Assembly: GCA_947632175.1 (NCBI GenBank)
Contig: CANROC010000001.1
Location: 186,001-250,000 of the forward strand
Reading direction: 5' to 3'
From: an uncultured Oscillospiraceae bacterium
Lineage (GTDB): Bacteria; Bacillota; Clostridia; Oscillospirales; Oscillospiraceae
DNA length: 64,000 bases
The notes under the pieces are model-generated. The model had not been told where the DNA came from and searched no databases. It worked only from the letters and a program-made list of their open reading frames with translations. Below are positions 1 through 64,000 of this stretch, piece after piece. The position numbers and the translations under genes were made by a program. The number at the start of each line of letters is the position of its first letter. Positions within the stretch are counted from its first letter, which is position 1.

Positions 1-271
1 ACACGTTAGCCCCTCCAACGGAGGGGACAGCCGCGAAGCGGCAGGGGTGGTGACGCGGCGGCGGGGGCGGGCGGGTGGGGAATATAAAGAATGCGGCGCA
101 AGCCGCAACCTTTTTCCCGCCGCCGCGCGTGGAACCTTTCCGGCGCTTTGCGCCACCTCCCCCAGGGGGAGGTTAAAAAACGGCGCAAGCCGCAAACCTT
201 TCCCCGCCGCAGCATCCGTCTGAAAGGAGCCCCCCGGAAAAATCCGCTTTTGGCTCGTGCCTTTTTTCCCC
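1..271. repeat. Intergenic hairpin-repeat mosaic upstream of thrH
   Basis: No gene is seen here. The stretch opens with a short palindrome (GCCCCTCC / GGAGGGG), then a GC-rich block around 45-120 containing GAATGCGGCGCAAGCCGC. The same block recurs at about 22143-22256, 18660-18740 and 27370-27440, and inverted near 50690-50790. A CACCTCCCCC/GGGGGAGG hairpin follows at about 159-175. It is one of nine or more intergenic mosaics in the window and starts before the window edge. Confidence 0.75.
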
Positions 272-299
272 TTGCAAATCGGGAAAAACGATGTATAAT
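272..299 (+). promoter_or_regulatory. Sigma-A promoter of thrH-mntP
   Basis: A -35 TTGCAA (272-277) is followed by a 16-nt spacer and a perfect -10 TATAAT (294-299). It lies 33 nt upstream of thrH and just downstream of the repeat mosaic. Confidence 0.75.
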
Positions 300-332
300 A
301 GTCTGAAATGCCATTGAAAATGAGGTGTCGTT

Positions 333-938
333 ATGAACATTGTCTGCCTGGATCTGGAGGGCGTGCTGGTGCCGGAGATCTGGATCGCGTTTTCGGAGGT
401 GTCCGGCATCCCGGAGCTGCGGCGCACCACGCGGGACGAGCCGGATTACCATAAGCTCATGGCCTTCCGGCTGGCGATCTTGAAGGAGCACGGCCTGGGG
501 CTTCGTCAGATCCAGGACGTCATCGCCAAAATAGAGCCGCTCCCCGGCGCGAAGGCGTTTCTCGATACCCTCCGGGCCGAGACGCAGGTTGTCATTCTCT
601 CGGACACCTTTACGCAGTTCGCCTCGCCCCTGATGCGCAACCTGGGGTGGCCCACCATCTTCTGCAACGAGCTTATCGCGACCCCCTCCGGGGAGATCAC
701 GGGCTTTCAAATGCGGTGCGAAAACTCCAAGCTCACCACCGTCCGGGCGCTCCAGTCCTGCGGGTTTGAGACGGTGGCCGCCGGGGACAGCTACAACGAC
801 CTTGCCATGATCCGTGCCTCCAAGGCCGGGTTCCTCTTCCGCAGCACGGACAAGATCAAGGCCGACAACCCGGACCTCCCGGCCTTTGAGAGCTTCGACG
901 AGCTTCTGGCCGGCATCCGCGCCGCCATCGGGGGCTGA
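333..938 (+). CDS. thrH: Bifunctional phosphoserine phosphatase / homoserine phosphotransferase
   Basis: 201-aa HAD-family protein of the ThrH type. It hydrolyses phosphoserine and can move the phosphate to homoserine, linking serine and threonine synthesis in the cytoplasm. Motif I is the ThrH-typical DLEG at residues 7-10 (nucleophile Asp7), motif II is LSDTF at 89-93, and motif III/IV is GDSYND at 151-156. Length matches the Pseudomonas enzyme, and the start NIVCLDLEGVLVPEIWIAF closely resembles it. The start follows a GAGGTG ribosome site by a few bases. mntP begins 2 nt after the stop, so the two are probably co-transcribed. Confidence 0.9.
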   Translation: MNIVCLDLEGVLVPEIWIAFSEVSGIPELRRTTRDEPDYHKLMAFRLAILKEHGLGLRQIQDVIAKIEPLPGAKAFLDTLRAETQVVILSDTFTQFASPLMRNLGWPTIFCNELIATPSGEITGFQMRCENSKLTTVRALQSCGFETVAAGDSYNDLAMIRASKAGFLFRSTDKIKADNPDLPAFESFDELLAGIRAAIGG

Positions 939-940
939 GC

Positions 941-1507
941 ATGGGGTTTTGGGAGCTTTTCCTCACCGCCGTGGGCCTTTCTATGGACGCCTTCGCCGTC
1001 TCCGTCTGCAAGGGCCTGTCCGCCAAGGAGCTTCGGGCCGGGGACGCGGTGAAGACCGGGCTTTTCTTCGGCGGCTTTCAGGCGCTGATGCCGCTTCTGG
1101 GCTGGCTCCTGGGCCGGCAATTCGAGGCGTACATCACCGAGATCGACCACTGGATCGCTTTCATCCTCCTCGCCTTCATCGGCGGGAAGATGATCTGGGA
1201 GGTGGTCTTCGGCAAGGAGGAGGAGACAAGCGGCTCCTTCGGCTTCAAGGAGCTCCTCATCCTCGCCGTCGCCACCAGCATCGACGCCCTGGCCGTGGGC
1301 ATCACCTTCGCGTTTCTCTCGGTGGACATCTGGTCCTCCGTGGCCGTCATCGGCGTCACCACCTTCTGCTTTGGCGTGGGCGGCGTCTATCTCGGCAACC
1401 GGGTGGGCGGCCGGTTCCACGAGAAGGCGGAGATCGCCGGCGGCGTCATCCTCATCCTCATCGGACTTAAGATACTGTTAGAGCATCTGGACGTCATACA
1501 TTTTTAA
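941..1507 (+). CDS. mntP: Manganese efflux pump MntP
   Basis: 188-aa integral membrane protein of the MntP family, which exports Mn2+ across the cytoplasmic membrane. It is built of two related halves, each carrying the family's acidic motif: SMDAFAVS (Asp16) and SIDALAVG (Asp115). About six hydrophobic segments are visible and the length is typical. It starts 2 nt after thrH and uses the 3' end of thrH for ribosome binding. In many bacteria mntP is controlled by a Mn riboswitch or MntR; neither is visible because the gene sits inside an operon. Confidence 0.92.
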   Translation: MGFWELFLTAVGLSMDAFAVSVCKGLSAKELRAGDAVKTGLFFGGFQALMPLLGWLLGRQFEAYITEIDHWIAFILLAFIGGKMIWEVVFGKEEETSGSFGFKELLILAVATSIDALAVGITFAFLSVDIWSSVAVIGVTTFCFGVGGVYLGNRVGGRFHEKAEIAGGVILILIGLKILLEHLDVIHF

Positions 1508-1535
1508 GATTTTTTAAGAAAGAAGTAAGGTACAA

Positions 1536-3449
1536 ATGGCAAAGAAACAATTCAAAGCGGAATCCAAGCGGCTTCTGGACCTCATGATCAACTCCATCTA
1601 CACCCACCGGGAGATCTTCCTCCGGGAGATTATCTCCAACGCCTCCGACGCCATCGACAAGCTGGCGTACAAGGCGCTGACGGACCAGAACGTGGGGCTG
1701 AGCCGGGAGGATTTCCGCATCCGCGTGGTGTTGGACAAGGACGCGCGGACCATCACCGTCTCCGACAACGGCATCGGCATGACGAAGGAGGAGATGGAGG
1801 AGAATCTGGGCGTCATCGCCCACTCCGGGTCCTTCAAGTTCAAATCCGAGCTGGACAAGGGCGAAAACGACGACGTGGACATCATCGGGCAGTTCGGCGT
1901 GGGGTTCTACTCCGCCTTCATGGTGTCCGACAAGGTGACGGTCCTCTCCCGGGCCTACGGCGCGGACGCGGCGTACAAGTGGGAGAGCGAGGGCGCGGAC
2001 GGGTACACCGTCACGGAGTGCGACAAGGAGACTGTCGGTACGGACGTCGTCATGCACATCAAGCCCGACGCCGGCGAGGAGCATTACGGGGAATTTCTGG
2101 AGACGTGGCGCATCAAGGAGCTCATCAAGAAATATTCCGACTACGTGCGCTTCCCCATCCGCATGGACATTGAGCACACGGAGTACGTGGAGACGGAGGA
2201 GCTCGACGAGCACGGACACAAGAAGACCGAGCCCGTCACCCACACCGAGGAGGAGACGGTCAACTCCATGGTGCCCATCTGGCAGCGGAGCAAGGCCGAG
2301 GCCACGGACGAGGCGTGTATCGCCTTCTATAAGGAGCGGTTCCACGACACGGAGGACCCGGTGGCGGTCATCCGCGTCAACGCCGAGGGGCTGACGAGCT
2401 ACCGGGCGCTGCTGTTCATTCCCGCCAAGGCGCCCTATGATTTTTACAGCCGGGACTACAAGCCGGGGCTGGCGCTCTACTCCTCCGGCGTGATGATCAT
2501 GGAGTCCTGCGCCGATCTTCTCCCCGAGTGCTTCCGCTTTGTGCGGGGCGTGGTGGACTCGCCGGACCTGAGCCTCAACATCTCCCGGGAGATCCTCCAG
2601 CACGACCGGCAGCTCAAGACCATCGCCGGGAACCTGGAGAACAAGGTCAAGGCGGAGCTTTTGAAGCTCCAGACCGCCGACCCGGAGAAGTACGACACTT
2701 TCTGGGCCGCCTTCGGCCGGCAGATCAAGTACGGCATCGTGGGCGACTACGGGATGAAGAAGGAGCTTCTGAAGGACCTTTTGAAGTTCTACTCCTCCAA
2801 CGACGAGAAGCTCACCACCCTCAAGGAGTACGTCTCCCGGATGCCCGAGGCGCAGAAGTACATCTACTACGCCGCCGCGGACTCCCTCCGCACCGCCGCC
2901 GGCCTTCCGCAGAATGAGCAGGTGAAGGCCAAGGGCTACGAGCTCCTCTACATGACCGAGGACATCGACGAGTTCGCCGTCCAGATGCTCTATAGCTACG
3001 ACGATAAGGAGCTCAGGAGCGTGGCCGCCGGGGACCTGGGGCTGGAGACGGAGGAGGAGAAAAAGGAGCAGGAGGAGACGGCCGGCAAGTCCAAGGAGCT
3101 GCTGGACTTCCTGAAGGAGACGCTGAAGGACGACGTGGCGGACGTGAAGCTCTCCAAGTCCCTGGTGTCCAGCGCCGTGTGCATGTCCTACGAGGGCGAG
3201 ATCACTCTGGAGATGGAGCGCTACTTCCGCCAGATGCCCGGCGAGGCCGGGGAGAAGATCCGCGCCAAACGGGTCCTGGAGCTCAACCCCGCCCATCCCG
3301 CTTTCGCCTCCCTCACCGCCGCCTTCGGGGCCGACCGGGACCGCGCCGGGAAGATCGCCCGGGTTCTGTGCGACCAGGCCAAGCTCCTGGCGGGGCTCCC
3401 TGTGGAGGACCTGGCGGCGTACTCCGAGGCGGTGTGCGGTCTACTTTAA
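1536..3449 (+). CDS. htpG: Chaperone HtpG (Hsp90)
   Basis: 637-aa bacterial Hsp90, a cytoplasmic ATP-dependent chaperone. The N-terminal GHKL ATPase domain shows NASDAID (35-41), DNGIGM (77-82) and GQFGVGFYSAF (118-128). The middle domain contains the conserved NISREILQ segment near residue 347, and the C-terminal dimerisation domain completes a normal length. It lies 28 nt after mntP with an AAGTAAGG ribosome site and no CIRCE box in the gap, so it is probably read with thrH-mntP. Its stop is followed within 3 nt by a structured hairpin element (3452-3642). Confidence 0.97.
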   Translation: MAKKQFKAESKRLLDLMINSIYTHREIFLREIISNASDAIDKLAYKALTDQNVGLSREDFRIRVVLDKDARTITVSDNGIGMTKEEMEENLGVIAHSGSFKFKSELDKGENDDVDIIGQFGVGFYSAFMVSDKVTVLSRAYGADAAYKWESEGADGYTVTECDKETVGTDVVMHIKPDAGEEHYGEFLETWRIKELIKKYSDYVRFPIRMDIEHTEYVETEELDEHGHKKTEPVTHTEEETVNSMVPIWQRSKAEATDEACIAFYKERFHDTEDPVAVIRVNAEGLTSYRALLFIPAKAPYDFYSRDYKPGLALYSSGVMIMESCADLLPECFRFVRGVVDSPDLSLNISREILQHDRQLKTIAGNLENKVKAELLKLQTADPEKYDTFWAAFGRQIKYGIVGDYGMKKELLKDLLKFYSSNDEKLTTLKEYVSRMPEAQKYIYYAAADSLRTAAGLPQNEQVKAKGYELLYMTEDIDEFAVQMLYSYDDKELRSVAAGDLGLETEEEKKEQEETAGKSKELLDFLKETLKDDVADVKLSKSLVSSAVCMSYEGEITLEMERYFRQMPGEAGEKIRAKRVLELNPAHPAFASLTAAFGADRDRAGKIARVLCDQAKLLAGLPVEDLAAYSEAVCGLL

Positions 3450-3451
3450 CT

Positions 3452-3642
3452 GGCTTTGAAGGCCGCGTTGCGGCCTTCAAATGCCAAGGGGAACGTGCGG
3501 AAGACCTCCCGGAAAAGCCTGCGGGCTTTTCCGGGAGGTCTTTCTGCTGTTTTGCTACGCGCACGGCCCCGTTGGGGCCGCACACTCCGCAAAACAAAAG
3601 GTATTTTTTCCGACGTACATGCCGCCGGAAAAAATGGCTCGG
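3452..3642 (+). repeat. Structured 3'-end element, copy A (after htpG)
   Basis: A roughly 190-nt block of successive hairpins begins 3 nt after the htpG stop. In order: hairpin 1 (arms TTTGAAGGCCGC / GCGGCCTTCAAA); the constant AAGGGGAACGTGCG; hairpin 2 with loop TGCGG; an outer stem TGTTTTGC (3548-3555) / GCAAAACA (3589-3596) enclosing a CGGCCCC/GGGGCCG hairpin; and a terminal TTTTTTCCG/CGGAAAAAA hairpin with loop containing GACGTACATGCC. The same order is found after guaB and after rplL. It could act as a tandem terminator, but its conserved loops exceed what termination needs. Confidence 0.75.
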
Positions 3643-3670
3643 ATATTAGTTTAATATACTTAGAAAATGC

Positions 3671-3699
3671 TTGACAAATTGCTTGATTTGTGGTATAAT
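3671..3699 (+). promoter_or_regulatory. Consensus promoter pointing antisense into ridA-ilvA
   Basis: TTGACA (3671-3676), a 17-nt spacer ending in TGG, and TATAAT (3694-3699) followed by ACG. No plus-strand gene follows. Transcription would begin near 3706 and enter the 3' end of ridA antisense. It shares spacer wording with the promoters at 27543-27571 and 37691-37719. Confidence 0.7.
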
Positions 3700-3707
3700 A
3701 CGGGATG

Positions 3708-4088
3708 TCAAGGATTCAGAGCGGCGACGACTTCGACCTCCACCAGGACGCCCTTGGGGAGGTCCTTGACGGCGACGCAGCTGCGGGCGGGGTTGGAGGT
3801 GAAGTATTGGGCGTAGACGGCGTTGAAGGCGGCGAAGTCAGCGATGTCGGCTAAGAAGCAGGTGGTCTTGACGGCCCGGTCGTAGCCGGAGCCGGCGGCC
3901 TTCAGGACCTCGCCCAGGTTGCGCATGACCTGGTGGGTCTGGGCCTCGATGCCCCGGGCCTCCACGGTATTGGTGGCGGGGTCGATGGGGATCTGGCCGG
4001 AGGTGAAGACGAGGTCCCCGGCGATGACGGCCTGGGAATAGGGGCCGATGGCGGCGGGGGCGGTGTCGGTATGGACGGTTTTGTTCAC
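3708..4088 (-). CDS. ridA: Enamine/imine deaminase RidA
   Basis: 126-aa RidA (YjgF/YER057c/UK114) protein. It hydrolyses 2-aminoacrylate and 2-aminocrotonate, the reactive enamines released by PLP enzymes such as IlvA, which is encoded just upstream. The catalytic arginine is in NPARSCVAV (Arg102), and the family ending LVEVEVVAAL is present. The open frame continues to 4277, but the real start is a GTG at 4088 with GGAGG 8 nt upstream, giving the usual length. It is the last gene of the branched-chain operon, 14 nt after ilvA. Confidence 0.93.
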   Translation of the reverse strand: MNKTVHTDTAPAAIGPYSQAVIAGDLVFTSGQIPIDPATNTVEARGIEAQTHQVMRNLGEVLKAAGSGYDRAVKTTCFLADIADFAAFNAVYAQYFTSNPARSCVAVKDLPKGVLVEVEVVAALNP

Positions 4089-4102
4089 GGTGATTCCTCC
4101 CT

Positions 4103-5302
4103 TTATTCGTCCACCAGCTTGAAGCCCTGGGCTTTCAGGGACTGGCGGATGGTCTTGATGTGCTCGAAGTTGCGGGTCTCCAGCTCCAGACGCAGGTAAC
4201 AGCCGTTGATGTCGGAGCCCTCGTTGGCGTGCTCGTAGTGGACGGAGACCACGTTGCCGCCCTCCCGGGCGATGCACCCGGCGACCTTCTCCAGCTGGCC
4301 CGGCTTATCCACAAGCTCGATGGTGAGCTGACAGCGGCGGCCGGACATGAGAAGGCCCCGGTCGATGACGCGGGAGAGGATGGAGACGTCCACGTTGCCG
4401 CCGGACAGGAGGCAGACCACCTTTTTGCCCTTCACCGGGACCTTGTTGAACATGGCGGCGGCCACGGAGATGGCGCCCGCGCCCTCGGTGACAAGCTTCT
4501 GCTGTTCCATGAGGGCGAGAATCGCGGCGGCGATCTCGTCGTCCGTCACGGTGACCACGTCGTCCACGTACTGGCTCGTGAGGGCGAAAGTGTTCTCCCC
4601 CGGGACCTTGACGGCGATGCCGTCGGCGATGGTGGAGACGGCGGGGAGGTGGACGATCTCCTTTTGCTTTAGGGAATTGACCATGCTGGGCGCGCCGGCG
4701 GCCTGGACGCCGTAGACCTTCACGGCGGGGTTCAGGGCCTTCACGGCGAAAGCGAGGCCGGAGATGAGCCCGCCGCCGCCCACGGGGACGATGACGGCGT
4801 CCAGGTCCGGCAGCTGCTCCATGAGCTCGAGGCCGATGGTGCCCTGGCCCTCGATGACGGCCTCGTCGTCGAAGGGGTGGATGAAGGTGTAGCCCTTTTC
4901 ATCCCGCAGCTGCAGGGCCCGCTCGTAGGCGTCGTCGTAGACGCCCTCCACCAGCACGACTTCGGCGCCGTAGCGCTTGGTGGCCTCCACCTTGGAGATG
5001 GGGGCCCCGTCGGGCAGGCAGATGACGGCTTTTATCCCGGCCTTCTGGGCGGCCAGGGCCACGCCCTGGGCGTGGTTGCCGGCGGAGCAGGCGATGACGC
5101 CCCGTGCCTTCTCCTCGTCGGAGAGCTGGCTTATCTTGTAGTACGCGCCGCGGACCTTGAAGGAGCCGGTGATCTGGAGGTTTTCGGTTTTCAGATAGAC
5201 CTGGGCCTCCGGGTTGAGGCGCGGGGCGTAGATCACGTCCGTGTCCCGGATGACCTCCTTGAGGACGTAGCGGGCGTGGTAGATCTTGTCGAGTGAGATC
5301 AT
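4103..5302 (-). CDS. ilvA: Threonine ammonia-lyase (threonine deaminase)
   Basis: 399-aa PLP-dependent enzyme converting threonine to 2-oxobutanoate, the first committed step to isoleucine. The PLP lysine lies in GSFKVRGA (Lys49), the asparagine loop is SAGNHAQG, and the phosphate-binding glycines are GGGGLISG. A C-terminal ACT-like domain (about 325-399) suggests allosteric control. Start chosen at the ATG at 5302, preceded by GGAGG and overlapping the stop of the ATPase gene by 4 nt (ATGA). The chain is shorter than E. coli IlvA (one ACT domain rather than two), as is common in Firmicutes. Confidence 0.93.
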   Translation of the reverse strand: MISLDKIYHARYVLKEVIRDTDVIYAPRLNPEAQVYLKTENLQITGSFKVRGAYYKISQLSDEEKARGVIACSAGNHAQGVALAAQKAGIKAVICLPDGAPISKVEATKRYGAEVVLVEGVYDDAYERALQLRDEKGYTFIHPFDDEAVIEGQGTIGLELMEQLPDLDAVIVPVGGGGLISGLAFAVKALNPAVKVYGVQAAGAPSMVNSLKQKEIVHLPAVSTIADGIAVKVPGENTFALTSQYVDDVVTVTDDEIAAAILALMEQQKLVTEGAGAISVAAAMFNKVPVKGKKVVCLLSGGNVDVSILSRVIDRGLLMSGRRCQLTIELVDKPGQLEKVAGCIAREGGNVVSVHYEHANEGSDINGCYLRLELETRNFEHIKTIRQSLKAQGFKLVDE

Positions 5303-6498
5303 GTGGTTTCCTCCCATGGCTTGGACAGGATGCTGTCCGTGAACTGCTCGGCGGCGCGGGGCGTCATGCCGCCCCGGCGGAGCGCGAAGGCGCAGGCGCG
5401 CGTGTCCAGGTCCGGCGTCTCCGGGATGCCCTTCTTCACCGCAAGCTCGTGGACGATGCGCAGATAGAGCGCCTTTGGCGGCTTGGTGAAGAGGATGGTG
5501 AGCCCGAAGCGGTCGGAGAGGGCCACGGTGTCCTGAATGGTGTCGTTTAAATGGATGTCGTCCCCGTCCCGGTCGGACATGGATTCCTTCACCAGGTGGC
5601 GGCGGTTGGAGGTGGCGTAGATGACGGTGTTGGCCGCCCGGACGCTGACGGAGCCCTCCAGAATGGCCTTCATGGCGGAGAAGGCGTCGTCGTTTTTCTC
5701 AAAGCTCAGGTCGTCGATGAAGAGGATGAACTTGAGGGGGTTGTCCCGCAGGTGCTCCATGATGGCGGGGATGTGGGCAAGCTCGGCCTTGGGGACCTCG
5801 ATGAGGCGCAGGCCCTCCGGGGCCAGGAGGTTGGTCACCGCCTTGACGGAGCTGGACTTGCCCGTGCCGGCGTCGCCGATGAGCAGGGCGTTGGCCGCCG
5901 GGAGGCCCTTGAGCAGGGCGCGGGTGTTGTCCAGGAGCTCATTGCGCTGAAGCTCGTAGCCCACCAGGTCGTCCATGCTGGTGGTGTCCGGGGTGTGGAC
6001 GGGGCGGATCTGGCCCTCCACCACGCGGAACATGGTGTGGCGGGCGTACTGGCCGTAGCCGCTCACGCGGATGGAGGCCATGCGGGCCTCGAAGGCGGCG
6101 GGGAAGTCGAAGTCGCTTGTCTCATAGGCCGGCAGGTAGCCCACGTAGCCCATGAGGGCCCGGAGCTTTTCCGGCGTCAGGGCGGCAAGCTCGGCAAATA
6201 GCGCCAGCTCCCCCTCCACGCACATTTTAAGCGCCGGGGGGATGGGGGCGGCGTTGGCGCGGAGGACGGTATACTGGTTCTCGTCCTCGGCGGCGGCGTC
6301 CAGGAGGTAGCGGCTCAGGTCCCAGCCGTGCTGGGAGAGGGCGGCGACGAAGTCGGCGTAGTGCTCCACCCGCTCGGACTCGTCCCCCTCGCACTCGAAG
6401 AGGTCCCGGAGGGCCCGAAGCACGGGAGCGTTTTTCACGCCGCGAAAGACCACGATGGAGGCGATGGACGCGGCGGCGTTCGGCATGGTGTCCAGCAT
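5299..6498 (-). CDS. DUF815-family AAA ATPase inside the BCAA operon
   Basis: 399-aa protein. The N-terminal half (1-190) is helical with no motif I recognise. The C-terminal half is an AAA-type ATPase with Walker A GDAGTGKS (208-215), a Walker B region FILFIDDLSF, and a sensor-like ATSNRR. It resembles the DUF815 family (predicted ATP/GTP-binding), whose role is unknown. It begins 1 nt after the leuB stop and overlaps ilvA by 4 nt, so it is translationally coupled within the operon. No link between this family and amino acid synthesis is known to me. Confidence 0.8.
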   Translation of the reverse strand: MLDTMPNAAASIASIVVFRGVKNAPVLRALRDLFECEGDESERVEHYADFVAALSQHGWDLSRYLLDAAAEDENQYTVLRANAAPIPPALKMCVEGELALFAELAALTPEKLRALMGYVGYLPAYETSDFDFPAAFEARMASIRVSGYGQYARHTMFRVVEGQIRPVHTPDTTSMDDLVGYELQRNELLDNTRALLKGLPAANALLIGDAGTGKSSSVKAVTNLLAPEGLRLIEVPKAELAHIPAIMEHLRDNPLKFILFIDDLSFEKNDDAFSAMKAILEGSVSVRAANTVIYATSNRRHLVKESMSDRDGDDIHLNDTIQDTVALSDRFGLTILFTKPPKALYLRIVHELAVKKGIPETPDLDTRACAFALRRGGMTPRAAEQFTDSILSKPWEETT

Positions 6499-6499
6499 C

Positions 6500-7576
6500 T
6501 CAGAGCCTCTCGATGACGGCGTCGGTCATGGCCGTGGTGCCAAGAGGCGTCCTGCCGGAGGCGCCCATGAGGTCCGCGGTGCGAAGGCCGTCGTTCAGCG
6601 CCTTATCCACCGCCGCCTCGATGTCGTCGGCCTCGGCGGCGAGATCGAAGGAGTAGCGCAGCATCATGGCGGCGCTGAGGATGGTGGCGATGGGGTTGGC
6701 GATGCCGCGCCCGGCGATGTCCGGCGCGGAGCCGTGGATGGGCTCGTACATGCCCCGCGTCGTCTCGTTGAGGCTGGCGGAGGGCAGCATGCCGATGGAG
6801 CCGGTTATTTGGCTTGCCTCGTCGGAGAGGATGTCGCCGAACATGTTGCTCGTCACGATGACGTCGAACTGTGCCGGGTTTTTCACCAGCTGCATGGCGG
6901 CGTTGTCCACCAGCACGTCCTGGAGCGCCACGTTGGGGTAGTCGCGCTCCCCGATCTCGTGGACGGTCTTGCGCCAGAGGCGGCTGGTCTCCAGGACATT
7001 GGCCTTGTCGATGGAGCTGACCTTGCCCCGGCGCTTGCGGGCGGTCTCAAAGGCCACGCGGGCGATGCGCTCGATCTCAAAGCGGGAGTAGCACTCGGTG
7101 TCAAAGGCCTCCTGGCCGTACTTCCCCTCCCGGTACCCCCGGTCGCCGAAGTAGATGCCGCCGGTGAGCTCCCGGACGATCATGATGTCGAAGCCGTCCT
7201 TTACAATGTCGGGCCGCAGGGGGCAGTCGCCGGCGAGGGCCGGGTAGAGCTTGGCCGGCCGCAGATTGGTGAAGAGGCCCAGCGCCGCGCGGATGCCGAG
7301 AAGCGCCTTCTCGGGGCGGAGATTCCCCGGCAGGGTGTCCCACTTGGGCCCGCCCACGGCGCCCAAGAGCACCGAGTCGGAGGCGAGGCATCCGTCCACC
7401 GTCTCCTGCGGGAGCGGCGCGCCGGTGGCGTCGATGGCCGCCCCGCCGATAAGGTAGGGGGTAAAATTGAACGTGTGGCCGTACTTTTTGCCCACGGCCT
7501 CCAGGACGCGCACGGCGCTGTCCACGATCTCCGGTCCGATCCCGTCCCCCCGGAGAAGGGCGATGTTGTATGTCAT
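6500..7576 (-). CDS. leuB: 3-isopropylmalate dehydrogenase
   Basis: 358-aa NAD-dependent decarboxylating dehydrogenase, third step of leucine synthesis: 3-isopropylmalate to 2-oxoisocaproate. The N-terminus reads [14 protein letters not shown], the substrate/metal region includes [11 protein letters not shown], and the signature [18 protein letters not shown] is present. The frame stays open to 7705, but the start is the ATG at 7576 with AAGGTGATC upstream. A 303-nt gap separates it from leuD, the largest gap in the operon, and contains a mosaic repeat. Confidence 0.95.
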
Positions 7577-7879
7577 GTTGATCACCTTAAATGTCAGAGG
7601 TTTCATGGGCCGCTGTGGGCGCTGCCGCGTTTCGCAGCGCAACCGCCGCGCGGCGGCGGCTCTTAGCGCGGAGATGCGGCCCCGGCTTCTAATGCTAATA
7701 CCCATTTCAAATGGGACACCGAACGGTGAGGATTTTTCGTGTCAGGTAAAGCGGCTTGAGCGACGGCGACGCGAAAAAACCGCAGCAAATGTCTTGTTTT
7801 CATGGAATCTTAGTATCATGCAGCCGTGCGAAAAACGTTGTACGGGCCGCCGCCCACGGCGGCCCACATGGCGGTATGG
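7577..7879. repeat. Mosaic repeat in the leuD-leuB gap
   Basis: This 303-nt gap within the operon has no gene. At 7607-7682 it carries a unit with arms GGGCCGC (7607-7613) and GCGGCCC (7676-7682), in which the hairpin GGGCCGCTGTGGGC is interrupted by a GC-rich insert. The same unit occurs at 18499-18582, 21576-21661 and, inverted, at 50436-50521. An uninterrupted hairpin, GGGCCGCCG / CGGCGGCCC, lies near 7847-7866. A secondary leuB promoter could lie between them, but I see no convincing one. Confidence 0.7.
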
Positions 7880-8374
7880 TTACCCTATGATCCCGGCTTT
7901 CGCCGCCTCCACCAGGCCGCCGGCGGAGATGATGTTTTGGATGAAGGGCGGGAAAGGCTCGGTGCGGAAGGACTGGCCGGTGGTGAAGTCGCGGATCTGG
8001 CCGGCGTCCAGGTCGGCGGTGACCTGGTGGCCCTCGGAAATGGCCTCGGCGGCGGCGGGGCATTCCACAATGGGCAGGCCGATGTTGATAGAGTTGCGGT
8101 AGAAGATGCGGGCGAAGCTTTTCGCGATCACCAAAGAGATGCCCGACGCCTTGATGGCGATGGGGGCGTGCTCACGGGAGGAGCCGCAGCCGAAGTTCTC
8201 ACCGCCCACTAAAATGTCGCCGGGGGCGATCTTGGCGTGGAAGGACTTGTCGATGTCCTCCATGCAGTGGGCGGCCAGCTCCTTAGGGTCGCTGGTGTTC
8301 AGATACCGGGCGGGGATGATCACGTCGGTATCTACGTTGTCGCCGTACTTGACGGCTTTACCTGTGCATTTCAT
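7880..8374 (-). CDS. leuD: 3-isopropylmalate dehydratase, small subunit
   Basis: 164-aa small (swivel-domain) subunit of isopropylmalate isomerase, which with LeuC converts 2-isopropylmalate to 3-isopropylmalate. It starts [20 protein letters not shown] and contains the swivel motif [14 protein letters not shown]. The short length is that of the archaeal/clostridial type rather than the ~200-aa enterobacterial LeuD. Its ATG overlaps the leuC TGA by 4 nt and has AGGAGG 7 nt upstream. Confidence 0.94.
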
Positions 8375-9636
8375 TTCATGACCTCCTCGGCGGACGCGAT
8401 GCGGCCCAGCACGGCGCTGGCGGCGGCGGTGGCGGGACTGGCGAGATACACTTCACTGTCCACATGGCCCATGCGGCCCACAAAGTTGCGGTTGGTGGTG
8501 GAGACGCACCGCTCTCCCTCGGCGAGAATGCCCATGTACCCGCCGAGGCACGGCCCGCAGGTGGGAGTGGAGACGACGCAGCCGGCCTCGATGAAATCCT
8601 TTATGAAGCCGGCCTCCAGGCATTTGAGGTAGATGTCCTGGGTGGCGGGGATGATGATGGCGCGGACGTTTTTGGCGACCTTGCGGCCCTTCAAAATCTC
8701 GTCCGCTTCCCGCATGTCCTTGAAAAGGCCGTTGGTGCAGGAGCCGATGACCACCTGGTCGATTTTGATATCCCCGATCTCGTCCACGGTGTGGGTGTTC
8801 TCGGGAAGATGCGGGAAAGCGACGGTGGGGCGGAGGGCGGAGAGGTCGATCTCATAGACGGCGTCGTAGGGGGCGTCCCCGTCGGCCTTGAAGACGCGCA
8901 GCTGGCGCTTGGCGTGCTCCTTTTCGTATTGGAGCGTCACGTCGTCCACCTCGAAGATGCCGTTTTTCGCGCCGGCCTCGATAGCCATGTTGCAGACGGT
9001 GAGGCGGTCCGGCATGGAGAGACTGCGCGCGCCGGGGCCGGTGAACTCCATGGACTTATACCGGGCGCCGTCCACGCCGATCATGCCGATGATATGTAGG
9101 ATGAGGTCCTTGCCGGAGACGTATTTGGGGAGCTTCCCGGTGAGGACGAATTTGATAGCGGAGGGGACCTTGAACCACGCCTTGCCCGTGGCCATGCCGA
9201 AAGCCATGTCCGTGGAGCCCACGCCGGTGGAGAAGGCGCCCAGCGCCCCGTAGGTGCAGGTGTGGGAGTCCGCGCCGATGGCGAGGTCCCCGGTGACGAC
9301 CAGGCCCTCCTCGGGGATGAGGGCGTGCTCGATGCCCATTTTTCCTACGTCGAAGAAGCTCTCCAGCGCCTGCTCGTTGGCGAAGTCCCGGCAGCACTTA
9401 CACTGCTGGGCGGCCTTGATGTCCTTGTTGGGGACGAAGTGGTCCATGATGAGGGTCACATTTTCGGGGTTCGCCACCTTCTCGAACCCCATCTTTTGAA
9501 ATTCCCGGATGGCCACCGGGGAGGTGATGTCGTTGCCGTGGATGCGGTCCAGCGCGCAGAGAATGAGCTGTCCGGCCTCCACGCGCTCAAGGCCGGCGTG
9601 GGCGGCCAGGATCTTTTGGGACATGGTCATGGACAT
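8371..9636 (-). CDS. leuC: 3-isopropylmalate dehydratase, large subunit
   Basis: 421-aa aconitase-family subunit carrying the [4Fe-4S] cluster. Cluster ligands are visible in VIGSCTNG and PTCGPCLGG, and [21 protein letters not shown] is the usual substrate segment. The length fits the ~420-aa clostridial/archaeal subtype that pairs with a short LeuD. Start at the ATG at 9636, with GGGGTGAG just upstream and 4 nt after the ilvD stop; the open frame upstream of it is not coding. Confidence 0.95.
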
Positions 9637-9640
9637 AGGC

Positions 9641-11308
9641 TCACCCCCTTTTGTTGATGATGGCGCCCTTGTCGGCGGAGCTGACCTGCTGGGCGTAGCG
9701 CTTGAGGTAGCCGGTGATGTCGGTTTTCTGGAGGGGCTTTTCGGCGGCACGGCGGGCGGCGAGCTCCTCGTCGGGGACCTTCAGTGTGATGGTGTGGTTC
9801 GGGATGTCGATGGCGATAAGGTCCCCCTCGTGGACGTAGGCGATGAGCCCGCCGGAGGCGGCCTCGGGGCTCACGTGGCCGATGGACGCGCCGCGCGTCG
9901 CGCCGGAGAAGCGGCCGTCGGTGATGAGGGCGACGGTCTTATCGAGCCCCGCGCCGGCAATAGCGCTGGTGGGGTTGAGCATCTCCCGCATACCGGGGCC
10001 GCCGGCGGGGCCCTCATAGCGGATGACCACCACGTCGCCGGGATGGATGCCGCGGGCGTGGATGACCTTGATGGCCTCCTCCTCGCTGTTGAAGACACGG
10101 GCGGGGCCCTCGTGGACGAGCATCTCCGGGGCCACGGCGCTTCTCTTCACCACACAGCCGTTCTCCGCCAGGTTCCCGTAGAGGACGGCGATGCCGCCGG
10201 TCTCGGAGTAGGGGTCGTCGATGGGGCGGATGACGGCGGGGTTTAAGTTCTCCACGCCCTCCAGGTTCTCCCCCAGGGTCCTGCCGGTGCAGGTCATGAC
10301 GGAGGTGTCCAGGAGGCCGCGCTTGGTCAGCTCCTTCAGGACGGCGTAAACGCCGCCGGCCTCGTTCAGGTCCTCCATGTAGGTGGGACCGGCGGGGGCC
10401 AGGTGGCAGAGGTTGGGGGTCCGGGCGCTGATCTCATTTGCCATGCTGATGTCGAAGTCCACGCCGCACTCGTTGGCGATGGCGGGGAGATGGAGCATGG
10501 AGTTGGTGGAGCACCCCAGCGCCATGTCGGCGGTGATGGCGTTGCGGATGGCGGCCTCGGTCATGATGTCCCGGGCGCGGATGTTGCGCCGGACAAGCTC
10601 CATGACCTGCATCCCGGCGCGTTTGGCGAGAGAGATGCGCGCCGAGTAGGCGGCGGGGATGGTGCCGTTGCCCCGGAGGCCCATACCCAGGACCTCGGTG
10701 AGGCAGTTCATGGAGTTGGCCGTGTACATCCCGGAGCAGGAGCCGCAGGAGGGGCAGGTCTTGCACTCGTACTCCCGCAGCTTGGCCTCGTCTATCTTCC
10801 CGGCGGAGTAGGCGCCCACGGCCTCGAACATGCTGGAAAGGCTTGTTTTGTGCCCGTCCACGCGGCCGGCCAGCATGGGGCCGCCGGAGACGAAGACGGT
10901 GGGCAGGTTGAGCCGCGCGGCGGCCATGAGAAGGCCGGGGACGTTCTTGTCGCAGTTGGGGATCATGACGAGGCCGTCAAAGCCGTGGGCCATGACCATG
11001 CACTCCGTGGAGTCGGCGATGAGGTCCCGGGTGACGAGAGAATACTTCATCCCCACATGACCCATGGCGATGCCGTCGCACACGGCGATGGCGGGGAAGA
11101 CGATGGGGGTACCCCCGGCCATGGCCACGCCGGTCTTCACGGCCTCTGTGATCTTGTCCAGGTTCATGTGGCCGGGGACGATCTCGTTATAGCTGCTCAC
11201 GATGCCGATGAGGGGACGCTGCAGCTCCTCGTCGGTGAGGCCCAGAGCGTAGTAGAGGGAGCGGTGGGGGGCGTTTTCGTAGCCGTTGACAACGGTGTCT
11301 TTGATCAT
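9641..11308 (-). CDS. ilvD: Dihydroxy-acid dehydratase
   Basis: 555-aa Fe-S enzyme catalysing the common dehydration step of valine, isoleucine and leucine synthesis. Cysteines likely to bind the cluster are in NCDKNVPG and [20 protein letters not shown]; the C-terminal [11 protein letters not shown] motif is present. Full family length. It starts at an ATG with GGAGG 8 nt upstream and sits between ilvC and leuC. The 97-nt gap before it carries two tandem repeat hairpins. Confidence 0.97.
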
Positions 11309-11329
11309 AGGTGGTTCCTCCCTGTGGTT

Positions 11330-11400
11330 TTGGGAAATGCTGTAGGGGCGGGTCTGGAAACCCGCCCGCTGCTGTAGGGGCGGGTTCTAAACCCGCCCGC
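11330..11400. repeat. Two tandem GTAGGGGCGGG hairpins between ilvC and ilvD
   Basis: Two near-identical hairpins (GTAGGGGCGGGT...ACCCGCCCGC) lie back to back in the ilvC-ilvD gap, with loops CTGGAA and TCTAAA. They belong to the same hairpin family as the large mosaics. A strong paired hairpin here could stabilise or partly terminate the operon transcript. Confidence 0.7.
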
Positions 11401-11405
11401 ATACA

Positions 11406-13002
<1,597 letters not shown>

Positions 13003-13005
13003 GGT

Positions 13006-14682
13006 TCACACCTCCTTCTTCACGGTGATGATGTCGTCGATGGCCCCGCCGGGGGGCAGCATCGGGAGGACGAACTCGTCCTTGTCGATGAGGCAGTCGA
13101 TGACGGTGACCTCGTCAGACTGCATGGCCTTTTCAAAGGCCGCCTCGAACGCCTCCGGCGTCTCCGCCCGGACGCCCACGGCCCCGAAGGCCTCGGCCAG
13201 CTTCACAAAATCGGTCCGGCGGACGTCTAAGTTCGTGTCGGCGTAGTGGTGGTTGAAGAAGAGCGTCTGCCACTGGCGGACCATGCCCAGGGTCTTGTTG
13301 TCGATGAGGACGACGGTCACGGGGACATGGTAGGTGACGGCGGTGGCAAGCTCGTTGAGGTTCATGCCGAAGCTCCCGTCGCCGGTGACGAGGACGGTGT
13401 GCTCGCCGGTGCCCACCGCCGCGCCGATGGCCGCGCCCAGGCCGAAGCCCATGGTGCCGAGCCCGCCGGAGGACACCATCTTCCGGGGCTTTTGGAAGCG
13501 GATATACTGGGCGGCCCACATCTGGTGCTGGCCCACGTCCGTGGCCACGGGGGTGTAGGCGGTCTTATACTTGTTGACCGTCTCCATAACCTTCAGCGGC
13601 GTCAGGACCCCCGGCGGGTCCATGAGGAAGCTGGCCTCCCGCTCCCGCAGGTCCTCGATGTGGTCCATCCAGTCCATGTGGTTGGCCTCGTGGACGGAGT
13701 CGATGAGCTTTCTGAGGGCCACGGCGATGTCGCCGGTGATGCCCACGTTGGCGGTGATGTTCTTGCTGATCTCCGCGAAGTCCGCGTCGATGTGGATGAT
13801 CTTGGCGCGCTGGGCAAACTTGGCCTTGTTGCCCGTGGCCCGGTCGGAAAAGCGGGTGCCCACGGCGATGATGAGGTCGGCGTCGTTGGAGGCCACGGAG
13901 GAGGCGTAATGGCCGTGCATCCCCTGCATCCCCAAAAAGCGCGGGTGGTCCGTGGGGATGGCGGAGAGGCCCATGAGGGAACAGCCGATGACGGCGTCGA
14001 TCTTGTCCGCCAGCTCCAGCACCAGCTCCTCGGTTTTGGAGCCGATGACGCCGCCGCCGATGTGGATGAAGGGGCGGGACTTGGAGTCGATGAGCGCCGC
14101 GGCCTGGGCGATCTTCTCATCACTGGGGATGTGCTGGGGGAAGGGCGGGTCCACGGGCTTGGGCTCATACTCCCCCACGGCGGTCTGGATGTCCTTGGGG
14201 ATGTCGATGAGCACGGGGCCGGGGCGGCCGGACTTGGCGATGCGGAAAGCCTCCCGGATCTTGTCCGCCAGCTTGTTGACGTCGTGGATGAAGTAGTTGT
14301 GCTTGGTGATGGGCAGGGTGATGCCGGTGATGTCGATCTCCTGGAAGCTGTCCCGGCCGATGAGGTCCTGGGGCACGTTGCCGGTGATGGCCACCATGGG
14401 GACGCTGTCCAGCATGGCGGTGGCGATGCCGGTGACGAGGTTGGTGGCGCCGGGGCCGGAGGTGGCGATGACCACGCCCACCTTTCCGGTGGCCCGGGAG
14501 TAGCCGTCGGCGGCGTGGGACGCGCCCTGCTCGTGGGCGGTGAGGATATGGTGAAGCCGGTCGCCGGCTTCGTAGATGGCGTCGTAGAGGTTGAGGACCT
14601 GTCCGCCGGGGTAACCGAACACGTCGGTGACGCCCAGCTCGATGAGGGTCTCCACGACGATTTGCGCGCCTGTCAGTTTCAT
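13006..14682 (-). CDS. ilvB: Acetolactate synthase, large catalytic subunit
   Basis: 558-aa thiamine-diphosphate enzyme making acetolactate from pyruvate (or acetohydroxybutyrate with 2-oxobutanoate). Visible: the catalytic glutamate in TAHEQGASHAADGYSR, the FAD/substrate region, and the ThDP motif GDGSFGMNLNELATAVTYHV...NKTLG near residue 425. A TTG in frame two codons upstream (14688) lies too close to the AGGAG site; the ATG at 14682 is better spaced. It lies between leuA and ilvN. Confidence 0.96.
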   Translation of the reverse strand: MKLTGAQIVVETLIELGVTDVFGYPGGQVLNLYDAIYEAGDRLHHILTAHEQGASHAADGYSRATGKVGVVIATSGPGATNLVTGIATAMLDSVPMVAITGNVPQDLIGRDSFQEIDITGITLPITKHNYFIHDVNKLADKIREAFRIAKSGRPGPVLIDIPKDIQTAVGEYEPKPVDPPFPQHIPSDEKIAQAAALIDSKSRPFIHIGGGVIGSKTEELVLELADKIDAVIGCSLMGLSAIPTDHPRFLGMQGMHGHYASSVASNDADLIIAVGTRFSDRATGNKAKFAQRAKIIHIDADFAEISKNITANVGITGDIAVALRKLIDSVHEANHMDWMDHIEDLREREASFLMDPPGVLTPLKVMETVNKYKTAYTPVATDVGQHQMWAAQYIRFQKPRKMVSSGGLGTMGFGLGAAIGAAVGTGEHTVLVTGDGSFGMNLNELATAVTYHVPVTVVLIDNKTLGMVRQWQTLFFNHHYADTNLDVRRTDFVKLAEAFGAVGVRAETPEAFEAAFEKAMQSDEVTVIDCLIDKDEFVLPMLPPGGAIDDIITVKKEV

Positions 14683-14703
14683 AAACAAACTCCTGTATCT
14701 TCC

Positions 14704-16371
14704 TTATTTCTGCTCCAAAAGCCGGTTCGCGGCGGAGACCAGGGCTTTGATGGAGCTTACGATGATGTCGCGGCTGATGCCCGCGCCCCAGATGAGCTCG
14801 CCGCCGGGGGTCTTGAGGCCCACGTAGCTGGCGGCCTTGGAGGTGGAGCCCTCCTCCAGCGCGTGCTGGGAGTAGATGTCCAGGGTGTAGGGAAGGCCGG
14901 TGACCAGCTTCACGGCGTTGGAGACGGCGTCGAGGCGTCCGTTGCCGAAAGCGGTGACCTTCTGCTTCACGCCCTTGTAGAGGACGGTGACGGTGGCGGT
15001 GATGCCGTCCGGCTCCTGGACGTAGTGGGCCTCCGGCACGTTCATCACGGTCTTGCGGTTGCAGTAGTGCTCGTTGAAATAGTCGTAGACCTCCTGGGGC
15101 TGGAGCTCCCGGTGCTCCCGGTCGGAGATGCCCTTGATGAAGTAGCCGAAATCCTCCCGCATCCTGGGGGGCATGGCGATGTTGAACTGCGTCTCCATGA
15201 TGTACCCGATGCCGCCCTTGCCGGACTGGGAGTTGATGCGGATGACGTCCGCCTCGTAAATTCTCCCCAGGTCCGTGGGGTCGATGGGCAGATAGGGGAC
15301 GGTCCAGGGCTCCGCCGGGTGCTCCTCCCGCCAGCGCATGCCCTTGGCGATGGCGTCCTGGTGGGACCCGGAGAAGGCGGCGAAGACCAGCGCCCCGGAG
15401 TAGGGCTGGCGCTCATAGACGCGCATACGCGTCACACGCTCGTAGACACGGGTGATGGCGGGCAGGTCGTGGAGGTCCAGCTTCGGGTCCACGCCCTGGG
15501 AGTACATGTTGAGGGCCAAGGTGATGATGTCCACGTTGCCGGTGCGCTCGCCGTTGCCGAAGAGGGTGCCCTCCACGCGCTCAGCCCCGGCCAAAAGCCC
15601 CATCTCCGTGTCCGCCACGGCGCAGCCCCGGTCGTTGTGGGGGTGGAGGGAGACGACGATGCCGTCCCGGTATTTGAGGTTCTTGCACATATACTCGATC
15701 TGCTGGGCGTAGACGTGGGGCATGGAGTGGCTGACGGTGACGGGCAGGTTGTAGATGACCTTCCGCTCCGGCGTGGGCTTCCAGACCTCGCTCACCGCGT
15801 CGCAGATCTCCAAGGCGAACTCAGGCTCCGTGCCGGTGAAGCTCTCCGGGGAGTACTCGAAGCGGAAATTGCCCGGCGTTTTGGCGGCGTACTCGTTGAA
15901 GAGCTTGGCCCCGGAGACGGCGATGTCGATGATCTCCTGCTTGGATTTTTTGAACACCTGTTGGCGCTGGGCCACGGAGGTGGAATTGTAGAGGTGGACG
16001 ATGGCGTTCTTGCAGCCGGAGACGGCCTCGAAGGTCTTTTTGATGATGTGCTCCCTGGACTGGGTCAGCACCTGGATGGCCACGTCGTCGGGGATCATGT
16101 CCCGCTCGATGAGCGTCCGGCAGAACTCGTACTCCGTCTCGCTGGCCGCCGGGAAGCCCACCTCGATCTCCTTGAAGCCGATCTTGACCAGGAGCTCAAA
16201 AAACTCCAGCTTCTCCTCTAAGCTCATGGGGATGATGAGGGCCTGGTTGCCGTCCCGCAGGTCCACGCTGCACCAGGTGGGCGCCGCCTCCACGCGGTCC
16301 TTTTTCGCCCAGTCGAAATAGTCGCCCTGGGGGAGGAAATACTGTCTCGTGTACTTTTCGAAGCCTTCCAT
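14704..16371 (-). CDS. leuA: 2-isopropylmalate synthase (LeuA type 2)
   Basis: 555-aa acetyl-CoA-dependent synthase, the committing step of leucine synthesis. It has the HMGL-like TIM barrel with DLRDGNQALIIPM near the N-terminus and the metal-binding HPHNDRG, followed by the C-terminal LeuA regulatory domain (about 430-555). The N-terminus and full length match the LeuA2 subtype found in actinobacteria and some Firmicutes. It is the first gene after a leucine T-box, with AAAGGA before the ATG. Confidence 0.95.
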   Translation of the reverse strand: MEGFEKYTRQYFLPQGDYFDWAKKDRVEAAPTWCSVDLRDGNQALIIPMSLEEKLEFFELLVKIGFKEIEVGFPAASETEYEFCRTLIERDMIPDDVAIQVLTQSREHIIKKTFEAVSGCKNAIVHLYNSTSVAQRQQVFKKSKQEIIDIAVSGAKLFNEYAAKTPGNFRFEYSPESFTGTEPEFALEICDAVSEVWKPTPERKVIYNLPVTVSHSMPHVYAQQIEYMCKNLKYRDGIVVSLHPHNDRGCAVADTEMGLLAGAERVEGTLFGNGERTGNVDIITLALNMYSQGVDPKLDLHDLPAITRVYERVTRMRVYERQPYSGALVFAAFSGSHQDAIAKGMRWREEHPAEPWTVPYLPIDPTDLGRIYEADVIRINSQSGKGGIGYIMETQFNIAMPPRMREDFGYFIKGISDREHRELQPQEVYDYFNEHYCNRKTVMNVPEAHYVQEPDGITATVTVLYKGVKQKVTAFGNGRLDAVSNAVKLVTGLPYTLDIYSQHALEEGSTSKAASYVGLKTPGGELIWGAGISRDIIVSSIKALVSAANRLLEQK

Positions 16372-16690
16372 ACTTGTTCCTTTCCGGGTGATTTTGGGTA
16401 CAAAAAAAGTCTCGTTTACCCAAAATACTCTGACATATTTTTGGATAAAGAGACGAAAGAAATCTTCCGCGGTACCACTCTTCTTGGCGATGCTCGCCCG
16501 CTCAACCCGCGTCCGTCAACGCGGCCTCTCTGTAACGGGAGAACCCGGCTGTACCTACTTACGCTTCCTTGCGCGTTCAGCTCGCGGCTCAGGGAGGAGT
16601 GGACCGCCCGCCCCGCGCCGCCTCGCACCTCCCGGCGGCTCTCTGAAGCATCACGAACGTCCTTGTTCCCGTCTTAGCCTTTCTCGATTT
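16372..16690 (-). promoter_or_regulatory. T-box riboswitch leader of the leu/ilv operon
   Basis: The roughly 320-nt leader has the T-box sequence on the minus strand: GAGTGGTACCGCGG (plus 16467-16480), which pairs with the tRNA acceptor end. Upstream lie Stem I features (AGAGAG, GGTG) and candidate specifier triplets CUC (plus 16594-16599), fitting leucine. The antiterminator/terminator switch is downstream: the terminator arms at 16409-16454 are followed by seven U. Uncharged tRNA-Leu should allow read-through into leuA and the whole operon. The exact specifier is not proven. Confidence 0.9.
16402..16454 (-). terminator. T-box-controlled intrinsic terminator
   Basis: On the minus strand GTCTCTTTATCCAAAA pairs with TTTTGGGTAAACGAGAC around a 13-nt loop, and TTTTTTT follows (plus 16402-16408). 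The 5' arm overlaps bases next to the T-box bulge, so the two folds exclude each other. Confidence 0.88.
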
Positions 16691-16696
16691 GCACCA

Positions 16697-16725
16697 ATCA
16701 TACAACACACTTCCGGCACTGTCAA
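16697..16725 (-). promoter_or_regulatory. Promoter of the leu/ilv operon
   Basis: Minus-strand TTGACA (plus 16720-16725), a 17-nt spacer and TATGAT (16697-16702). Transcription would start near 16690, the 5' end of the T-box leader. Confidence 0.88.
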
Positions 16726-16853
16726 GGGGAAGTTTTTCGATTTTACACTTTAAATAATCCCACCGTTTCTCCTAAGGCTTTTGTTGGGCAAAGTGCAAAT
16801 AGGGGCGGGGGCCGCGGGATACGCTTTCTCTCCGTACCCCGCGGCCGCGTTGG

Positions 16854-17396
16854 TTATTTTTTATCGTTACCGTCGGCGCGGAACTGCTTCATTCCTTTGC
16901 AAAGTTTTACAAAATCCTCATCTGACATGGCTGAGGCTTCTTCCGTCCGTCCCCACGTTGTTGCTCTTCCCGACAGATAGACGGACAAATATCCGCAAAC
17001 AGCCGCGATCATGAAAGCCACGAGCGACAGAGTCCAGCCAATACCAGTCTGCAGGAAGCCGCCGCTCTCGCCTGCCACATATTCCTTCAAAAGGAAGAGG
17101 CATCCTACCGCCGCCGTGTTGGCGATCCCGCCGACCAGAGTGGTGACGGCGAAAGTCGCTATGATGCCGATGATTCCGGCTATAAGGGCGCCTGCTGTCC
17201 ATAGAATCGTCATAGTATCCTGCGAAACAGCCTCTCCTGGATGTGTAAGTATACCCCAAAGATACGCGAAGCCTGAAACACTTCTGGATGTTCCCCATAT
17301 ACTCGCGGTTATAAACGGGAGGAAAAAGCATAGGATGCCCAGAACCCCCGCGATCCTCTCCGCCAGCTCTGTTTTTGCGCTTGTCATTTGATACAT
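16854..17396 (-). CDS. Four-helix membrane protein, unknown function
   Basis: 180-aa protein not recognised as a named family. It has about four hydrophobic segments (roughly 14-32, 60-85, 88-105, 115-140), then a charged cytoplasmic-looking tail containing SDEDFVKLCKGMKQF. Codon use is less GC-rich than in the neighbouring operons, which suggests later acquisition. It is divergent from a small XRE regulator, and its promoter contains a palindrome that the regulator could bind. A GC-rich hairpin just after the stop (16810-16846) lacks a strong U-run. Start at 17396 fits an AAAGGG site; an ATG three codons in is the alternative. Confidence 0.6.
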   Translation of the reverse strand: MYQMTSAKTELAERIAGVLGILCFFLPFITASIWGTSRSVSGFAYLWGILTHPGEAVSQDTMTILWTAGALIAGIIGIIATFAVTTLVGGIANTAAVGCLFLLKEYVAGESGGFLQTGIGWTLSLVAFMIAAVCGYLSVYLSGRATTWGRTEEASAMSDEDFVKLCKGMKQFRADGNDKK

Positions 17397-17436
17397 GTGC
17401 CTTACCCTTTCTCTATTTTTTTGAGCTTACAAGCTT

Positions 17437-17465
17437 ATTATATTTGGTATTACCAAATTTGTAAA
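17437..17465 (-). promoter_or_regulatory. Promoter with palindromic operator for the membrane-protein gene
   Basis: Minus strand TTTACA (plus 17460-17465), a 17-nt spacer and TATAAT (17437-17442). The spacer is almost entirely the palindrome ATTTGGTATTACCAAAT (17442-17458). A dimeric HTH protein bound there would block polymerase; the divergent XRE gene at 17504 is the obvious candidate. Confidence 0.75.
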
Positions 17466-17503
17466 GCACTTTTTTTCATATACTTAAAGAAAAGAGGTGC
17501 TGT

Positions 17504-17752
17504 ATGAAGACCAGGAAGCTTGAATTGGGCAATCGGAATCTCGTGGGCGCCCGTGTGACGCAGGCGCGGCTGCGGCTGGGGATGAAGCAGGTCGAGCTGC
17601 TGGCCCGCCTGCAGACCTCCGGCGTGGATATCAGTATTCCGGCCCTGTCCCTGCTGGAGGGACAAAAAAGGCCGGTAACGGACTTCGAGCTGTGCGCTTT
17701 GGCCGACGTCCTGCACGTCTCCGTAGATTGGCTTTTAGGGCGGGAAACATAG
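17504..17752 (+). CDS. Small XRE-family HTH regulator
   Basis: 82-aa protein that is essentially one helix-turn-helix domain: ARVTQARLRLGMKQVELLARL, a short insertion, PALSLLEGQKRPVTDFELCALADVLHVSVDWLLG. The last helix and the SVDWLLGRE ending are typical of XRE repressors. AGAGGTG precedes the ATG. It is divergent from the membrane gene at 16854, with about 107 nt between them holding one clear palindrome, so it probably represses that gene and perhaps itself. A mosaic repeat block starts right after its stop. Confidence 0.8.
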   Translation: MKTRKLELGNRNLVGARVTQARLRLGMKQVELLARLQTSGVDISIPALSLLEGQKRPVTDFELCALADVLHVSVDWLLGRET

Positions 17753-18798
17753 CCCCCGGAGGGGCTTTGGGGGCGCGGGTCGTCGGGGCCGGTCTATTAC
17801 CCGACGCTCGCTTCCCCCCTGCCCCCCTCCTACGAGGAGGGGGCTTAAAAAGGATGCGCCGCTTTGCGGCGCAATTTTTATAAAAGGCGGCGCAAAGCGC
17901 CGCAGCCTTGTTCCCCTTGACCCCTTTTTCGGAAAAAGGGGTGCCGCCGCAGCGGCGGGGTATTCGAGCCCGTGGGGTGTAACGGATGTTTCCGGGAAAC
18001 CGAATGTGTTGCGTGCGGGCCGCCAAGAGTGGCGGCCCCTACGGCGGATAACGCAAACTGAAAAATAGACGCCCCCACCCTGCCCATCGCTTCGCTCGGG
18101 CACCCCTCCCGGAGGGAGGGGCAAAAAAAGTGCGTTGACGGAACTGGTTCGAAAAATCGCGCCCGCCCCCGTCTCGGAGCCCCCTCCTCGTAGGAGGGGG
18201 GCAGGGGGGGCAGCGAACGTTGGATGACAGAACGGTCCCGATAAAACAAATCCGCCCTAATCACCGCCGTACGGGCCGCCGCCCACGGCGGCCCCCCGTT
18301 GCAGATTTCGGATTGCCCCCGATAAACGCCGTAGGGGTCGCCGTCCCCGGCGACCCGCGTTTCAATGACCTCCCATATCGGTTGAATGGGATAACCTCCC
18401 ACATTCCCCGTAGGGGCGGACCCATGTGTCCGCCCGTGCCCACGTTGCGGAAAGGGAACGGTTCCGATAAAACGGTACATCCCGGTTATCGGGGGCAAGG
18501 GCCGCCGTGGGCCTGCGCCCGCAGGCGCGTTTCGGAGCGCAACCGCCGCGCAGCGGCGGCTCTTGGCGCGGAGATGCGGCCCGTACGGCGGTGTTCGGGA
18601 CGTGTCAATTTTCGATGGGCGGGTCGCCGAGGACGGCGACCCCTACGGCGGATTTCGCAGGCCGGTGGCGCGGCGGCGGGGGCGGGCGGGTGGGGAATCA
18701 AAGAATGCGGCGCAAGCCGCAAACCTTTTCCCGCCGCCGTGCCCTTTCGCCTCGCTGCGCTCGCCACCTCCCCCAAGGGGGAGGTTATAGGCCCGGGG
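17753..18798. repeat. Intergenic hairpin mosaic (XRE / M14 peptidase, convergent)
   Basis: About 1 kb without a gene between converging genes. Units in order include: the CCCCTCCTACGAGGAGGGGG palindrome (about 17822 and again 18181); GCGCCGC/GCGGCGC hairpins; the TTTTTCGGAAAAAGGGG block (about 17925); GGGCCGCC-AGGAGT-type hairpins (about 18006); TCGCC/GGCGA hairpins (18330, 18620); the GGGCGGACCCATGTGTCC hairpin (18411); linkers GATAAAACGGTACAT; and an interrupted hairpin at 18499-18582 with a 63-nt nested insert. Open frames here are by-products of GC-rich palindromes. Confidence 0.8.
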
Positions 18799-20085
18799 TT
18801 ATTTGGCGGTGACGGTGAGGCTGAGGGTCAGGATGCCCTCGTTGTCGCGGTAGAGCTGGTCGAACTGGGAGAGAGGGAGGGGGGCGAGGCCCTGGCCGGC
18901 CTCGACGGTGTAGCCGGGGCGGTTGAACTCCGCGATGAACCAGTCCTTGTAGCCGGCGTAGGCGGAGGCGGCGGGGGTGAGGGAGACCTGGTAGCCGCTG
19001 ACGGCGGCGAATCGGAGGGCGATCTCGTAGGAATTTTCCGGCAGGTAATCTAAATACTTCCAATAGATCACCTGGCCCTGGGTGTGGTAGGACAGGGTGA
19101 TGGCAAAATCATGCTGTCTCGTGAAATTGTAGACCGCGCGGCTTTCCGGTATCTCCAGGGGCGCGGCGCCCACATAATCCCGGGGCGCCGGGGAAACATA
19201 GCCCTGTGCGAATTTGATCTGGCGGGCCTCGTTCCAGCCGGCGGGATACTGGAGGTTGGGGTCCACGCCCTGGATGTTGGCCTTCCAGCCCGCAGGAAAG
19301 GCGATGGCCGGGTAGTCGGCGGCGATCTGCCGCGCACCCTCGTAAAACGGCCCCTCCGTCAGCTCCCCGGTGACCAGCGCCACGCCGTCCGGGTTGACCA
19401 TGGGCATCACGTAGAGCGTGGAGCGCTCATAGAGGCTCCGGGCGTTCTGGCCGAAGACGGTGAGGCCGGAGGCGTAGGCGTGGGCGTACTTTTCCAGAAA
19501 TTTCATGAGAAGTGGCGTGGTGATCCACTCGTTGGCGTGGTGGGAGGCGTTGTGGAACACCTGGTTGGGGCCGGCGCCAAGCTTCACCGTGTGCAGGGGC
19601 CGGCCCATGACGCTCTTCCCCGCCGAGCCCGGCTCCAGGAAAGGATACCGGGCGGCCAGGCCCCGGAGGCACAGCCCGAGGTACGTGGGGGTGAAGCGGA
19701 TGCCGGGATCGACCACGTCAAAGGGCCGGGGGACGGTGAGGGTGGAGCCTACCCGCAGGCGCGTGGGGTCCACACCGGGGTTGGCGGTCTCCAGCGCCCG
19801 GACGGTGATGCCGTTGGCCCGCGCCAGGGTATACAAGGTGTCCCCCGGCCGGACGGTGCGACGGAAGAAGCCGGTGAGCCAGCTTTCCAGCGAGGCCCAG
19901 GTACGGTTCCCCGCCACGCCGTCGGGGACGAGGCCGAAGGCGGACTGGTAGGCCCGCGTGGCGGCCAGCGTCTCCGGGCCGAAGACGCCGTCCGGGGCAA
20001 AGCGAAGATAGCCGGCCCGCCCGAGGCCCAGCTGCAAAAGCTCCACCCAGGGGCCCCGGTCTCCCAGACGTAAAACCTTAAACAA
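18799..20085 (-). CDS. Peptidoglycan-binding M14 zinc carboxypeptidase
   Basis: 428 aa in three parts: a peptidoglycan-binding type 1 domain (about 5-70), a LysM repeat (about 76-120, RPGDTLYTLARANGI) and an M14 metallopeptidase domain (130-428). Zinc ligands are seen in HHANEW and SYHTQGQ, and the catalytic glutamate is in YTVEAGQG. This architecture matches gamma-D-glutamyl-meso-diaminopimelate peptidases that trim cell-wall peptides, often in sporulation or germination. No signal peptide is visible, so it may act in the forespore or mother cell or leave by another route. The likely start is TTG with GGGGAG 8 nt upstream. Confidence 0.85.
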   Translation of the reverse strand: MFKVLRLGDRGPWVELLQLGLGRAGYLRFAPDGVFGPETLAATRAYQSAFGLVPDGVAGNRTWASLESWLTGFFRRTVRPGDTLYTLARANGITVRALETANPGVDPTRLRVGSTLTVPRPFDVVDPGIRFTPTYLGLCLRGLAARYPFLEPGSAGKSVMGRPLHTVKLGAGPNQVFHNASHHANEWITTPLLMKFLEKYAHAYASGLTVFGQNARSLYERSTLYVMPMVNPDGVALVTGELTEGPFYEGARQIAADYPAIAFPAGWKANIQGVDPNLQYPAGWNEARQIKFAQGYVSPAPRDYVGAAPLEIPESRAVYNFTRQHDFAITLSYHTQGQVIYWKYLDYLPENSYEIALRFAAVSGYQVSLTPAASAYAGYKDWFIAEFNRPGYTVEAGQGLAPLPLSQFDQLYRDNEGILTLSLTVTAK

Positions 20086-20341
20086 AATGAGTTCTCCCCT
20101 TTACTCTTTAATCTTTGAGCTACTCCCCTATTTTATGATTTGAAAAAGCGGAAAAGACCGGATAACCGTTTTTTCGGGAAAGTGGGACGATTTGCGTCCC
20201 GGCGGCGGGAAAAGGGCGCTCAGGCGGGAACAGCCGTTTTCCGCCAGTCCAAAAGCGAAAAGTATTGCTACGCCTCAACCGTTTTTCGGGGGACATATTA
20301 AAGGCGGCGTTGAGCCAAAGAAAAATGGGGAGCGGGAAAAT

Positions 20342-21343
20342 ATGAAGAAATTGGATTTCAAAAAGGCGGCGGCCGTATGCGCGGCCGCTCTTTTGGCGGC
20401 GCTGGCGCTGGCGTTCCCCGCCGCGGCGGCGGACCTGCCGGACCGGCTGGTGCCCGTAGGCGAGGCGGTGGGCATCGCGGTGAAGACGGACGGGGCGGTG
20501 GTGTCCGAGCTTTCGGAGTTCAAAACCGCCTCGGGCGTGTGCGCCCCGGCCAGGGACGCGGGCCTGCGGCCCGGGGACGTGATCACCATGATCGAGGGCG
20601 TGCCCGTGACCTCGGCCCAGGACATGCTGGCGGCGCTGGAGGGCGCGCCGGAGACCGTCACCGTCCGCTATACCCGGGACGGAAAGGAGCGGCAGGCGGC
20701 AGTGAAGCCCTGGTTCGACGGGGAGACGGGGTATCTGGGCGTCTGGGTGCGGGACAGCGTCTCCGGCATCGGGACCGTCACCTTCTATGACCCGGAAAGC
20801 GGCCTTTACGGGGCGTTGGGCCACTCCATCGCCGACAGCGCCACCGGCGTCATCGTGCCGGTGCGGGAGGGGAGCCTGCTCAGGGCGCGCCTCACCGGCG
20901 TCACCAAAAGCCGCGCCGGGTCGCCGGGACAGCTGGGCGGGGAGCTGGACTACACCGGCGTGCTGGGCACGGTGGAGCAAAACTGCCAGGTGGGCATCTT
21001 CGGCCAGGGCCGGGAGGCGCTGGACATCTGCGAGAGCGTCCCCACCGCCCCTGCGTCGGCGGTGAAGACGGGCAAGGCCGTGCTCATCAGCGACGTCTCC
21101 GGCGAACGCCGGGAGTACGCCATCGAGATCACACGCCTTTACAGCGGCGAGGACAGCCGGGACATGATGATCAAGGTCACCGACCCCGACCTCCTGGCCC
21201 TCACCGGCGGCATCGTCCAGGGCATGAGCGGTTCCCCCATCCTCCAGCAAGGCCGCCTCATCGGCGCCGTCACCCACGTCCTCATCAACGACCCGGAAAA
21301 GGGGTACGGCGTGTTTCTGGAGAGCATGTGGGAGGGGAGGTAA
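20342..21343 (+). CDS. spoIVB: SpoIVB peptidase (sporulation signalling protease)
   Basis: 333-aa serine protease of family S55. In sporulating Firmicutes it is secreted from the forespore and triggers SpoIVFB, hence pro-sigma-K processing. Seen here: an N-terminal membrane/signal segment (about 8-28), a PDZ domain (about 55-115, ARDAGLRPGDVITMIEGVPV), the catalytic histidine in GALGHSIAD and the nucleophile in GMSGSPILQ. Start fixed by GGGGAG upstream of the ATG at 20342. The usual partner spo0A is not adjacent; both flanks are a peptidase gene and a repeat mosaic. Confidence 0.93.
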   Translation: MKKLDFKKAAAVCAAALLAALALAFPAAAADLPDRLVPVGEAVGIAVKTDGAVVSELSEFKTASGVCAPARDAGLRPGDVITMIEGVPVTSAQDMLAALEGAPETVTVRYTRDGKERQAAVKPWFDGETGYLGVWVRDSVSGIGTVTFYDPESGLYGALGHSIADSATGVIVPVREGSLLRARLTGVTKSRAGSPGQLGGELDYTGVLGTVEQNCQVGIFGQGREALDICESVPTAPASAVKTGKAVLISDVSGERREYAIEITRLYSGEDSRDMMIKVTDPDLLALTGGIVQGMSGSPILQQGRLIGAVTHVLINDPEKGYGVFLESMWEGR

Positions 21344-22264
21344 AGGAGCGGCGCATAGCGGGGGCGGCCCGCGTTACAGGGTTCGGATTGCCCCCCCAAT
21401 GAACGCCGTAGGGGCCGCCACTCCTGGCGGCCCGCGTTTCAATGACCTCCCACGTCGGTTTAATGGAATAACTTTCCATTTTTCCGTAGGGGCGGACCCA
21501 TGTGTCCGCCCGTGACCACGTTGCGAGACGGAAACGGTTCCGATAAAACGGGAAATGGTGGTCAACGGAGGGAAAGGGCCGCCGTGGGCGCTGCGCCCGC
21601 AGGCGCGCATCACGAGCGCAACCGCCGCGAAGCGGCGGCTCTTAGCGCGGAGATGCGGCCCGTACGGCGGTGGTCGGGACGGGTCAATGGTCGATGGGCG
21701 GGTCGCCGAGACGGCGACCCCTACGTTGCAGGGTTCGGATTGCCCCCAATAAACGCCGTAGGGGCCGCCACTCCTGGCGGCCCGCGTTGCGACGACCTCC
21801 CATGTCGGTTGAATGGGATAACCTTCCACATCCCCCGTAGGGGCGGACCCATGTGTCCGCCCGTGGCACGTTGCGGGACGGGGACGGTTCCGATAAAACG
21901 GTACATGTCGGTCAACGAAAGCATGGGCCGCCGTGGGCGGCGGCCCGTACGGCGTTGCATGGAACGTGTCAATAAACGAAAGGCGGGTCGCCGAGGACGG
22001 CGACCCCTACGGCGGATAACGCAAACTGGCAATATAGACGCCCCCACCCTGCCCATCGCTTCGCGCGGGCACCCCTCCCGGAGGGAGGGGCAAAAAGGTG
22101 CGTTATCGGAACCGGTTCCGATAAAACGCGCCCGCCCCCGACACGTTTGCCCCTCCTACGGAGGGGACAGCCGCGAAGCGGCAGGAGTGGTGGCGCGGCG
22201 GCGGGGGCGGGCGGGTGGGGAAAAAAGAGAATGCGGCGAAGCCGCAAACCTTTTTCTCCCCCAT
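21344..22264. repeat. Intergenic hairpin mosaic (spoIVB / rplL, convergent)
   Basis: No gene. It holds at least two copies each of the GGCCGCC-ACTCCT hairpin (about 21410 and 21762) and the GGGCGGACCCATGTGTCC hairpin (21488, 21838), TCGCC/GGCGA hairpins (21702, 21984), an uninterrupted GGGCCGCC-GTGGGC-GGCGGCCC (21925-21946), an interrupted version with a 65-nt insert (21576-21661), the CTCCCGGAGGGAGGGG palindrome (about 22074) and a block shared with positions 14-120. Two sub-blocks of about 350 nt inside it resemble each other (21385-21540 and 21735-21900). Confidence 0.8.
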
Positions 22265-22443
22265 CGAGCCATTTTTTCCGGCGGCATGTACGTCGGAAAA
22301 AATTTCTTTTGTCACGCAAGTGTGCCGCTTGCGGCGCGCGCAGCGTGACGGCAGAAAAAAATTTCGGAAATGTCCGCAGACATTTCCGAAATCTTTTTCG
22401 CACGTTTCCCCTTGGCATCGAAATGCCAAAGGCATTTCGAGCC
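22265..22443 (-). repeat. Structured 3'-end element, copy C (after rplL)
   Basis: On the minus strand this begins about 5 nt after the rplL stop and repeats the htpG/guaB element: hairpin 1 (TCGAAATGCC / GGCATTTCGA), the constant AAGGGGAAACGTGCG, hairpin 2 (GATTTCGGAAATGTC, loop TGCGG), an outer stem (plus 22310-22317 with 22343-22350) and the terminal TTTTTTCCG/CGGAAAAAA hairpin with loop GACGTACATGCC. Stem sequences differ from copy A on both arms while pairing is kept. Confidence 0.75.
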
Positions 22444-22447
22444 AAGC

Positions 22448-22828
22448 TTACTTCAGCTCGACCTTGCCGCCGGCTTCCTCCAGCTTCTTCTTGAGCTCCT
22501 CGGCCTCGTCCTTGGAGCAGGCTTCCTTGATGGTCTTGGGAGCGCCCTCGACGGTGGCCTTGGCCTCGGCCAGGCCCTGGTTGGTGATCTCGCGGACGGC
22601 CTTGATGACCTTGATCTTGGAAGCGGCGTCGAAGCCGGCCAGGACCACGTCAAACTCGGTCTTCTCCTCGGCGGCGGGGGCAGCGGCGGCGGCGCCGGCG
22701 GCGGGAGCGGCCATGGCGGCGGCGGAGACGCCAAACTCCTCCTCGAGAGCATGTACGAGCTCGGAGAGCTCAAGAACGGTGAGAGCCTTGATCTCGTCGA
22801 TCAGGGCGGTGACTTTTTCAGCAGCCAT
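22448..22828 (-). CDS. rplL: 50S ribosomal protein L7/L12
   Basis: 126-aa stalk protein of the large ribosomal subunit, which recruits translation factors. It has the N-terminal dimerisation helices, an Ala-rich hinge (about 35-58), and the globular C-terminal domain [27 protein letters not shown]. Second gene of the rplJ-rplL pair, 44 nt after rplJ. In most bacteria rpoB follows; here the operon ends in the structured element and a repeat mosaic. Confidence 0.98.
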
Positions 22829-22872
22829 TATAATGTTCCTCCTGTAAGAATTTTGATTTTTTCAGATTTTGT

Positions 22873-23406
22873 TTACTCGGCGGGAGCCGCTTCCGGCTCG
22901 CCGGCAGGGGCGCCCTGCTTCTCGGCGATGGCGTTGAGCACGCAGGCCAGCTGGGAAATGGGGGCCAGCATGGTGCCGAGCACCTGGGCGCGCAGGATGG
23001 GCAGCGGGGGGATCTTGGCGAGGGCCTTGATCTCGTCCACGGAAATGACCTTCCCGTCCATGAAGCCGCCCTTGATCTCGAAGCAGTTCTGGAGCTTCTC
23101 GGCGTACTCCGCGACGACTCTGGCGGGGGCCAGCTCGTCCTCGTGGGAGAGGGCCAGGGACGTGGTGCCATGGAGCAGGGGATCGAGCTCGGCGTAACCG
23201 GCGTCGTCGATGGCGAAGCGGACCAGGGTGTTCTTGACAACGGCGTACTCCACCTTCTCCTCGCGCATCTTGCGGCGAAGGGCGGTGTCGTCAGCCACGG
23301 TGATGCCGGAGTAGTCCACCAGCACGCCGGCCTTGGCTCCCTTGAGCTTCTCCTTAAGCGCGGCGACGATGGCCTGCTTCTCGCTCAGGACCTTTGCGTT
23401 GGGCAT
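22873..23406 (-). CDS. rplJ: 50S ribosomal protein L10
   Basis: 177-aa base of the ribosomal stalk, binding 23S rRNA and the L7/L12 dimers through its C-terminal helix. The N-terminus (MPNAKVLSEKQAIVAALKEKLKGAKAGVLVDYSGITV) is typical, and the C-terminal tail is Ala/Glu-rich. GTGGAGGTG precedes the ATG. Its own leader binds the L10-L12 complex for autogenous control. rplK and rplA, its usual upstream neighbours, are about 25 kb away on the other strand. Confidence 0.98.
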   Translation of the reverse strand: MPNAKVLSEKQAIVAALKEKLKGAKAGVLVDYSGITVADDTALRRKMREEKVEYAVVKNTLVRFAIDDAGYAELDPLLHGTTSLALSHEDELAPARVVAEYAEKLQNCFEIKGGFMDGKVISVDEIKALAKIPPLPILRAQVLGTMLAPISQLACVLNAIAEKQGAPAGEPEAAPAE

Positions 23407-23544
23407 GTTTTTTCACCTCCACGGTTTTGATGGCGTCCACAGAAAATGCCCCGACGCGCAAAGCATCGGGGCACGGTAAAGCAAATCGCATTTGCCGCCC
23501 TCGGCAGGATTTACGTGTCGCCACACCTGCTGTCTTTGGAACGC
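23407..23544 (-). promoter_or_regulatory. L10 (rplJL) autoregulatory leader
   Basis: The roughly 138-nt leader on the minus strand shows the conserved L10-leader words GACAGCAGG and AATCCTGCCGAGG, which pair in the kinked stem bound by L10. A GC hairpin TGCCCCGA/TCGGGGCA (plus 23443-23472) with a short U-run follows and is the probable attenuator. Confidence 0.88.
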
Positions 23545-23550
23545 TATGGC

Positions 23551-23579
23551 ATCATACCACAGCTTTTTTCGCCTGTCAA
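23551..23579 (-). promoter_or_regulatory. Promoter of rplJL
   Basis: Minus-strand TTGACA (plus 23574-23579), a 17-nt spacer and TATGAT (23551-23556), placing the start of transcription at the 5' end of the L10 leader. Confidence 0.88.
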
Positions 23580-23596
23580 GGGCTTTTTTGCGGTTT

Positions 23597-24601
23597 TCAG
23601 GATTTTTCGAGGGAGGTTTCGTACCGCTTGTAGGCCGCGTCCCAGCTATGATAGCGGCTGTCGTCCCGGCGGTCGGGGATGGCGTAGTGGGCGGCGATGT
23701 ACGCGCCCAACCAGGCGGTGATCTTTTTCATGCCGGAGACGTTGGCGTGGTAGGTGTCCGCCAGGTCCGCGCTGAGGTCGAAGTCCATCCCGTCAAGCTC
23801 GTGCATCATGTTGACAAAGGGCACGCCCCAGGTTTTCGCCAGGTCCGCCACGGCGTTGACCCGCCGCTGGCGGTCCATGTCGTCGGGGACAGGGGTGGTG
23901 AAAGGAGCGGCGATGAAGAGGAGGTCCACGTTCTTGTCCCGGCACAGCTCCACGATTTTTGCAAGGTATTGAACGGGCGTCTCGGGCAGGCTGGCCGTCT
24001 CGCTCTCCGGCAGGACGGCGAAGCCCTCGTGGGGCTCCACGGCGGTGAGGGGGACGTAGCCCTTGAAGTCCGGGTCCCGCGTTTCCCGCTTCAGGCCCTC
24101 CTCGTCCCGCCAGCGGTCGTGGTAGAGGGTGAGGTCGAAGAGGAACTCCGTCCGCTCCCCGGCGGGCAGGAGGCCGTACACCGCCCGGAGCTTGGCAAGG
24201 CCCAGGGGCATCCCGTCCAGGCTCGTGTGCAGGTAGCTCTTGGTGTCGTAGAGCGTGTCCTGGACGACCTTGTAGACGTCCACCACCACCAGCTTCGGGC
24301 TCTGGCGCTGGAGGGCGTCCAGGAGGACGTAGTAGGTGACGGGCAGGACCTGGCCGTTCTCCGCCAGGTTGCAGGAGGCCATGCCGTAGTCGCGCCACAG
24401 CTCCATGGGGGAGACGGCGTTGAGCATATGGGAGGAGCCGAGGAACAGCACGTCCAGGCTGTCCTTTGGCTCCTCGTAGAACGTCAGGCCCTCCCGCGGC
24501 CGGAACGCCCCGGAGACGAGGGAGAGGAGGAGCGCGAAAAGCAGTATAAACGCCACCGCCGCCAGGATATGCAAAGCGGCGCGGCCCTTTTTCTTTTCCA
24601 T
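23597..24601 (-). CDS. SGNH/DltD-like membrane-anchored hydrolase, partner of MBOAT
   Basis: 334-aa protein with one N-terminal membrane helix (about 8-30) and an extracytoplasmic domain with SGNH features: LFLGSSHM (serine block, about 52-59), an asparagine-containing central segment, and a C-terminal DTYHAN (Asp-x-x-His). Proteins of this type (AlgJ/DltD/PatB-like) work with a membrane O-acyltransferase to acylate a cell-surface polymer. It starts 17 nt after the MBOAT gene, so the two form one operon. The substrate is not evident. The frame stays open upstream inside the MBOAT gene but that extension is a shadow. Confidence 0.8.
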   Translation of the reverse strand: MEKKKGRAALHILAAVAFILLFALLLSLVSGAFRPREGLTFYEEPKDSLDVLFLGSSHMLNAVSPMELWRDYGMASCNLAENGQVLPVTYYVLLDALQRQSPKLVVVDVYKVVQDTLYDTKSYLHTSLDGMPLGLAKLRAVYGLLPAGERTEFLFDLTLYHDRWRDEEGLKRETRDPDFKGYVPLTAVEPHEGFAVLPESETASLPETPVQYLAKIVELCRDKNVDLLFIAAPFTTPVPDDMDRQRRVNAVADLAKTWGVPFVNMMHELDGMDFDLSADLADTYHANVSGMKKITAWLGAYIAAHYAIPDRRDDSRYHSWDAAYKRYETSLEKS

Positions 24602-24618
24602 AGTCTCCCCTCCTTCCC

Positions 24619-26106
24619 TTAAAAGGCGAAATAGATGAAGCTGGAGGCGTCGTAGCCCGGGCCGTAGACGCCGAAGATGAGGATGGCGAAGATGAGCGCC
24701 AGATACACCGCCCACCGGACCGGGAGGGCCCGGTCCTCCACCAGCCGCCAGACGGAACGGCGCTCCTGGACCAGGTCCACCGCCGCCAGCGCCGCCACGG
24801 ACCAGCCGAAGGCCCTGAGCTCCCGTTCGCCAAGGCCGAAGGCGAAGAGCTCCTTGGACGTGAGGGCGGCGGGGCGGAAATCGAGGAGCACCGAGCGGAG
24901 CATCCGGGCGGCCTCCCCCACGGACCCGGCGCGGAAGACGCAGAAGGCGGCGGTCACCAGGAGGAACGTGACGGCGGTGGCGAAGACCCGGTGGACAGCG
25001 CCGTCCTCCCGGATGTGCAGGGCGGCCCGCAGACGCCGCCGGAGGCCGGCGGTGCAGTCGCCCGCCACCTGATAGACGCCGTGGAGGAACCCCCAGGCCA
25101 CGAAGTGCCACTGGGCCCCGTGCCACAGGCCGCTGAGCAGGAAGACGGCGAGGGTATTGAGGGCCTTGCGGACCCGTCCCCGCCGGCTCCCGCCCAAGGG
25201 GATGTAGACGTAGTCCCGGAACCAGGTGGACAGCGAGATGTGCCACCGCCGCCAGAAGTCCCGGACGGAGACGGCGAAAAACGGCTGGCGGAAGTTCTCG
25301 ATGAGGTCCACGCCCAGCACTCGGGCCGCGCCGATGGCGATGTTGGAGTAGCCGCCGAAATCGCAGTAGATCTGGACGGAGAAGAACACCATGGCCAGCG
25401 CCGCCACGCTGCCGGGGACGGCCTCGGGCGAAGCGAAGACGGCGTCCACGAAGACCGCCGCCCGGTCGGCGATGACCACCTTTTGGAAAAGCCCCCAGCC
25501 CATGCGCAAAAGCCCCTCCCGGGCCCGGAGGTAGTCAAAGGGCCGGGGCCGCTCCAGCTGCTCCAGCAGGTGGTCCGAGCGCTCGATGGGCCCCGCCACC
25601 AGCTGGGGGAAGAAGGAGACATAGAGGGCGTAGGTGATGAAGTTCTTCCGGGGCGCCAGCTTCCCGGCGTAGACGTCGGCGGTGTAGCTCAGGGCCTGGA
25701 AGGTGTAAAAGGAGATGCCCACCGGCAGGAGGATGTCCAGCGCCGGCGTCTTCAGGGCGATGCCCACCGCCCCGAGGAGACGGGAGAGGGTGGTCAGGAA
25801 GAAGCCGAGATACTTAAAAACGCCCAGAATGAGCAGATTCGAGGCAAAGGACAGCGCCAGAAAGAGCCGCTTGAGTGTTTTCGCCCGGCGCGCCTCCTTT
25901 GTCCCCGCCCAGCCGATGAGCAGGCCGCTTGCGTAGGTGATGACCGTGGAGGCCAGGATCAGCAGGGCGTATTGGGGGTTCCAGGCCATGTAGAAATAGT
26001 AGCTTGCCAGCAAAAGCCACACGTTCCGGGCCCGTCTTGGCAGGGCGAAGGTGACCAGGCACACCACGGGAAAGAAAATGAGAAAATCCACACTGTTGAA
26101 GACCAC
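24619..26106 (-). CDS. MBOAT-family membrane O-acyltransferase (AlgI-like)
   Basis: 495-aa polytopic membrane protein of the MBOAT superfamily, moving acyl groups across the membrane to a surface glycan or teichoic polymer. It begins NSVDFLIFFPVVCLVTFALP as in AlgI-like proteins, contains GGYSNIAIGAARVLGV, DFWRRWHISLSTWFRDYVYIPLGG and the catalytic-histidine segment LSGLWHGAQWHFVAWG. The start is a GTG at 26106 with GGGGAG upstream. The SGNH protein that follows is its usual partner. AlgI of alginate, PatA of peptidoglycan and teichoic systems are all possible relatives. Confidence 0.88.
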   Translation of the reverse strand: MVFNSVDFLIFFPVVCLVTFALPRRARNVWLLLASYYFYMAWNPQYALLILASTVITYASGLLIGWAGTKEARRAKTLKRLFLALSFASNLLILGVFKYLGFFLTTLSRLLGAVGIALKTPALDILLPVGISFYTFQALSYTADVYAGKLAPRKNFITYALYVSFFPQLVAGPIERSDHLLEQLERPRPFDYLRAREGLLRMGWGLFQKVVIADRAAVFVDAVFASPEAVPGSVAALAMVFFSVQIYCDFGGYSNIAIGAARVLGVDLIENFRQPFFAVSVRDFWRRWHISLSTWFRDYVYIPLGGSRRGRVRKALNTLAVFLLSGLWHGAQWHFVAWGFLHGVYQVAGDCTAGLRRRLRAALHIREDGAVHRVFATAVTFLLVTAAFCVFRAGSVGEAARMLRSVLLDFRPAALTSKELFAFGLGERELRAFGWSVAALAAVDLVQERRSVWRLVEDRALPVRWAVYLALIFAILIFGVYGPGYDASSFIYFAF

Positions 26107-26174
26107 GCATTCTCCCCCTTTCCCGCGGGCATATGGTTGATTTTAGCACAGAGACGAGGGTTTGTAAAGCGGGC

Positions 26175-26384
26175 TCATTCCTCGGGCGGCCTGTCGTTGC
26201 AAAGAAGATAGTCGGTGGTGACGTTCAGGATACGGGAAAGCTTGACCAGCGTATCCAGCGGCGGCTGCGTCTCCCCCTGCTCATATTTCTGATAGCCGTT
26301 GAGCGAGATCCCCAGCAGATCCGCCATCCGCTGCTGCGTAAGCTTGGCCCCCATCCGCGCCTCCCGCAGACGTTTTCTAAACAT
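26175..26384 (-). CDS. XRE-family repressor of divergent small-protein module, copy 1
   Basis: 69-aa HTH protein: MFRKRLREARMGAKLTQQRMADLLGISLNGYQKYEQGETQPPLDTLVKLSRILNVTTDYLL, then a short tail. It is homologous to the regulator at 60741 (same MF-RLKEAR start, QKYE/QRYE and a T/SxDxLLC ending). AGGTGAG precedes the ATG at 26384; the upstream in-frame methionine lies inside the promoter. It is divergent from the 68-aa gene at 26479 with 94 nt between them, and probably represses it. Confidence 0.85.
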   Translation of the reverse strand: MFRKRLREARMGAKLTQQRMADLLGISLNGYQKYEQGETQPPLDTLVKLSRILNVTTDYLLCNDRPPEE

Positions 26385-26399
26385 TTTCTCACCTGCCCC

Positions 26400-26460
26400 T
26401 TGACAGTATGATAACAGAATACTATAATGCACCTAACAAATATACATATTGATAATATGT
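26400..26460 (+). promoter_or_regulatory. Promoter and palindromic operators of module copy 1
   Basis: TTGACA (26400-26405), a 17-nt spacer bounded by GTAT/ATAC, and TATAAT (26423-26428) face the small-protein gene. The palindrome ACATATT-GAT-AATATGT (26444-26460) starts exactly 15 nt after the -10 box. Copy 2 has a palindrome of the same 7-3-7 form with the same GAT centre at the same distance. Confidence 0.85.
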
Positions 26461-26478
26461 AGCCTAAGGAGGCGGACT

Positions 26479-26685
26479 ATGAGAAAAAAACACGATGAGG
26501 CCTGGGCGGAGGAGATGCGGGACGCTATGCCGCCGGCGGGGTATCGGATGACCCTGGCGGAGGGCTGTACGCTGGCGTACATGGAGGACTGCCTGTTTTC
26601 GGTGTCGGCGGCGTATAACTACGGGTTCCGGCGGGGGAGAAATTATGAGAGGGCCCGGGCGCGGGCGGGAAAGCGGAGGGAATGA
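26479..26685 (+). CDS. Small protein with YNYGFRRGRN motif, copy 1
   Basis: 68-aa protein of unknown function. It starts MRKKHDEAWAEE after AAGGAGG and ends with AAYNYGFRRGRNYERARAR, a nearly invariant block shared with the protein at 60441 (ACYNYGFRRGRNFERKERR). The middle also aligns (DA-PP-GY/RY). The basic C-terminus could bind nucleic acid or the adjacent repressor. It has no signal peptide or membrane segment. Together with the divergent XRE gene it forms a repeated two-gene module. I do not recognise the family. Confidence 0.75.
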   Translation: MRKKHDEAWAEEMRDAMPPAGYRMTLAEGCTLAYMEDCLFSVSAAYNYGFRRGRNYERARARAGKRRE

Positions 26686-27542
26686 GAGGAAGCATCGCCA
26701 TGACCGCTCTCACGTCCCACGCTCGCTGCCCCCCTGCCCCCCTCCTACGAGGAGGGGGCTTAAAAAGGTTGCGCCGCTTTGCGGCGCATTCTTTGATTTA
26801 TCCGCGCGGCGGGGACGGGGGACGGGGACGGTTCCGATAAAACGGTACATGGCTGTTATCGGGAGGTGTGGGCCGCCGTGGGCGGCGGCCCGTACGGCGT
26901 TGATTGGGACGTGTCAATTGTCGATGGGCGGGTCGCCCGGGAGGGCGACCCCTACGGCGGCGATTGGGGCGGGTCAATAGACGGAAAGCGGGCCGCCAAG
27001 AGTGGCGGCCCCTACAAGGTAAGTTGTCGCAACGGTTCCGATAAATCGCGCCCGCCCCCCCGTCTCGGTGCCCCCTCCTCGTAGGAGGGGGGGCAGGGGG
27101 GCAGCGAACGTGGGATATCAGAGCGGTTCCGGTAATCCGCACCAGGCCCAATCAACGCCGTAGGGGCCGCCACTCCTGGCGGCCCGCGTTGTGATGATTT
27201 CCGGCGTTAGTTGAATGGGATAACATTCCCTATCCCCGTAGGGGCGGACCCATGTGTCGCCCGTGACCACATTGCGGGACGGGGACGGGTCCGATAAAAC
27301 GGTACACGTCGGTCAACCGGGGAAAAGGGGCGCCGGGGACGGCGACCCCTACGGCGAATAACGTAAGCCGGTGGCGCGGCGGCGGGGGCGGGCGGGTGGG
27401 GAATATAAAGAATGCGGCGCAAGCCGCAAACCTTTTTCCCGCCGCCGCGGACCCTTCCGGCGCTGCGCGCCACCTCCCCCAAGGGGGGGAGGGTAAAGGG
27501 GCGGGATTGGAACCCGCCCCTTTGAACTTTGCTTAAAAATAC
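26686..27542. repeat. Intergenic hairpin mosaic (module 1 / amtB-glnK, convergent)
   Basis: No gene. Contents include CCCCTCCTACGAGGAGGGGG palindromes (about 26740 and, inverted, 27070), a GCGCCGC/GCGGCGC hairpin, GGGCCGCCGTGGGCGGCGGC (about 26870), GGGTCGCC-CGGGA-GGGCGACC (26930), GGGCCGCC-AAGAGT-GGCGGCCC (26990), GGCCGCC-ACTCCT (27165), the GGGCGGACCCATGTGTC hairpin (27240), the GAATGCGGCGCAAGCCGC block and, at 27495-27523, an 11-bp hairpin AAAGGGGCGGG/CCCGCCCCTTT that may terminate the nitrogen operon. Confidence 0.8.
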
Positions 27543-27571
27543 TTGACAAATTGTTTATTTTATGGTATAAT
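27543..27571 (+). promoter_or_regulatory. Consensus promoter pointing antisense into amtB-glnK
   Basis: TTGACA (27543-27548), a 17-nt spacer ending TATGG, and TATAAT (27566-27571) followed by ACG. No plus-strand gene follows: transcripts would start near 27578 and run antisense into the GlnK domain. It is a close match to the promoters at 3671 and 37691. Confidence 0.7.
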
Positions 27572-27607
27572 ACGCATATCCTGAAAGAAGCGGGCTTCAA
27601 AGCCAGC

Positions 27608-29308
27608 TCATTGCAGGGCGTCGTATCCCTCTTCGCCGGTGCGGACCTTGACGACGTTTTCTACGTCGTAGACGAAGATCTTGCCGTCGCCGATGTTGCC
27701 GGTGTAGAGGACCTTGCGGGCGGTGTGGATGACGTCGCTGACGGGGACTTTGCTGACGACGATGTCCACCTGGACCTTGGGCAGGAGCTGGATCTCCACG
27801 GGGACGCCGCGGTAGTAGCGGGTGTGGCCCTTTTGGATGCCGCAGCCCATGACGTTGGTGACGGTCATGCCGGTGACGCCGATGTCCTCCAGGGCGTTCT
27901 TGAGGGGCTCGAAGCGGTTCATGTTCATGATGATCTCGACCTTGGTGATCTTCTCGCCGGGCTTGGAGTCGCTCTTGCGGCCGTAGACGGGGACGGCGGC
28001 CTCCACGGGGACCTTGCCGTCGGCCTCCGCCACGGCCTCGCCGGGGACGGTGGAGGCGGCCAGGGCGTAGACGGAGAGGTTCTGGGGCGTGACAAAGTCG
28101 GCGTAAGCGCTGACCAGGCCGTGCTCGGCGATATCCAGGCCCTCGATCTCCTCCTCGGGGCTGACGCGCAGGCCGTGGGTGCATTTGCCGATGAGCTTGA
28201 AGACCAGGAACATCATGACGACGGTCCAGGCGAGGATGCAGACGATGCCCAGGCACTGGACGCCCAGCTGTCTAAAGCCGCCGCCGTAGAAAAGGCCCTT
28301 TGTGCCGTACTTTTCGTTGCAGGCGAAGAGGCCGACGGCCAGGGTGCCCCAGAGGCCGTGGACGCCGTGGACGGAAAAGGCGCCCACCGGGTCGTCGATC
28401 TTCACCTTCTGGTCGATGAAGTTGACGGACTCCACCACCAGGACGCCGGAGACGGCGCCGATGACCGCCGCGCCGATGGCGTCCACGCTGGCGCATCCGG
28501 CGGTGATGGCCACGAGGCCGGCGAGGGAGGCGTTGAGGCACATGGAGACGTCAGGCTTGCCGGTTCTGAGCCACGTGTAGCACATGCAGACCACCGTGGC
28601 CACGGCGGGGGCGATGGTGGTGGTGCCGAGGATCTGGGCCATCTCCGTGACGTCCGCGGCCGCCGCGGCGTTGAAGCCGTACCAGGCGAACCACAGCATG
28701 AAGACGCCCAGCGCCGCCAGGGTCATGGAGTGGCCGGGAATGGCGTTGACCTTGGTCTTGCCGTCCTTGTCCTTGGTGTACTTCCCGATGCGCGGGCCCA
28801 CGAGCCAAGCGCCGATGAGGGCCGTCCAGCCGCCCACCATGTGGATGACGGCGGAGCCGGCGAAGTCGATGAACTGAAGGTCGGCAAGCCAGCCGCCGCC
28901 CCAGGCCCAGCCGGCCTCGATGGGGTAGATCACGAGGCTGATGACGCCGGAATAGAGGCAGTAGGCGGAGAACTTGGTGCGCTCGGCCATGGAGCCGGAG
29001 ACGATGGTGGCCGCCGTGGCGCAGAACACCAGCTGGAAGACGAAGCTGCTCCAATCCGCGCCGTCAAAGTCGGTGAAGAGCTGCCAGTCGGGCTTGCCGA
29101 TGAGACCGAAGAAGACGTGCTCGCCCATCATGATGCCGTAGCCGAGGAGCGAGAACACCACCGTGCCGATGCAGAAGTCCATCAGGTTCTTCATGATGAT
29201 GTTGCCGGCGTTTTTGGCCCGGGTCAGGCCCGTCTCCACCATGGCGAAGCCGCCCTGCATGAAGAAGACCAGCACCGCGCCCACCAGATACCATACAGAC
29301 ATATCCAT
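27608..29308 (-). CDS. amtB-glnK: Ammonium transporter fused to a P-II (GlnK) domain
   Basis: 566-aa fusion. Residues 1 to about 420 form an Amt channel with roughly eleven membrane helices (MDMSVWYLVGAVLVFFMQGG, twin-histidine regions near GVHGLWG). A linker of about 35 residues then leads to a complete P-II domain (about 455-566) ending GNIGDGKIFVYDVENVVKVRTGEEGYDAL. In the T-loop GHTRYYRGVPVEI, the tyrosine that enterobacterial P-II proteins use for uridylylation (GAEY) is replaced, so control is presumably by 2-oxoglutarate/ADP/ATP. Start at 29308 with AGGAGG upstream. It is the last gene of the nitrogen operon, 114 nt after gltD. Confidence 0.93.
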   Translation of the reverse strand: MDMSVWYLVGAVLVFFMQGGFAMVETGLTRAKNAGNIIMKNLMDFCIGTVVFSLLGYGIMMGEHVFFGLIGKPDWQLFTDFDGADWSSFVFQLVFCATAATIVSGSMAERTKFSAYCLYSGVISLVIYPIEAGWAWGGGWLADLQFIDFAGSAVIHMVGGWTALIGAWLVGPRIGKYTKDKDGKTKVNAIPGHSMTLAALGVFMLWFAWYGFNAAAAADVTEMAQILGTTTIAPAVATVVCMCYTWLRTGKPDVSMCLNASLAGLVAITAGCASVDAIGAAVIGAVSGVLVVESVNFIDQKVKIDDPVGAFSVHGVHGLWGTLAVGLFACNEKYGTKGLFYGGGFRQLGVQCLGIVCILAWTVVMMFLVFKLIGKCTHGLRVSPEEEIEGLDIAEHGLVSAYADFVTPQNLSVYALAASTVPGEAVAEADGKVPVEAAVPVYGRKSDSKPGEKITKVEIIMNMNRFEPLKNALEDIGVTGMTVTNVMGCGIQKGHTRYYRGVPVEIQLLPKVQVDIVVSKVPVSDVIHTARKVLYTGNIGDGKIFVYDVENVVKVRTGEEGYDALQ

Positions 29309-29378
29309 TTTCGTTTCCTCCTGAAAACTTGTTTTCCGAAGGCCCCCACCGTCGCGGGTCAACGGGTAAATATAAATA

Positions 29379-29408
29379 AAGAGCGGCGGTAAAAGCACCG
29401 TCGCTCTT
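29379..29408 (-). terminator. Attenuator-like hairpin between gltD and amtB-glnK
   Basis: On the minus strand AAGAGCGACGGT pairs with ACCGCCGCTCTT around the loop GCTTTT (one A-C mismatch), followed by the U-containing TATTTATA. The left-arm/loop word GGTGCTTTT is shared with the glnA leader hairpin, suggesting a common regulator rather than a plain terminator. Confidence 0.65.
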
Positions 29409-29422
29409 ATGAACCGGATGAT

Positions 29423-30906
29423 TTACGTTAAATTTGTGTAGCCCATCAGAAATTCGTCCACCTCTCTGGCCGCGCCGCGGCCCTCGGCGATGGCGTGGAC
29501 GACTAAGGACTGGCCGCGCCGGGTGTCGCCGGCGGCGAAGATCTTGGGAACGGACGTGCGGTAGGAGCCATCCGCCGTGGCGATGTTGCCCCGGGCGTCG
29601 GTGTCCACGCCGAAGGCCTCCGGGATGTAGCTCTCCGTGCCCAGGAAGCCCGCCGCGATCAAGAGAAGCTCGCAGGGGATGCTCTCCTCGGAGCCGGGGA
29701 CCGGGACCATGACCGTGCGGCCGTTCTCCTGGCGGGGCATGAGGGAGACGGTGACGATCTCCTTGACGCTCCCCTGCTCGTCGGGGACGATCTCCTTCAC
29801 CGTGCGCTGGTATAGCCGCGGGTCGCGGCCGAAGAGGGCGATTGCCTCCTGCTGGCCGTAGTCGGTTTTCTCCACTCTCGGCCACTCGGGCCAGGGGTTG
29901 GCCTCCGGGTCCCGCTCCACCGGGGGCCGGGGCATCATCTCCAGCTGGGTGACGCTGGCGCAGCCGTGGCGTATGGCGGTGCCCACGCAGTCGTTGCCCG
30001 TGTCGCCGCCGCCCACGACCACCACGTTTTTGCCCTTGGCGCTGATATACGTCCCGGCCTTGAGGCCGTTGTCGAGAAGGCTCTTGGTGGTGGAGCTTAA
30101 GAAGTCCACGGCAAAGTATACGCCCTGGGACTCCCGGCCCGGGACCTTCAGATCCCGGGGGTGCTTGGCCCCGCAGCAGAGGATCACCGCGTCGAAGACG
30201 GCGGTGAGGCCCCCGGCGGGGAAGTCCCGGCCCACGTCCACGCCGGTTTTGAACTCCACGCCCTCGGCGCGCATGAGCTCCACGCGGCGGTCCACCACGG
30301 ATTTCTGGAGCTTCATGTTGGGGATGCCGTACATGAGAAGCCCGCCCACGCGGTCGGACCGCTCGAAGACCGTGACGCTGTGGCCCCGGCGGTTTAATTG
30401 GTCGGCGGCGGCAAGGCCGGCGGGGCCGGAGCCCACCACGGCGACCCGCTTGCCCGTGCGGACCTTGGGGGGCTCGGGCTTCACGACGCCCTCGGCGTAG
30501 GCCCGCTCCACGGTGAAAAGCTCGTTCTCCCGGACGGTCACGGCGTCGCCGTGGAGGGCGCAGGTGCAGGCCGCCTCACAGAGGGCGGGGCAGACGCGGC
30601 CCGTGAACTCCGGGAAGTTGTTGGTCTTATGGAGACGCTTGTAGGCCTCCTCGAAATTGCCGTGGTAGACAAGGTCGTTCCACTCCGGGGCCATGTTGTG
30701 CAAGGGGCATCCGGTCCAGCCGGAGCCGAGCTTCAGGCCCGACTGGCAGAAGGGCACGCCGCAGTCCATGCACCGGGCCGCCTGACGCTCCCGCTCGGCA
30801 AGGTCCAGGGCCGGGTGGAACTCGTTCCAGTGCTTTATACGGCTCTCCGGGGCCTCGCAGGGGTTGGCGCGACGCTCGTATTCCAGAAATCCCGTCTGCT
30901 TGCCCA

Positions 30907-30907
<1 letters not shown>
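29423..30907 (-). CDS. gltD: Glutamate synthase, small subunit
   Basis: 494-aa FAD/NAD(P)H subunit that feeds electrons to GltB. The N-terminus carries Fe-S cysteines ([30 protein letters not shown]), followed by the FAD motif [13 protein letters not shown] and the NAD(P)-binding GGGDTGNDC. Length is normal. Its ATG overlaps the gltB stop by one base (TAATG), giving tight coupling so both subunits are made in equal amounts. Confidence 0.97.
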
Positions 30908-35433
<4,526 letters not shown>

Positions 35434-35461
35434 ACCGTCACATCCTTGTGAGGTGCAATTT

Positions 35462-36001
35462 TCAAAGTTCTAAGATCTGCCGGGCGACCTCGGAGAGCTT
35501 CGCGCCGGTCTCCATACTGCGCTTTTGGAGGTACTTGTGGGCCTCCGCCTCGGAAAAGCCCCGGGACTCCATCAAAAGCTCCTTGGCCCTAAGAATAAGC
35601 TCCTGCTCCTCCTCGCTGCGCTTCGGCATCTGGGCCCGGGCGGAGATGTCGTTGAGCTGGATGAGGATGTTCACGCTCCCCCGGAGCTCGGCGGCGGAGA
35701 TGGGGATGGGCAGCTTGAAGACGTCCGGGTCGTCCATCAGCTCGAGCTGCGACTGCTTGGCGAGAATGAGGCACTTGGCCTGGCCGTGGAGCTCGTGGGC
35801 CAGCTGGGTCACTGGCCTGTCCGGCAGCCGGTGTCCGCAGACCACCACGCCGGAGCCCATGGTCTTCACCGCCCGCAGGACCTCCGCGCCGGTGCGGCAC
35901 CGGTAGCGCACGGGGATGCCGGACCGCTCCAGCATGTCGGCGATCTTGTCCCGTGACTCGTCCTTCTCAAAGGCGACGATGGTGCGTATCATGGGTTTCA
36001 C
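35462..36001 (-). CDS. ANTAR-domain response-regulator-like antiterminator
   Basis: 179-aa protein. An N-terminal receiver-like domain (about 5-115) starts MIRTIVAFEKDESRDKIADML; it lacks a clear phosphoacceptor Asp in the usual place. A coiled linker (about 120-140, SARAQMPKRSEEEQELILRAKELLM) leads to a C-terminal ANTAR RNA-binding domain (SRGFSEAEAHKYLQKRSMETGAKLSEVARQILEL). ANTAR proteins prevent termination by binding leader hairpins. Placed between glnA and gltB, it probably controls this operon; two hairpins sharing GGTGCTTTT lie upstream of glnA and amtB. Confidence 0.88.
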   Translation of the reverse strand: MKPMIRTIVAFEKDESRDKIADMLERSGIPVRYRCRTGAEVLRAVKTMGSGVVVCGHRLPDRPVTQLAHELHGQAKCLILAKQSQLELMDDPDVFKLPIPISAAELRGSVNILIQLNDISARAQMPKRSEEEQELILRAKELLMESRGFSEAEAHKYLQKRSMETGAKLSEVARQILEL

Positions 36002-36064
36002 CCCCCATAATCAAGTGCGGGACGGACGAAACGCCCGCCCCGCGCGATGCTGCTTATGAAACCG

Positions 36065-37396
36065 TTAGTAAGTAACAATGTATTTGTTGATCTCCCAGTC
36101 GGAGACGTAGGTGCGGTAGGCGTCCCACTCCTTCTTCTTGCCCTGGGTGTACTGCTCCAGGACATGCTCGCCCAGGGTCTGGCAGATGAGCTCGTCGGCC
36201 TCCAGACAGTCGATGGCCTGCTCCAGGTTGCCGGGGAGGGAGTGGATGCCGTGGGCGTGGCGGGTCTTGCGGTCCATGGCGAAGATGTTCTCGGTGATCT
36301 CCGCCGGCGGGACCATGCCCTTCTCGATGCCGTCGAGGCCGGCGGCCAGACAGCAGGCCAGCTCCAGGTAGGGGTTGCAGGAGGGGTCGGGGCAGCGGAG
36401 CTCCACGCGGGTGGACTGGCCCCGGGCGGCGGGGATGCGGATGAGGGCGGAGCGGTTGGACGCGGACCACGCCAGGTAGCAGGGCGCCTCATAGCCGGGG
36501 ACCAGGCGCTTATAGGAGTTGACCAGCGGGTTTGTGATGGCCGCGAAGCCCCGGACGTGGGCGAGGAGGCCGGCGATGAAGCTGTAGCACTCCTTGGAAA
36601 GGCCCCTGGGGTCGTTGGGATCGTAGAAGACGTTCTTGCCGTCCTTGAAGAGGGACATGTTGGTGTGCATGCCGGAGCCGTTGATGCCGAAGACGGGCTT
36701 GGGCATGAAGGTGGCGTGCAGGCCGTTCTTCTGGGCCACGGTCTTCACCGCCAGCTTGAAGGTCATGATCTTGTCGGCGGCGCGCAGGGCCTCGTCGTAC
36801 TTGAAGTCGATCTCGTGCTGGCCGGCGGCCACCTCGTGGTGGCTGGCCTCGATCTCAAAGCCCATGGCCTCGAGGTTCAGGCAGATTTCCCGCCGGGTGC
36901 CCTCGCCGTGGTCGAGGGGGCCCAGGTCGAAATACCCCGCCTCGTCGCCGGTCTTGGTGGTGGGCCGGCCCTCGTCGTCCGTCTCGAAGAGGAAGAACTC
37001 GCACTCGGGGCCCACGTTGAAGGAGTACCCCATGTCGGCGGCCTTCTTCAGCATCTTCTTCAAAACCCCTCTGGGGTCGCCCACGAAGGGCGTGCCGTCC
37101 GGGTTGTAGACGTCGCAGATGAGCCGCGCCACCTTGCCGTACTGGGGCCGCCAGGGCAGGACCGTGAAGCTGTCGAGGTCCGGATAGAGGTACTGGTCGG
37201 ACTCGTGGATGCGCACGAAGCCCTCGATGGAGCTGCCGTCGATCATGATCTGGTTGTTGACAGCCTTCTGGATCTGGCTCTTGGTGATGGCCACGTTCTT
37301 GAGCTGGCCGAAGATGTCCGTAAACTGCATACGGATGAACTCCACGTCCTGCTCCTCGACCATGCGGATGATGTCTTCCTTGGTGTAATGGCTCAT
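36065..37396 (-). CDS. glnA: Glutamine synthetase type I
   Basis: 443-aa enzyme making glutamine from glutamate, ammonium and ATP. GS motifs are present: DGSSIEGF near residue 54, the ATP region with [19 protein letters not shown], and metal-binding ECEFFLFE. The length fits the GSI-alpha (Gram-positive) subtype, which is feedback-inhibited rather than adenylylated. GGAG lies 8 nt before the ATG at 37396; an ATG six codons upstream lacks a site. First gene of the nitrogen operon behind an attenuator-like hairpin. Confidence 0.97.
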
Positions 37397-37442
37397 GGGG
37401 ATGGCTCCTTTCAATATGTTGATGGGATTATATCACACGTTC

Positions 37443-37487
37443 ACAAAAAGGGCAACGGTCTTTCCCGAGAAAAGCACCATTGCCCTT
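37443..37487 (-). terminator. Attenuator-like hairpin in the glnA leader
   Basis: On the minus strand AAGGGCAATGGT pairs with ACCGTTGCCCTT around a loop containing GCTTTTCTCGGGAAAG, followed by TTTTTG, about 10 nt after the start of transcription. Without antitermination it would stop transcripts before glnA. It shares GGTGCTTTT with the hairpin before amtB-glnK; the ANTAR protein of the same operon is the likely antiterminator. Confidence 0.75.
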
Positions 37488-37496
37488 ACACGCCGT

Positions 37497-37525
37497 ATTA
37501 TATGACCGCAATTGCCGGTTGTCAA
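37497..37525 (-). promoter_or_regulatory. Promoter of the glnA operon
   Basis: Minus-strand TTGACA (plus 37520-37525), a 17-nt spacer and a perfect TATAAT (37497-37502). The strong core promoter with a terminator right behind it fits control by antitermination rather than by initiation. The rest of the 37526-37690 gap shows no gene. Confidence 0.85.
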
Positions 37526-37690
37526 CGAAAATCTTGCATCTTCCCCCCATTTTGGCGGGTTACACAAGGCCGATTTGCAATTTGCCGGCTTGGTTCGTGC
37601 AAATTATTCAATCGATGAAATTAAAAGGCCCCCTCTCCCCCGCCCCGGCATAAGAAAGAAAAAAATATTAGCATACTTTAAAAATAATAC

Positions 37691-37719
37691 TTGACATTTG
37701 CTTATTTTTATGGTATAAT
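37691..37719 (+). promoter_or_regulatory. Promoter of the DUF6291-type gene
   Basis: TTGACA (37691-37696), a 17-nt spacer ending TATGG and TATAAT (37714-37719) followed by ACG. Same wording as the antisense promoters at 3671 and 27543. It lies 36 nt upstream of the gene at 37756. Confidence 0.85.
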
Positions 37720-37755
37720 ACGCTTATCTTAGTATCAGATAAAGGAGTGTTGACC

Positions 37756-38586
37756 ATGGCGGAGAAAAAAGCGCCGGGGGTGCTCATCTATTTTGAAATG
37801 GCGCCGTGCCTGGAGCTGTTGACGGACGAGGAGTGCGGGGCGCTGATGAAGGGCATGCTGCGCTACGCCATGACCGGCGCGGAGCCGGAGCTGAAGGGCT
37901 CGGCCCTCTCCATGGCCTGGTGCATCCTGAAGCCCCGCGTGGACGCCGACCGCGTTGCCTACGAGCGCAAGGTGGAAAAGGCCCAGGCCGCCGCTCTCGC
38001 CCGCTGGACCCAGGAGGCGGACATGCATACGGATGCGGACGCATCGCCAAGCATCGCCAAGCATCCGGACGCAATGCTTGGAATGCCAACTACAACTCCA
38101 ACTTCAACTCCAACTTCAACTCCAACTTCAACTCCAACCTCAACTTCAACTTCAACTACAACTCCAACTACAACAACAAAATCATCTCCATCACAAGATA
38201 TTTTTTCAAATCCCGCGCGTGAGGAGGACGGGACCGTGGAAAAAACCGGAGGACAAAAAAATTTTGAAGAGAAGGATGATTTTGTTTTTGAGCCTCCGAC
38301 GTTGGAGGAGGTGGAGGCGTACGTCAGGAAGCGCCACAGCCCGGTGGACCCCAAGGTGTTCGTGGACTTCTACGCCAGCAAGGGATGGCGGGTAGGGACC
38401 GCGCCCATGGCCGACTGGCGCGCGGCCCTGCGCGGCGCGGAATCCTGGTCCCGTTGGAAGAAACAGCCAGACAAGCCCTCCTTCCACCCCTCCAACGCCC
38501 CGCCCTCCCTGGACTTTCCCCCCATCACCGAGGACGACATCGCCCGCACCCGCGCCGCGATAGAAAAAATGCGCGGCGGGGCGTAG
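37756..38586 (+). CDS. Phage-type DUF6291-like protein with Thr/Ser-Pro repeat linker
   Basis: 276-aa protein. The N-terminus (1-80, VLIYFEMAPCLELLTDEECGALMKGMLRYAMTG) resembles the DUF6291 domain of phage and mobile-element replication proteins. A low-complexity linker (about 112-142) is built of TPTS units encoded by 12-nt DNA repeats (38095-38190). The C-terminus (about 180-232, PTLEEVEAYVRKRHSPVDPKVFVDFYASKGW...DWRAALRGAESW) is the tail domain common in phage replisome-organiser proteins. No other phage gene is near, so it may be a domesticated or orphan gene. AAGGAG precedes the ATG. Confidence 0.75.
   Translation: MAEKKAPGVLIYFEMAPCLELLTDEECGALMKGMLRYAMTGAEPELKGSALSMAWCILKPRVDADRVAYERKVEKAQAAALARWTQEADMHTDADASPSIAKHPDAMLGMPTTTPTSTPTSTPTSTPTSTSTSTTTPTTTTKSSPSQDIFSNPAREEDGTVEKTGGQKNFEEKDDFVFEPPTLEEVEAYVRKRHSPVDPKVFVDFYASKGWRVGTAPMADWRAALRGAESWSRWKKQPDKPSFHPSNAPPSLDFPPITEDDIARTRAAIEKMRGGA
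38095..38190 (+). repeat. 12-nt tandem repeat coding for TPTS units
   Basis: About five to six imperfect copies of AACTCCAACTTC with derived copies (AACTACAACTCC). The unit is a multiple of three, so copy-number change by slippage keeps the reading frame and would lengthen or shorten the linker between the two domains. Confidence 0.85.
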
Positions 38587-38596
38587 GGGGACGGGG

Positions 38597-39457
38597 TTAA
38601 TCGCCGGCCTGGAGCTGATACCACATGACCGCCAGGGGGTCGCTCTCGAATCTGTCCCCTCCGTACAGGACGACCTCATACTCCCCCGGGGGCAGGGCGC
38701 GCAGGGAGAGGGAGCCGGCGGCGGAACGGCCGGTGAGGCGGAGGGTATAGACCCGGCCGGTGCCGGTATCGCGAAGGCCCACGGTCACGTCCGTATAGCC
38801 GCTCCAGGTGCATTGAAGCGCAAGCCGCGTATAGCCGGCGGGGAGGGCGTAGGTCTCCTCGGACACAGCGTATGCCCCGTCCTCCAGCCCCCGGGCCGTC
38901 AGGGAATGCCGCGCGGCGTCCTGAAAATCCCGCTTCTCCTCCGCGAAAGCGTGGAGCAGGTCCGCCGTCGCCGCAAAGGGCGGGTCAGCCTGCTCCTGGT
39001 CCGCCGTATAGGGGGCGGAGGGGACCGCCTGTTCGGGACCGGGCTCGGTGGGGCGGGCCAAGGACGTCTTGGGCGGCGCCAGGAACAGGAGGGCCGCCGC
39101 GCCGATAACAAGGGCCGGCACGGCGAGGACCAGGACGGCGGCGAGGACCAGGGCCCAGATCTTGTATTTGGCCCGGGCGGGCTTGGCCGGCGCGGCCTCC
39201 GGGGGGACCTGGTCAGGCGGCGCGGCCTCCGGGGATGCCGGGTCGGGCGGCGCGGGGACGGGCTTCTCGTCCCGGACAAGGTCGTCCAGGGTCACGCCGT
39301 AGAGCTCGCCGAGGGAGATGAGGTTTTCCAGGCTCGGCGCGGCGTCCCCCGTCTCCCACCGGGACACGGCCTGACGGGTCACGTCCAGCCTCTCCGCCAG
39401 CTCCATCTGGGAGAGGCCCCGTTCCTTTCTGAGCTCCGCCAGCTTTTTCGATAACAT
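38597..39457 (-). CDS. Membrane-anchored XRE regulator
   Basis: 286 aa. Residues 1-62 are an HTH domain (LSKKLAELRKERGLSQMELAERLDVTRQAVSRWETG), followed by a Pro/Ala-rich linker, one transmembrane helix (about 113-137) and a C-terminal extracytoplasmic domain of about 140 residues rich in beta-strand-like sequence (TRLALQCTWSGYTDVTVGLRDTGTGRVYTLRL). It could sense a surface signal and regulate DNA directly. The ATG at 39457 is best placed relative to GGAG; the ATG two codons earlier is too close to it. It converges with the DUF6291 gene, only 10 nt apart. Confidence 0.82.
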   Translation of the reverse strand: MLSKKLAELRKERGLSQMELAERLDVTRQAVSRWETGDAAPSLENLISLGELYGVTLDDLVRDEKPVPAPPDPASPEAAPPDQVPPEAAPAKPARAKYKIWALVLAAVLVLAVPALVIGAAALLFLAPPKTSLARPTEPGPEQAVPSAPYTADQEQADPPFAATADLLHAFAEEKRDFQDAARHSLTARGLEDGAYAVSEETYALPAGYTRLALQCTWSGYTDVTVGLRDTGTGRVYTLRLTGRSAAGSLSLRALPPGEYEVVLYGGDRFESDPLAVMWYQLQAGD

Positions 39458-40086
39458 CGCCATCACTCCTTCGCCTCTATTGTAGCGCATCCCCCAAAAA
39501 AGAAAACCGCGCCGGGGTTGCATTCGTGTCAATTTTCAGTTGCGGGGACGAATCTTCAGGGCGGCGGGGTATTCGAGCCCGTGGAGCGTAACTGGGGCTT
39601 CCGGTGAACGAGACTTACAGCGTGCGGGCCGCCAGGAGTGGCGGCCCCTACATGGTGTGTTGTCGGAACTGGTCCGAAAAATCGCAACCGCCCCCGTCTC
39701 GGGGCCCCCTCCTCGTAGGAGGGGGGCAGGGGGGAAGCGAGCGTGGGATGACAGGGCGGTTCCGATAAACCGAATCCGCCCCAATATTGCCGTAGGGGCC
39801 GCCACTCCTGGCGGCCCGCGTTGCAGGGTTCGGATTGCCTCCGATAAACGCCGTAGGGGCCGCCGCCCACGGCGACCCGCGTTCCGATGACCTCCGGTGT
39901 CGTTGAATGGGATAGCATTCCCTATCCCCCGTAGGGGCGGACCCATGTGTCCGCCCGTGGCACGTGGCGGGACGGAAAGGCTCCGATAGACGCCCCCACC
40001 CTGCCCGTCGCTGCGCTCGGGCACCCCTCCCGGGGGGAGGGGCTTTGACGGAGGGAGGGGCTTTGACGCGGCGGAGGGGCTTGGGT
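39458..40086. repeat. Intergenic hairpin mosaic upstream of the membrane XRE gene
   Basis: About 80 nt of promoter-proximal DNA, then mosaic units: the GGGGTATTCGAGCCCGTGG segment (39566), GGGCCGCC-AGGAGT-GGCGGCCC (39627), CCCCTCCTCGTAGGAGGGGG (39705), GGCCGCC-ACTCCT (39796), GGGCCGCCGCCCACGGCGACC (39856, one arm mismatched), the GGGCGGACCCATGTGTCC hairpin (39930) and the CACCCCTCCCGGGGGGAGGGG palindrome (40022). The mosaic lies between two genes on the same strand, one of few non-convergent cases. No gene is seen. Confidence 0.78.
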
Positions 40087-40923
40087 TCACAGGTCCTCGT
40101 CCAGGATCTCGCCTTCCGAGACGAGGGTGGCGGGGCCGGTGAGGGTCAGGTCGTGGGGGGTGTTGTTCTCGACGGTGACGGTGACGTAGAGGGTGCCGCC
40201 GGGCATGGTGACGCGGGTGTTGACGCCGGGGACCAGGCCGCGGAGGGCGAGGGCCGTGACGGTGGAGCCGCAGCCGGTGCCGCAGGCCAGGGTGAAGTCC
40301 TCCACGCCGCGCTCGAAAGTGCGGGCGTCCACGCTGTTGTCCCCGTCCAGGCGGCAGAAGGTGACGTTGGCGCCCTTGGGGAAGCCCTTGTACCAGCGCA
40401 GGGCGCGGCAGGTCTCGCGAAGCTCGTTCTCCGGGATGTCCCGCCAGGTGTCGCAAAGGACCACGCAGTGGGGGATGCCGGGGTCTCCCAGCTCCACGTA
40501 GGCGCAGTCGTACTCCGTGCCGTCCACCGTCACCTTTCGGTGGAGGTCCACGGTGGTGGGGTCGTTGAGGCGGACGGTATACATGCGCTCACTGACGCGC
40601 CGTCCGGTGACGAGGCCGGCGGTGGTCTCGACGCGGACCTCCCCGCCACGGCCGAAGCCGCGCTCCATGGCGTAGCGGCTGATACACCGCGCGCCGTTGC
40701 CGCACATCTCCCCCACGGACCCGTCGGAGTTATAAAAGGCCATGCGGACGTCCCCGCTTTCGCGGGGCGGCTCTAAGATCATGAGCCCGTCCGCGCCGAC
40801 GGACAGGCGGCGGGTACACAGGCGGGCGGCGAGACGCGGGTAGTCCGCCGGGTCGATGCTCCCGTCCAGGTTCTCGATCAGTATGAAGTCGTTGCCGGCT
40901 CCCTGCATTTTTGTGAAGCGCAT
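40087..40923 (-). CDS. dapF: Diaminopimelate epimerase
   Basis: 278-aa cofactor-independent epimerase converting LL- to meso-diaminopimelate for lysine and peptidoglycan. Its two catalytic cysteines are in GEMCGNGARC and LACGTGCGS. The N-terminus MRFTKMQGAGNDFILIEN is typical. It lies 86 nt after rnfB behind a terminator-like hairpin, so it may have partly separate expression. The meso-DAP product is also what the M14 peptidase at 18.8 kb is predicted to cleave next to. Confidence 0.96.
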   Translation of the reverse strand: MRFTKMQGAGNDFILIENLDGSIDPADYPRLAARLCTRRLSVGADGLMILEPPRESGDVRMAFYNSDGSVGEMCGNGARCISRYAMERGFGRGGEVRVETTAGLVTGRRVSERMYTVRLNDPTTVDLHRKVTVDGTEYDCAYVELGDPGIPHCVVLCDTWRDIPENELRETCRALRWYKGFPKGANVTFCRLDGDNSVDARTFERGVEDFTLACGTGCGSTVTALALRGLVPGVNTRVTMPGGTLYVTVTVENNTPHDLTLTGPATLVSEGEILDEDL

Positions 40924-40969
40924 AAGACACCTCCAAATTTTGTACCTTCAAGCGGCTCGCGCAAGGACG

Positions 40970-41003
40970 AAAAAGCCGCCTTGGCGTTGACCTTGGCGGC
41001 TTT
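40970..41003 (-). terminator. Intrinsic terminator after rnfB
   Basis: Minus-strand AAAGCCGCC pairs with GGCGGCTTT around a 14-nt loop and runs into a U-tract. It ends the rnf operon just before dapF. Confidence 0.85.
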
Positions 41004-41009
41004 GGTGAT

Positions 41010-41837
41010 TTATCGTGTGCCCTCGGGGTGGGTATGCGCGCCCCGGAAGTCTCGGAAGTGGACACAGCCCACGGGGCAGACGTCCTGACAGTGGCCGCAG
41101 TCGACGCACTTATCATAATCGATTTGTGAAAGATTGTCAACCACCGTAATGGCGCCCTGGGGGCACTCCCGCTCGCACTTTTTACAGCCGATACAGCCCT
41201 TGGCGCAGGCCTTGCGGGTGTTGGCGCCCTTCTCGCGGTTCCGACAGCCCACGATGACCCGCTCCACGTCGGGCATGAGGGTGATGACCTGGTTGGGGCA
41301 GGTCTTGACGCAAAGACCGCAGCCGATGCAGGCCCGGTAATTGACGCGGGCAAGGCCGTCCACCACGCGGATGGCGTGCTCCGGGCAGACGTGCTCGCAG
41401 TCGCCCAGGCCGATGCACCCGTAGACGCACATGGAGGGGCCGCCGTAGAGGAGCTTGGCCGCCGCGCAGGACGCGAGGCCCTGATACGCCTCCTTGTTCT
41501 TCACGGTGTTGCAGTCGCCGGAGCACCGGACGATGGCCACCTGCTCGATGACGTCCTCAAACTCCGCGCCGGTGGCCGCGGCCAGGGCCTTGGCCACGGC
41601 GTCGCCGCCGGCGACGCACTTGTTGATCTTCTCCTCCTCGCCGGAGGCCAGGGCGGAGGCGTAGCCGTCGCACCCGGCGTAGCCGCAGGCGCCGCAGTTG
41701 GCGCCGGGGAGGCACTCGCGAATCCTGGGGAATTTCTCGTCCACGGGGACGTGCATGAACTTGGCCGCCAGCACCAATAGCACGGAGCAGACCGCGCCGA
41801 TGCCGGCCAGGACCAGGACAGCGTACAAAATTTCCAT
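41010..41837 (-). CDS. rnfB: Rnf complex subunit RnfB (ferredoxin-like)
   Basis: 275-aa electron-entry subunit. It has an N-terminal membrane helix (3-25), a 4Fe-4S motif CLPGANCGACGYAGC, and further clusters in two ferredoxin-type pairs (CIGCGLCVKTCP, CIGCKKCERECP, CVDCGHCQDVCP). It passes electrons from reduced ferredoxin into the complex. Last gene of rnfCDGEAB, 11 nt after rnfA. Confidence 0.96.
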   Translation of the reverse strand: MEILYAVLVLAGIGAVCSVLLVLAAKFMHVPVDEKFPRIRECLPGANCGACGYAGCDGYASALASGEEEKINKCVAGGDAVAKALAAATGAEFEDVIEQVAIVRCSGDCNTVKNKEAYQGLASCAAAKLLYGGPSMCVYGCIGLGDCEHVCPEHAIRVVDGLARVNYRACIGCGLCVKTCPNQVITLMPDVERVIVGCRNREKGANTRKACAKGCIGCKKCERECPQGAITVVDNLSQIDYDKCVDCGHCQDVCPVGCVHFRDFRGAHTHPEGTR

Positions 41838-41848
41838 CTCGCCCCTCC

Positions 41849-42436
41849 TTAACCGAACATATTCTCGGCCATGCCGGTGAAGCCCATGAAGGTCATGCTG
41901 GTGAAAGCCGCCGCCACGAGAGAAATGGGCAGGCCCTCAAAGCACTTGGGGGGATGGGCCCGCTCCAGGCTCTTGCGCACGCCGCAAAAGAGGATGAGCG
42001 CCAGGGAGAACCCAAGGCCGGCGGAGAAGCCGGACATGCAGGACTCTAAAAAGCCGTAGCTGTTGTCGATGTTGAGGATCGTCACCGCCAGCACCGCGCA
42101 GTTGGTGGTGATGAGCGGCAGATAGACGCCCAGGGCCTTATAGAGGGGCGGCATGTACTTCTTGAGGACGATCTCCACCAGCTGCACCAGGGCGGCGATG
42201 ACCAAAATGAAGATGATGGTCCGCATGAACTCCAGGTGCAGGGGGATCATCAGCGCCTGAAAGATGCCCCAGGTCACGGCGGAGGCCAGGGTCATGACGA
42301 AGATGACCGCCCCGGACATGCCCACGCAGGAGGAGAACTTCTGGCTGACGCCTAAAAACGGGCAGATGCCCAGGAACTGGACCAGGACGTAGTTTTCGGT
42401 GAACACCAGGGTAAAGAGTATGAGCATGTATTTCAT
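41849..42436 (-). CDS. rnfA: Rnf complex subunit RnfA
   Basis: 195-aa integral membrane subunit with about six helices, related to RnfE and NqrE. It starts MKYMLILFTLVFTENYVLVQFLGICPFLGVS; the Cys in GICPF and a second one in the opposite half (TNCAVL) are the positions that hold the intramembrane Fe-S centre. Its ATG overlaps the rnfE stop by 4 nt. Confidence 0.96.
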   Translation of the reverse strand: MKYMLILFTLVFTENYVLVQFLGICPFLGVSQKFSSCVGMSGAVIFVMTLASAVTWGIFQALMIPLHLEFMRTIIFILVIAALVQLVEIVLKKYMPPLYKALGVYLPLITTNCAVLAVTILNIDNSYGFLESCMSGFSAGLGFSLALILFCGVRKSLERAHPPKCFEGLPISLVAAAFTSMTFMGFTGMAENMFG

Positions 42437-43113
42437 TTCGCTTCAGCCTCCTTCCGGTCGTCGCAGGAGGAGTGGCAGGCGGCGCAGTTGCCGTCGCACC
42501 CCATCTTCGGCTCAAATTTCTTGCCGCGTTTGGCCATGGCGGCGACCAGGATTGCCATGGCGCACCCGAAGAGGAAGAACCCGCCGGGGGCCTGGGTCAG
42601 GATGCCCAGCTGGTAGCCCTCCGGGATGATCCGGAAGCCCAGGAGCGTCCCGGAGCCGAAGAGCTCCCGGACGGCGGACATGCCCACGATGACCATGGTG
42701 TAGCCGATGCCCATGCCCAGACCGTCAAAGAAGCTGTCCGCCACGGAGTGCTTGCTGGCGAACATTTCCGCGCGGCCTAAAACGATGCAGTTGACCACGA
42801 TGAGGCTCAGAAAGACGCCGAGGGAGTCGTAGAGGCTCTTTAAATACGCCTCCATCAGCATCTCCACCAGCGTCACGAAGGTGGCGATGACCACGATGTA
42901 ACAGGGGATGCGGACCTTGGAGGGGATGATGTTGCGCAAAAGGGAGATGACCACGTTGGAGCACACCAGCACGAAGGTGAGGGCCACGCCCATGCCGAAG
43001 CCGCCGGAGACGGAAACGGACACCGCCAGCACCGAGCAGCAGCCCAGCGCCAGGATGAGGACGGGATTTTCCTTGAACATACCGTTTAAGAGGATCTTCA
43101 GTTTGTCCTTCAT
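42433..43113 (-). CDS. rnfE: Rnf complex subunit RnfE
   Basis: 226-aa membrane subunit paired with RnfA, with about six helices. LALGCCSVLAVS and VVNCIVLGRAE hold the conserved cysteines for the shared Fe-S centre. The C-terminal tail is unusual in containing CDGNCAACHSSCDDRKEAEAK, a cysteine-rich extension that many RnfE proteins lack. It starts 1 nt after rnfG. Confidence 0.95.
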   Translation of the reverse strand: MKDKLKILLNGMFKENPVLILALGCCSVLAVSVSVSGGFGMGVALTFVLVCSNVVISLLRNIIPSKVRIPCYIVVIATFVTLVEMLMEAYLKSLYDSLGVFLSLIVVNCIVLGRAEMFASKHSVADSFFDGLGMGIGYTMVIVGMSAVRELFGSGTLLGFRIIPEGYQLGILTQAPGGFFLFGCAMAILVAAMAKRGKKFEPKMGCDGNCAACHSSCDDRKEAEAK

Positions 43114-43114
43114 G

Positions 43115-43651
43115 TCAATTGCCCCCCTTGATCGTGTTGAAGGCGTTGAGCGCCGCGGTGACGCTCTGCCGCACGGCGGAGCTGGAGCGGGTGGCCGTGG
43201 CGATGGTGTCCACCCCTTCGGCGGTGCCGCTGATGCCCATGTACTTGTTCAGGTAGCTCCTCTCCCCCGCCCGGGAGCCGATGCCCTTGGTCTGGGAGGA
43301 GACGTCGGCGGAGATGCCCACCACCTTGCCGTCGTTGTCGATGCCGACGGTGACGGTGACCTCACCGCCGCCGTAACCTACATGGGAGGAGGTGACGACG
43401 TAGCCCTTCCCGTTCGTCTCCCGGTAGGCGCTGTCGATATCCAGGGCCTCGGTATCGCAGTCGATCTCCTCGAAGTCCTTGGAGTCCGGGAGGACGCTCT
43501 GGCGGATGCGCCGCGCCTCCTCCTGGGCGTTTTTCTCGATGACGGGGGCCGTCAGGGCGTTGGTGAGCGCCAGGAGCGCCGATACCACAAGGCAGATGAC
43601 CACCAGCACCACAATGGGCTTTATGTATTCCTGAAAGGCTGTCTTTGTCAT
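43115..43651 (-). CDS. rnfG: Rnf complex subunit RnfG (FMN-binding)
   Basis: 178-aa subunit anchored by one N-terminal helix (about 10-32) with an extracytoplasmic FMN-binding domain. FMN is normally attached to threonine in a S/TGAT motif; here the equivalent is TIATATRSSSAVRQSV, so the glycine is replaced while the threonine stays. It overlaps rnfD by 4 nt. Confidence 0.93.
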   Translation of the reverse strand: MTKTAFQEYIKPIVVLVVICLVVSALLALTNALTAPVIEKNAQEEARRIRQSVLPDSKDFEEIDCDTEALDIDSAYRETNGKGYVVTSSHVGYGGGEVTVTVGIDNDGKVVGISADVSSQTKGIGSRAGERSYLNKYMGISGTAEGVDTIATATRSSSAVRQSVTAALNAFNTIKGGN

Positions 43652-44580
43652 TTTGTCTCAACACCTCCAAAGGGCTTGGGGGCCGTCAGGTCGTTGATGT
43701 ACGGCACCACAAGGTTCATGAGAAGGATGGAGAAGGTCACCGCCCCGGCGGAGCTGGCAAAGGTGCGCATCATGGCGGTCAAAAGTCCGCACCCCAGGCC
43801 GAAGATGAGCTTGCCCAGGTTGGTGGTGGGGCTGGTCACGTAGTCCGTGGCCATGAAGATGGCGCCCAGCAGGAGCCCGCCGGAGAAGGCGGCGATGACG
43901 GGCTGGAAGGAGCCGAAGATCCAGCTGAAAAGCACGCAGGAGCCCACGTACGCCAGGGGGATGATGGGCTTGATGACCCGCCGCGCGCAGAGATAGACGC
44001 CGCCTAAAATGAGCGCCGCGGCGCACGTCTCGCCCAGCACGCCGCCGTGGACGCCGATGAAAATCTGCCCGAACTCGCTCCAGCCGATGCTCCCGGCACG
44101 GATGAGCGCCAGGGGCGTGGCGGAGCTGAGGGCGTCGATGGTGCCGGCGGGGGCGGGGAAGTTCGTCATATCGGCGGTGAAGGAGAAGAACATCACGACC
44201 CGGCCCACCAGGGCGGGGTTCACGAAGTTGCAGCCGATGCCGCCGAAGAGCATCTTCACGCAGATGATGGCCACCACGTCGCCCACCAGAAGCTCCCAGA
44301 CGGGCATGGTGGAGGGGACGTTGAACGCCAGAAGCACGCCGGTGACCACGGCGGACAGGTCCGAGACGGTGACGGGCTGCTTCATAAGCTTTTCCCAGAC
44401 GAACTCACAAAGCACGCACATAGCCGCCGACACGCCGGTGAGCAGGAGGCACCGCCAGCCGAAGATGACCACGGAGGCGATGAGCGCCGGCGAAAGCGCG
44501 ATGAGCACGTCCAGCATGATCTTCTGGGTGGTGCGGCCGCTTCGCAGGTGGGGGGATACGCTGACTGTCAATTCGTTCAT
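43648..44580 (-). CDS. rnfD: Rnf complex subunit RnfD
   Basis: 310-aa membrane subunit related to NqrB. About eight to nine helices form part of the ion path. The covalent-FMN threonine lies in ALSSATPLAL. The start is the ATG at 44580 (MNELTVSVSPHLRSG), overlapping the rnfC stop by 4 nt; the longer open frame upstream lies inside rnfC and is not coding. Confidence 0.95.
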   Translation of the reverse strand: MNELTVSVSPHLRSGRTTQKIMLDVLIALSPALIASVVIFGWRCLLLTGVSAAMCVLCEFVWEKLMKQPVTVSDLSAVVTGVLLAFNVPSTMPVWELLVGDVVAIICVKMLFGGIGCNFVNPALVGRVVMFFSFTADMTNFPAPAGTIDALSSATPLALIRAGSIGWSEFGQIFIGVHGGVLGETCAAALILGGVYLCARRVIKPIIPLAYVGSCVLFSWIFGSFQPVIAAFSGGLLLGAIFMATDYVTSPTTNLGKLIFGLGCGLLTAMMRTFASSAGAVTFSILLMNLVVPYINDLTAPKPFGGVETK

Positions 44581-45950
44581 TTCGCAACCGCCTCCTTCTT
44601 CTCTTTTTCCCCGGCCTCCTTGGCCTTGCGCTCGGCCTCGGCCTTCTTCGCGGCGTTGTCGGCGGCGATGAGGCCCTTGGCCAGCTTGTTGGTCTGCACC
44701 AGCATGCGCTTGGCGGGACACACGAAAGAGCAGCAGCCGCACTCCATGCACAGATTGGCGTGGAGGGCGCGGAGCTTATCCACGTTGCGCTTATTATACG
44801 CCGCCTCGATGGCCGCCGGCATGAGGTTGAGGGGGCAGGCGTCCACGCAGGAGCCGCACCGGATGCAGGCCGTGGGCTCGGGCAGTATGGCGTCCTTTTC
44901 CGCGAGAGCCAGAATGGCGTTGGTGTTCTTCATCACGGGAAACTCGGTGTTCGGTACCGCGATGCCCATCATGGGCCCGCCGTAGAGGACCTTTTTGGGG
45001 TCGGCCTTGAAGCCGCCGCAGAAGTCGAAGAGCGACTGCATGGACGCGCCGATGGGGGCGATGACGTTTTTGGGTTCCCTCACCGCCGAGCCGTCCACGG
45101 TGACGACCTTTTCAACGAGGGGCATCCCCGTCTCTATGTACTTGGCGATAGCGGCCAAGGTGGTGCAGTTGATGACCACGGCCCCGGCGTCGATGGGGAG
45201 CTTCCCCTCCGGGACGATACGCCCCGTGGTGTGGTAGATGAGCACCTTCTCGCCGCCCTGGGGGTAGACAGGCGGCAGGGCCATGACCTCCACGCCCGTC
45301 ATGGTCTTTGCCATGTCCTCCATGGCCTTGACGCACTGGGGCTTGTTGGCCTCGATGCCGATGATGACCCGCTTGGCCTTGAGATATTTCTGGAGAAGCC
45401 CGATGCCCTTTGCGATCCAGTCCGCGTCGTCCAGCATGGTCCTCGTGTCCGAGGTGACGTAGGGCTCGCACTCCGCGCCGTTGATGATGACGGCCTCGAT
45501 CTGGCTTAAGTCCTTCACAGAGAGCTTCACCGCCGTGGGGAAGCCCGCGCCGCCCAGGCCCACCACGCCGCTGTCGCGGACGGCGTCCAGGAAGGACTTG
45601 AGGTCCGCAACCTCCGGGGGCCTCAGGCCCTCAAAGGGCGTCTGCTCCCCGTCGGACTCGACGGTGACGGCCTTCATGGACCGGCCCGTGGACATGAGCA
45701 TGTCGTCGATTTTCTTGACCTTGCCGGAGACGCTGGCGTACACCGGCGAGGAGACGAACCCGCCGGCGTTGGCGATGAGCTGGCCCACCTTCACGCTGTC
45801 CCCCGCCTTCACCGCCGGCGCCGCCGGGGCGCCGATGTGCATGGACATGGGGATGGTGACCGTGGCCGGTACCGGCATCCTCACCGGCGCCATGTCCGCC
45901 GTGTTCTTCCTGTGGGGGACATGGACGCCGTGCAGCTTGCGTAAATTCAC
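44577..45950 (-). CDS. rnfC: Rnf complex subunit RnfC (NADH-binding)
   Basis: 457-aa peripheral subunit that reduces NAD+. It has the NuoF-like Rossmann/FMN region (GLGGAGFPTAVKL near 130, INGAECEPY) and two 4Fe-4S motifs, CIRCGSCVDACP and CMECGCCSFVCP. The C-terminal tail is short and rich in Lys/Ala/Glu. The start is a GTG at 45950 with GGAGG 8 nt upstream. First gene of the rnf operon. Confidence 0.96.
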   Translation of the reverse strand: MNLRKLHGVHVPHRKNTADMAPVRMPVPATVTIPMSMHIGAPAAPAVKAGDSVKVGQLIANAGGFVSSPVYASVSGKVKKIDDMLMSTGRSMKAVTVESDGEQTPFEGLRPPEVADLKSFLDAVRDSGVVGLGGAGFPTAVKLSVKDLSQIEAVIINGAECEPYVTSDTRTMLDDADWIAKGIGLLQKYLKAKRVIIGIEANKPQCVKAMEDMAKTMTGVEVMALPPVYPQGGEKVLIYHTTGRIVPEGKLPIDAGAVVINCTTLAAIAKYIETGMPLVEKVVTVDGSAVREPKNVIAPIGASMQSLFDFCGGFKADPKKVLYGGPMMGIAVPNTEFPVMKNTNAILALAEKDAILPEPTACIRCGSCVDACPLNLMPAAIEAAYNKRNVDKLRALHANLCMECGCCSFVCPAKRMLVQTNKLAKGLIAADNAAKKAEAERKAKEAGEKEKKEAVAK

Positions 45951-46009
45951 ATTCCCTACCTCCCGTTCTCTTTCCCAAAATACGCGCAAGGAGACTGTTA
46001 ACATTTCTT

Positions 46010-46038
46010 AGTATACCATGCCCATGGGGCCGTTGCAA
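46010..46038 (-). promoter_or_regulatory. Promoter of the rnf operon
   Basis: Minus-strand TTGCAA (plus 46033-46038), a 17-nt spacer and TATACT (46010-46015), about 55 nt before the rnfC start. Confidence 0.75.
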
Positions 46039-46138
46039 TGAAGAATCAAGACATTTTTATGTTTTTTTCGTCTATTTGCCCTGTGGGGCGGGGGCGGAAT
46101 GATAAATTTTTAACAGTTTTGATAAAATCAGCCGTTCG

Positions 46139-46555
46139 TCAGCCGTTCCTTTGCCACGCCAGGTACCCCTCCAGGATGAGCGTGGCGGCCACGGCGTCCA
46201 CGGTCTCCCGGCGCCTTTTGCCGTGGCGGTCGTTGGCGGAGAGGATGCCGTGGGCCTCCACGGTGGTGCGCCGCTCGTCCCAGAGGGCCACGGGGATGTC
46301 CGTGCGCTGCCCGAGAAGCTGGGCGAGGGCCCGCGCCTTTTCACTGCGGGGCCCGGCGGAGCCGTCCATGTTGAGGGGGTTGCCCAGGACGAGCTGCCCC
46401 ACGCCCCGCTTTTCGGCCTCGGCGGCGAGCCTGTCCGCCAGCGCCTCCGGGTCCCACTCCTTTATGACGAAGGCCTCCCCCGCCAGGGTGGCGGTGAGGT
46501 CCGACACCGCCACGCCGGTGCGCTGATCGCCGTAATCGATGGCCATGATGCGCAT
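46139..46555 (-). CDS. ruvX: Holliday junction resolvase-like YqgF/RuvX
   Basis: 138-aa RNase H-fold nuclease of the YqgF family, linked to pre-16S rRNA processing and junction resolution. It starts MRIMAIDYGDQRTGVAVSD (catalytic Asp7) and has the conserved GNPLNMDGSAGPRSEKA and WDERRTTVEAHG segments, plus the C-terminal VDAVAATLILEGYL. Single gene, divergent from the rpmG operon. Confidence 0.94.
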   Translation of the reverse strand: MRIMAIDYGDQRTGVAVSDLTATLAGEAFVIKEWDPEALADRLAAEAEKRGVGQLVLGNPLNMDGSAGPRSEKARALAQLLGQRTDIPVALWDERRTTVEAHGILSANDRHGKRRRETVDAVAATLILEGYLAWQRNG

Positions 46556-46645
46556 CTATGTCACGTCCTTTCCCGTTCTTGACAAGGCTTTCCTTTTATT
46601 ATAAAGGATTTCCCCGGCTTTTCAATGTTTTTTGCGAAAAAGCTG

Positions 46646-46674
46646 TTGACTTCCGGTTTTCGCGGTGATATAAT
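46646..46674 (+). promoter_or_regulatory. Promoter of rpmG-secE-nusG-rplK-rplA
   Basis: TTGACT (46646-46651), a 17-nt spacer and TATAAT (46669-46674). A roughly 105-nt untranslated leader follows; it has GC hairpins, and I do not recognise a named leader in it. Confidence 0.8.
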
Positions 46675-46784
46675 CTCTTCACCTGTCGGCTGAGAGGCTT
46701 TGTTTTCGTGCGTCCGCGCGGGGCAAAGCGGCTTGCTCGGCCAATTCAAAGCAGGGAGGCAATTTTATAGGAGGTGCCGAACAA

Positions 46785-46946
46785 ATGGCCGCTGAAAACA
46801 GAGTCAAGGTCGTTCTGCGCTGCTCGGAGTGCAAACAGCGCAACTACAACACGACCAAGAACAAGCGCAACACGCCCGAGAAGCTGGAGCTCAAGAAGTA
46901 CTGCCGTTTCTGCCGTAAGCACACGGTCCACACCGAGACGAAGTAA
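46785..46946 (+). CDS. rpmG: 50S ribosomal protein L33
   Basis: 53-aa ribosomal protein starting [20 protein letters not shown]. It keeps both zinc-ribbon pairs, CSEC and CRFC, so it is the zinc-binding (C+) form. GGAGGTG lies just before the ATG. It heads the secE-nusG operon, as in many Firmicutes. Confidence 0.95.
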
Positions 46947-46963
46947 GGGCAAAGGAGAAAAGC

Positions 46964-47179
46964 ATGGCAAAGACTGAAAAGAAGAAGTTCTTCACCCGCG
47001 TCAAGGACTGGTTCCGGGGCATGAAGAGCGAGCTCAAGAAGGTCGTATGGCCCACCGCCAAGCAGACCGTCAACAACACCGGCGTGGTGCTGGCCGTGTG
47101 CGCCGCCTTCGCCGTCGTCCTGGGAGGCTTCGACTGGCTGGCCAACACCCTCGTCGAGGTGCTCATCGACCTCATTTAA
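46964..47179 (+). CDS. secE: Preprotein translocase subunit SecE
   Basis: 71-aa single-span subunit of the SecYEG channel. A basic amphipathic N-terminus (KVKDWFRGMKSELKKVVWPT) carries the conserved VxWP motif and is followed by one membrane helix (about 40-62). It lies between rpmG and nusG, the usual order. Confidence 0.95.
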   Translation: MAKTEKKKFFTRVKDWFRGMKSELKKVVWPTAKQTVNNTGVVLAVCAAFAVVLGGFDWLANTLVEVLIDLI

Positions 47180-47188
47180 GGAGAGGAC

Positions 47189-47713
47189 ATGGCGCAGGAA
47201 GCGAAGTGGTATGTGGTCCATACCTACTCCGGCTACGAAAACGCCGTAGCCGACACGGTGGTGAAATCCGCCGAGAACAGAAACATGACCGACCTCATCC
47301 ATGAGGTCAACATCCCCATGGAGACCGTCACCGAGACGGTGGACGGCGTGGAAAAGACCGTGGAGCGCAAGGTCTTCCCCGGCTATGTGCTGGTGAAGAT
47401 GGTGATGACGGACGAAAGCTGGCACCTGGTGCGCAACGTCCGCGGCTGTACGGGCTTCGTGGGCACCGGCAACAAGGCCATTCCCCTCTCCGACGAGGAG
47501 ATCGCGTCCTTGGGCGTGGAGCGCCACGAATTTCACGTGGATTTCACCGTGGGAGGCCGCGTCAAGGTCAACGACGGCCCGCTGGAGGGCTTCTTCGGCA
47601 CGGTGGAGGAGATCGACATGGACAAGAAGATCGTCCGCGTGGTCGTCTCCATGTTCGGCCGGGAGACCCCGGTGGAGCTGGACTTCGACCAGGTCGAGGC
47701 GCTCAAGGATTAA
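47189..47713 (+). CDS. nusG: Transcription factor NusG
   Basis: 174-aa elongation/termination factor. The NGN domain starts AKWYVVHTYSGYENAVADTV, and a KOW motif lies near the C-terminus (FTVGGRVKVNDGPLEGFFGTVEEID). It binds RNA polymerase and couples it to ribosomes or Rho. 9 nt after secE. Confidence 0.97.
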   Translation: MAQEAKWYVVHTYSGYENAVADTVVKSAENRNMTDLIHEVNIPMETVTETVDGVEKTVERKVFPGYVLVKMVMTDESWHLVRNVRGCTGFVGTGNKAIPLSDEEIASLGVERHEFHVDFTVGGRVKVNDGPLEGFFGTVEEIDMDKKIVRVVVSMFGRETPVELDFDQVEALKD

Positions 47714-47812
47714 CCGCGTTACCCCCGCCCACAAGGGCATAAGCGCGTTTGCGCTGTGGGAGGAACAAAAAGTTCCGCTCAACCACATCTAACATATGGA
47801 GGTTCACTTAAA
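47714..47812 (+). promoter_or_regulatory. Possible L1/L11 leader before rplK
   Basis: A 99-nt gap holds GTGGGAGGAAC...GTTCCGCTCAACCAC, an interrupted stem resembling the L1-binding mimics that give feedback control of rplKA. Assignment is tentative, from the stem shape only. Confidence 0.4.
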
Positions 47813-48241
47813 GTGGCACAGAAAGTTACAGGAATCATCAAGCTTCAGATCCCCGCCGGCCGCGCGACCCCCGCGCCCCCGGTAGGCCCCGCCCTCGGCC
47901 AGCACGGCGTCAACATCGGCGCTTTCACCAAGGAGTTCAACGAGCGCACCAAGGCCGACATGGGCATGATCACCCCCGTGGTCATCACCGTCTACTCCGA
48001 CCGCAGCTTCACCTTCGTCACCAAGTCCGCCCCCGCCGCCGTCCTTTTGAAGAAGGCCTGCGGCATCGAGAAGGGCTCCGGCGTCCCCCAGCGCGACAAG
48101 GTCGCCAGGATCTCCAAGGACGAGATCCGCAAGATCGCCGAGACGAAGATGAACGACCTGAACGCCGGCTCCATCGAAGCCGCCATGAGCATGGTCGCCG
48201 GTACCGCCCGTAGCATGGGCATCGTAGTAGAGGAGGGCTGA
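47813..48241 (+). CDS. rplK: 50S ribosomal protein L11
   Basis: 142-aa protein of the GTPase-associated centre. It starts at a GTG at 47813 ([34 protein letters not shown]) with GGAGG 10 nt upstream. Both the N-terminal domain and the 23S-binding C-terminal domain ([15 protein letters not shown]-like ending) are present. Confidence 0.97.
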
Positions 48242-48245
48242 GACC

Positions 48246-48938
48246 ATGTTTAGAGGAAAGCACTATCAGGACGCCGCCAAGCTCATCGACCGCTCCCAGC
48301 AGTATGAGCCCCAGGACGCTTTCGAGCTCATCACCAAGACCAGCAAGGCCAAGTTTGACGAGACCGTGGAGCTCCACGTCAAGCTGGGCGTTGACTCCCG
48401 CCACGCCGACCAGCAGGTCCGCGGCGCCGTCGTACTGCCCCACGGCACCGGCAAGACCCGCCGGGTTCTCGTGTTCTGCAAGGACGAGCGCAAGCAGGAG
48501 GCCATCGACGCCGGCGCGGACTACGTGGGCGCCATGGACATGGTGGAGAAGATTCAGAAGGAGAACTGGTTCGATTTCGACGTGGTCATCGCCACCCCCG
48601 ATATGATGGGCGTGGTGGGCCGCCTCGGTAAGATCCTGGGCCCCAAGGGCCTGATGCCCTCCCCCAAGGCCGGCACCGTCACTCCCAATTTGGCTCAGGC
48701 CATCACCGAGGTCAAGGCCGGTAAGATCGAGTACCGCCTGGACCGCACCAACATCATCCACTGCCCCATCGGCAAGGTCAGCTTCGGCGCGGAGAAGCTC
48801 ACGGAGAACTACAACGCTCTCCTCACCGCCCTCCTGCGCGCCAAGCCCGCCGCCGCCAAGGGCCAGTATATCCGCTCCTGCGTCACCGCCAGCACCATGG
48901 GCCCCGGCATCAAGATCAACGCCCAGAAGACCCTTTAA
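48246..48938 (+). CDS. rplA: 50S ribosomal protein L1
   Basis: 230-aa protein forming the L1 stalk and the repressor of its own operon. Family hallmarks [14 protein letters not shown] and [19 protein letters not shown] are present. It starts 4 nt after rplK. The operon ends here with a terminator, whereas rplJ-rplL usually follow; in this genome they are about 25 kb away. Confidence 0.97.
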
Positions 48939-48951
48939 ACCGCAACCAGAG

Positions 48952-48980
48952 AAAGGTCGGGAGAAATCCCGGCCTTTTTT
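48952..48980 (+). terminator. Intrinsic terminator after rplA
   Basis: AAAGGTCGGGA pairs with TCCCGGCCTTT around the loop GAAA and is followed by a T-run (TTTTTT), 13 nt after the rplA stop. Confidence 0.9.
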
Positions 48981-49150
48981 CGTATCCTCCCCCGACCCAA
49001 GGAAAGCCCCGGCAACCGCCGGTTGCGAAAATACTTGTCGGATGTAAGCTCCGGGTGGTTGCTTTTGACCATCCCTTTGTTAGAATGGAGGCAGGATGCC
49101 CCATCGGCGGCGTACCTCAGGAAGAGAAATACAAAAAAGGGGGCGAGAAC

Positions 49151-49663
49151 ATGTCCATGGAGGAAAGACTCATCTCTCTTCGGAAAGGCCGCGGCATGTC
49201 CCAGCTGGAAGCCGCCGAAGCGCTGGGCGTATCCCGGCAGGCCGTATCCAAATGGGAATCGGGCGCAGCCGTCCCGTCCATCGACAACCTGCGGGCCATC
49301 AGCCGGCTCTATGAGGTCACCATCGACCATCTTGTGGGAAACGAAGATGCGTCTCCCGTTCTGTCCCCCGGGCCGGACGCCTCCGCCGAGCCGGAGTTCC
49401 CCCACGCGCCGGCCGGCCCCAAGGGGACTGACGGCAAAAGAACAAGGGAGCTGGTCCTCTGCCTGATCTGTCTCCTGGTCGCGGTCATCCTCGTGCTGAC
49501 GGCGGTGGTGATCGATCTGACCACGCCCCAAGAGGAGCCCGAGGTCTTCAGGTTTGACGATCTCATCTGCGAGGACTGGAGTACCGCCGACGTCCGGGAA
49601 TTTCACATGGACTGGAGCCTGCCCCCGGAAAGCGCGGGCGCGGACGCCGGAAGAGAGCCGTGA
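49151..49663 (+). CDS. XRE regulator with membrane helix, probably cut short by an in-frame TGA
   Basis: 170 aa as it stands. The HTH domain (1-62: MEERLISLRKGRGMSQLEAAEALGVSRQAVSKWESG) is followed by a linker, a membrane helix (about 100-122) and the start of an extracytoplasmic domain (FRFDDLICEDWSTADVREFHMDWSLPPESA). After the TGA at 49661-49663 the same frame reads on for 36 codons (GVLHGRLGFRNSSDTAVRAS...ALPFEKEV) before a TAA at 49772-49774, and this tail looks like a natural continuation. A nonsense mutation or sequence error is likely. Start fixed by GGGGGCGAG before the ATG. Confidence 0.75.
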   Translation: MSMEERLISLRKGRGMSQLEAAEALGVSRQAVSKWESGAAVPSIDNLRAISRLYEVTIDHLVGNEDASPVLSPGPDASAEPEFPHAPAGPKGTDGKRTRELVLCLICLLVAVILVLTAVVIDLTTPQEEPEVFRFDDLICEDWSTADVREFHMDWSLPPESAGADAGREP

Positions 49664-49774
49664 GGCGTCCTCCACGGCCGCCTCGGCTTCAGGAACAGCT
49701 CCGATACCGCCGTCAGGGCATCCGGGTACGTTTTCGAGTCAGAAGCCGCTTTGCCTTTTGAGAAGGAGGTCTAA
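49664..49774 (+). pseudogene. Downstream remainder of the XRE membrane regulator
   Basis: 36 in-frame codons between TGA and TAA with coding-like composition, encoding a beta-strand-like stretch that plausibly completes the extracytoplasmic domain of the gene at 49151. The AGGAGG site for the next gene overlaps its last codons, as expected of two adjacent real genes. Confidence 0.55.
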
Positions 49775-49776
49775 CC

Positions 49777-50226
49777 ATGAAAAAAACGCTGATGCTGGTC
49801 TGCGCCCTCTTCATCGTCCTCGGCGCCGCGCTGACCGCCTACGCCGCCCCGGAACCCCCGGAGGCCCCATCGCCCCCTGTGTCCCCGAAGCCTGACGGGA
49901 TGCCCGCCGCGGACGAGCCGGTACCGGAAGCGGAGCCCGACGGCTCGTCTCCCGACCCTGCGGACTATTTTGAAGTCAACGAACAGGGCCAGACCTACGG
50001 GTTCGACAAGTATGACAACGTGACGCCCGACCTGATCGCCGCCATCGGCCTGAACGGAGTCCACGGATACGTCTACCAAACGGAGCTCCTCAGCGCCGGC
50101 GCTAAGCGCTCCCCGGACGATGCGGTGACGGACGTCCCCGCGTCCATCCCCCTCTACGCCTCCGACGGCGTCACCGTCCTCAGCCAGTTCCCCATCGGCC
50201 CCCGGTCCGACGACGTCCGCGGATGA
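49777..50226 (+). CDS. Predicted secreted protein, unknown function
   Basis: 149 aa with a clear signal peptide (MKKTLMLVCALFIVLGAALTAYA, cleavage after about residue 23), then a Pro-rich spacer (24-65) and a small domain (66-149) with EQGQTYGFDKYDNVTPDLIAAIGLNGVHGYVYQTELL. That last region resembles short helical segments repeated in some clostridial surface proteins, but I cannot name the family. AAGGAGG precedes the ATG. Placed directly after the membrane XRE regulator, it may be its target. Confidence 0.7.
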   Translation: MKKTLMLVCALFIVLGAALTAYAAPEPPEAPSPPVSPKPDGMPAADEPVPEAEPDGSSPDPADYFEVNEQGQTYGFDKYDNVTPDLIAAIGLNGVHGYVYQTELLSAGAKRSPDDAVTDVPASIPLYASDGVTVLSQFPIGPRSDDVRG

Positions 50227-51421
50227 TAGCGCCAATTTCGCCCCCGTCGTAGGGGGGCGAGCGTTGATTGACGGACCGGTATCGATGACCCGCCCCGCCA
50301 AAGCCCCTCCCTCCGGGAGGGGTGCCCGAGCGCAGCGACGTGCAGGGTGGGGGCGTCTATTTTTCCCGCCTGTAGGGGCCGCCACTCTTGGCGGCCCGCG
50401 TTGCGTCTATTGACCCGTCCCAATCACCGCCGTACGGGCCGCATCTCCGCGCCAAGAGCCGCCGCTGCGCGGCGGTTGCGCTCGTGATGCGCGCCTGCGG
50501 ACGCAGCGCCCACAGCGGCCCGTGCTTTCGTTGACCGACATGTACCGTTTTATCGGAACCGTTCCCGTAATACAACGTGGTCACGGGCCGCCAAGAGTGG
50601 CGGCCCCTACGGCGTAATTGGGGCGGATTCGGTTTATCGGAACCGCTCCGAAAACGCACCTTTTTGCCCCTCCCACGGAGGGGCGGCACGAAGCACCGAA
50701 AGGGTCCGCGCGGCGGCGGGAAAAAGGTTTGCGGCTGACGCCGCATTCTTTATATTCCCCACCCGCCCGCCCCCGCCGCCGCGCCACCAGCCCGCGAAAT
50801 TTGCCGTAGGGGTCGCCGTCCTCGGCGACCCGCCCATCGAAAATTGACACGTCCCGAACACCGCCGTACGGGCCGCTGCCCACAGCGGCCCTTTTTCGTT
50901 GACCGACATGTACCGTTTTATCGGAACCGTTTCGTTACGCAACGTGGGCACGGGCGGACACATAGGTCCGCCCCTACGGGGGATATGGAAGGTTATCCCA
51001 TTTAACCGACATTGGATGTTGTCGCAACGCGGGTCGCCGAGGACGGCGACCCCTACGGCGTTCATCGGGGGCAATCCGAAATCTGCAACGCGGGCCGCCA
51101 GGAGTGGCGGCCCCTACGGCATAATTGGGGCGGATTTGTTTTATCGGAACCGGTTGGATAACACACCCTGTAGGGGCCGCCACTCCTGGCGGCCCGCACG
51201 TAGTATGTCTCGTTTATCGGAAGCCCCAGCGACTCTCCACGGGCTCGAATACCCCGGCCCTGCGGGGCCACCCCTTTTTCCGAAAAAGGGGTTGGGGGAA
51301 TAAGGTTGCGGCGCTTTGCGCCACCTTTATAAAATATTGCGCCGCAGGCGCAACCTTTTTCGCCCCCTCCTCGTAGGAGGGGGGCAGGGGGGCAGCGAGC
51401 GTGGGACATGAGAGCGGTATC
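50227..51421. repeat. Longest intergenic hairpin mosaic (convergent, secreted protein / ABC permease)
   Basis: About 1.2 kb with no gene. Units seen: CCTCCCTCCGGGAGGGG (50308), GGGGCCGCC-ACTCTT (50374), an interrupted hairpin with insert (50436-50521), GGGCCGCC-AAGAGT (50586), the GAATGCGGC block inverted (about 50690-50790), TCGCC/GGCGA hairpins (50806, 51028), GGGCCGCT-GCCCAC-AGCGGCCC (50869), GGGCGGACACATAGGTCC (50953), GGGCCGCC-AGGAGT (51089), GGGGCCGCC-ACTCCT (51172), the TTTTTCGGAAAAAGGGG block (51278) and CCCCTCCTCGTAGGAGGGGG (51363). Linkers TTTATCGGAACCG and GACATGTACCGTTTTATCGG recur. Confidence 0.82.
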
Positions 51422-51451
51422 AAAAACAGCGGGCGGGGTCGGACCCCGCCC
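51422..51451 (-). terminator. Terminator of the GntR-ABC cassette
   Basis: GGGCGGGGTC pairs with GACCCCGCCC; on the minus strand a short spacer and TTTTTG follow. Confidence 0.75.
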
Positions 51452-51465
51452 TTGCTTATTTCGCT

Positions 51466-52269
51466 TTACTCCAAATTCAACCTATGCCTCATAAACCACA
51501 CCGTGATGCCATAATAGGCCCCGGAGAAGAGGATGAGGTAGCCGGCGGTGAGGGCGCAGAGGGCGCGCCAGGCGGTCATGGCGGCGAAGCCGTCGTAGAA
51601 GGCGTCGATGAGGCCGTCCAGTATGGTCCCGGACAGGCTGTTGAGGGCGTAGACCGCAAGGCTCGTCGCGAACACCAGGCCCAGGAACGTCAGGATGCTC
51701 CACAGCATCTTCGGGGAGGAAAAGGCGTGGCCCACCGCCAGGGAGGCGTAGATCATCAGGCTCAGGTAGACGCTCCCCAGGACCATGAGGCCCAGGAGCT
51801 CCGCCAGGATCTCGGTGTTTTGAAGATTCCCCAGCGACTTCATCAGCTCCAGAAAAACATTCGCCATGTCGTGGACAAAATCCGCGTCCGCCGCCACGAG
51901 GAGGGCCGACAGGACGAACACCACCGCCGCCAGGGCGTACCAGAGGGTGGCGACCAGGACCTTGGCCCAGATGTGGGCGTGGATGCTCACCGGCAGTGTG
52001 TGCATGACGTACCCCTCGTCCCGCAGGAGGTTCTTGCGGAACCGCTGGACCATGGCGAAGACGGTGACCAGGCCCACGGCCATCATCCCCACGCCAAAGA
52101 CGATGATGAGGATGGTGAAGAGGATCGCCAGCGGCGCCGGGACGTCCTTCCCGTTCAGGGTCCGCAAGGCCACATTCGTCAGCGCCGCGACCAGCAGTAA
52201 GAGGCCGTAGAGCGGCAGCATGGTATGGGCCGTGGCCCGGATCTCGTGCTTTAAAAGCTTTCCTAACAT
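51466..52269 (-). CDS. ABC transporter permease
   Basis: 267-aa membrane protein with about six helices and a short N-terminal cytoplasmic segment (MLGKLLKHEIRATAHTMLPL), like ABC-2 type permeases of bacitracin- or YtrBCDEF-type exporters. It overlaps the ATPase gene by 7 nt and is the last gene of a GntR-ATPase-permease cassette. The substrate is not evident; such cassettes often respond to cell-wall-active compounds. Confidence 0.85.
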   Translation of the reverse strand: MLGKLLKHEIRATAHTMLPLYGLLLLVAALTNVALRTLNGKDVPAPLAILFTILIIVFGVGMMAVGLVTVFAMVQRFRKNLLRDEGYVMHTLPVSIHAHIWAKVLVATLWYALAAVVFVLSALLVAADADFVHDMANVFLELMKSLGNLQNTEILAELLGLMVLGSVYLSLMIYASLAVGHAFSSPKMLWSILTFLGLVFATSLAVYALNSLSGTILDGLIDAFYDGFAAMTAWRALCALTAGYLILFSGAYYGITVWFMRHRLNLE

Positions 52270-52958
52270 CTGAACACCTCCCTGAAAACCTCGTCCACGC
52301 TTTTGCCCCGCTGTTCCCGCAGATCGTCCGCCGAGGCGTTCAGCAGGAGCCTTCCGCGGCTGATGAAGACCACGTCGTCCAGCACCTTTTCCACGTCGGC
52401 GATGAGGTGGGTGGAGATGATCACCGCCGCCTCCGGATTGTAGCTCCGGATGATGGTGCTGAGAATGAAATCCCGGGCCGCCGGGTCCACGCCGCCGATG
52501 GGCTCGTCCAGCAGGTAGAGCTTCGCCTTTCTGGACATCACCAGGATGAGCTGGACCTTCTCCCGGTTGCCCTTGGACAGGTGCTTGAACCGCCGCTTGG
52601 GGTCGATCTCCAGCCGGGAGAGCATCTCCGTGGCCGCCGCCCGGTCAAAATCCCCGTAGAAGTCGCCGTAAAACCCCAGAAGCCCCTGGACGCTCATCCA
52701 CTCCGGCAGGCACGCCCGCTCGGGGAGATAGGAGACGAGCTTTTTCGACTCCACCCCCGGCTCCCGCCCGTCAATGAGTACCTGTCCCTCGCTGGGCCGC
52801 AGCAGCCCGTTGGCCAGCTTGATGAGCGTCGTCTTCCCGCTTCCGTTGGGCCCCAGAAGCCCCACGATGCGCCCCGGCTCCACCGCCAGGTCCAGCCCCT
52901 CCAGGGCGCTGACGCTCCCGTAGCGCTTGGAAAGGCCCGCGCATTTAAGTATCGCCAT
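52263..52958 (-). CDS. ABC transporter ATP-binding protein
   Basis: 231-aa ATPase: Walker A GPNGSGKTT (about 37-45), the signature region LSKGNREKVQL (a degenerate LSGGQ), Walker B KLYLLDEPIGGVD and the H-loop ISTHL. It pairs with the permease at 51466. Start at the ATG at 52958, 8 nt after GGAGG; it overlaps the GntR gene by 14 nt. Confidence 0.9.
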   Translation of the reverse strand: MAILKCAGLSKRYGSVSALEGLDLAVEPGRIVGLLGPNGSGKTTLIKLANGLLRPSEGQVLIDGREPGVESKKLVSYLPERACLPEWMSVQGLLGFYGDFYGDFDRAAATEMLSRLEIDPKRRFKHLSKGNREKVQLILVMSRKAKLYLLDEPIGGVDPAARDFILSTIIRSYNPEAAVIISTHLIADVEKVLDDVVFISRGRLLLNASADDLREQRGKSVDEVFREVFRC

Positions 52959-53325
52959 TGTCAATTCCTCCTTCTTGATCGCTGATGAGTTGTTCGATCT
53001 CCTCCCGGGTAAAGCCCAGGGCCCTCATGTCCTCCAAAAACGCCCGGACCGTCCCGTCCGCCAGCTCCCGCCGCAGGCGCTCGATGGTCCCGGCGTCCTC
53101 GGTGACGAACCGGCCCGCCGTGCGCTGGGCGTACACCAGCCCCTGGCGCTCCAGCTCCGTCAACGCCCGCTGGGCGGTGTTGGGGTTGACCCCCGCCTCC
53201 AGCGCCATCTCCCGCACCGCCGGCAGCCGCTCCCCCGGCCCAAACTCCCCGGCCACGATCCCCCGCTTCACATTCTCCACCATCTGCGCCCAAATCGGCC
53301 CCTCCCCATCAAGCTTCCACTCCAT
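52945..53325 (-). CDS. GntR-family (YtrA-type) repressor
   Basis: 126-aa short GntR protein. The winged-helix DNA-binding domain (10-75) has GPIWAQMVENVKRGIVAGEFGPGERLPAVREMALEAGVNPNTAQRALTELERQGLV, followed only by a short helical tail that dimerises, as in YtrA. AAAGGAGG precedes the ATG at 53325. First gene of the cassette, so it probably represses it. The AT-rich stretch just upstream (53340-53390) is the likely promoter/operator. Confidence 0.9.
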   Translation of the reverse strand: MEWKLDGEGPIWAQMVENVKRGIVAGEFGPGERLPAVREMALEAGVNPNTAQRALTELERQGLVYAQRTAGRFVTEDAGTIERLRRELADGTVRAFLEDMRALGFTREEIEQLISDQEGGIDNGDT

Positions 53326-53927
53326 GGCGTCCTCCTTTCGTGTGATTGTACTAGGCAATTAATACAATAATACAGTTGTGGCAGTTTGTCAAGGGGTTTT
53401 TGCAAAAAAAATTTCCGCCGCGGCGGCGAAAAAAGGGTGGGCGCGTGTTTTCGGAACCATCACCGTCCCGCCACGTGCCACGGGCGGACCCATGGGTCCG
53501 CCCCTACGGGGGATGTGGGAGGTTATCCCATTTAACCGACATTGGATGTTGTCGGAACGCGGGTCGCCGAGGACGGCGACCCCTACGGCGTTGATTGGGG
53601 CGGATTCGTTTTTCGGGACCGGTCTGTTATCCTACGTTCGCTGCCCCCCTACCCCCCTCCTACGAGGAGGGGGCTCCGAGACGGGGGCGGGCGCGATTTA
53701 TCGGGACCGTTGCGACAACGTACCTTGTAGGGGCCGCCACTCTTGGCGGCCCGTGCTTCCGTTGACCGATATGTACCGTTTTATCGGACCCGTTCCCGTC
53801 ACGCAACGTGGCACGGGCGGACACATGGGTCCGCCCCTACGGGGGATGTGGGAGGTTATCCCATTCAGCCGACATTGGTGGTCATCGCAACGCGGGCCGC
53901 CAGGAGTGGCGGCCCCTACGGCAATGC
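53326..53927. repeat. Intergenic hairpin mosaic between GntR and spoVAE
   Basis: About 70 nt of AT-rich promoter DNA for the GntR cassette, then mosaic: GGGCGGACCCATGGGTCC (53482), GGGTCGCC-GAGGAC-GGCGACCC (53560), CCCCTCCTACGAGGAGGGGG (53656), GGGGCCGCC-ACTCTT (53730), GGGCGGACACATGGGTCC (53814) and GGGCCGCC-AGGAGT (53895), joined by GGTTATCCCATT and TTTATCGG linkers. No gene. Confidence 0.8.
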
Positions 53928-54293
53928 TTATTTCTTCGCCCCCGGCTTAAAGAGCAGGGCGACCAGGTACCCGAAGAACACGGCGGCGGCGAGGCCCCCC
54001 GCGGCGGCGGTGAAGCCGCCGGTGAAGGCGCCCAGGAGGCCCTTTTGCTCCACGGCCTTTTTGACGCCCTTGGCCAGGTTGTTGCCGAAGCCCGTGAGGG
54101 GGACGGTGGCGCCGGCGCCGGCGAATTTGACGATGGGCTCGTAGAGGCCCAGGGCCCCCAGGAGGACGCCGGCCACCACGAAGCTTGTGAGGATGCGGGC
54201 GGGGGTGAGCCTTGTCTTGTCCACCAGGATCTGGCCGATGGCGCAGATGACTCCGCCCACGGCGAAGGCTTTCACATAGTCCAGAACTTCCAT
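53928..54293 (-). CDS. spoVAE: Stage V sporulation protein AE
   Basis: 121-aa membrane protein (SpoVAEb type) with about three to four helices, starting EVLDYVKAFAVGGVICAIGQILVDKTRLTPARILTSFV. Part of the SpoVA channel that moves Ca-dipicolinate into spores and out in germination. It lies 9 nt after spoVAD. Confidence 0.93.
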   Translation of the reverse strand: MEVLDYVKAFAVGGVICAIGQILVDKTRLTPARILTSFVVAGVLLGALGLYEPIVKFAGAGATVPLTGFGNNLAKGVKKAVEQKGLLGAFTGGFTAAAGGLAAAVFFGYLVALLFKPGAKK

Positions 54294-54302
54294 ACGTTCA
54301 CC

Positions 54303-55319
54303 TCATTTATCACAGGAGATGGCCACCGCGCAGGCGATGGAGGGGATGGACTCCCCCTGCTGGGTGGTGGTGGGAGAGAGGAGCGCGCCGGTGGCGGTGA
54401 AGAGGATGTTGCGCCACTTGCCCTCCCGCATCCCGTTGAGCAGATACCCGCACAGGACGCTGGCCGAGCAGCCGCAGCCGGAGCCGCCGGCGTGGACGTC
54501 CTGCTTTTTGCGGTCGAAGATGAGCAGGCCGCAGTCGGCGTGCCGGGGGGCCAGGTCCACTCCGTCGGCGGCGAAGAAGTCGCAGAGGATCCGGCTGCCG
54601 ATGGCCCCCAGGTCCCCGGTGACGATGAGGTCGTAGGCGTCCGGCCCGACGCCCCGGTCCTCCAGGTGGGTCTTGATGGTGTCGTAGGCGGCGGTGGCCA
54701 TGGCCGCGCCCATGTGGTTGGCGTCGGTGGTGCCGTTGTCCACGATCTTGCCGGGGGTGACGAATTTGACGTAAGGCCCGGGGCCGTCGATGGACAAAAT
54801 CGCCGCGCCGGAGCCGGTGACGGTCCACTGGGCGGAGGGCGGGCGCTGGCCGCCGTACTCCAGGGGCGTGCGGAACTGCCGCTCGGCGGAGCAGAAGTGG
54901 GAGCTCGTCACCGCCATGGCCTTGTCGGTGAAGCCGCCATCGATGGTGAGGGCGGCCAGGGCCAGCGTCTCGGCCATGGTGGAGCAGGCCCCGTAGACGC
55001 CGAACAGGGGGATGCCCAGCTCCCGCATCCCGAAGGTGGTGCCGGTACACTGGTTGAGGAGGTCCCCGCAGAAGACGCAGTTGACGTCCGTGGGGGCCAG
55101 GGACGCCTTGGTGAGGGCCAGGGAGACGGCCTTTTTCACGAAGGCGCTTTCGGCCTTCTCCCAGCTCTTTTCCCCGAAAAAGGGGTCCTGGGTGATGAAG
55201 TCGAAGGAGTCCCGCAGGGGCCCGTCGCCCTCCTTCTTCCCCACCGCGCAGGCGTGTCCCGCGAAGGACGGCGGGTTCCACAGGGCGAAGGTCTGTTTGC
55301 CGATAAGCTTGGAAGACAT
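54303..55319 (-). CDS. spoVAD: Stage V sporulation protein AD
   Basis: 338-aa thiolase-fold protein that binds dipicolinic acid on the outer face of the SpoVA channel. Typical features: GKQTFALWNPPSFAGHACAVG at the start, FGVYGACSTMAETLALA, CGCSASVLCGYLL. Start at the ATG at 55319 with GGTGATC upstream. The usual upstream partner spoVAC is not here; the next gene, guaB, is divergent. Confidence 0.94.
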   Translation of the reverse strand: MSSKLIGKQTFALWNPPSFAGHACAVGKKEGDGPLRDSFDFITQDPFFGEKSWEKAESAFVKKAVSLALTKASLAPTDVNCVFCGDLLNQCTGTTFGMRELGIPLFGVYGACSTMAETLALAALTIDGGFTDKAMAVTSSHFCSAERQFRTPLEYGGQRPPSAQWTVTGSGAAILSIDGPGPYVKFVTPGKIVDNGTTDANHMGAAMATAAYDTIKTHLEDRGVGPDAYDLIVTGDLGAIGSRILCDFFAADGVDLAPRHADCGLLIFDRKKQDVHAGGSGCGCSASVLCGYLLNGMREGKWRNILFTATGALLSPTTTQQGESIPSIACAVAISCDK

Positions 55320-55456
55320 ATGATCACCACGCATTTTTTGATTCATCGGGACTAGCTTGCCACGGCGGCGGGAAAAAATACGCCCGCGCCCCGCGCTTTA
55401 TGTGAAATTGCCGGAGTTGCCCGTTGATACGACTTCCAGAATCGGCGGAAAAAATC

Positions 55457-55486
55457 TTGACAGTCACGCGCGAAAAATGGTAACAT
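55457..55486 (+). promoter_or_regulatory. Promoter of guaB
   Basis: TTGACA (55457-55462), an 18-nt spacer and TAACAT (55481-55486), about 40 nt upstream of guaB. No purine riboswitch fold is seen in the short leader. Confidence 0.65.
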
Positions 55487-55526
55487 ACGTGACAATAGGA
55501 ACGATCTTTTAAGGAGGAATCAGACT

Positions 55527-57032
55527 ATGGCGTACTTTTACCCGGAACCCTCGCGCACCTTCAGCGAGTATCTCCTTGTCCCCGGCTACTCGGGCCCCAA
55601 CTGCGTCCCCGACAACGTGAGCCTGCGCACGCCCCTGGTGAAGTATAAGCTGGGCGAGGAGCCGGCTATCTCCATGAACATCCCCATGACCTCCGCCATC
55701 ATGCAGGCGGTCAGCGACGACAAAATGGCCGTCGCCCTGGCACGGGAGGGCGGCGTCAGCTTCATCTACGGCTCCCAGTCCGTGGAGGACCAGGCCGCCA
55801 TGGTGGCGCGGGTCAAGGCGTACAAGGCCGGGTTCGTCATCTCCGACTCCAACATCAAGCCCACCGCCACCCTCAATGAGCTCCTGGAGCTCACCGCCCG
55901 CACGGGCCACTCCACCGTGGCCGTCACCGAGGACGGCAGCCCCAACGGGAAGCTCCTGGGCATGGTGACCCGCCGGGACTACCGCCTCTCCCGCATGACC
56001 GGCCTTGAGACGGTGGAAAGCTTCATGACCCCCCTGGGCAAGCTGGTCACCGCCCCCGCCTCCACCACCCTCAAGGAGGCCAACGACATCATCTGGGAGC
56101 ACAAGGTCAACACCCTGCCCATCGTGGACGACGACGGCGGGCTCGTCTACTTCGTCTTCCGCAAGGACTACGACTCCCACAAGGAAAACCCCCTGGAGCT
56201 TTTGGATAAGAGCAAGAAGTACGTGGTGGGCGCGGGCATCAACACCCGCGATTACGCGACCCGCGTCCCCGCCCTCCTGGAGGCCGGCGCGGACGTGCTG
56301 TGCATCGACTCCTCGGAGGGCTTCTCCGAGTGGCAGCGCATGACCATCAACTGGATCCGTGAGCACTACGGCGACACCGTCAAGGTGGGCGCCGGCAACG
56401 TGGTGGACGCCGAGGGCTTCCGCTTCCTCGCCGAGGCGGGCGCGGACTTCGTGAAGGTGGGCATCGGCGGCGGCTCCATTTGCATCACCCGGGAGCAAAA
56501 GGGCATCGGCCGGGGCCAGGCCACCGCCCTCATCGACGTGTGCGCCGAGCGTGACCGGTATCTCGCCGAGACGGGCGTCTACGTCCCCGTCTGCTCCGAC
56601 GGCGGCATCGTCCACGACTACCACTTCACCCTGGCCCTGGCCATGGGCGCGGATTTCCTCATGCTGGGCCGGTATTTCGCCCGGTTCGACGAGTCCCCCA
56701 GCCGCCGCGTCAGCATCGGCGGCAGCTACATGAAGGAGTACTGGGGCGAGGGCAGCTCCCGCGCCCGCAACTGGCAGCGCTACGACGTGGGCGGCAAGGA
56801 GGGCATGGCCTTTGAGGAGGGCGTGGACTCCTACGTCCCCTACGCCGGCTCCCTCCACGACAACGTGGCCCTCACCCTCAGCAAGGTCCGCCACACCATG
56901 TGCAACTGCGGTGCGGTCACCATCCCGGAGCTCCAGAAAAACGCCAAGCTCACCTTAGTCTCCGCCACCAGCATCGTCGAAGGCGGCGCCCACGACGTGG
57001 TGCTCAAGGAGAACACGGGGGTCAAGAAATAA
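55527..57032 (+). CDS. guaB: IMP dehydrogenase, Tritrichomonas-like subtype
   Basis: 501-aa enzyme oxidising IMP to XMP, the first step to GMP. The barrel is interrupted by a CBS pair (about 110-215). The catalytic cysteine loop reads [12 protein letters not shown] rather than the usual GPGSICTTR, and the mobile flap has the Arg-Tyr pair in ARNWQRYD. Start [47 protein letters not shown] and the C-terminal [12 protein letters not shown] all match, from memory, the protozoan Tritrichomonas foetus IMPDH more than Bacillus GuaB. AAGGAGG precedes the ATG. Confidence 0.95.
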
Positions 57033-57095
57033 ACCCGGCTTTGTGCCAAGAAAACCGTACGAAAGCCCCGGCGTGCTTCACGCCGGGGCCTCCAG

Positions 57096-57380
57096 CCTGT
57101 CGAAAAAGGCCTGCGGCCTTTTCCGACAAAGGGGAACGTGCGAAAAAGATTTCGGAAATGTCTGCGGACATTTCCGAAATCTTTTTCTGCTGTTTTGCTC
57201 CGCGCACGGCCTCGTCGTCGCCGATGCCGCTTTGCCTCGGGCTCCCTCCGGTCGCCCTCGGGCGCTGGCATCGCTCCTCCTCCCCCCAGCGGGCTTCGCC
57301 CGCCGGGGACCCCGGTCCGCACACTCCGCAAAACAAAAGGTATTTTTTCCGACGTACATGCCGCCGGAAAAAATGCTCGA
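57096..57380 (+). repeat. Structured 3'-end element, copy B (after guaB)
   Basis: A hairpin CCCCGGCG/CGCCGGGG lies directly after guaB (57066-57088), then the three-copy element: hairpin 1 (TGTCGAAAAAGGCC / GGCCTTTTCCGACA), AAAGGGGAACGTGCG (57128-57142), hairpin 2 with loop TGCGG, outer stem TGTTTTGC (57191-57198) / GCAAAACA (57328-57335) and the terminal TTTTTTCC hairpin (about 57343-57373). Its central arm carries about 95 nt more than copy A, so that region tolerates large insertions. Confidence 0.75.
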
Positions 57381-58069
57381 TTTGAGTTTTTTGGCAAACT
57401 GAAGGCCCCGGCGTGTTTTATGCCGGGGCCTCCCTTTGTTTTGCCGCGCGGCACCACCCCTGCCGCTTGCGCGGCTGTCCCCTCCGTAGGAGGGGCAACG
57501 TAGTTGGAGGTAGGTGCGGTTTGTCGGGACCAATCTGTCATCCAACGTTCGCTTCCCCCCTGCCCCCCTCCTACGAGGAGGGGGCTCCGAGACGGGGCGG
57601 TTGCGTTTTATCGGAACCGCTTCAATATCGCAACCTCTTTTGCCCCTCCCTCCGGGAGGGGTGCCCGAGCGAAGCGACGGGCAGGGTGGGGGCGTCTATT
57701 TCACCTGTTTGCGTTATCCGCCGTAGGGGTCGCCGTCCCCGGCGGCCCTTGCTTCCGATAACCGACATTTTTCGTTTTATCGGAACCGTTCCCGTTCACG
57801 CAACGTGTCACGGGCGGACACATGGGTCCGCCCCTACGGGGAATGTGAAAGGTTATCCCATTCAACCAACGCCGGAGGTCATCGCAACGCGGGCCGCCAA
57901 GAGTGGCGGCCCCTACAGCGTTTGTCGGAGGCAATCAGAAACCTGCAACGCGGGTCGCCGGGGACGGCGACCCCTACGGCGTTTGTCGGGGGCAATCCGA
58001 ACCCTGCAACGAGGGCCGCTGTGGGCAGCGGCCCGTACGGCGTTAACTGAAAGCACTCCAAAAAACTGC
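57381..58069. repeat. Intergenic hairpin mosaic (guaB / glyA, convergent)
   Basis: No gene. A second CCCCGGCG/CGCCGGGG hairpin (57405-57432) closes the guaB side. Then follow a CCCCTCCGTAGGAGGGG palindrome (57478), CCCCTCCTACGAGGAGGGGG (57563), CCTCCCTCCGGGAGGGG (57645), TCGCC/GGCGG (57727), GGGCGGACACATGGGTCC (57812), GGGCCGCC-AAGAGT (57890), GGGTCGCC-GGGGAC (57951) and GGGCCGCT-GTGGGC-AGCGGCCC (58013), with GGTTATCCCATTCAACC and TTTATCGGAACCG linkers. Confidence 0.8.
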
Positions 58070-58098
58070 ACGGGCGGGTTCTAACCCCGCCCGTTTTC
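58070..58098 (-). terminator. Terminator of degV-glyA
   Basis: ACGGGCGGGGTTAGAACCCGCCCGT on the minus strand, followed by GCAG and TTTTTT. It begins 2-5 nt after the glyA stop. Confidence 0.8.
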
Positions 58099-58099
58099 C

Positions 58100-59353
58100 T
58101 TAATACAGGGGAAACCTCGCGCACAGCTCGTTGACCGTCCGCCGCGTCTCCTCCGCCGTGCCCTCGTAGTCGTGGGCGGTGGCGGCGATGCAGCGGGCGA
58201 CGGTCTTCATCTCGTCCTCCTTAAAGCCCCGGGTGGTGACGGCGGGGGTGCCGATGCGGATGCCGCTGGTGACGAAGGGCTTCTCCGGGTCATTGGGGAT
58301 GGCGTTCTTGTTGACGGTGATGTAGACGCTGTCCAGGCGCTTCTCCAGCGTCTTGCCGGTGACGCCGGTGCCCCGGAGGTCCGCCAGCATCAGGTGGTTA
58401 TCCGTGCCGCCGGAGACGAGGTTGATACCGTTTTTCTGGAGCTCGTCCGCCAGAACGGCGGCGTTTTTCACGATCTGGGCCTGGTAGTCCTTAAACTCCG
58501 GCTTCAGCGCCTCGCCGAAGCAGACGGCCTTGGCGGCGATGACGTGCATCAGCGGGCCGCCCTGGGTGCCGGGGAAGATGGCCTTGTTGAACTGCTTGCC
58601 GAACTCCGGGTCCTCCGTGAGGATCATGCCGCCCCGGGGACCCCGCAGGGTCTTGTGTGTGGTGGTGGTGACCACGTGGGCGTAAGGCAGGGGGCTTTCG
58701 TGCTGGCCGGCGGCCACGAGGCCGGCGATGTGGGCCATGTCCACCATGAGATACGCCCCGCACGCGTCCGCGATCTCACGGAATTTCTTAAAGTCAATGG
58801 CCCGGGGGTACGCCGACGCGCCGGCCACGATGAGCTTGGGCTTATGCTGGAGGGCCAGGTCCATCAGCGCGTCGTAGTCGATCCGCCCCGTCTCGGCGCT
58901 GACGCCGTAGGGGACGAAGTTGAAGTATTTGCCGGAGAGGTTCACCGGGGAGCCGTGGGTCAGGTGCCCGCCCTCGGCCAGGTTCATGCCCAGCACCGTG
59001 TCGCCGGGATTCAGCAGGGCGAAGTACACGGCGGTGTTGGCCTGGGCGCCGGAGTGGGGCTGGACGTTGGCGTAGCCGGCATTGAAGAGCCGCTTGGCCC
59101 GGTCGATGGCCACCGTCTCCACCTCGTCCACGTACTCACAGCCGCCGTAGTAGCGCTTGCCGGGGTAGCCCTCCGCGTACTTGTTGGTGAGGACGCTGCC
59201 CATGGCCGCCATGACGGCGGGAGAGACGTAGTTCTCGCTGGCGATGAGCTCGATGTTGCGCTTCTGGCGCTGAAGCTCCCGGCCCATGGAGGCGGCGATC
59301 TCGGGATCGACGGTTTGGAGGTAGCCGATGGAGTCCTGAAGGTCTGAATACAT
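58100..59353 (-). CDS. glyA: Serine hydroxymethyltransferase
   Basis: 417-aa PLP enzyme converting serine and tetrahydrofolate to glycine and 5,10-methylene-THF. The PLP lysine is in [15 protein letters not shown] (around residue 230), and the N-terminal [27 protein letters not shown] is typical. Start at the ATG at 59353 with AGGAG upstream. It follows degV by 20 nt. Confidence 0.97.
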
Positions 59354-59373
59354 AGAAAATTTCTCCTGAAGCA

Positions 59374-60219
59374 TTAATTTTTGTACATGAGGATCCCCAG
59401 AGTCTTGGGGCCGCAGTGGTTGGAGATGGTGCACCCGGCCACGGCCTCCAGAAGCTCCTCAAAGGGGCACAGAGCGAGGACCTGTTCGCGGACCTGATCG
59501 ATGACCTCCCGGGGGAAGCCCTCGGACCAGGTGAGGAAGGCGCGCTTATGGTCGATGGCGTCGGGATCGGCCAGGCGGTCGGCCAGGTACTTGGGGAGGA
59601 CCTTTTCAATGGCGCCCCGGTACTTCTTCCCCACGCCCATGGCCCCGTCCTTGAGCTCAATGCAGGGCTTGAGGTTCAGGAGATTGGCCCCCATGGCCAC
59701 CAGCGGCGAGCACCGTCCGCCGGCCTTGAGGTACTCCAGCGTGTCGATGACGAAGCTCACGTCCAGCCGCTCCCGCTTCTCCTCCAGCACGGCGACGATC
59801 TCCTCCGGGCTCTTGCCCTCCTTGGCCATGTCGCAGGCGTCCAGCACCAGCAGAGCGATGCCGGTGGAGAGGTTCCGGGAGTCCACCACCCAGACGTTCC
59901 CCACCTCCTCGCCGGCGATGTTGGCGTTCTGGAAGCAGGCGGACATGGACTGGGAGATGGTGAAGTGGATGATGGCGTCGTACTCGGCCCTAAACTCCCG
60001 GAATTTCTCCAGGTAGTCCCCCACGTTCACCGCGGCGGTGTTGCCCAGCTTCCCGCCGGCGGCCTTGTGGTCGAAGATGTCCTGGGCGCGTATCTCCACC
60101 CCGTCCTTCCGGGCCACGCCGTCCATGACCACGTAAAGCGGGAAGATGTGGACGCCATACTGCTCGGCCAGCGGGGCCGGAAGATCACAGGTGCTGTCGG
60201 CGGTGATCTTGATCCTCAT
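59374..60219 (-). CDS. DegV-family fatty-acid-binding protein
   Basis: 281-aa protein of the DegV family, which binds fatty acids; some members (FakB) present them to the kinase FakA. It starts [23 protein letters not shown], with the ligand-site motifs [13 protein letters not shown] and [18 protein letters not shown]. No fakA is nearby. A TATGAT -10-like box lies about 40 nt upstream. It is co-transcribed with glyA; the reason for the pairing is unclear. Confidence 0.88.
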
Positions 60220-60440
60220 AGGTGTGCCCTCCCGGTATTAAAATATCGATGGACCCATCATACCACATCACCGGGGAAAAGAATAGAGGTTAAATGAACA
60301 AATTTTCGAAAAATGTCTCGATTTTGCTATGGCGAATAGACGCAAAAATTTGCGGGGCGATGTAACCTTTTCCGCTATACTGATCCACCCCGGTTTCGTC
60401 AGAAACTTCTGGGCCAAAGCCGGGGAGTTTTCCTTGCCGC

Positions 60441-60644
60441 TTATGTATCCTTGGAGCGCCGTTCTTTCCTCTCAAAATTTCTGCCCCGCCGAAAGCCGTA
60501 ATTGTAACACGCCGCCATGGCGATACAAATGTCGTTCCTGTAACCCAAAAAGGCGAAAAGCTCCGTGACCAGAAGCTTATAGCGGCCCGGCGGGTTGGCA
60601 TCCAATTGCGTTTTCACCCATGCGTCATCTAATGCGCGGCTCAT
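60441..60644 (-). CDS. Small protein with YNYGFRRGRN motif, copy 2
   Basis: 67-aa protein homologous to the one at 26479. It starts MSRALDDAWVKTQLDANPPGRY behind AGAGGGG and ends ACYNYGFRRGRNFERKERRSKDT. The 10-residue core is identical in both copies although the N-terminal halves have diverged strongly, which points to selection on the C-terminal block. It is divergent from the XRE gene at 60741. The 220 nt between this gene and degV hold no gene. Confidence 0.75.
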   Translation of the reverse strand: MSRALDDAWVKTQLDANPPGRYKLLVTELFAFLGYRNDICIAMAACYNYGFRRGRNFERKERRSKDT

Positions 60645-60659
60645 AAAACCCCTCTGAAC

Positions 60660-60720
60660 ACGACATGATATGTCGTTTTCATTTCCTCCATAGTATGACA
60701 TACTATGTCGTGTTTGTCAA
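60660..60720 (-). promoter_or_regulatory. Promoter and paired operators of module copy 2
   Basis: Facing the small gene: TTGACA (plus 60715-60720), a 17-nt spacer and CATACT (60692-60697). One 7-3-7 site (ATGACAT-ACT-ATGTCGT, 60695-60711) covers the spacer. A second, perfect site (ACGACAT-GAT-ATGTCGT, 60660-60676) starts 15 nt past the -10 box, exactly the geometry seen in copy 1. Confidence 0.87.
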
Positions 60721-60740
60721 GAGAGATCGGAGGAATTTTT

Positions 60741-60959
60741 ATGTTTCACGAAAGGCTCAAGGAGGCGCGGCAAAAGGCGGGGCTGACCCAGCAGCAGGCG
60801 GCGGAGGCGCTGAACCTCTCGGTCCGCTCCTACCAGCGCTACGAGGCCGTCAACGGCCAATGCGACCCGCCCCTGGCCACCCTCGTCCAAATGGCCGACC
60901 TGTTCCACGTCTCCATCGACTGGCTTTTGTGCCGGGATCACGCACAGTCGGACACCTGA
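60741..60959 (+). CDS. XRE-family repressor of divergent small-protein module, copy 2
   Basis: 72-aa HTH protein: MFHERLKEARQKAGLTQQQAAEALNLSVRSYQRYEAVNGQCDPPLATLVQMADLFHVSIDWLLCRDH. Homologous to the regulator at 26175. CGGAGG lies 7 nt before the ATG at 60741. The two regulators have different recognition helices (LLGISLNGYQKYE, ALNLSVRSYQRYE) and correspondingly different operator half-sites, so each probably controls only its own module. Confidence 0.87.
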   Translation: MFHERLKEARQKAGLTQQQAAEALNLSVRSYQRYEAVNGQCDPPLATLVQMADLFHVSIDWLLCRDHAQSDT

Positions 60960-61790
60960 TCCTCTAATGACCTCCGGGTGCGCTTGTCGATACCGCCCTG
61001 TCATCCAACGCTCGCTGCCCCCCTGCCCCCCTCCTACGAGGAGGGGGCTTGAAAAGGTTTGCGCCTGCGGCGCAGGCTCGATTTCTTGCGCCGGAGGCGC
61101 AATGGAATATAAGCGCGGCGAAGCCGCAACCTTATTCCCCTTGACCCCTTTTTCGGAAAAAGGGGTGGCCCCGCAGGGCCGGGGTATTCGAGCCCGTGGA
61201 GCGTAACGGATGTTTCCGGTAAACGAAACCTACTGCGTGCGGGCCGCCAGGAGTGGCGGCCCCTACAAGGTGCGTTGTCGGAACGGTTCCGGAAATTCGC
61301 GCCCGCTCCCGTCCCAGGGCCCCCTCCTCGTAGGAGGGGGGCAGGGGGGCAGCGAGCGTTGGATGACAGAGCGGTTCCGGCAAATTGAACCAGCTCCATT
61401 TACGCCGTAGGGGTCGCCGTCCTCGGCGACCCGCGTTGCAGGGCTTGAATTGCCCCCTGTCAACGCCGTAGGGGTCGCCGTCCTCGGCGACCCGCGTTGC
61501 GATAACCTCCCATGTCGGTTGAACGGAATAACCTCCCACATCCCCCGTAGGGGCGGACCCATGTGTCCGCCCGTGGCACGTTGCGGGATGGGAACGGTTC
61601 CGATAAAACGGAAAACGTCGGTTATCGGGGGCCATGGGCCGCTGTGGGCAGCGGCCCGTACGGCGTTGTTCGATGCGGGTCAATTGTCGATGGGTGGGTC
61701 GCCGTCCCCGGCGGCCCCTACGGCGGCGACGGGAATCAAATCTGCGGCGCAAGCCGCAACCCTTTCCCCGCCGCCGCAATACCCCCCACA
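60960..61790. repeat. Intergenic hairpin mosaic (module 2 / rpmA, convergent)
   Basis: No gene. Units: CCCCTCCTACGAGGAGGGGG (61029), GCGCCTGCGGCGC (61068), the TTTTTCGGAAAAAGGGG block (61148), GGGCCGCC-AGGAGT (61240), CCCCTCCTCGTAGGAGGGGG (61319), two GGGGTCGCC-GTCCTC-GGCGACCC hairpins 61 nt apart (about 61408 and 61469), the GGGCGGACCCATGTGTCC hairpin (61553), GGGCCGCT-GTGGGC-AGCGGCCC (61636-61657) and GGGTCGCC-GTCCCC (61697). Confidence 0.8.
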
Positions 61791-61824
61791 AAAAACCGCC
61801 GGGGCGCTTTTGCGTCCCGGCGTT
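61791..61824 (-). terminator. Terminator after rpmA
   Basis: CGCCGGGACGC pairs with GCGCCCCGGCG (one mismatch) around AAAA on the minus strand, followed by GTTTTTTG. Confidence 0.82.
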
Positions 61825-61831
61825 GGCTTTT

Positions 61832-62095
61832 TCAGTTGGCGGCTTCCTCGTAGACGGAGACCTGCTTGCGCTCACGGTTGATGTGCTCGAAGCGGACCTT
61901 GCCGGAGACCTTGGCGTAGAGGGTGTTGTCGGAGCCCATGCCTACGTTGTTGCCGGCGTGGATCTTGGTGCCGCGCTGGCGGACGAGGATGTTGCCCGCG
62001 AGGACGTACTGCCCGTCGGCGCGCTTGACGCCCAGGCGTTTGGACTCGGAATCGCGGCCGTTCTTGGTGGAGCCCATTCCTTTTTTATGTGCCAT
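61832..62095 (-). CDS. rpmA: 50S ribosomal protein L27
   Basis: 87-aa ribosomal protein starting [29 protein letters not shown]. Most Firmicutes make L27 with a short N-terminal extension removed by the protease Prp, whose gene sits between rplU and rpmA. Here the protein starts directly at the mature end, with GGAGGTG at the right distance from the ATG, and only 41 nt separate it from rplU, leaving no room for prp. Confidence 0.97.
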
Positions 62096-62136
62096 GTGTG
62101 TTACACCTCCGATTTAGTGGGTTGAGTACGGATCAC

Positions 62137-62451
62137 TTACGCGTTGATGGCGTCGACGGTGATCTTGGTGTAGGGCTGACGGTGGCCCTGCTTACGGCGA
62201 TAGTTCTTCTTGGGGCGCATCTTGTAGACGATGATCTTCTTGCCCCTGCCGGTCTTCACCGCGGTGGCGGTGACGGTGGCGCCCTCGACTACGGGCGTGC
62301 CGATGGTGGCGGTGCCGTCGTCGTTGAAGATGGCGAGGACCTTGTCGAAGGTGACGGTCTGGCCGTCCTCCACGCCCAGCTTCTCCACGAAGAGCGTGTC
62401 GCCGGGGTTCACGCGGTACTGCCTGCCGCAGGCTTCAATGATGGCTGTCAT
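62137..62451 (-). CDS. rplU: 50S ribosomal protein L21
   Basis: 104-aa ribosomal protein: [29 protein letters not shown], ending [28 protein letters not shown]. It heads the rplU-rpmA pair. An AAGAGGTG site precedes the ATG. Confidence 0.97.
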
Positions 62452-62532
62452 ATGGTTTCACCTCTTAAAAAATAGAGACTCGCTCTCGCAGGCGTATCTT
62501 AAAGATACTTTTCGGCTCAGCTCAAAGCGGCT
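62452..62532 (-). promoter_or_regulatory. Leader of rplU (possible L21 leader)
   Basis: An 81-nt untranslated leader has an AAGTATCTTTAAGATACGCC stem-loop (GTATCTT/AAGATAC) and an AGAG-rich segment. Many Firmicutes carry an L21-leader RNA here; I see a compatible stem but cannot confirm the family. Confidence 0.4.
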
Positions 62533-62537
62533 TATCA

Positions 62538-62566
62538 ATTATAATCTCAATTTTTGCGTAAGTCAA
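62538..62566 (-). promoter_or_regulatory. Promoter of rplU-rpmA
   Basis: Minus-strand TTGACT (plus 62561-62566), a 17-nt spacer and TATAAT (62538-62543). Confidence 0.85.
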
Positions 62567-62668
62567 CACTTTTTTCATGAGAAACCGGGAAAAATAACGG
62601 CCAAACAGACTTGGTCTTTGGGCGGGGCGACAAATTCGTGAAAAAAATGTGAATTGGCAATTCCTCAC

Positions 62669-62697
62669 TTGACAGACCGGCCTAATGGTGGTAAAGT
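62669..62697 (+). promoter_or_regulatory. Promoter of hrcA-grpE
   Basis: TTGACA (62669-62674), a 17-nt spacer and TAAAGT (62692-62697), directly followed by the CIRCE operator. Confidence 0.75.
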
Positions 62698-62701
62698 AGC
62701 G

Positions 62702-62728
62702 TTGGCACTCGGGAATGGAGAGTGCTAA
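62702..62728 (+). promoter_or_regulatory. CIRCE operator (HrcA-binding site)
   Basis: TTGGCACTC (62702-62710), 9 nt, GAGTGCTAA (62720-62728). One change from the consensus TTAGCACTC-N9-GAGTGCTAA. Placed at the start of transcription, it allows HrcA to repress its own operon until heat shock. Confidence 0.95.
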
Positions 62729-62742
62729 AAGGCGGTGAGGAT

Positions 62743-63810
62743 ATGGAGCTCTCCCAGCGGCAAAAGAGGATCCTGCGGGCGGTGGTGGAGGAATACATCG
62801 ATTCCGCCGAGCCCGTGGGCAGCCGGACGGTCCAGCAGCGGGCGGCCCTCACCTGCTCCCCCGCCACCATCCGCAACGAGCTTGCGGAGCTGACACGGGA
62901 GGGATACCTGGAGCAGCCCCACACCTCCGCGGGGCGCGTGCCCACCGCCAAGGGATACCGGCTCTACGTCAACGAGCTCATGCGTGAGCGGGCGCTGACG
63001 GACGACGAGACGGAGGCCATCAACCAAAAGCTCCAGACCCGCATGGCCCAGCTTGACAAGCTCATCGAGGACGTGGGCCGCATGGCCACGGAGCTCACCA
63101 GCTACCCGGCCCTCACCATCTCCGCCGCCGCGGCGGTGACGGTGAAGCGCTTCGACCTCATCTATCTCGACCAGAACTCCTTCATCATCGTGCTCCTCCT
63201 CACCGGGGACACGGTGAAGAACAAGCTGGTGCATCTGCCTTTCTCCTTCTCCCAGAACACCCTCCAGCGCCTGTCGGCGGTGTTCAACGCCTCTTTCACC
63301 GGCATCGGCGAGGAGGCTGTTACGGCGGAGCTCATCGATTCCGCCGAGCGCGCCGCCGGGGACACCATGGGCCTCACCAGCGTCATCGCCAGCTTCGTCA
63401 TCGAGACGCTGGCCACCGCCGGCGGCGGGGCCAACGTGTCCGGGGAGGCCAATCTTCTGAAGCTCCCGGAGTTCAAGGACCCCGACAAGGCCCACCGGCT
63501 CATCAACTACCTCTCCGACACGGCCAACCTTGCGAAGCTGCCGGGGAGCACGGATTTCGGGGACGTGAAGGTGCTCATCGGGCCGGAGAACGCGGCATTG
63601 GAGCTCAAAGACTCCAGCGTGGTGCTGGCAAGCTACAACGCCGGGGACAACATGCGGGGCATCATCGGCGTGGTGGGCCCCACCAGAATGGACTATTCCG
63701 CCGTAGCGGCGAAGCTCAGCTATATCGCCGGGGGGCTCTCGAAGCTCCTGGCCGGCGGCGCGCCGCCCAGCGGCTACGGAAAGCTGATGATCAAAGGAGA
63801 TGACAAGTGA
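62743..63810 (+). CDS. hrcA: Heat-inducible transcription repressor HrcA
   Basis: 355-aa repressor of class I heat-shock genes. The winged-helix DNA-binding domain (1-75, LSQRQKRILRAVVEEYIDSAEPVGSRTV) is followed by the GAF-like and dimerisation domains. Start at the ATG at 62743, 14 nt after the CIRCE box; the GGTGAGG site overlaps that spacer. Its TGA overlaps the grpE ATG by one base. htpG at 1.5 kb has no CIRCE box, so only this operon is an HrcA target in the window. Confidence 0.97.
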   Translation: MELSQRQKRILRAVVEEYIDSAEPVGSRTVQQRAALTCSPATIRNELAELTREGYLEQPHTSAGRVPTAKGYRLYVNELMRERALTDDETEAINQKLQTRMAQLDKLIEDVGRMATELTSYPALTISAAAAVTVKRFDLIYLDQNSFIIVLLLTGDTVKNKLVHLPFSFSQNTLQRLSAVFNASFTGIGEEAVTAELIDSAERAAGDTMGLTSVIASFVIETLATAGGGANVSGEANLLKLPEFKDPDKAHRLINYLSDTANLAKLPGSTDFGDVKVLIGPENAALELKDSSVVLASYNAGDNMRGIIGVVGPTRMDYSAVAAKLSYIAGGLSKLLAGGAPPSGYGKLMIKGDDK

Positions 63811-64000
63811 TGGACAAGAAGGAAAAGAACGAAAAGGAACAGGAGACGCCGGCCCCCGAGACGCCTGATACGGAGAAAGCGGAGGCCGCCGAGGCGCCCA
63901 AGGCCGAGGAGAAGAAGGAGCCCACCCCGGAGGAGCTGCTGGCGGCGGAGAAGGACAAGTACCTGCGGCTCTACGCCGAGTATGACAACTACCGCAAGCG
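63810..64000 (+). CDS. grpE: GrpE nucleotide exchange factor (partial, cut by window end)
   Basis: The first 63 residues are seen: MDKKEKNEKEQETPAPETP, a charged disordered start, then TPEELLAAEKDKYLRLYAEYDNYRKR, the beginning of the GrpE coiled-coil. It acts with DnaK/DnaJ, which should follow beyond the window. Confidence 0.93.
   Translation, partial: MDKKEKNEKEQETPAPETPDTEKAEAAEAPKAEEKKEPTPEELLAAEKDKYLRLYAEYDNYRK

Follow-up and report, generated by a model that had tools for sequence, protein, structure and literature searches.

REP and BIME palindromes, which are mobilised by the Y1 transposase RAYT, occur in many copies outside genes, often at gene ends, and group IIC introns settle behind terminators. 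The IS30-type insertion sequence IS1630 of Mycoplasma fermentans, known since 1999, reportedly targets inverted repeats and duplicates them. Passages of PMC3317919 attribute to IS1630 duplications of 16, 23, 25 and 26 bp, a transposase of its own and 27-bp terminal repeats. Bacterial MITEs such as QMITE2, BOX, RUP and ERIC are described as short, non-coding and foldable, with terminal inverted repeats, target duplication and tens of copies (PMC10969869); the passages of that source on such families mention terminator-like repeats and no family that duplicates hairpins. Palindromic candidate RNAs, to which the family described here may belong, have been reported from microbiomes (PMC8040213). 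In searches of open-licence full-text literature nothing was recognised as this repeat family.

The window, that is the whole stretch of 64,000 nucleotides from an uncultured Oscillospiraceae bacterium that was analysed, contains three blocks, which lie behind genes identified by their NCBIfam names as htpG (HtpG), rplL (ribosomal protein L7/L12) and guaB (the IMP dehydrogenase gene). An earlier note, made from the letters of the window, had described these blocks as a three-copy structured element. The blocks were found in those places, and all of them are copies of one element, with the following features.

3450 to 3640, plus strand: copy A (type I), starting directly 3' of the htpG stop codon (3447 to 3449), as read in the sequence.
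3450 to 3486, plus strand: hairpin P0 of copy A (CTGGC...GCCAA).
3499 to 3544, plus strand: hairpin P1 of copy A, a variable two-armed stem with a TGCG loop.
3549 to 3595, plus strand: P2/P3 of copy A, the outer stem GTTTTGC/GCAAAAC with an inner hairpin.
3603 to 3635, plus strand: hairpin P4 of copy A, with the conserved loop GTACATGCC.
22268 to 22446, minus strand: copy B (type I), 1 nt past the rplL stop codon (22448 to 22450), outer stem GTCACGC/GCGTGAC, 155 bits.
57065 to 57089, plus strand: terminator-like hairpin of guaB, upstream copy, with no run of T behind it (from the sequence; duplication score 46).
57093 to 57402, plus strand: copy C (type II), behind guaB, bounded by the terminal inverted repeats CAGCCTGTCGAAAAA and TTTTTTGGCAAACTG, 167.5 bits.
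57342 to 57374, plus strand: hairpin P4 of copy C.
57405 to 57431, plus strand: downstream copy of the guaB hairpin, the duplicated target, with T-rich sequence behind it.

For the outer stem the htpG and guaB copies share TGTTTTGC/GCAAAACA, whereas the rplL copy has GTCACGC/GCGTGAC. These are the alleles given in the earlier note, which had assigned the odd one to copy C; since it belongs to the rplL copy, the second in that list, the labels B and C had been swapped. In the guaB copy the inner hairpin is longer by about 95 bases (core of 238 versus 142 bases). The htpG copy folds at -113.1 kcal/mol, with a z score of -10.2 against shuffles, and was matched by the covariance model described below at G000:C1:189486-189641 with 183 bits; in the sister genome G015 the element is likewise present 3' of htpG (site e39). 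The A.C in P4 on the plus strand is a G.T wobble on the minus strand, and the minus-strand fold of another copy and the order-wide pairs predict the P2/P3 region to be a single long hairpin on the minus strand. No P1 hairpin was seen in the copies from other genera that were examined by reading.

Further features were observed in the window beside these copies. Just past the htpG copy there is a perfect match to a sigma-70 promoter (3671 to 3699, plus strand; TTGACA, 17 nt, TATAAT, 12 of 12 positions), and the listed open reading frames of at least 150 amino acids that start just past it are on the opposite strand. An ordinary L10 leader (RF00557) lies at 23433 to 23557 on the minus strand, the same strand as rplL and about 0.6 kb upstream of it. 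Other short intergenic palindromic repeats occur at 18096 to 18660, 21923, 50370 to 51130, 53811 and 58012; the window has, for example, GGGCCGCTGTGGGCAGCGGCCCGTACGGCGTT, and G015 has ACGGGCGGGTTTAGAACCCGCCCCTAC. Against Rfam 15 the element gave no match at or near the gathering score, in the window or in the relatives tried. One sub-threshold match, to V_AS7 (62.7 bits against a cut-off of 90), was seen away from the element at L101:3981-4149 on the minus strand.

Copies beyond the three of the earlier note exist. Thirty-eight stretches were compared side by side, and a covariance model built from a 35-copy alignment was run on the genome itself and on relatives. Within the genome blastn gave at least 55 matches (40 of 124 candidates scored), far beyond chance. 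The covariance model gave at least 131 (with 150 of 2228 candidates scored), and many of these are palindromes matched a second time in antisense; 55 lay above 115 bits by manual count, i.e., about 55 strong copies. Among related genomes, 34 of 60 had matches to the model. Within the genus the number per genome ranged from 0 (G003, G007 and G021) to at least 50, with at least one match in 31 of 34 genomes, and G015 had 48 matches above 119 bits by manual count. The 66 diverged matches in G042, a genome of another family, had in common the loop GTACAYGCC and the right end AACTCTGCGAGGC. The exact pattern of this loop and right end was present in at least 120 stretches of the species collection, the matches listed including Papillibacter cinnamivorans, Pseudoflavonifractor gallinarum, Faecousia and Limivicinus, and in 8 viral contigs; the exact P4 of the present genus matched no viral contig. 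On one predicted viral contig (L329, near 11567, minus strand) a copy was flanked on both sides by the hairpin GGGGGCTGTTGCAGAACAGCCCC, so the element also reaches phage-like sequences. Among 295 genomes drawn across the order the exact pattern was found in 7, four of which had 45 to 61 copies each, and a reversed control pattern was found in none; because the pattern misses the copies of the present genome, the family is to be expected in at least 7 of the 295. Across the order its distribution is patchy, and often dense where it is present.

The element is about 190 to 310 bp long and contains no coding gene; in G080 and G081 paired ends were about 200 bp apart. In the stretches analysed from this genome 42 copies were classed by their right end, 24 as type I (right end absent) and 18 as type II (right end present). 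Type II copies are bounded by imperfect terminal inverted repeats of 15 bp. Either repeat reads about CAGNYTGTCRAAAAA, the left one often GAGACTGTC; in this genome the ends are CAGNCTGTCGAAAAA and TTTTTTGACANNCTG, and the copies mostly sit behind a hairpin. Type I copies start mostly with CTGGC directly past a stop codon. A script placed 18 of the 24 at 0 to 6 nt past a sense stop codon; among the remaining six, L009, L013 and L023 were at 0 to 1 nt when read by eye, the script having misparsed them, and L037 and L043 were at 36 nt. A first hairpin like that of type II, with the right end missing, occurred in L027, L028, L037 and L043. In the variants L083, L192, L088 and L143 the P4 loop was larger by tens of bases and had hairpins of its own inside. 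At L046, near 2510, the upstream gene appeared by eye to take its stop codon from the first bases of the copy, the coding frame ending inside the copy. The earlier note had taken the three blocks of the window as one situation. This does not hold, as the htpG and rplL copies are of type I and the guaB copy is of type II, which are different situations.

In 12 of the 18 type II copies the hairpin upstream of the element reappeared just downstream of it, at a score of at least 32 that had no null set alongside, and the downstream hairpin copy commonly had a T run behind it. In other genera 36 of 109 usable copies (from 120 loci) had duplicated flanks at a score of at least 36, against 2 of 2000 mismatched pairs, and in 17 of the 36 the flanking repeats were identical on both sides. 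The duplications were mostly 22 to 42 bp long in the other genera and about 20 to 40 bp overall, tracking the length of the hairpin; two of the 36 that were counted, L113 (106 bp) and L091, resemble other repeats. A strict palindrome score was passed by 14 of the 36, against 3 of 500 random 30-mers, and nearly all of the others hold a hairpin by eye. No clear flanking duplication was seen in 73 of the 109 copies from other genera and in 6 of the 18 type II copies here. In G081 another two copies each had their own hairpin on both sides. Among the copies behind stop codons (49 rows, some of type II) no target duplication exceeded the null maximum of 11, and the single match of 11 belonged to the type II copy L035. 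The evidence for insertion concerns type II; type I copies show neither a right end nor a duplication.

Sites from which the element is missing were found in related genomes. The guaB terminator was uninterrupted in two congeners, and in a third it was broken by the left end of the element, where the contig stops. Behind rplL a hairpin flanks the element on both sides in G019, and the same hairpin occurs just once in G001 and G012. In a comparison covering 0.79 Mb of G015 the upstream flank served to map 7 type II and 11 type I sites. No element was present at 6 of the 7 type II sites, and the seventh had a shortened type I copy at a different position. The only clean sites among the six empty ones were L015 and L024 (e6 and e15); e11 mapped at 81% in repeat sequence, and the adjoining G015 sequence differed at e9, e16 and e40. 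The link to gene 3' ends proposed in the earlier note stands insofar as the copies are indeed so linked. Since type II copies lie at duplicated hairpins and the element was missing from most of the type II sites in the sister species, the link is at least partly an insertion habit.

The type I sites behaved differently, in that G015 had a complete element at 8 of 11 and a remnant or interrupted copy at 3 of 11. This constancy of position at all 11 mapped sites, even with three remnants or interrupted copies, is what would be expected of a host device, a conserved multi-hairpin terminator or mRNA-stabilising 3' end that was duplicated and kept for its role. The close spacing of most type I copies behind sense stop codons agrees with such a device, as does the rplL locus, where eight genomes including the present one have a type I copy or a diverged relative and several others a plain terminator. 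However, some congeneric species have no element at all, type II copies, with their terminal repeats and duplicated hairpins, come and go, several P1 alleles have no U tract, and the better fold, as described below, is on the antisense strand, which the upstream mRNA does not carry. We therefore consider a host 3'-UTR device unlikely as an account of the family. At the eight type I sites shared with G015 the P1 hairpins differed on both arms in all eight cases and the P2 stems in six, while the upstream flanks were 85 to 97% identical, and within the genus five P1 alleles were each found beside two or more P2 alleles. It therefore seems that copies of the element swap hairpins as units. Inside P1 of a type I copy in G015 (L297, contig C18, minus strand near 19950) a small repeat beginning with GGGGCTGTGAAAAAAG was observed.

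The compensatory stem changes reported in the earlier note were tested statistically, and the covariation proved to be real. In the 35-copy alignment from this genome 18 of 41 predicted pairs had two-sided changes. In 33 copies from other genera 15 of 24 pairs did so, and none of 500 shuffles reached the score, which was 0.464 compared to 0.170 in the shuffles and at most 0.074 for slid structures, over which the order-wide structure has an advantage because it was written by hand from the same sequences. The order-wide antisense alignment, A2, comprises these 33 copies, 28 from the species collection and 5 from viral contigs; the motif before P4 was required for selection, and 3 of 36 references (L085, L105 and L146) were dropped as short, long or near-duplicate. 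GTACAYGCC and AACTCTGCGAGGC are invariant in A2 by the design of the search, and their conservation was therefore not counted as evidence.

The position of the fold on the coding strand, as proposed in the earlier note, was not borne out by the wobble pairs. On the coding strand the distinct hairpins of this genome had 22 G.T and 41 A.C pairs (two-sided p of 0.02, with rows that are not independent), distributed as 7/14 in P1, 1/3 in P2, 6/14 in P4 without its fixed second pair and 8/10 in P5. The controls had 12 G.U and no A.C pairs (25 tRNA stems from the same loci) and 7 G.U and 2 A.C pairs (66 terminator stems). The fixed A.C pair of P4, present in 177 of 217 cases, is a G.T pair on the opposite strand. 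In the antisense alignment A2, P4 had 329 Watson-Crick, 32 G.U and no A.C pairs and P2 had 310, 91 and 11, which gives 123 G.U against 11 A.C pairs. The antisense strand also had nearly invariant U.G/G.U neighbours (32 and 33 of 33) that look like tandem wobble, and GTGCGA/GAGTGC, which looks like tandem G.A pairs, in 14 of 33 copies. With RNA parameters the antisense strand was the more stable one in each of the 42 copies from this genome and in 68 of the 80 from elsewhere. The energy difference between the strands was 14.7 and 6.9 kcal/mol, respectively, against 3.4 and 1.7 in dinucleotide shuffles of every third copy (14 and 27 copies), so composition explains just part of it. The fold is real and, judged by these data, lies opposite to the coding strand of the upstream gene. 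Few wobble pairs occur on either strand in the stems themselves within this genus, which speaks against this reading.

An RNA fold on the coding strand that marks the 3' ends of highly expressed genes, the reading of the earlier note, would account for the two-sided stem changes in the three copies, for their sense orientation behind three genes and for the P1 loops, which are of the UNCG type when read on that strand. It is nevertheless disfavoured by the excess of A.C over G.T pairs and by the lower stability of that strand in both sets of copies, and we regard it as highly improbable. Template switching could also keep DNA palindromes perfect and produce covariation with no selection on the fold. 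Within the genus the stems are almost perfect (979 of 1008 P1 pairs are Watson-Crick), the coding strand shows no excess of G.T over A.C, and copies exchange hairpins, all of which would agree with such a mutational origin. The strong strand asymmetry of the order-wide set argues against it, and template switching would erase the conserved wobbles; a purely mutational covariation seems quite improbable to us.

The same asymmetry raises the possibility of an antisense RNA gene, in which a structured RNA from the strand opposite to the upstream gene would act in its own spread, as template, guide or scaffold, or in regulation. The G.U excess, the tandem U.G/G.U neighbours and the GTGCGA/GAGTGC motif are all on the antisense strand, and the covariation extends across the order. 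On the other hand, no conserved promoter was recognised in the element by eye, a consensus promoter scan of copy A gave a weak minus-strand match at the edge and nothing else, and single-stranded DNA likewise tolerates G.T wobble and G.A pairs. From these patterns an antisense RNA gene is conceivable, although we would not expect it to be the case.

A mobiliser of the element was searched for by way of its ends, hairpin repeats, transposases and enclosed genes, and no convincing mobiliser or autonomous element was found in any of these searches; the mobiliser is therefore hypothetical. In 1.04 Mb of G000, the present genome, and G015 no autonomous transposon with the same ends was recognised. 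Left-end-like matches numbered 109 in these two genomes, and the 46 with no P4 within 450 bases were read by eye as chance or truncated copies. In three genomes whose duplications are intact, the spacing of the ends revealed no autonomous element: paired ends lay about 200 bp from each other, and the other ends, which predominated in G082, were unpaired. Thirty-six exact hairpin repeats 0.7 to 5 kb apart appeared by eye to be other repeats and no autonomous element. The autonomous candidates L123, L181 and G081 C3:2641-5744 were rejected, as they consist of two inverted copies around genes (two genes in G081). By Pfam none of the six tested genes between paired copies was a transposase; they were a DAHP synthase (L123), a Clp protease, a Bmp-type binding protein, a cell-wall hydrolase, a glycosyl hydrolase of family 32 and a gene with a sub-threshold SurA_N_3 match only.

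Two transposase families were examined as candidates and rejected. IS30 was present in 22 of 80 genomes searched, including the copy-rich G015, G010 and G011, but it gave no match in G000 or in the copy-rich G042 and G077, and the IS30 copies beside P4 have different ends. These are elements with ends CAAGTGCAACA at L299, L300 and L321 in two congeners, right beside P4, the left end of L300 not being seen. The Y1/RAYT transposase was not correlated with copy number. PF01797 (Y1) was found in 2 of 13 genomes, as two fragments in G000 and one gene in G025; there was no match in G015, G042, G077, G099, G144 or G160, the first five of these being among the six copy-rich genomes tested. The fragments in G000 (L338 and L339) are at C2:143596-143799 and C1:5103-5273, one of them about 330 bases from the element copy at C1:5607-5818.

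Taken as a whole, the blocks are probably copies of a non-autonomous mobile element. Its terminal repeats, its insertion beside terminator-like hairpins with duplication of the hairpin and its antisense fold, conserved between families, are shown by the comparisons, and its dependence on an integrase acting in trans is inferred. A transposase or other integrase supplied in trans would recognise a cruciform or hairpin, such as a terminator, as the target and cut it at both feet; repair would then duplicate the hairpin and leave one working terminator. What the machinery recognises may be the antisense strand in its folded state, either RNA or single-stranded DNA, which would explain why the fold has outlasted the sequence. 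Old copies behind stop codons may simply be tolerated, or may serve as 3' UTRs, and hairpins would be swapped as units when dispersed copies recombine. A stricter form of this explanation, in which insertion is directed by shape, the machinery reading the form of the target and not its sequence so that any terminator hairpin can be cut and duplicated, and recognising the folded antisense strand, is rather doubtful in our estimation.

If this stricter form is true, spread with no resident transposon copy together with shape-directed targeting would be a new way of moving. The element is a dense repeat family in gut bacteria, and since it lands beside terminators yet leaves one intact, it rebuilds gene ends. 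Repeat families can mimic cis-regulatory RNA, and strand-aware wobble counts tell the folded from the coding strand. The apparent targeting by shape makes the finding of palindromes by transposases directly testable.

Judged by analogy, the closest known behaviour is that of IS1630. In both IS1630 and the element inverted repeats of variable length are duplicated, whereas IS1630 has a transposase and 27-bp terminal repeats and the element is non-coding with 15-bp ends. Like the MITEs, the element is short and non-coding, and its type II copies, unlike those of type I, have terminal inverted repeats and a target duplication. A MITE also has a related autonomous transposon with the same ends, and for the element no such parent insertion sequence was identified. 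It further differs from MITEs in that its target is a hairpin that is duplicated whole, and in that a fold of several hairpins with covariation is conserved between bacterial families. Like REP and BIME it is palindromic, is present in many copies and lies outside genes, frequently at their ends, but it has a flanking duplication and terminal repeats. With group IIC introns and IS605-type elements (HEARO/omega RNA) it would share a structured RNA on a mobile element, but it has no Rfam match and no coding gene. We file the element as MITE-like, with hairpin-duplicating insertion and a conserved antisense-strand fold, and as new against the literature searched and Rfam 15.
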